Source: a virus
Direction: 5' to 3' (one strand)
Virus record (IMG/VR): IMGVR_UViG_3300042453_004721
Location: 1 to 21,010 of that record
Length of the DNA stretch: 21,010 bases
Positions 1-21,010 of this stretch are shown in pieces. The notes under the pieces are model-generated. The model was not told the origin of the DNA and ran no database searches. It saw nothing but the letters and a program-made list of their open reading frames with translations. Numbering within the stretch: the stretch's first letter is position 1; every line of letters begins with the position of its first letter. The position numbers and the translations under genes are program-made.

Positions 1-2
1 TC

Positions 3-1334
3 GGCTTAGGTTCCGGACCCGTGTACAGTTTTATTGCGCATTCGTGGGACCCTCGGATGTCCGTCACGGACAAGGCAATGCGCTACGATGCGCCGGAAGA
101 TTACGAGGCCGCAAAAGCCGAGCTTTCCACGGTTATCACTGACATGTTTTCGGCTTGGTCGGCTCGACTGGCTGCGCAGGCGTCGACAGCCACCGGAGAT
201 CGACTGGCAGAGATCCAACGGCAGCAGGCGGCGCTGGTAATTTTGCAATCGCAGGCGCAACTCAGAAAGACGGCGCAGATTGCACGCATGGAAGAGGCAA
301 AAGCGGACCTTGAGACCGCTGACCAGGTGTGGGCGAATCGGTTTGCGACCAACGGCCTTTTGGCAGAAATTGACGCGTTTGCGCGGTGGATCCGGGCGGA
401 GGAGGAGCTTGAGGCTTTTGTGCTGCGGTACGGATCGCTTCAAAAATTCCGAAACAACATCAGTAATTGGTGCCGGTGGCGCGCGTCTGCGGGGATGTTT
501 GGCGCGGAGGAGGCTGCGGTGTACAGCATCGATAAAATCTACGGCCTTGGGTTTGCCGGAGGAAAACTAGCGACGGTGAGCGGCGACGCACCGACGTTGA
601 TTCCCGCGTTTGGAAACGTCGATTTGGCGCTGCACTTGTCGGGGCCGTTGCCGAGTTTTATCGACGAATTCGGGGACCCGGATTTTGTGTCGGGGTACTG
701 GTCGCAACTCGAGCACACCGTTGGCGGGTGGATGATAGACGACGGGCAGACATCCATCGAAGGGACCGGCACTCTTAGCGTAGCCGTTCATCCAGTCGCG
801 ATTGGGTTCAACCCAGAGGACTGCATCGCGCAGTTAAAATTTGGCTGCGCTCCTTACTACTCTCCGCGCATGCATGTCCTAGAGGGCCAAATCCTTTCGG
901 GGCGGCTTTACGACCCCGAAATTGGCTTAGTGGGGCACTCGATCGAGTTTGGGGAGATTTTCGCCAACGACGGGTCTACCGTTACCTATCAGATTCCGGA
1001 AAACCTTCCGCTGGGGCCGGACAATACGCGGGCGTGGGCGTTTCAATCGCCGTACGCTACGTACACAACGCTGCCCGCAAACCCTGAAGATCCTACCGCA
1101 CCAACGGAGGCGGTTGACGTTTCCGGGCTCCAAACGTTGTGGCAGACGGCAGCGACCGCGCTAGCAGACCAGTGGGAATCGACAAGTCCCGCGGGCACAC
1201 CGTGCGGGCTGTTTCAAATTTTGGGTGCGGAAAACGAACAGCTTTATGCCCATCCCTTGCATGCGACTCCGCAAAGCGTGGGGACCGTTGACATCACCTA
1301 TAAGGCAGTGACATTGCGCGACACCCTCGCGTGA
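3..1334 (+). CDS. Phage structural protein, unknown family, 5' end outside window
   Basis: The frame is open to the left edge and reads sensibly from the first codons, so the gene probably begins before the window. Internal starts are GTG at 21 and ATG at 57. The N-terminal third is Ala/Glu/Gln-rich and helical, likely coiled coil, with many charged residues. It is followed by a domain rich in Gly, Pro and aromatics that looks beta-structured. I see no signal peptide, membrane segment or catalytic motif, and I do not recognise the family. It sits 32 bp before another small structural gene and the collagen-like fibre. I infer a baseplate, tail-tip or fibre-connector protein from position only. 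The stop is TGA at 1332-1334. Confidence 0.7.
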   Translation, partial: GLGSGPVYSFIAHSWDPRMSVTDKAMRYDAPEDYEAAKAELSTVITDMFSAWSARLAAQASTATGDRLAEIQRQQAALVILQSQAQLRKTAQIARMEEAKADLETADQVWANRFATNGLLAEIDAFARWIRAEEELEAFVLRYGSLQKFRNNISNWCRWRASAGMFGAEEAAVYSIDKIYGLGFAGGKLATVSGDAPTLIPAFGNVDLALHLSGPLPSFIDEFGDPDFVSGYWSQLEHTVGGWMIDDGQTSIEGTGTLSVAVHPVAIGFNPEDCIAQLKFGCAPYYSPRMHVLEGQILSGRLYDPEIGLVGHSIEFGEIFANDGSTVTYQIPENLPLGPDNTRAWAFQSPYATYTTLPANPEDPTAPTEAVDVSGLQTLWQTAATALADQWESTSPAGTPCGLFQILGAENEQLYAHPLHATPQSVGTVDITYKAVTLRDTLA

Positions 1335-1366
1335 TTTGATTTTTTTACGCTGAACACCCCGACCAC

Positions 1367-1699
1367 ATGGCCGCAGGAATCTACAACTTTTCGATTGAAG
1401 AGGGGGCCGATTTTTCCATTGGGGTCCGCGTAAAAATCAACAACGAGATGCAGGCTCTGGCGGGGTGGCAATTCCACGCGCAATTGCGAACTGCGGTAAA
1501 CGGCACGCTGTTGGCGACGTTTATTTGCGAGCTTTGCGGCGACGGTGAAACGCTTCGGGTCGCACTTGACGCCGCGACAACGGATGAGCTCCTGCCGCAG
1601 AGCGCGCGATGGGATTTGCTGGCCGAGTTGCCCGATGGCCGCAAGCTGCGGCTTCTCGAGGGCAAAGTGACAATCTCTGGAAGCGTGACCGAATTATGA
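1367..1699 (+). CDS. Small phage tail-associated protein
   Basis: This 110-aa protein opens with a pattern ([21 protein letters not shown]) that resembles short beta-rich proteins encoded just before tail-fibre genes in many phages, where the first residues read like 'Y-F-I-E-Q-G-A-F'. The remainder alternates hydrophobic and polar residues as in a small beta-sandwich ([36 protein letters not shown]). There is no signal peptide or membrane segment. Its stop overlaps the start of the fibre gene by ATGA, which suggests coupled translation and a joint role in the tail tip. Function beyond 'structural, fibre-proximal' is not evident. The upstream gap holds no clear Shine-Dalgarno sequence. Confidence 0.75.
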
Positions 1700-4600
1700 G
1701 CTGCCCAACCTCCTGTGAAATTATCGTCTGCGAAATCCTAGCCGGAGCACCTGGCGCATTCGGCGGGGCTCAGGGGGCAACCGGGGCCACGGGCCCAATT
1801 GGCGCAACGGGCGTTGGAGCAACAGGAGCCACCGGCGAGATTGGCGCGACAGGCCCCGCTGGCGCTACGGGGCCCGCTGGAGCAACCGGCGCAGGTGAAA
1901 CTGGCGCGACAGGTGCAACCGGATCTATTGGAGCCACAGGGCCCGCAGGCGCTACAGGCGCAGGTGAAACTGGCGCGACTGGCGCAACCGGACTTGTTGG
2001 AGCCACAGGGCCCGCAGGCGCTACAGGCGCGACCGGCGCGACGGGATTGGCTGGAGAGGTCGGGGCAACTGGCATTGCAGGGCCAACAGGCCCAACGGGG
2101 GACGCTGGAGCTACCGGGCCCGCTGGGGCCACTGGTGAAGCTGGCATTGCAGGCGCAACCGGCGAAACCGGGCCTGCAGGAGCCACTGGCGAGGCTGGGG
2201 CTGTAGGAGCAACAGGAGCGACAGGTGACGCTGGGCCCGCAGGCGCAACGGGCGAAACGGGGTCTGCAGGAGCAACGGGCGAAACCGGGCCTGCTGGCGC
2301 GACTGGTCAAACCGGCCCTACAGGCGCGACAGGTGAAGCTGGGCCTGCAGGCGCAACCGGCGCTGGCGCAACCGGGGCGACGGGCCCCTCTGGGGCTCAG
2401 GGGCCGTCGGGAATTAGCTCGATTGACGCTTACTGGGGGTCGTTTTGGAGCACGGTTGATCAAACGGCCGCGGCGATCAACACGGGGTACCCGATTAGTT
2501 ACAACAACACGGACCCCGATTCTGCGGGCGTGTCTATTGTGTCGGGTAGTCGCGTTACGTTTGCTGTCGCTGGCGTTTATTCGATCACTTTCAGCGTTCA
2601 GTGGAACAACGCGAGTAACCAAATTCACGACGGCAACATCTGGCTCAGTAAAAACGGCACAACCGTTCCTGATACCGATTCCCGATGGAGTATTACGGAG
2701 AGCCACGGGGGCGCGCCGGGGCGGCAGATTGGCACGGTTAACTACGTTCTCAAGCTCGCGGCAAACGACTACCTCGAGCTCTATTGGCAGACCACCGACA
2801 CGGCGGTAACTCTCGAGTACGCACCGGCCTCTGCGCCGGCGCCGGCAATTCCGAGCGTGATTTTAACGGCTGCGCAGGTGCTCTACGGGCAACTTGGCCC
2901 GAGCGGCGCCACGGGATCCTCCGGGGCTCAAGGCGCAAGCGGCGCTACAGGTCCGTCTGGGGTTCAAGGGGCGACTGGAGAGGCGGGACCGCAGGGACCA
3001 AGCGGCGCCACGGGCGCAACAGGCGCGCAGGGCGATCAAGGACCATCGGGAGCGGAAGGACCAACAGGCGCGACTGGATCAGCGGGAATTGAAGGCCCAA
3101 CGGGAGCCACGGGATTGGAAGGGCCTACAGGCGCAACAGGCGTTGAAGGCCCAACAGGCGCAACAGGCGTCGAAGGTCCCACGGGAGCGACAGGCGTTGA
3201 GGGTGCAACTGGACCGTCTGGAGCCGAGGGCCCAACGGGCGCAACAGGCGTTGAAGGGCCAACTGGCGCGACGGGCGTTGAGGGTGCAACGGGCCCCTCT
3301 GGAGCCGAAGGCCCAACTGGAGCCACGGGCCCGGAAGGATCAAGCGGCGCGACAGGACCGTCGGGGCTTGAAGGGCCAACGGGGGCAACAGGAACCGAAG
3401 GGCCAACAGGGGCAACAGGTGTCGAGGGCGCGACAGGCCCTTCGGGAGCCGAAGGCCCAACTGGGGCGACAGGAATTGAAGGACCAACAGGGGCAACTGG
3501 TGTCGAGGGCTCAAGCGGCGCAACGGGGCCCTCCGGTTTGGAAGGCCCAACTGGAGCTACTGGACCGGAAGGTTCAAGTGGCGCGACTGGACCCTCTGGA
3601 GCCGAGGGCCCAACTGGGGCGACAGGCGTGCAAGGTTCAACTGGAGCCACGGGCCCGGGCGCGGCGGGCATTGGCGTTTTGACCGAGTTTGTCGGCAGCG
3701 GGGCAACACAGTTTTCGCCAATTAACGGCTACCTCGGCACCGAAGCGGCATCATACTTGGTGACAATTGACGGCACGATCCAACATCCGGGCGCAACGGA
3801 TGGCGCGTACACGATTACGGCCGCAAACGGCGGGACAATTACTTTTGCAAGCGCACCTGCCGTCGGGGCGCTTATCACGGTGCGTGTGGTGCGGGGAGAA
3901 ATAGGAGCCACCGGGGCTCAGGGCGTGCAAGGCCCGAGCGGGGCGCAGGGCGCGTCGGGGATCCAAGGCGTTTCGGGCGTTCCGGGAGAGGCTGGAGCCG
4001 TGGGATCCACCGGAGCCACAGGCCCGTCGGGGGCGCAGGGCGTCCAAGGCGTTTCGGGCGTCCCGGGAGAAGCGGGAGCCGTTGGGGCCACGGGGGCCAC
4101 GGGCCCTGCAGGTCCTTCGGGCACACCGTCAACGGTTTCAGGCCCAAGCGGGCCAGCAGGAGCCGTTGGTGCTACCGGAGCCACGGGTCCGGGGTTAGCG
4201 ACAACTAGCATCACGGCGGGCACTTATGGCAACAGCTCTTCCGTCGGAGCTTTTACGGTCAACGAATTTGGTCAGTTGACCGGAGCAACAAACTCTCTAA
4301 TTGCAATCAGTTCCGCTCAGATTAGCGGGCTGATCGCGACGAGCAAAATAAGCGGGCTAGCGGCATCCGCGACCACGGACACAACTAACGCGAGCAACAT
4401 CACGTCCGGGGCTTTGCCAACCGCGCAGTTGTCTGCAAGCCCGGTGACTCCCGGGACATACGGCAGCGGCTCGCAAGTCGCAGTGCTGGGCATCGACTCA
4501 AAAGGTCGTGTCACAAGCGCGTCCAACGTCGCAATTTCCGCAGCAGCGGGCGTTTCAACCTTTTCTGCTGGCACGACCGGTCTCACTCCATCGACCGCAA

Positions 4601-6012
4601 CGAGCGGTGCTGTGACACTTGGAGGGACGCTAGGGATTGCGAGCGGCGGGACAGGGTCGACAACTGCCGGTGGTGCACTTTCAAACCTTGGAGGGTACCC
4701 CTCAAGTAACCCAAGCGGGTACACGTCCAATACCGGCACCGTGACCTCGGTTTCCGGGACTGGTACCGTGAGCGGGCTGTCGTTGTCCGGCACGGTAACG
4801 GGGTCGGGCAACATTACCTTGGGAGGCACGTTGGCTGTCACTGCGTCAAATTTTGCAAGCCAGACCGCAAACACCGTCTTGTCTGCGCCCAACGGCACAG
4901 CGGGAGTGCCGACGTTTCGAGCGTTGGCCGCTGCGGACATTCCGGTCCTCAACCAAAACACGACGGGCACCGCGGCAAACGTCACTGGAACCGTTGCAAT
5001 CGCAAACGGAGGAACCGGCTCAACCACGCAGCAGGCAGCCGTGAACGCTTTGGCTGGGGCAGTGACCAGCGGGCAATTCCTGCGCGGGAATGGCGCCAAC
5101 GTGGTGATGTCGGCAATTCAAGCGGCGGATGTCCCGACCCTCAACCAAAGCACCACCGGCACGGCTGCAAACGTCACTGGGACTGTCGCAATTGCAAACG
5201 GTGGCACTGGGTCGACCACTGCTGGAGTTGCGCTCTCCAACCTTGGAGCGTATCCCGCATCCAACCCAAGCGGGTACACGTCCAACACAGGCACCGTAAC
5301 CTCGGTGTCCGGCACCGGCACTGTGAGCGGGCTGTCGTTGTCTGGCACGGTGACTGGAAGCGGCAACATCACCCTGGGCGGTACGCTGTCGGTTGCTCCG
5401 ACAAACTTTGCGAGCCAAACTGCAAACACGATCCTTGCGGCTCCCAACGGTGCAGCGGGAGTACCAACGTTCCGGGCACTAGCCGCCGCGGACATTCCAA
5501 CCCTCAATCAAAACACGACGGGCACCGCCGCAAACGTCACTGGCACTGTAGCAGTTACAAACGGCGGCACAGGAGCCACAACTCTTACCGGCTACGTCAA
5601 AGGGACCGGCACGGCGGCGCTCACAGGCTCCGCATCTGTACCGGTCGCAGACATCTCTGGGACGTTGCCGGTGAGCAAAGGGGGGACTGGGTCGACCGTC
5701 GCAAAAAACAGCACTTTCCAGAACATTACCGGTGTTGGAGTCTGGGCATCTGGGGACTTTCCACTCGACCCCACAGACACTCTGCTGTGGATCATTGATG
5801 CATCAAATGCTTCATCCATTGTCACATTACCCGATGTGTCCGCAACCACTGCTGGACGTCTGTTTATGGTCGCAAACCACAAATCAACGTCTTTAACCGT
5901 GCGGCTGTTTGGGACAACAACCACTTATACAACAATCCCCGCTGGGAAAATTGGAATCTTTACTTGCAACGGAAGCACAAACACTGCCGCCAGTTGGATG
6001 AACAACCTCTAA
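1696..6012 (+). CDS. Collagen-like phage tail fibre, 1438 aa
   Basis: I chose the ATG at 1696 because it overlaps the previous stop (ATGA); an earlier in-frame start at 1609 would lie inside the upstream gene. Visible order: a short Cys-containing head; a first Gly-X-Y block (about residues 19-240, dominated by GATG, GPAGATG); a globular beta domain (about 241-395) resembling the jelly-roll heads paired with collagen-like stalks; a second Gly-X-Y block (about 400-655); a small domain of about 75 residues (658-734) with the YLVTIDG...YTI...[11 protein letters not shown] pattern seen in fibre bead domains; a third Gly-X-Y block (about 735-833); then Thr/Ser/Gly-rich repeats of the [22 protein letters not shown] type, typical of caudoviral fibres; and a C-terminal domain ending in WMNNL. 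It probably forms a trimeric stalk for host binding. The downstream chaperone gene fits assembly of this protein. Confidence 0.92.
4645..5583 (+). repeat. Two direct repeats of about 385 bp inside the fibre gene
   Basis: Copies run from about 4645 to 5032 and from about 5200 to 5583, with 555 bp between equivalent positions. Both encode the same series: [87 protein letters not shown] partial extra copy of the last element lies between them. The copies differ mostly by silent changes, indicating duplication followed by selection for the protein repeat, and they could recombine to change fibre length. Confidence 0.85.
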
Positions 6013-6015
6013 TTT

Positions 6016-6447
6016 ATGCTCGTAGCAAAAATTGAAAACGGTCGGATAAGCTCTTGGGGCAAAAGCGTTTCGTACCCAGAGCTTGAAGGCTACACAGGCA
6101 CTCCGGCTTTGGTTGAGCTTGGTTTTTTGCCGCTGGTAATGAGCCTTCCGCTTGATGAAAAAACGGAAAAACTAGTTGCTGTTCAACCGTTTATCCAAGG
6201 CGGCAAAGTTTACATTGTCGCAAAGGAAGCCAAAACAAGTGCTGACATCGATGCGGACAAGGCTGCGGCGCTCGAACAAATCCGAAGCGACCGCAACTCG
6301 AGACTGTTGGCCTGCGACTGGACGCAGCTTCCGGACTCGACCGCAAACAAAGCCGCGTGGGCAACGTACCGGCAGGCGCTGCGTGATTTACCGAACACGC
6401 TTACAGACCCGCGTGACCCGGTGGTGTGGCCTCAAGCTCCTCAATAA
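6016..6447 (+). CDS. Tail fibre assembly chaperone-like protein
   Basis: This 143-aa protein has the C-terminal signature of phage tail-assembly/fibre-assembly chaperones: an Arg-rich helix (EQIRSDRNSRLLACDWTQL, about residues 87-105), then a helix reading WATYRQALRDLP (about 115-126) and a terminal VVWP motif. The N-terminal half is a small beta domain with no strong match that I can name. It starts 3 bp after the fibre stop, so the two are cotranscribed, and family proteins of this type help the adjacent fibre fold or trimerise. It is probably absent from the finished virion; that last point is knowledge of the family, not seen here. Confidence 0.85.
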   Translation: MLVAKIENGRISSWGKSVSYPELEGYTGTPALVELGFLPLVMSLPLDEKTEKLVAVQPFIQGGKVYIVAKEAKTSADIDADKAAALEQIRSDRNSRLLACDWTQLPDSTANKAAWATYRQALRDLPNTLTDPRDPVVWPQAPQ

Positions 6448-6450
6448 TTT

Positions 6451-7431
6451 ATGGCGCAACAAATTAGCAAGGTCGGCAGCGACCTGATGAAATTGACCGG
6501 GGTGACCCCGGGAACGTACGGATCGAGCGCGCAAATCCCGGCGCTGACCATTGACGCAGCCGGGCGCATCACGAGCGCGAGTAACGTCGCGAGCGGCGGC
6601 GGAGGCGCGGCAAGCGCACAAGTGCAAATCTTTACCAGCAGTGGAACGTGGACCAAACCTGCGGGCGCAAAAGTGGTGTACGTTACCTGCATTGGCGCTG
6701 GAGGCGGAGGAGCTGCGGGACGCAAAGGACAGTCCACAGTAAGCGTCGGCACCGGCGGCGGTGGTGGTGCAGGTGGAGGTTTCTCTACGCGGATTTTCAA
6801 CGCGACAATTCTGGGGGCAACTGAGCCTGTAACAGTGGGCATCGGTGGCATTGGAGGAGCCTCACAGACCGTCCTTAACGCAAACGGTCAAGCTGGTGGT
6901 GCGGGCGGCGCAAGCTCCTTTAATGACTGGATTTCCGCAGCAGGTGGATTGGGCGCTGGCACAACAACAACGGGCAGCGGGCCAGGCGGAGCCGTCACGG
7001 CGCAGCGCGCAATGTTTCCCGGCGGGAAAGGGGGCGAAGGGGCTTTAACAGCGTCCGGCGGCGCGGGTAACACGTCTTACGCGGGGGCTGCCGGCGGTGG
7101 TGGTGGTGGGGCGATGCCAGCGACGCCAGTGAACAGCAACGGCGGTGGCGGAGCAGTGGCGCTTGGTTCATTTTCGGCCTCAGGACAAGCTGGGGGCGGT
7201 AGCGCCGGGGGAGCGGGCAGCACCGGAGCCAGCACGAGTCCCACAAGCCCAATGCCCGGTGGAGGTGCCGGCGGCGGTGGTGCAATCACTTCCGGCAACG
7301 GTGGTGCCGGCGGCGTTGGTGGGTTGTACGGTGGAGGTGGAGGTGGAGGTGGAGGCTGCAACGAAAACGGAAACTCAGGTCCCGGCGGAAATGGTGGAGA
7401 CGGGGCTGTTGTGGTGGTAACCTATTTTTAA
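6451..7431 (+). CDS. Glycine-rich tail fibre / adhesin
   Basis: This 326-aa protein begins with a fibre repeat unit ([29 protein letters not shown], about residues 17-45) that also occurs in the long fibre near its residues 920-950. It continues with FTSSGTWTKPAGAKVVYVTCIGAGGGG (from about residue 60), the usual entry to the glycine-rich C-terminal domain of phage fibres. About 240 residues of Gly-rich sequence follow, with runs such as GGGGGGG, interrupted by short non-glycine loops, ending GGDGAVVVVTYF. Family knowledge: such domains can pack as polyglycine-II helices and carry receptor-binding loops, as in T-even gp38-type adhesins. It starts 3 bp after the chaperone gene. I infer a second receptor-binding protein sharing an attachment module with the long fibre. 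Confidence 0.85.
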   Translation: MAQQISKVGSDLMKLTGVTPGTYGSSAQIPALTIDAAGRITSASNVASGGGGAASAQVQIFTSSGTWTKPAGAKVVYVTCIGAGGGGAAGRKGQSTVSVGTGGGGGAGGGFSTRIFNATILGATEPVTVGIGGIGGASQTVLNANGQAGGAGGASSFNDWISAAGGLGAGTTTTGSGPGGAVTAQRAMFPGGKGGEGALTASGGAGNTSYAGAAGGGGGGAMPATPVNSNGGGGAVALGSFSASGQAGGGSAGGAGSTGASTSPTSPMPGGGAGGGGAITSGNGGAGGVGGLYGGGGGGGGGCNENGNSGPGGNGGDGAVVVVTYF

Positions 7432-7434
7432 GCA

Positions 7435-7614
7435 ATGAGATACGCAATCGTGGACAACGCAACAAAAGTTGTCATCAACATGGCAAAATGGGATGGCATC
7501 ACGCCGTGGACTCCTCCATCCGGGACGACGGTAATCGACGTGGAGTTGATCCCGTGCAACATTGGCTGGATCCAGCAACCCGACGGCGGCTTTGCCCCAC
7601 CTGACGACCAATGA
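7435..7614 (+). CDS. Small tail-associated protein, 59 aa
   Basis: An ATG three bases after the previous stop opens a 59-codon frame beginning MRYAIVDNATKVVINMAKWDG and ending with a Pro/Asp-rich tail (GGFAPPDDQ). The pattern 'YAIVDN-x-T-x-VVxN-x-x-xWDG' followed by a Trp-Pro segment and a C-terminal 'DGGFAPP' is one I associate with small proteins encoded beside phage tail fibres. The stop overlaps the next start by ATGA. There is no membrane segment. The role is unknown; it could be a small fibre accessory or chaperone. Confidence 0.75.
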   Translation: MRYAIVDNATKVVINMAKWDGITPWTPPSGTTVIDVELIPCNIGWIQQPDGGFAPPDDQ

Positions 7615-7832
7615 AAGAGCTTTTTGAACTAGCGCACGGTCAACCGTTTACCGTCGTCATTCTTCTAGTTGCGATTTGGTGGATGAACCGCACAAACAGC
7701 GAGCTTATCGCTCGGCTGCACGTTGAGCGCGCGGAACGGCTTGACCGTTTGGAGACCGCAATCTCTGAATGTGAGCGCGATCGAAAAGAGCTTTGGCAGA
7801 AAATCTTGCAACACACGGAAGGCGGCAAATGA
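7611..7832 (+). CDS. Single-pass membrane protein with coiled coil, lysis cassette
   Basis: This 73-aa protein has one N-terminal hydrophobic segment (about residues 13-25, FTVVILLVAIWWM), then a charged helix of about 45 residues with heptad-like spacing (LIARLHVERAERLDRLETAISECERDRKELWQKI). This layout fits either an XhlA/BhlA-type holin accessory or a short i-spanin. It has ATGA overlaps with its neighbours on both sides and belongs to the run of small genes before the endolysin. There is no enzymatic motif. I favour a lysis role with an undecided subtype: the topology would put the coiled coil in the cytoplasm for a holin accessory or in the periplasm for an i-spanin. Confidence 0.7.
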   Translation: MKELFELAHGQPFTVVILLVAIWWMNRTNSELIARLHVERAERLDRLETAISECERDRKELWQKILQHTEGGK

Positions 7833-7993
7833 ACTACATTTTGGAACGACTCAAAGAGCCTTCGACGTGGCGCGGGTTGCTGGCGCTTGCGACTGCGTTG
7901 GGCGTCAAACTGCACCCGGAAATGCAGGAGGCCATTTTGACCGCGGGCCTTGCGCTCATCGGCGCGGTGAATGTGTTTCGAAAGGAAAAATGA
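7829..7993 (+). CDS. Small holin-like protein, 54 aa
   Basis: I chose the ATG at 7829 because it overlaps the previous stop (ATGA); a longer version from 7793 would intrude into that gene. The protein has a short amphipathic start (MNYILERLKEPSTWRG) and two hydrophobic stretches (GLLALATALGV and AILTAGLALIGAVNVF) separated by a short polar link, ending in basic RKEK. This resembles compact phage holins in which a Trp-Arg-Gly motif precedes a hairpin of two membrane helices. Its place directly ahead of spanin and endolysin genes supports that role. Holin activity is inferred. Confidence 0.7.
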   Translation: MNYILERLKEPSTWRGLLALATALGVKLHPEMQEAILTAGLALIGAVNVFRKEK

Positions 7994-8247
7994 TTCTCAG
8001 CATTCTCCGGATCCTTGAACACTGGCTTCAAATCCAATCCATCCGCGCACGCTGGGAACTGGAGCGTGACATCGAGTACTACATCCAAGTCTGTGAAGAG
8101 GAGATTCGCAAGGCGCGCAGGGATGGCGATGATGCTCGGGCTGATCGGGTGCGGCACAAACTGCTGCGGTCCTCGGGGATCGTCCTCCCTCGGCAACCAG
8201 ATTTTGCGGCTCCGACCAGGGCAGACGCACCGAGCGGAGACCATTGA
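7990..8247 (+). CDS. Small helical protein overlapping the o-spanin candidate
   Basis: The ATG at 7990 overlaps the preceding stop (ATGA). The product is 85 aa with a hydrophobic/amphipathic N-terminus (MILSILRILEHWLQIQ), a charged helix with many Arg and Glu residues (RARWELERDIEYYIQVCEEEIRKARRDGDDARADRVRHKLL), and a Pro/Ala-rich tail. The first 16 residues are too short and polar for a confident membrane anchor. If they do anchor, the charged helix would match an i-spanin (Rz-like) partner for the lipoprotein gene nested in its 3' half. Otherwise it is an unassigned lysis-cassette protein. Confidence 0.65.
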   Translation: MILSILRILEHWLQIQSIRARWELERDIEYYIQVCEEEIRKARRDGDDARADRVRHKLLRSSGIVLPRQPDFAAPTRADAPSGDH

Positions 8248-8335
8248 GGTATGGCACTCGGCGGAACGATACGCGGCGCTTGAGCAGGAGTTGATCAACT
8301 GCGCCGCGGCACTCAAACAACGCGACAACAAATGA
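8093..8335 (+). CDS. Candidate o-spanin (Rz1-like lipoprotein), nested frame
   Basis: In a different frame from the 7990-8247 gene there is a clear lipoprotein signal: basic KRRFARR, hydrophobic AGMAMMLGLIG, then Cys (lipobox LIGC). Beginning at the GTG at 8093, the Cys is residue 20. An alternative ATG at 8123 has AAGG upstream but leaves only nine residues before the Cys and no basic region. The mature part is about 60 residues, with two more Cys shortly after the first and an RLRPGQTHRAETIEVWHS segment, then a helix. The frame runs 88 bp past the overlapping gene, and its stop overlaps the endolysin start by ATGA. Rz1-type genes overlapping another lysis gene in a different frame are well known; the assignment is inferred from signal, overlap and position. 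Confidence 0.6.
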   Translation: MKRRFARRAGMAMMLGLIGCGTNCCGPRGSSSLGNQILRLRPGQTHRAETIEVWHSAERYAALEQELINCAAALKQRDNK

Positions 8336-8931
8336 CACTCTCGGAAGCCGGCCTTGAATTGGTGCTCAAACACGAAGTGGGCGGCGGGCAGCGGTACTAC
8401 GACAAATTTCTGTCGCGCCCCACGGTGCCCGGCTTTGAAAGCGGCGTGACCATTGGCGTAGGCTTTGACATAGGCTACGTCAATGCAGCGGAGTTTTCCG
8501 GCGCTTGGGGGCACCTAGTGCACGCGGAACGATTGCGGGCTGCAATCGGCCTTAAAGGCGCGCAGGCGCGGGCAATCTGCGCGCAGCTTGCGGACATCGT
8601 GGTGCCGTGGTCGGCGGCGCTGCAGGTATTTCTCGATCACACGTGCCCGACGCATTGGGTGCGCACGCTGCGCGTTTACCCGCAGGCCATCAACCTCTCC
8701 GAAGATTGCGCTGCGGCGTTGTTTTCGTTGGTGTTTAACCGCGGGACATCGTTGACCGGAGAGCGCCGCGCGGAAATGCGGGGTATTAAAGACGCGCTTG
8801 CCACGGGCCACCGGGACGCAGTGCCCGGGCTGATTCGGTCGATGAAACGACTTTGGCCCGAAACCAGCGGACTAGTACGGCGGCGGGAGGATGAGGCGCA
8901 GCTTTTCGAACAGGGCCTCAAAAACGGTTGA
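8332..8931 (+). CDS. Endolysin, pesticin/T4-lysozyme-type muramidase
   Basis: This 199-aa protein has the layout of pesticin-type muramidases: Glu15 in the KHEVGG segment, then SGVTIGVGFDIGY with Thr40 and Asp46. The Thr-to-Asp spacing matches the pesticin catalytic set (Glu, Thr, Asp), which places it in the T4-lysozyme superfamily that cuts the MurNAc-GlcNAc bond. The C-terminal helical half has AALFSLVFNRGTSL and IKDALATG...VPGLIRSMKRLWP, resembling the helical lobe of the family. There is no signal peptide, so release needs a holin, which fits the small membrane genes just upstream. It starts by ATGA overlap with the o-spanin candidate and is the last gene of the lysis module. Confidence 0.88.
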   Translation: MTLSEAGLELVLKHEVGGGQRYYDKFLSRPTVPGFESGVTIGVGFDIGYVNAAEFSGAWGHLVHAERLRAAIGLKGAQARAICAQLADIVVPWSAALQVFLDHTCPTHWVRTLRVYPQAINLSEDCAAALFSLVFNRGTSLTGERRAEMRGIKDALATGHRDAVPGLIRSMKRLWPETSGLVRRREDEAQLFEQGLKNG

Positions 8932-8977
8932 CTTTTCGGCTGCGAGCCAGATTTTGCACTCGGTTGTTGTCATAGCG

Positions 8978-9007
8978 CGCCCGGAGGGGATGAGTCCTCT
9001 CCGGGCG
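8978..9007 (+). other. GC-rich hairpin between endolysin and glycosyltransferase
   Basis: Twelve-base arms (8978-8989 and 8996-9007, one G-T pair) enclose a six-base loop. There is no U-run after it, so it is not a classical intrinsic terminator. The left arm holds GGAGGGG and the loop holds an ATG that opens a six-codon frame ending TAG at 9008-9010, which abuts the GTG at 9010. It may end or stabilise the late transcript or mask the glycosyltransferase start. Confidence 0.6.
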
Positions 9008-9027
9008 TAGTGACAAACCGCGAAATC

Positions 9028-10176
9028 ATGAGATTCCACTGCCCCGGCCTCCCGCACACCGTCACGTCGCCAGAGTACAACGCTTGTGCGTTTACTCAGA
9101 AGGTTCTCAAATTGTGCAAGGGCCTGCACCAAGCGGGGCACACGGTGATCCATTACGGGCACGAGGAATCGCAAGTCGAGTGCAGTGAGCACGTGACAGT
9201 CTCGACAAACGCGGACCTGCAGGAGGCGTACGGGTCCTACGATTGGCGACGCGAGTTCTTCCGACACAACACAGGCGACGCGGCGTATCGAAATTTTATG
9301 GCGCGCGCGGTGCCAGCAATCGCGGATCGAAAACGCCCGGGGGATTTTTTGTTGATCCCGTTTGGGTGGGGGCACGCTGCGTTGTGCGATGCAAACAAAG
9401 ACATCCACGTGGTGGAGTCCGGGATCGGGTACCCGTGGGTTTTGCCGCGGGCAAAAGCACGCTGGAAAGTGTACGAGTCGTACGCAGTCCGAAATGCCGT
9501 GCATGGGCGCAAACGCGTCGAGCGGGCAAACAACGACGACTATGAAGTCGTCATCCCGAACTATTTTGAGCCGGAGGATTTCGGCCCGCTTTCCGTTGGG
9601 CAGGGGTATGTGCTTTACCTTGGACGCATCACGCGCGCAAAAGGCGTGCACATCGTCGCCGAGGCATGCGCGCGGGCGGGGCGCAAACTTGTGATTGCCG
9701 GGCAAGGTGATCTTGCCAAAGAGTACAGCGGCCCAACCGATCACATCACGCTGCACGGGTACGCAGACATGCAGCAAAGGCGCGATTTAATGCGGCGCGC
9801 CGACTGCCTTATGATCCCGTCGCAGTACATCGAGCCGTTCGGCGGCGTTGCAGTGGAGGCGATGATGAGCGGGACGCCAGTCGTTACGAGCGACACCGGC
9901 GCGTTTACGGAGTGGGTTGTTCCCGGCCGCAACGGGTACCGGTGCCGCACCATGGGACAGTACGAGTGGGCGCTCAACAACGTGGGGCTTTTGGACCGCT
10001 ACGCCATCCGCAGTTTTGCGTGGAATAATTTTTCTCTGAAGGCGGTTGTGCCGCAATTCCTCGAGTATTTTCGCATGATTGAAGACGTGCGCACGGGTGC
10101 CGGTTGGTACACCCCGCACAACGACAGCAGCATTCAAATGGGGGCGCTCGATTTTTCGGCGTTGTATGTCGATTGA
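9028..10176 (+). CDS. Glycosyltransferase, GT-B fold, GT4-like
   Basis: From the ATG at 9028 the protein is 382 aa; an in-frame GTG at 9010 would add six residues. I prefer 9028 because the product then opens MRFHCPGLPHT, like related phage enzymes I recall. The N-terminal half has ACAFTQKVLKLCKGLHQAGHTVIHYG, an acceptor-side Rossmann-like lobe. The C-terminal half has VLYLGRITRAKGVHIVAEA and KLVIAGQGD, followed by the GT4 donor-site E-x7-E motif (EPFGGVAVEAMMSGTPVVTSDTGAFTEWV, Glu near 269 and 277). It likely transfers a sugar from a nucleotide donor; the acceptor is not evident and could be host surface glycan, phage DNA base or a virion protein. No membrane segment is visible. It lies between the lysis module and the DNA-binding genes. 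Confidence 0.88.
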   Translation: MRFHCPGLPHTVTSPEYNACAFTQKVLKLCKGLHQAGHTVIHYGHEESQVECSEHVTVSTNADLQEAYGSYDWRREFFRHNTGDAAYRNFMARAVPAIADRKRPGDFLLIPFGWGHAALCDANKDIHVVESGIGYPWVLPRAKARWKVYESYAVRNAVHGRKRVERANNDDYEVVIPNYFEPEDFGPLSVGQGYVLYLGRITRAKGVHIVAEACARAGRKLVIAGQGDLAKEYSGPTDHITLHGYADMQQRRDLMRRADCLMIPSQYIEPFGGVAVEAMMSGTPVVTSDTGAFTEWVVPGRNGYRCRTMGQYEWALNNVGLLDRYAIRSFAWNNFSLKAVVPQFLEYFRMIEDVRTGAGWYTPHNDSSIQMGALDFSALYVD

Positions 10177-10618
10177 TGGCTCATATCGCTGGGATCCCGG
10201 CACACTCGACAGCCCTGCGGAAGAGCTGGCGGAAGAGCTTGGCCTGACGGTGGAGCAGGCGGAACGGGTGTTAGGTTGGCACGCGACACAAGCGCGCGCG
10301 GCGGTGTATTCCGCGGGATCGACTGAAATGCTGGCAGTGATCCGGCTTTTTTGGCGGTACGGGCAGAACTCGCGAATGCTGGCCCTTGCGCTGGCGTTTG
10401 CCGCGGGCCTCGATCGTCAGTTGCCGTTTCGGTCGATGCGCGAAGCTGCGGCTAGCAGCGGGTACACGGTGGCACAACTCTCAAAACTGGTGCGCACGGT
10501 GCAGGATTCGTTGGGGTTACCGCGGACGTGTCACAACAAAAGCGACGAGGCCACCGCAGCGTTTTCGCGCGTGCAAAAGGAACGGCACTTCCGCAAAAGA
10601 AAATTCCGAATAAAATGA
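10166..10618 (+). CDS. Putative HTH DNA-binding protein
   Basis: The ATG at 10166 overlaps the glycosyltransferase end by 11 bp. The 150-aa product has an N-terminal helix-rich part (DSPAEELAEELGLTVEQAERVLGW, like a degenerate sigma or UBA-type helix pair). A central block reads MLAVIRLFWRYGQNSRMLALALAFAAGL. Next comes an HTH-like segment, SMREAAASSGYTVAQLSKLVRTVQDSLGLP (about residues 92-121), and a very basic tail rich in Lys/Arg (FSRVQKERHFRKRKFRIK). The sequence resembles phage regulators whose HTH precedes a 'K-S-D-E-A' segment. Specific function is not known. The stop overlaps the next start by ATGA, so the pair is probably cotranslated. Confidence 0.7.
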   Translation: MSIDGSYRWDPGTLDSPAEELAEELGLTVEQAERVLGWHATQARAAVYSAGSTEMLAVIRLFWRYGQNSRMLALALAFAAGLDRQLPFRSMREAAASSGYTVAQLSKLVRTVQDSLGLPRTCHNKSDEATAAFSRVQKERHFRKRKFRIK

Positions 10619-11205
10619 ACTTGAATGTCCTCCAAACCCAAAGCCTCCACCTCGACAACATCCAAACCGAGGCCGACGCCGTCGCGCTTTTGGGCGTGCT
10701 TGATTGGGCTCGCAACGACGTGTTGTTTGGCCTTGGTGATTGGATGGTGGCATGCGCGGAGAAATTCGGCAAAGAGTGGGTAAACAATCAGTTGGAGCTG
10801 GCAACGTGGTCGTTTGAAGAAGCGTCCCGCGCGTACGAAGTCGCCAGCAAAATCCCGCGCGCAAAGCGGCACCGGGGGCTGAGTTTTGCCCACCACGCGG
10901 TTGCAGCCCGCAGCGAACAGCCGGAACTAGCGTTGGAGTGGGCGATGGAACAGGGCCTGAGCGCGGCCGAACTAGCGCACACGGTGCGGACGAAGGTCCA
11001 GCTGACAAAAGCAGAAATCGCTGCGCAGCGGTCAACCGCGTCGTTTGTGTCGCCGTCGCTTATTGCCGAGCGGTTTTCGCAGTGGCTCAAAAAAACTCCG
11101 CGCGACGCGTGGACGCGCGAAGACAAAGAAACGATCTACCGCGACCTGCGGCCGCTTTACGATTTCCTGCGCGAGATTGAAATTGATTTAGGCGTAAGCA
11201 ATTAA
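10615..11205 (+). CDS. ParB/KorB-like helical protein
   Basis: The start at 10615 overlaps the upstream stop (ATGA), giving 196 aa. The body is helical: ALLGVLDWARNDVLFGLGDWMVACAEKFG, then SRAYEVASKIPRAKRHRGLSFAHHAVAA, then ALEWAMEQGLSAAELAHTVR. The series 'hydrophobic helix, arginine-rich link, LSF-x-HH, helix, LS-x-x-EL-x-x-x-VR' resembles the DNA-binding core of ParB/KorB-type proteins, where this region is an HTH followed by a helix. No N-terminal nuclease or CTPase motif is present, so a full ParB is excluded. The last 50 residues include DAWTREDKETIYRDLRPLYDFLREIEI. Probably a DNA-binding replication or partition accessory; it converges with minus-strand genes and overlaps them by 18 bp. 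Confidence 0.68.
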   Translation: MNLNVLQTQSLHLDNIQTEADAVALLGVLDWARNDVLFGLGDWMVACAEKFGKEWVNNQLELATWSFEEASRAYEVASKIPRAKRHRGLSFAHHAVAARSEQPELALEWAMEQGLSAAELAHTVRTKVQLTKAEIAAQRSTASFVSPSLIAERFSQWLKKTPRDAWTREDKETIYRDLRPLYDFLREIEIDLGVSN

Positions 11206-11427
11206 ATTCCCAGGCTCGGCACTGCGGCGAACAAGTCGCCCGTGTTCAGTGTACAGCGTAACCGGCGGCAAAAGCCGCGCTTGCGACTGCACCGACCCGG
11301 GAATTTCGGTCGGCAAGCTGGTTTTCGGCATTTTGTCAAAAGACTCCACCACTGCCCGGACCAGCGGCCGAAGGTTGGAATGTTGGGCAACTTGGTAGAC
11401 GCTTGCAATCGGCTGGACGGAAATCAT
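11188..11427 (-). CDS. Hypothetical protein, last gene of the minus-strand operon
   Basis: I chose the ATG whose first base is at 11427; a TTG two codons upstream (11433) is possible, and a stop sits just before it. The 79-aa product begins MISVQPIASVYQVAQHSNLRPLVRAVVESFD, compatible with a helical fold, then has a Pro-rich middle and ends RLVRRSAEPGNLIAYA. There is no recognised domain. It overlaps the convergent plus-strand gene by 18 bp. I think it is real because its composition is protein-like while the other frames here are Trp/Cys/Arg-rich, but support is modest. Confidence 0.45.
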   Translation of the reverse strand: MISVQPIASVYQVAQHSNLRPLVRAVVESFDKMPKTSLPTEIPGSVQSQARLLPPVTLYTEHGRLVRRSAEPGNLIAYA

Positions 11428-11480
11428 GCACAACCGTCACGAACCCGGCGCGCGGCGTCAATTGCATTTGCCCGCCGGAT

Positions 11481-11633
11481 TCATTTTCGCAGGGTTTCCC
11501 GAGAAACGCCGAACTGCGTCACCATCTCAGCGTACAGGACCCCGCGAGCCCGCATGGCTGCGGCTTGTCGTTGAAGCGCCAATAGGGGCCCGGATTGGTA
11601 GGCCAAACTGCTGCGGTGCAATGTATCGCTCAT
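11481..11633 (-). CDS. 50-aa HTH-like protein
   Basis: A short minus-strand frame opens by ATGA overlap with the preceding gene (stop of 11630-12205) and runs 50 codons to a TGA at 11481. The second half, AAMRARGVLYAEMVTQFGVSRETLRK, fits a resolvase/Hin-type helix-turn-helix: a hydrophobic helix, Gly-Val turn, then SRETL recognition helix. The N-terminal half is SDTLHRSSLAYQSGPLLALQRQ. It looks like a small DNA-binding regulator, or the end of a recombinase-type HTH left alone. The overlap and HTH pattern support it, although it is short. Confidence 0.55.
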   Translation of the reverse strand: MSDTLHRSSLAYQSGPLLALQRQAAAMRARGVLYAEMVTQFGVSRETLRK

Positions 11634-12205
11634 TTTAGCGCCTGTTTTGCCAGTTCTTGAATTGCGTCAATCCGGTTGCTGTATTGCGACCACTCAATGT
11701 CCCGGATCCGTTCAAGCGCATACGTTAGCATCTCAATGCGTTTTTCCGCTTCTGCTAGGTCACTTTTTAGAGTTTGGATGATCGAGTCAGCCAGTTCTGG
11801 GTCACGCATGTATTTATTGCGCCAAGTCACTTTAGTGCTTTCTGTTTGATCTGCCGAGGATTGCTCGGCGGTTGCGCCGCCAACCGTCAAGGATTCCTTG
11901 TCAGTTGCCTCCTGCCACTTCCCCAACGTCCGCAGAAACGCCTCTGCACGCTGGCGGGCGGTGGCCCTGTAAGTTTTGCCAACCGTTCTGTACCAAATAA
12001 GATCTCCGTTGATTGCCCTTAAATTGGCAAAGTAATCCTCTTCCTGCTGGCTGGTCAGCACTTTCTCCGCCTCGTGCATCGCGTTGAGATCGTTGCAGTA
12101 ATTCAAACCTTGGTTGTAACTGCACGCTGGATCTGAGCACCGAGGACACCCAATCGGATTACCAAGTGCATCATGGATTGCAGCGTTGATTTGTTCGTCA
12201 GTCAT
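11630..12205 (-). CDS. Phage protein of unknown function, Cys-containing N-terminus
   Basis: This 191-aa protein begins MTDEQINAAIHDALG, has CPRCSDPAC near residues 20-28 (a possible metal site, with another Cys at about 37), then YCNDLNAMHEAEKVL and a segment (ATARQRAEAFLRTLGKW) that resembles small phage early-region proteins. The middle is polar and probably disordered (SLTVGGATAEQSSADQTES), and the C-terminal third is a long helix (LKSDLAEAEKRIEMLTYALERIRDIEW). There is no enzymatic motif. It lies in the minus-strand operon, 18 bp after the 12224-12730 gene and overlapping the 50-aa HTH gene by ATGA. Its start lies immediately next to three 11-bp tandem repeats. The function is unknown. 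Confidence 0.72.
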   Translation of the reverse strand: MTDEQINAAIHDALGNPIGCPRCSDPACSYNQGLNYCNDLNAMHEAEKVLTSQQEEDYFANLRAINGDLIWYRTVGKTYRATARQRAEAFLRTLGKWQEATDKESLTVGGATAEQSSADQTESTKVTWRNKYMRDPELADSIIQTLKSDLAEAEKRIEMLTYALERIRDIEWSQYSNRIDAIQELAKQALK

Positions 12206-12207
12206 GG

Positions 12208-12240
12208 CGTGTTTAATTCGTGTTTAATTCGTGTTCAATT
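12208..12240 (-). repeat. Three tandem 11-bp repeats at a gene junction
   Basis: Units at 12208-12218, 12219-12229 and 12230-12240 read CGTGTTTAATT, CGTGTTTAATT and CGTGTTCAATT on the plus strand. They span the stop codon of the 12224-12730 gene and the leader before the 12205 start. They look like slippage duplications; a protein-binding role is possible but not shown. Confidence 0.85.
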
Positions 12241-12730
12241 CTGTCAGCTTGTTAAGTGCTTGTAATGCCTCCACACACAAGCAACGGGATTTTGTGTAAG
12301 TAGGGCACGGGGGCTCTTCGGCACAAAGCACGGACGCTAAAGCCTCACGCGCCTTGTCGCAGGCTTGTCTCAGTTTTTCAATCTCAGCAGCCTGACCGCT
12401 GTTTTCGATCCGCAGGTCATGGATGATTTGCTCAAGCTCGGAACAGCGTTTTTGCGCTTCCGCAAGCTTGCGCCCAATCGTCCGGGGCGCTTTTGCTGGG
12501 ATTGCGAGCCCAAAAGCCATACACAGCTCCGTGTAGGTTTTTCGGCCAAACCCTCGTGTGTTGACCGTACTGGGCCGGAGAAGCCAATGCACCAGTTCAT
12601 CGCGGCCGCTGTGCATCGACGCAAACCGGGCAGCCCGAAAACTGAGGGGTGGCTTAATAACGACGCCAAGGTCGCGCGCGACTTTTTCGCGCCAAGCGAG
12701 TCTATCTTTTGTTTCGTGATGAGTGGTCAT
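12224..12730 (-). CDS. Protein with alpha-CTD-like helix-hairpin-helix and coiled coil
   Basis: I chose the ATG at 12730; a longer frame reaches 12862 but would overlap the upstream gene heavily and reads poorly. The 168-aa product has a segment (about residues 44-76) reading DELVHWLLRPSTVNTRGFGRKTYTELCMAFGLA. It resembles the helix-hairpin-helix of the RNA polymerase alpha C-terminal domain, where 'N-x-x-x-FGRKS-x-x-E-I-x-x-x-L-x-x-LGL' is typical. It is followed by a coiled coil (about 88-135) and a Cys-containing tail (PPCPTYTKSRCLCVEAL). I infer a nucleic-acid-binding protein, possibly acting on host transcription; this is unproven. It overlaps the upstream 12702-12905 gene by 29 bp. Confidence 0.68.
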   Translation of the reverse strand: MTTHHETKDRLAWREKVARDLGVVIKPPLSFRAARFASMHSGRDELVHWLLRPSTVNTRGFGRKTYTELCMAFGLAIPAKAPRTIGRKLAEAQKRCSELEQIIHDLRIENSGQAAEIEKLRQACDKAREALASVLCAEEPPCPTYTKSRCLCVEALQALNKLTELNTN

Positions 12731-12905
12731 TTTGGATCTGGAATTTTTCTGGTGTGAGTTTGTAACGGTGAGCTGCCGCGCGGGCCTCGTCCGCAGTGGC
12801 AAATTGAGTTGCTGCCGCTTTATCCGCAGGCCCGACGTAAACGTCGCGGCCGGACAGCTCAACTAACAGCCAGCAGCCGGTTTCACGGTGCCGGATTCGG
12901 AGCAT
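12702..12905 (-). CDS. Small hypothetical protein, 67 aa
   Basis: The ATG at 12905 gives MLRIRHRETGCWLLVELSGRDVYVGPADKAAATQFATADEARAAAHRYKL and more, a compact alpha/beta-type sequence with a hydrophobic strand (CWLLVEL) and an Ala-rich helix. A longer frame from 13097 crosses the neighbouring gene and is Cys/Arg-rich, so I rejected it. It overlaps the genes on both sides (23 bp upstream, 29 bp downstream), which fits a compact operon. No family is recognised. No Shine-Dalgarno sequence is visible. Confidence 0.6.
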   Translation of the reverse strand: MLRIRHRETGCWLLVELSGRDVYVGPADKAAATQFATADEARAAAHRYKLTPEKFQIQNDHSSRNKR

Positions 12906-13107
12906 TCGGTTTTTTGCGGCGGTTTTTTGTCGCGTACCACATCGACTGACGCATGCCCGTCGCCTCCAAGCCGCGGCGCGCTTCCCACGCGCGCAGCGCG
13001 GCGAGCATATCGCCAACTTGTTCGGGGTAGTTGGCCCCCGCGGTGTCAATGTCCATTGGCTGATTAAGATGCGCCCCCATAGTGCGCTGCGCGTCACGCC
13101 TCCCCAC
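12883..13107 (-). CDS. Small hypothetical protein, 74 aa
   Basis: On the minus strand, AGGAGG sits six bases before a GTG at 13107, the clearest Shine-Dalgarno in this operon, so I prefer that start; an internal ATG at 13080 is possible. The product reads MGRRDAQRTMGAHLNQPMDIDTAGANYPEQ then LAALRAWEARRGLEATG, ending in a basic, Pro/Asn-rich tail (NRRKKPNAPNPAP). It looks mostly helical in the middle. There is no known domain. It overlaps the upstream coiled-coil gene by 14 bp and the downstream gene by 23 bp. Confidence 0.6.
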   Translation of the reverse strand: MGRRDAQRTMGAHLNQPMDIDTAGANYPEQVGDMLAALRAWEARRGLEATGMRQSMWYATKNRRKKPNAPNPAP

Positions 13108-13279
13108 GGTGCGCCTCCTCTCTGGCTTTTGCCCGGGCCAAAAATTCTTGGTTCACGCCAGCGCGGCCAGCAGCGAGTTCTTGGCGCAGGCGTTGGAGTT
13201 CCTGCACGGTTTCTCGCAGCGCGTTTTTCAGCGCTTCGGTCTCCCGGTGCAACCGGTCGATTAACGTGTCAATGTTCAT
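13094..13279 (-). CDS. Small coiled-coil protein, 61 aa
   Basis: The 61-aa product is a nearly continuous charged helix, MNIDTLIDRLHRETEALKNALRETVQELQRLRQELAAGRAGVNQEF, followed by LARAKAREEAHRGEA. Heptad spacing of Leu suggests a coiled coil that dimerises or binds a partner. Its start lies inside the 3' end of the 53-aa membrane gene (11-bp overlap), and it overlaps the next gene by 14 bp. There is no Shine-Dalgarno sequence. I know no specific family. The composition fits a phage early protein that binds another protein. Confidence 0.6.
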   Translation of the reverse strand: MNIDTLIDRLHRETEALKNALRETVQELQRLRQELAAGRAGVNQEFLARAKAREEAHRGEA

Positions 13280-13430
13280 TCTGGAGGTCGTGAGCTGTTA
13301 GGATCATGATTGTGACGGCACTTAGGCTGAGGGCCGCCCAAACAAACGCCTCCGCGGTGCCGGCGGCTCGCACTAAGTGGGCAGCGTCAAAAAACGCAAG
13401 CCCTGCAGATAGAAAAAAACGTGTGAGCAT
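13269..13430 (-). CDS. 53-aa membrane protein
   Basis: A minus-strand frame from the ATG at 13430 encodes MLTRFFLSAGLAFFDAAHLVRAAG, then TAEAFVWAALSLSAVTIMILTAHDLQNEH. It shows two hydrophobic stretches (about residues 4-17 and 28-45) joined by a short polar turn, as expected for a two-pass inner-membrane protein. The stop overlaps the following coiled-coil gene's start region, and the start lies 8 bp after the stop of 13439-13765. It could be an early membrane protein such as a superinfection-exclusion or holin-like factor, but nothing in the sequence picks one. Confidence 0.6.
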   Translation of the reverse strand: MLTRFFLSAGLAFFDAAHLVRAAGTAEAFVWAALSLSAVTIMILTAHDLQNEH

Positions 13431-13438
13431 ATCGTGTT

Positions 13439-13765
13439 TTAATCGTTAAGGATCTGAGGCAAAAACCCAAGGGAGACAAGGGCATCTTCCAGCGTGTGGT
13501 GCACTCGGGCGAAGTCCGGGATTTCTTCCAGCGCAATCTCGTGGAACAGCGTGCCTTTGCACCGGCCTTTGCCATTGTCCCAAACGCTATACGTCTCGGC
13601 GATCAGGCGCCGGTTGCGCGGCTGCCAGTAAAGCGCCTGCAGAGTGACGCCGGTTTTTGTTTGGTACCGGGAAAACGCGGCGCCGGGATCGCGTTGCCAG
13701 ATAGGCGCGCCGACGGTGGTTTTTTTAGTGCTCCAGGTGTCTGCTGTTTCGTACGTGATAGTCAT
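13439..13765 (-). CDS. Hypothetical protein, first gene of the minus-strand operon
   Basis: This 108-aa protein begins MTITYETADTWSTKKTTVGAPIWQRDPGAAFSRYQ and contains ALYWQPRNRRLIAETYSVWDNGKGRCKGTLFHEIALEEIPDFA, a beta-then-helix pattern with many Trp and Tyr residues. There is no signal peptide, membrane segment or known motif. Its leader of about 30 nt is C/A-rich and has no Shine-Dalgarno sequence. It is the first gene downstream of the operator/promoter at 13802-13832, so it would be the most strongly expressed member of the operon. The function is unknown. Confidence 0.68.
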   Translation of the reverse strand: MTITYETADTWSTKKTTVGAPIWQRDPGAAFSRYQTKTGVTLQALYWQPRNRRLIAETYSVWDNGKGRCKGTLFHEIALEEIPDFARVHHTLEDALVSLGFLPQILND

Positions 13766-13801
13766 ATTGTTGTTGGTTGATTGTTGCTGCTAACGACAAC
13801 C

Positions 13802-13832
13802 AAAGTAGCAAACGCTTGCGCAAATGCAAGCG
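13802..13832 (-). promoter_or_regulatory. Operator CGCTTGC-N6-GCAAGCG over promoter of the small-gene operon
   Basis: A 20-bp inverted repeat with perfect 7-bp arms and a 6-bp centre lies at 13813-13832. On the minus strand it contains a TTGCAT -35; 16 bp further on is TACTTT (13807-13802) as a -10, giving a start near 13795 and a leader of about 30 nt to the ATG at 13765. On the plus strand the same repeat could serve a weaker opposite promoter (TTGCGC, then TGAAAA 16 bp later). The arm sequence and -35 overlap recur at 15538 and 17484. Confidence 0.6.
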
Positions 13833-13849
13833 GTTTGTGAAAATTTTTT

Positions 13850-13935
13850 TTGCGGCGTAAAATGCGCATTGCCAGCGCTTTGCGAAAGCGGCGCGCCCCA
13901 AGCGCAAAAAAATTCTTGGGGCGCGCGCGTTTTTT
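13850..13935 (+). ncRNA. Possible small RNA ending at a perfect terminator
   Basis: A plus-strand transcript from the weak promoter at the 13813 operator would start near 13850 and carry a 6-bp hairpin (13876-13890, CGCTTT-GCG-AAAGCG) followed by the terminator at 13891-13935. No open reading frame of note lies within it. Promoter strength is doubtful, so this is a structure-based guess. Confidence 0.25.
13891..13935 (+). terminator. Intrinsic terminator reading toward the annealing-protein stop codon
   Basis: Perfect 12-bp arms (13891-13902 GCGCGCCCCAAG and 13915-13926) enclose a 12-base loop, followed by GCG and six T at 13930-13935 on the plus strand. The T-run overlaps the minus-strand stop codon of the RecT-like gene. 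On the minus strand the hairpin forms too but lacks a following U-run, so its best reading is plus-strand. Confidence 0.65.
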
Positions 13936-14656
13936 ACAGCCAGTCGTCGGCTTTTTCTTGCAGCGCAGGTGTGTCCGCCACAGTCTCAACAACGGTAACG
14001 GGTTCCGCGGTTACCTCTGCAGCCTGCACCGGTTTTGCCTTAGCGAGCCGCTTGTTTACATCCGCGGCGCGGTCAACGCGTTCCGGCCGCCCGTGTACGT
14101 CCTCAACCTCATCCGCAGAGTGCATGCCGGACAACACGTCCGGGGCGTACAGCCGGCCGAAAAACGCTGCGGCACGGTAGCGCAACATTAACTCCGGCAT
14201 CGTTTTCCATTTTGACCCGTTTTTTGTGCTCCAGCCTTCGGCCTTGGCCATCGCGATGGACGCCGGGGGGCCCTCGAGCTCTTCCCCGGTCGATTTGTCG
14301 TATGCCCACGCGCGACAGCTTGCGGCTTCACCCTCGCCCTCGATCCGAAACCGAATCGGCGAAAATCGCCCGCAGCTATTGAGCGCCGCGATAATAAACG
14401 ACGACGACCAGGAGGGGCGCCCGTGGATGATGTGGAGGTTTTGCATCACCGCAAGCGGGGAAGCGCCGATGCGTTGACTCATTTCAAGCGCGATGAGCGC
14501 GTTCCCGATTTTTTCAGCGCCACGGTATTGCTCCGGGACGAGGTCCGAACTGCAGAGGGCTTTTGCCATGCGCTGCGCCGCTTCAAACCCGGCGACGCCG
14601 GAAAACGCGGTAAGCTGGGTGTTGTTGTTTGCGGGTGTTGTTGTTGCGAGTTCCAT
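13934..14656 (-). CDS. RecT-like single-strand annealing recombinase
   Basis: This 240-aa protein has a conserved core reading AQRMAKALCSSDLVPEQYRGAEKIGNALIALEMSQRIGASPLAVMQNLHIIHGRPSWSSSFIIAALNSCGRFSPIRF, then KAEGWSTKNGSKWKTMPELMLRYRAAAFFGRLYAPDVLSGM. I associate this core with phage RecT-superfamily proteins, which anneal complementary single strands after an exonuclease has resected an end. The C-terminal 70 residues are Ala/Val/Glu-rich, probably a flexible tail ending in acidic-hydrophobic DDWL, like the SSB-type tail that recruits partners. The gene follows the exonuclease on the same strand with 12 bp between, matching the usual exonuclease-annealase pair. No Shine-Dalgarno precedes the ATG. 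Confidence 0.75.
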   Translation of the reverse strand: MELATTTPANNNTQLTAFSGVAGFEAAQRMAKALCSSDLVPEQYRGAEKIGNALIALEMSQRIGASPLAVMQNLHIIHGRPSWSSSFIIAALNSCGRFSPIRFRIEGEGEAASCRAWAYDKSTGEELEGPPASIAMAKAEGWSTKNGSKWKTMPELMLRYRAAAFFGRLYAPDVLSGMHSADEVEDVHGRPERVDRAADVNKRLAKAKPVQAAEVTAEPVTVVETVADTPALQEKADDWL

Positions 14657-14668
14657 GTTGGTGAGTGG

Positions 14669-15496
14669 TTAGATTTTGGCGAATGCGGGAATGGTCAGCG
14701 GTTGAGCATCAGTCGGAAAACCGGGCCATAACCCAGAACCAAGGCACGATTTGTACGTCTCCAAGTCCGTTTTGTAAGCAACTCGGCCTGCGTCGACAAA
14801 TTCGTCGGTAGCGACAAATACCTGCACCAGGTACGGAGGTTCCTTTTCGACCGCAATAAAAACAAACGATTCCGCGGGGTGCCGCAAAGTGCGTAATGCG
14901 TCGAGGTAAAACGCAGCTTGAACGTGATACCGGTATTTCCACGCGTCGCGTTGAAACGCATCGGCGCTGGCGTTTAGCGTAGTTTTGAGGTCGACCGCTA
15001 ACATGTCGACGGTCACCTGATCCGGCCGCGCGCGGCATTTGACGCCGGTGTCGGTGTCAGTCCAATACAGCGACATCTCCGCGGTCGAGGCGTATCCGCC
15101 GGCCAGAATGCGGCCCGCAGTTGGGTGATCATGCACGGCCTCGGCGATTCGGACCAGTTCGGCGTGCTCGTCGCGCGTCACCGGTTCGCGGCTGCCCGCT
15201 TCACGGACAAACGCGTCCCACGCTTCTTTTCCGGCTTTTGTGCGCCGGTCGATGTCGCCCGGCACGATCGCGGTTTCTTTGGGGACGTTATCCCACTCGA
15301 GCGTGTAAAGGTGGACCAAAGTTCCCCAACGCTGGGCCGGAGTGCGGCCTTCCGGGGGCGCAGTCAGTCGGGCGTGATACACCGCCGGAGCGCGGCGGAT
15401 GAGGTCGAGGCCGTGCTTCGAAACGCGGGTTTTGTCCGCGTGGTACTCGACCGCGGGTAGGTTTTCGACGATTTTGTTTTCGGTTGTTGATGTCAT
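14669..15496 (-). CDS. PD-(D/E)XK exonuclease, RecE/YqaJ-like
   Basis: The ATG at 15496 gives 275 aa; a longer frame to 15574 would run through the operator. The core matches phage RecE/YqaJ-type nucleases: SKHGLDLIRRAPAVYHARL, then WGTLVHLYTLE with His62, then Glu140, RPD with Asp159, and VDLKTT with Asp169 and Lys171 forming the D-x-K of the PD-(D/E)XK fold, and a later helix with YRYHVQAAFYLDAL. It should resect double-stranded DNA ends 5' to 3' using Mg2+, feeding the annealase encoded 12 bp downstream. Expression would come from the minus-strand promoter in the 15525-15553 interval, with a leader of about 22 nt. It has no signal peptide. Confidence 0.85.
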   Translation of the reverse strand: MTSTTENKIVENLPAVEYHADKTRVSKHGLDLIRRAPAVYHARLTAPPEGRTPAQRWGTLVHLYTLEWDNVPKETAIVPGDIDRRTKAGKEAWDAFVREAGSREPVTRDEHAELVRIAEAVHDHPTAGRILAGGYASTAEMSLYWTDTDTGVKCRARPDQVTVDMLAVDLKTTLNASADAFQRDAWKYRYHVQAAFYLDALRTLRHPAESFVFIAVEKEPPYLVQVFVATDEFVDAGRVAYKTDLETYKSCLGSGLWPGFPTDAQPLTIPAFAKI

Positions 15497-15524
15497 ATTT
15501 TTTGCCCGGTTTTTGGGCGTTGGC

Positions 15525-15567
15525 ATTTCAATCTGAACTTGCAAGGGTGCAAGCAATTTTTTATCGT
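15525..15567. promoter_or_regulatory. Divergent promoter with operator CTTGC-N6-GCAAG
   Basis: An inverted repeat with 5-bp arms lies at 15538-15553. The plus strand has TTGCAA then, 16-17 bp later, TTATCG/TATCGT as -10, placing the start at about 15573, i.e. on the ATG of the regulator gene. The minus strand has TTGCAC then, 16 bp later, TGAAAT, placing the exonuclease start near 15518. One bound protein could block both. Confidence 0.55.
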
Positions 15568-15572
15568 AGAGC

Positions 15573-15761
15573 ATGAGTTTGACCAGTTCGACCGCAATTC
15601 TTGCGGCATTAGACGCTCAAAGAAAGGCACTTCCGATAAGTCGGAAAAAATGGCTGCGGGCTGCACGTGTCGCGGAGTCGACTTTTTACCGGTGGCAAGC
15701 TGGGCGCACTGAACCGACTTTTCGCACGCTGCAACGACTTGAACGTGCGCTGGTGAAATGA
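15573..15761 (+). CDS. Cro/CI-like HTH regulator, 62 aa
   Basis: The 62-aa product is essentially one DNA-binding domain: ISRKKWLRAARVAESTFYRWQAGRTEPTFRTLQRLERAL, with a helix, a turn at the ESTFYRW recognition helix, and the 'G-R-x-EP-x-x-x-TL-x-x-L-x-x-AL' ending typical of Cro/CI-type HTH proteins. It lacks a dimerisation or cleavage domain, so it resembles Cro more than CI. The gene abuts the operator at 15538 and is first in an operon with the helicase (ATGA overlap) and nuclease. I infer that it binds the CTTGC-N6-GCAAG repeats and controls its own operon, the recombination genes and the small-gene operon. Its predicted transcript is leaderless. Confidence 0.75.
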   Translation: MSLTSSTAILAALDAQRKALPISRKKWLRAARVAESTFYRWQAGRTEPTFRTLQRLERALVK

Positions 15762-17143
15762 CGCTGCGGCCGTACCAGGAGGAGGCCATCAGCGCAGTCC
15801 GTGCGGCGTTTGCTGCGGGGCGCCGTGCGCCTCTTTTAGTTGCCCCGACGGGCGCCGGGAAAACCGTCATGTTTTGCTACGTCACGCAGGGAGCCAAAGC
15901 AAAGGGGCGCCGGGTTATGATCCTGGCGCACCGGGCCGAGCTTCTTGACCAAACGTCCCGCGCGTTGATGGGGTTGGGAATTTCCCACGGCATGATCGCC
16001 GCGGGCCGCACGGCAGACCGCACCGAGGCCGTGCAGGTCGCCGGGGTGCAGACGCTGGTGCGGCGTCTGGGCAACACGCCACCGCCGGACTTGCTCGTCA
16101 TCGATGAGGCCCATCACGCTGCGGCCGGGAGTTGGCGCGCGATTGTGCAGGCGTTCCCGGCGGCAAAGATTCTTGGCGTAACGGCGACTCCAGAACGACT
16201 CGACGGGAAAGGGCTGGGCGATGTGTTTGATGACCTCATCCGCGGACCGGAAGTGGCGGACCTCATTACTGCGGGGTTTTTGTCGCGGCCCGTGTACTAC
16301 GCCCCGACAACGGCGAGCTTGGACGGCGTTCGGACCACCGCGGGCGATTACAACAAGGCGGACATTGAGCAGGCCGTTAACCGGCCGACCATCACGGGAG
16401 ACGCAGTGACGCACTACCGGCGACTGTGCGCAGGTGTCCCGGCTATCGCGTTTTGCGCTTCGATTGCGCATGCCGAAAACGTCGCGGCAAATTTTCGCGA
16501 GGCGGGCTTTCGGTGGGGCGTGATCGACGGCACGATGACTCCCGAGGTCCGGCGGCAGGCTGTCGCCGACCTTGGCACGGGCGCACTGCATGGCCTCTCT
16601 TCGTGTGAGATTGTTAGCGAGGGGTTTGACCTGCCGTGCGTTACGGCGGCGATTTTATTGCGGCCGACCAAATCGTTGGCGCTGTACCTGCAACAAGTCG
16701 GGCGCGTGCTGCGGCCGCATCCGGGAAAACAAAATGCGGTCATACTTGATCACGTGGGCAACGTGCTCCGCCACGGATTGGCGGAGGAACTGCGGGGGTG
16801 GTCACTTGAGGGCGCAGGGGAGCGTCGGCAAAAACGCACGGCGGATGACGGCATAAAAAACCGGCAATGCCCCGCCTGCTATGCGGTCCATGCGCCCGGG
16901 CTGGTTTGCCCGTTGTGCGGGCATGAGTATGAGGCCAAAGGCCGCCAGGTGGAGGAAGTCGCCGGCGAACTTGAGCAACTCGACGCCGAGCGGTTGGCTG
17001 CAGTCAGAAAACACAAAGCGCAAGGCAAGGCGCGGACGCTTGGCGAGCTGATCGCACTTGGCCGCGCGCGCGGATACAAAAACCCAACTGCATGGGCGAG
17101 CTATGTCTTCACCGCGCGGCAAAAACGGGGGGTGCCGGTATGA
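15758..17143 (+). CDS. SF2 DEAD/DEAH-box helicase with zinc ribbon, RadD/YejH-like
   Basis: This 461-aa protein has the full SF2 set: LRPYQEEAI (Q-motif region, 3-11), Walker A APTGAGKT (29-36), DEAH (116-119), VTATPER (motif III), then PAIAFCASIAHAEN and EGFDLPCVTAAILLRPTKS, and QQVGRVLR (motif VI, about 312-319). A four-Cys zinc ribbon (Cys371, 374, 384, 387) follows, and then a helical C-terminus. Family knowledge: RadD/YejH-type and phage relatives act on branched or damaged DNA, and phage versions serve replication or recombination. The start overlaps the regulator's stop by ATGA, and the end overlaps the VRR-NUC gene's start by ATGA. DNA unwinding or translocation is likely; the substrate is unknown. 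Confidence 0.9.
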   Translation: MTLRPYQEEAISAVRAAFAAGRRAPLLVAPTGAGKTVMFCYVTQGAKAKGRRVMILAHRAELLDQTSRALMGLGISHGMIAAGRTADRTEAVQVAGVQTLVRRLGNTPPPDLLVIDEAHHAAAGSWRAIVQAFPAAKILGVTATPERLDGKGLGDVFDDLIRGPEVADLITAGFLSRPVYYAPTTASLDGVRTTAGDYNKADIEQAVNRPTITGDAVTHYRRLCAGVPAIAFCASIAHAENVAANFREAGFRWGVIDGTMTPEVRRQAVADLGTGALHGLSSCEIVSEGFDLPCVTAAILLRPTKSLALYLQQVGRVLRPHPGKQNAVILDHVGNVLRHGLAEELRGWSLEGAGERRQKRTADDGIKNRQCPACYAVHAPGLVCPLCGHEYEAKGRQVEEVAGELEQLDAERLAAVRKHKAQGKARTLGELIALGRARGYKNPTAWASYVFTARQKRGVPV

Positions 17144-17478
17144 GCGAAAAACTTTTGCAAGCGCAAATCATGCGCGAGCTGGGCAGTCGGCCGGACGTGC
17201 GCATTTTTCGGAACCAGGTTGGCACGTACCGACTCGAGGACGGGCGCGTAATTACCTCGGGGCTTTGCAAAGGTTCCGCGGACCTTGTCGGGTGGCAAAC
17301 CGTTACCATCACGCAAGATATGGTTGGCAAGCAGGCCGCGGTTTTTCTTTCGGTCGAGGTCAAAGGAGAACGTACTCGGGTCACGCCGGAGCAAAAAAAT
17401 TGGGCGGCGTTTGTCAAAAAATGCGGCGGCAAAGCTGTAATTGCTAGGAGTTTACAAGACGCGGAAAAAATCTTGTAA
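17140..17478 (+). CDS. VRR-NUC domain nuclease
   Basis: Starting at the ATG at 17140 (ATGA overlap with the helicase), the 112-aa protein is a single VRR-NUC domain: N-terminal helix, IFRNQVGTYRLEDG, GSADLVGW with Asp48, then SVEVKGE with Glu73 and Lys75, and PEQKNWAAFV with Gln85. These are the PD-(D/E)XK-type catalytic residues. Phage VRR-NUC proteins are thought to be Holliday-junction or structure-specific nucleases, often beside helicases as here. The coupling suggests the helicase and nuclease act on the same DNA structure. The stop codon lies within a 9-bp inverted repeat (17451-17479). Confidence 0.87.
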   Translation: MSEKLLQAQIMRELGSRPDVRIFRNQVGTYRLEDGRVITSGLCKGSADLVGWQTVTITQDMVGKQAAVFLSVEVKGERTRVTPEQKNWAAFVKKCGGKAVIARSLQDAEKIL

Positions 17479-17479
17479 A
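17451..17479. repeat. 9-bp perfect inverted repeat around the VRR-NUC stop codon
   Basis: TTTACAAGA at 17451-17459 and TCTTGTAAA at 17471-17479 are separated by 11 bases. The stop codon lies in the right arm. No U-run follows on either strand, so it is not a classical terminator. It lies 5 bp before the operator at 17484, and might be an mRNA end-stabilising hairpin or a second binding site. Confidence 0.7.
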
Positions 17480-17483
17480 AAAA

Positions 17484-17514
17484 CGCTTGCAAACATGCAA
17501 GCGGCGGCTAGAGT
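17484..17514 (+). promoter_or_regulatory. Promoter with operator CGCTTGC-N6-GCAAGCG before the 61-aa gene
   Basis: The perfect 7-bp-arm inverted repeat at 17484-17503 includes a TTGCAA -35 (17487-17492); 16 bp on is TAGAGT (17509-17514) as -10. The predicted start, near 17521, coincides with the ATG at 17522, so the mRNA would be leaderless. The arrangement of arm, -35 and spacer is the same as at 13813. Confidence 0.6.
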
Positions 17515-17521
17515 GGTGCGC

Positions 17522-17707
17522 ATGACAACCACCATTTGCGATCCCAAAGACAAAAACACCCTTTTCGTTTACGTAAAAGAAAACAACCGCCTGACTCCAA
17601 AAGGCTACGTGCACTGCGTTTCGGCGACTGAATGGCAGGTTTACAACGCATCCGGCGAGTTTTTGGACTGGGCACCATCAAAGGCGGCGGCAATTGCCGC
17701 CCTGTAA
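17522..17707 (+). CDS. 61-aa orphan protein, independent transcription unit
   Basis: I chose the ATG at 17522 because it lies just downstream of the promoter; a frame from 17441 would run into the upstream gene and through the operator. The product is TTTICDPKDKNTLFVYVKEN, then RLTPKGYVHCVSATEWQVYNASGEFLDWAPSKAAAIAAL: beta strands followed by a helix, with two Cys. There is no known domain. It has its own operator-controlled promoter and a strong terminator 18 bp after its stop, the layout of a phage cargo (moron-type) or immediate-early gene. The function is unknown; candidates include a host-takeover or anti-defence protein, but nothing identifies one. Confidence 0.75.
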   Translation: MTTTICDPKDKNTLFVYVKENNRLTPKGYVHCVSATEWQVYNASGEFLDWAPSKAAAIAAL

Positions 17708-17725
17708 AACCAACGACAACAACCC

Positions 17726-17755
17726 GCCCCCGGCCAAAACCGGGGGCTTTTTTTT
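17726..17755 (+). terminator. Strong intrinsic terminator
   Basis: Perfect 8-bp GC arms (GCCCCCGG at 17726-17733, CCGGGGGC at 17740-17747) with a CCAAAA loop are followed by eight T (17748-17755). It ends the 61-aa gene's transcript, and its T-run stops only 4 bases before the primase-helicase ATG at 17760. Confidence 0.93.
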
Positions 17756-17759
17756 ACGC

Positions 17760-20372
17760 ATGATTGACTTCGACCGTATCAACGCAGCGGCGCTGCCGTG
17801 CTTGTTGGAACTGTGCCAGCGGTGGCTTCCCGGGGGGCATCGCGAGGGGGCCGAGTACAAAGCCGGGTCACTTGCCGGGGAAAAGGGCCGCAGTCTGTCC
17901 ATTAACTTGCGCACCGGCGTCTGGCGCGATTTTGCCGGGGACACCGGGGGAAGCGATCCGGTGAGCCTACTCGCGGCCGTCCGCGGCGGGTCCATGGCGG
18001 ATGCCGCGCGCGAACTCGATCAGGAATTGAGCGTAGGGGGCGTGCAGGCGCGGCCGGCACCGCTAACGCCGACAAACCGCGAGGACTGGGAACCGATGGC
18101 GCACGCGCCCGGAGACGCACCGGCATGCGAGCGGCGGCATTTTAAATTTGGTGACCCTGCGCACGCGTGGGAGTACCGGGACGCAGCGGGAAAGCTGGTC
18201 GGGTACGTTTGCCGGTTTGACGCGGAGGGGCGCAAAGAGGTTTTGCCGATCACGTGGTGCCGACACGTGAGCGGACGCGAGGCGTGGCGCTGGAAATCGT
18301 TTCGGAAGCAGCGGCCGCTTTACGGGCTGCCGCGGCTTGCGGCTGCACCGGGCGCGACTGTGCTTTTGGTGGAGGGGGAAAAATGCGCCGATGCCGCTCA
18401 AGCGGTTTTGCCATCTGCCGTGGTCTTGTCATGGCCCGGGGGGTGCAAGGCAGTGCGGTTTGCCGATTGGGGCGCATTGCAGGGGCGCCGCGTGGTCATC
18501 TGGCCCGATGCGGACGAACCGGGGCGCAAAGCCGGGGAAACCATTGCCGCAACACTCGAAAGCATCGCAAACGCCTGCACGGTGCTGCGGGTCGAAGGGC
18601 CCGAAGGGTGGGATGTGGCGGATGCCATCGCCGAAGGGTGGGACGCTGCGCGCATCCGAGAATTTATCAAGGCCGGAGGGGCTGCGGAAAAAACCGGGGC
18701 AAAAGAATTTAATCCCCCAGAATACGACGAACCGCCGGCTGACTACTTAACGGAGGAACCGATCGTCCGCGCGCCGGACCCGGAGGAACCGTTTCGGATC
18801 CTTGGCCACGCCGACGGCACGTTTTATTACTGCCCGGCGGACACGCAGCAGGTTGTCGGGTTGCAGGCACCCCAGCACCGAAAGCTGGAACTGTTGCAGC
18901 TTGCGCCTGCACAGTACTGGGAAGCGACTTACCCGGCAAAAGACGGGGCCGATTGGTTTGCCGCGGCCAACAGCTTGATCCAACGGGCAAAGCGCGTTGA
19001 TTTTGACCCGAGTCTTGTCCGCGGCCGGGGCGCATGGCTTGACGAGGGGCGCGTCGTTTTTCACGCTGGAACGCGCCTTTTAGTTGATGGGCAGGAAACG
19101 GCGCTTGATGCGCATTCAAGCAGGTGGACTTATCAAAAGGGGCGACGGCTTGACGCGGAACTTGTGCAGCCGTTGCGCTCGCCTGAGTCGGGGAAACTGC
19201 TGGAGCTGACCGGGTGCTTTCAATTCAGAAACCCGCTTGACGCAAAACTTTTGGCAGGGTGGCTTGCGTTGGCACCCATCTGCGGGGCTCTTGAGTGGCG
19301 TCCGCACCTTTGGCTGACCGGCCCCGCGGGCACGGGCAAAACGTGGATCCTAGACAACGTGGTCCGGCCGGTTTTAGGCAACTGCGCGTTGTACGTGCAG
19401 AGTGTGACGACCGAAGCCGGGATCCGGCAGCTTCTTGGGTGCGATGCGTTGCCGGTGGTGTTTGACGAGGCCGAGGCGGAGCGCGAGGCGGACCAGCGAA
19501 GGATGCAGGCGGTGCTGATTCTGGCCCGGCAGGCGTCCCGCGAAAGCGACGGGCGCATCGCGAAAGGCACCGCAGGTGGACAGGCGCTCACCTGGCACGT
19601 GCGGTCGTGTTTCTTGTTTTCCAGCATCGGCATCGCCGCCACCCAACGCGCGGACCTCAGCCGTGTCACTGTGTTGGACCTAGTGCCGGAACACCAACGC
19701 AAGGTGGACCGATTTTCCGAGGCTCTCGAGTTGTGGAAACAGACCGTCCGCGCGCCGGAGTGGGCCGCAGCTTTGCGGGCGCGATCGCTAGCACTTGCGC
19801 CGGTGATCGCGGCAAACTGCGCCGTTTTTAAAAATGCAGTGTTGGATCACCTGGGCAACCAACGCGACGCCGACCAGGTGGGCGCATTGCTCGCGGGGGC
19901 GTACAGCCTTACATCCGGCGGGCGCATTACGCCAGAGGCGGCCGCGGAATGGTGCGCACGGCAGGATTGGAGCGCATTCAGGAGCGCGGACACCGAGCGC
20001 GACGAGGCGCAGTGCCTAGCGCATCTGCTGGAGGCGCACGTGATGGTGGACCTTGACCGCCGGGGACCTGCCCGCACAACGCTTGGGGAGTTAGTCCGGC
20101 AGGCAATTAGCGTCCGTTGGGAGAGCGAATCGGCGGAGCTGGCACGGCAGGCACTGGCGCGGTTTGGTGTCGGCGTGCGCACCGAGGGGCTGGATGTTGC
20201 GAACAGCCACGACGAACTGCGGCGCATTTACCGAGAGACGCCGTTTTGCGACAAGTGGAGAGACCAGCTTAAGCGCATCGACGGGGCACGCGAACTGGCA
20301 GCGACCCGGATTAACGGGGTGATGAAGCGGGCAGTGCGGCTTCCGTTTGCGGTAATGGGCCTGGAGGGCTGA
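17760..20372 (+). CDS. Primase-helicase: Toprim plus AAA/SF3-like ATPase
   Basis: From the ATG at 17760 the protein is 870 aa; an upstream in-frame start at 17694 would read through the terminator, so I rejected it. Order: an N-terminal CHC2-like segment (about 20-85) with KGRSLSINLRTGVWRDFAGDTGGSDPVSLLAA but without the zinc Cys residues; a Toprim domain (about 195-310) with LLVEGEKCADAA, VVIWPDADEPGRKA and WDVADAI; a linker; and an ATPase domain with Walker A LTGPAGTGKTWIL (about 519-531) and Walker B VVFDEAE (Asp about 569), then a Ser-rich sensor region. It probably primes and unwinds at the phage origin. The helicase resembles DUF927-type/SF3-like phage proteins. The start has no separate Shine-Dalgarno; only the GGGGGC of the terminator arm lies at a plausible distance. 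Confidence 0.88.
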   Translation: MIDFDRINAAALPCLLELCQRWLPGGHREGAEYKAGSLAGEKGRSLSINLRTGVWRDFAGDTGGSDPVSLLAAVRGGSMADAARELDQELSVGGVQARPAPLTPTNREDWEPMAHAPGDAPACERRHFKFGDPAHAWEYRDAAGKLVGYVCRFDAEGRKEVLPITWCRHVSGREAWRWKSFRKQRPLYGLPRLAAAPGATVLLVEGEKCADAAQAVLPSAVVLSWPGGCKAVRFADWGALQGRRVVIWPDADEPGRKAGETIAATLESIANACTVLRVEGPEGWDVADAIAEGWDAARIREFIKAGGAAEKTGAKEFNPPEYDEPPADYLTEEPIVRAPDPEEPFRILGHADGTFYYCPADTQQVVGLQAPQHRKLELLQLAPAQYWEATYPAKDGADWFAAANSLIQRAKRVDFDPSLVRGRGAWLDEGRVVFHAGTRLLVDGQETALDAHSSRWTYQKGRRLDAELVQPLRSPESGKLLELTGCFQFRNPLDAKLLAGWLALAPICGALEWRPHLWLTGPAGTGKTWILDNVVRPVLGNCALYVQSVTTEAGIRQLLGCDALPVVFDEAEAEREADQRRMQAVLILARQASRESDGRIAKGTAGGQALTWHVRSCFLFSSIGIAATQRADLSRVTVLDLVPEHQRKVDRFSEALELWKQTVRAPEWAAALRARSLALAPVIAANCAVFKNAVLDHLGNQRDADQVGALLAGAYSLTSGGRITPEAAAEWCARQDWSAFRSADTERDEAQCLAHLLEAHVMVDLDRRGPARTTLGELVRQAISVRWESESAELARQALARFGVGVRTEGLDVANSHDELRRIYRETPFCDKWRDQLKRIDGARELAATRINGVMKRAVRLPFAVMGLEG

Positions 20373-20378
20373 GGTCGC

Positions 20379-20504
20379 CGCGCGTATGCGTACACGGGCG
20401 CGCGTACACACGCACGCGCGATCACGCACGCGTACAGGCGCACGGGCGGGTACGCACGCACGCGTACACGGGCACGCGCGATCACGCGTACGCGTACGCA
20501 CGCG
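20379..20504. repeat. CG/TA-rich alternating purine-pyrimidine repeat tract
   Basis: The tract is made largely of CGCG, CGTACAC and CACGC elements. A 16-bp direct repeat, GCACGCGCGATCACGC, occurs at 20412-20427 and 20472-20487, and CGTACACGGGC occurs at 20389-20399 and 20463-20473. Alternation breaks at a few GG or GAT steps. Such sequence can form Z-DNA or cruciforms under negative supercoiling. Confidence 0.8.
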
Positions 20505-20621
20505 AGGATTTTGCAAAACCGAGGGGGGTGTTTGCGGCGTTTGCAAACACATAACCTACACAAACACAGAGGCTTCTGCGTTCTGTTTGCAGTTTTGCGG
20601 ATTTTGCGGGGGCATATACCT

Positions 20622-20672
20622 CACATGTGTGTGTGTGTGCGCACGTATACGCGTGTGTGTGCGCGTGTGCGC
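20622..20672. repeat. 51-bp perfect alternating purine-pyrimidine tract
   Basis: Every step from 20622 to 20672 alternates pyrimidine and purine, made of TG, CG, CA and TA dinucleotides, ending at a CC at 20672-20673. This is one of the clearest Z-DNA-prone sequences in the window, and it lies just before the AT-rich patch. Confidence 0.9.
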
Positions 20673-20772
20673 CTGCACACATACATGAACCTTCTCTCTA
20701 ATTTTGCAAAATATGTATGTATAGAGAGAGAAACACTCTGTAGGACAACGATTTAAGGTGTCTGCAACGGCC

Positions 20773-20808
20773 GCAAAACAACCGCAAAATCCAGCAAACA
20801 GTCGCAAA
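20773..20808 (+). repeat. Phased GCAAA repeats (iteron-like)
   Basis: GCAAA begins at 20773, 20784, 20794 and 20804, i.e. steps of 11, 10 and 10 bp, close to one DNA turn; a GCAAC at 20764 extends the series. The inverse TTTGC motif is repeated upstream (20514, 20535, 20544, 20590, 20598 and 20607 for the final C). Equal helical phase would place bound proteins on one face, as at iteron-type origins. Confidence 0.6.
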
Positions 20809-21010
20809 CACGTTGACGACTCGCACAAACGCACGCAGTCTGCAGGGGTGAACAACACACCGCACCGGACCAGACCGCAGGGCATGCGATTGCCAACGCT
20901 TGGCGGGCGATTGCTGGGCGTTTGGCGAGCAAAGCGGGTGGATACAGCGGACGGGGTGGTAAACGGGCGCAGAAACGGCCGCGGGAACAAAAAGGGGGGC
21001 AGGGGGTAGG

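Follow-up and report, generated by a model that had tools for sequence, protein, structure and literature searches.

A probable Cro-like autorepressor and three palindromic operators at putative early promoters of an uncultured phage

We propose that a 62-aa helix-turn-helix (HTH) protein acts as a Cro-like autorepressor that damps three early transcription units of an uncultured phage, and we consider this, taken whole, the best and a probable explanation of the data. The DNA analyzed, here called the window, is a 21,010-base IMG/VR virus record. The protein would bind CTTGCA-N4-TGCAAG palindromes, probably as a dimer, and the left arm of the palindrome would supply the -35 region of each unit (Table 1). 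The first unit would be a small-gene operon running leftward from 13765; the second a divergent pair, exo-recT on one side and the HTH, helicase and nuclease genes on the other, which includes the regulator's own gene; and the third an exchangeable accessory gene ended by a terminator of its own. Covering of the -35 would repress all three promoters, the regulator's own among them, as Cro does. The early genes would be expected to fire on entry and then to be damped as the protein accumulates. We favor repression over activation because the operator overlaps the -35; activation by phage Xre proteins is also possible. That the operator-bearing units are early is suggested by their content of recombination, replication and small accessory genes.

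Table 1. Features of the window that bear on the proposed regulon
Feature	Position	Strand	Basis or remarks
Small ORFs downstream of operator 1	11188..13765	-	about eight counted; the first is 108 aa
Inferred promoter at operator 1, TTGCAT-N16-TACTTT	13802..13829	-	sequence, alignment; TAGAGT in G002
Operator 1, CGCTTGCGCAAATGCAAGCG	13813..13832	.	precedes minus-strand small-gene operon; sequence and shuffles
RecT-like annealing protein	13934..14656	-	phrog_561, E 8e-84
Exonuclease VIII-like PD-(D/E)XK nuclease	14669..15496	-	phrog_412, E 1e-74; DUF3799; divergent from HTH gene
Operator 2, CTTGCAAGGGTGCAAG	15538..15553	.	between divergent exonuclease and HTH gene; sequence and shuffles
Xre/Cro-type HTH protein of 62 aa, which probably binds the three operators	15573..15761	+	profiles, AlphaFold2, Foldseek
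Superfamily II DNA helicase	15758..17143	+	phrog_16, E 2.7e-103; ResIII; start codon overlaps HTH stop
VRR-NUC nuclease	17140..17478	+	PF08774, E 6.4e-11
Operator 3, CGCTTGCAAACATGCAAGCG	17484..17503	.	precedes accessory gene; sequence and shuffles
Inferred promoter at operator 3, TTGCAA-N16-TAGAGT	17487..17514	+	sequence; kept in relatives
61-aa accessory gene	17522..17707	+	unrelated ORFs instead in G001 (76 aa) and G002 (116 aa)
Intrinsic terminator at the end of the accessory cassette	17726..17755	+	kept in relatives

The pattern CTTGC-N6-GCAAG occurs exactly three times in the whole window (13815-13830, 15538-15553 and 17486-17501), where 100 dinucleotide shuffles average 0.07 and reach 1 at most, and every copy is intergenic or lies immediately 5' of a start codon. 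A sequence-only reading had picked out these three repeats, with CTTGC arms and a 6-bp center, in what it took to be promoter gaps, and the counts bear it out, as they do its remark that the arms of two of them (sites 1 and 3) are perfect over 7 bp. Its nine-gene operon behind site 1 comes to about eight small minus-strand ORFs by our count. Among five-letter arms at a spacing of six, CTTGC alone reaches three copies, both in the window and in its close relative G002. When two mismatches are allowed, the count in the window (16) falls to the chance level (16.45), so only exact sites are meaningful. The one-mismatch sites, at 12451 and 14440 in the window and at 4842 in G002, all fall within coding DNA, which leaves the operator set sharply defined.

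Each operator overlaps a TTGCA-type -35 element with 16–17 bp to a -10, and the spacings claimed in the earlier reading were reproduced at all three sites. Operator 2 has TTGCAA-N17-TATCGT on the plus strand, and sites 1 and 3 share one geometry: TTGCAN in the left arm, 16 bases and a -10-like hexamer. Because the -10 at site 1 of G002 is GGCTAGAGT, which also stands at site 3 at an equal distance, a common promoter module is supported. When viral contigs were scanned for the operator together with the -10, only these phages and the close relative L224 came up. The -35 and -10 elements are weak sigma-70 matches that fall below the promoter-scan threshold and are absent from its list, and the promoters are for this reason given as putative. 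Between recT and operator 1 lies a strong plus-strand hairpin (13883-13934; -38 kcal/mol, z -3.4) followed by six T, in which one A-T pair is replaced by G-C on both sides in relatives; it is possibly the terminator of a short plus-strand RNA that starts from a TTGTGA-N17-TAAAAT site at 13835-13863. Downstream of the primase gene, at 20380-20720, the window also holds long alternating purine-pyrimidine repeats (CGCGTACGCG, TGTGTGCGCG).

Profile searches with the 62-aa protein gave weak HTH_3, CII-like and DicA/RstR-like matches. Its HTH_3 (PF01381) score of 14 bits lies below the Pfam cut-off of 23, which is passed by a single homologue, that of G015 (24.4 bits). AlphaFold2 predicts a four-helix HTH fold (helices 5-19, 24-30, 35-42 and 50-61; pLDDT 89), and Foldseek places it with Xre proteins and P22 c2 (5woq, TM 0.77; 3jxb, TM 0.65), the matches having a probability near 1.00 though E-values of about 0.1. 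A dyad-symmetric operator stands at the regulator's own promoter in the window (operator 2), with counterparts in L211 and L149 and, with one mismatch, in L014.

The same protein could instead act at the same sites as an activator in the manner of lambda CII, which would produce a delayed-early regulon with positive feedback. PHROGs assigns 'CII-like regulator' to four of the five HTH family members, the weakness of the -35 and -10 elements would suit an activated promoter, and TTGC, the core of the lambda CII half-site, is common to both systems. CII, however, recognizes a direct TTGC-N6-TTGC repeat that flanks the -35, whereas the arms here are inverted and lie on it. CII also carries a C-terminal tetramerization segment, but the modeled 62-aa protein ends with helix 4 and is too short to accommodate such a tail. 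The commonest NCBIfam names for the family, moreover, are those of the repressors DicA and RstR. We regard CII-like activation as unlikely.

Evidence that operator and regulator belong together comes from other phages. In G015/L211, the HTH homologue is 58% identical, and the 58 bp between its gene and that of the divergent exonuclease contain an exact CTTGCTGCGATGCAAG, with a chance expectation of about 1e-5 to 4e-5. The homologue at this place in L014 is 41% identical, and the equivalent gap holds the one-mismatch CTTGCATTCTGCCAAG and an additional CTTGCA direct half-site, spaced N7. Across 80 loci of helicase-bearing relatives (783 kb) there is one exact site in total, in coding DNA of L061, where a homologue of the HTH regulator was not detected; the Fisher test on this contrast in site presence counts close relatives as independent and is not to be taken at face value. 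No other recurrent palindrome in these 80 relatives was comparable. In other helicase-bearing phages (L010:4744-5001, L012:4747-5001, L016:1146-1391 and L020:4756-5001), small proteins encoded immediately 5' of the helicase resemble, by eye, DNA-binding proteins of different kinds, and the position looks like a regulator slot.

The pairing can also be approached from the DNA. A scan by the operator pattern alone returned 120 stretches, and when the HTH-family profile was run over their ~17,000 open frames, an 89-aa Xre protein of L149 ranked first (E 2.9e-4). Two exact palindromes and a one-mismatch third (3172, 3202 and 3221) immediately precede the start of its gene, and the protein has 14 of 29 residues in common with the 62-aa protein across the recognition helix. 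As this link was not sought beforehand and concerns one stretch in 120, we take it as good, not decisive, support. L149 is an unrelated 114-kb element in which two divergent HTH genes are separated by several CTTGCA-N4-TGCAAG-like sites (3040-3240), an operator cluster that looks like a genuine switch. L149 excepted, the 7-bp-arm scan of viral contigs yielded mostly chance matches and simple repeats (L098 was rejected). L120 and L169 have two exact sites each and no matching HTH gene alongside, and an exact site of G011 (9653) is in coding DNA. The HTH homologue of L071 has a different upstream repeat, TTGCGCAAG-N7-CTTGCGCAA, which is suggestive only and was not counted.

It is also conceivable that some other protein, encoded by the host or elsewhere in the phage, binds the operators and that the HTH gene is simply one of its targets. 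Marginal HTH matches in other small ORFs offer candidates, but in both G015 and L014 the operator accompanies the HTH gene, it is missing from the 80 helicase relatives barring the coding-DNA site, and it predicts an Xre gene in L149, all of which make this reading rather improbable. Judged from these comparisons, the 62-aa HTH protein is probably the binder of all three operators. The sequence-only reading had named it as such and had called the arrangement an undescribed lysis-lysogeny-type switch; its choice of binder stands as the most likely one, by the co-occurrence in relatives and the DNA-to-protein test, and the switch does not.

Two near relatives, G001 and G002, were retrieved with the HTH protein as query. 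G001 (13.5 kb) is 94-95% identical to the window across the greater part of their common DNA; for G002 (33 kb) the identity is about 79-90% in the main blocks. Both ends of the G002 record fall inside one collagen-like gene, which suggests that the record covers the complete genome, possibly short of some repeats; in the window this very long repeat gene is unbroken (1609-6012). Each relative has exactly three exact sites, at positions that match those of the window. The earlier concerns that the repeat might be equally common in coding DNA or missing from relatives are thus answered: exact sites of these phages occur only in promoter gaps, and the equivalent promoters of the relatives do carry them. 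Operator 1 is unchanged in both. Operator 2 has an altered center and intact arms in G002, and operator 3 has intact arms and the center ATCCTT in G001, G002 and L224. Over the three site alignments, 0 of 30 arm columns vary compared with 6 of 18 center columns (Fisher p 0.0015). Since the window, G001, G002 and L224 are closely related to one another, independent support is that from G015, L014 and L149.

The constancy of the arm letters, with no compensatory changes, favors recognition by a protein over an RNA stem. Two of the three sites do score as terminator-like, and site 3 folds into an 8-bp stem, yet RNA hairpins acting as terminators or attenuators are highly improbable here, given that the T-runs do not keep to one strand with respect to the genes and that the -10 elements and inferred starts come downstream of the sites; Rfam returned no match.

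We give equally little credence to a full lysis-lysogeny switch. Such a switch would have a Cro/CI-type protein and, at a divergent promoter, an operator, as this phage does, but a tyrosine or serine recombinase is missing from both the window and the near-complete relative, and a second HTH_3 repressor from the latter. Searches for PF00589 and PF00239 found no integrase or recombinase in G000, G002, G015 or G011, whereas positive controls were detected. In four records searched whole, there is one HTH_3 match per record, this HTH protein, and hence no opposed second repressor; the divergent gene encodes an exonuclease. The gap between the divergent promoters holds one exact site and no tandem operators. 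The absence of a recombinase and of a second HTH_3 repressor, together with a nuclease gene as divergent neighbor, leaves the switch unsupported, though the phage may have a plasmid-like lysogeny.

Behind operator 3, the promoter, start codon context and terminator at 17726-17747 are conserved along with the operator itself in the window, G001 and G002, while the ORF between them differs; BLASTP among the 61-aa, 76-aa and 116-aa ORFs found no match. L224 has the G001 version of the cassette, and the window's first gene after operator 1 (108 aa) is likewise replaced in G002. From these alignments, the accessory gene at operator 3 is an exchangeable cassette under what appears to be operator control. 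More tentatively, a lone Cro-like protein may govern the early promoters of a lineage without recognizable lysogeny genes, with the operator-promoter module serving as an exchange slot; we hold this possible, but would not yet call it probable. If true, swapped-in accessory genes would come under early control at once.

The proposed autorepressor resembles lambda Cro and P22 c2 (Cro/C1-type, PF01381) in being a small HTH protein with palindromic operators over the -35 and an autoregulated divergent early region, and P22 c2 is among its best fold matches. Unlike these phage repressors, it has a single operator at each promoter, lacks a CI partner and has exo/recT and helicase/nuclease units as its targets. 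Mycobacteriophage repressors also act at several dispersed sites, as here, but their stoperators are numerous and asymmetric (PMC9283540, PMC6550527), in contrast to three symmetric sites, all at promoters, in 33 kb (G002). By terminase, the nearest cultured phage is Verrucomicrobia phage P8625 (23% identity), a lytic phage of 33 kb that carries recT, helicase, resolvase and primase (PMC4642752). It is distant from the window's phage and differs in gene order, and the kinship is at most suggestive of a host link. Neither terminase nor HTH relatives were found in bacterial genomes. We found no earlier description of the operator sequence, or of Cro-like control in lytic phages, in the open-access literature searched.

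The control proposed here is of a familiar phage kind, in a new lineage. Through it, an uncultured phage group gains a concrete and testable regulator-operator pair, and the operator becomes a DNA tag that points to the early genes of the group. As L149 suggests, it may be possible to find a matching regulator from operator DNA by itself. Genes that lie behind the tag and differ between near-identical phages are good candidates for host takeover or anti-defense.
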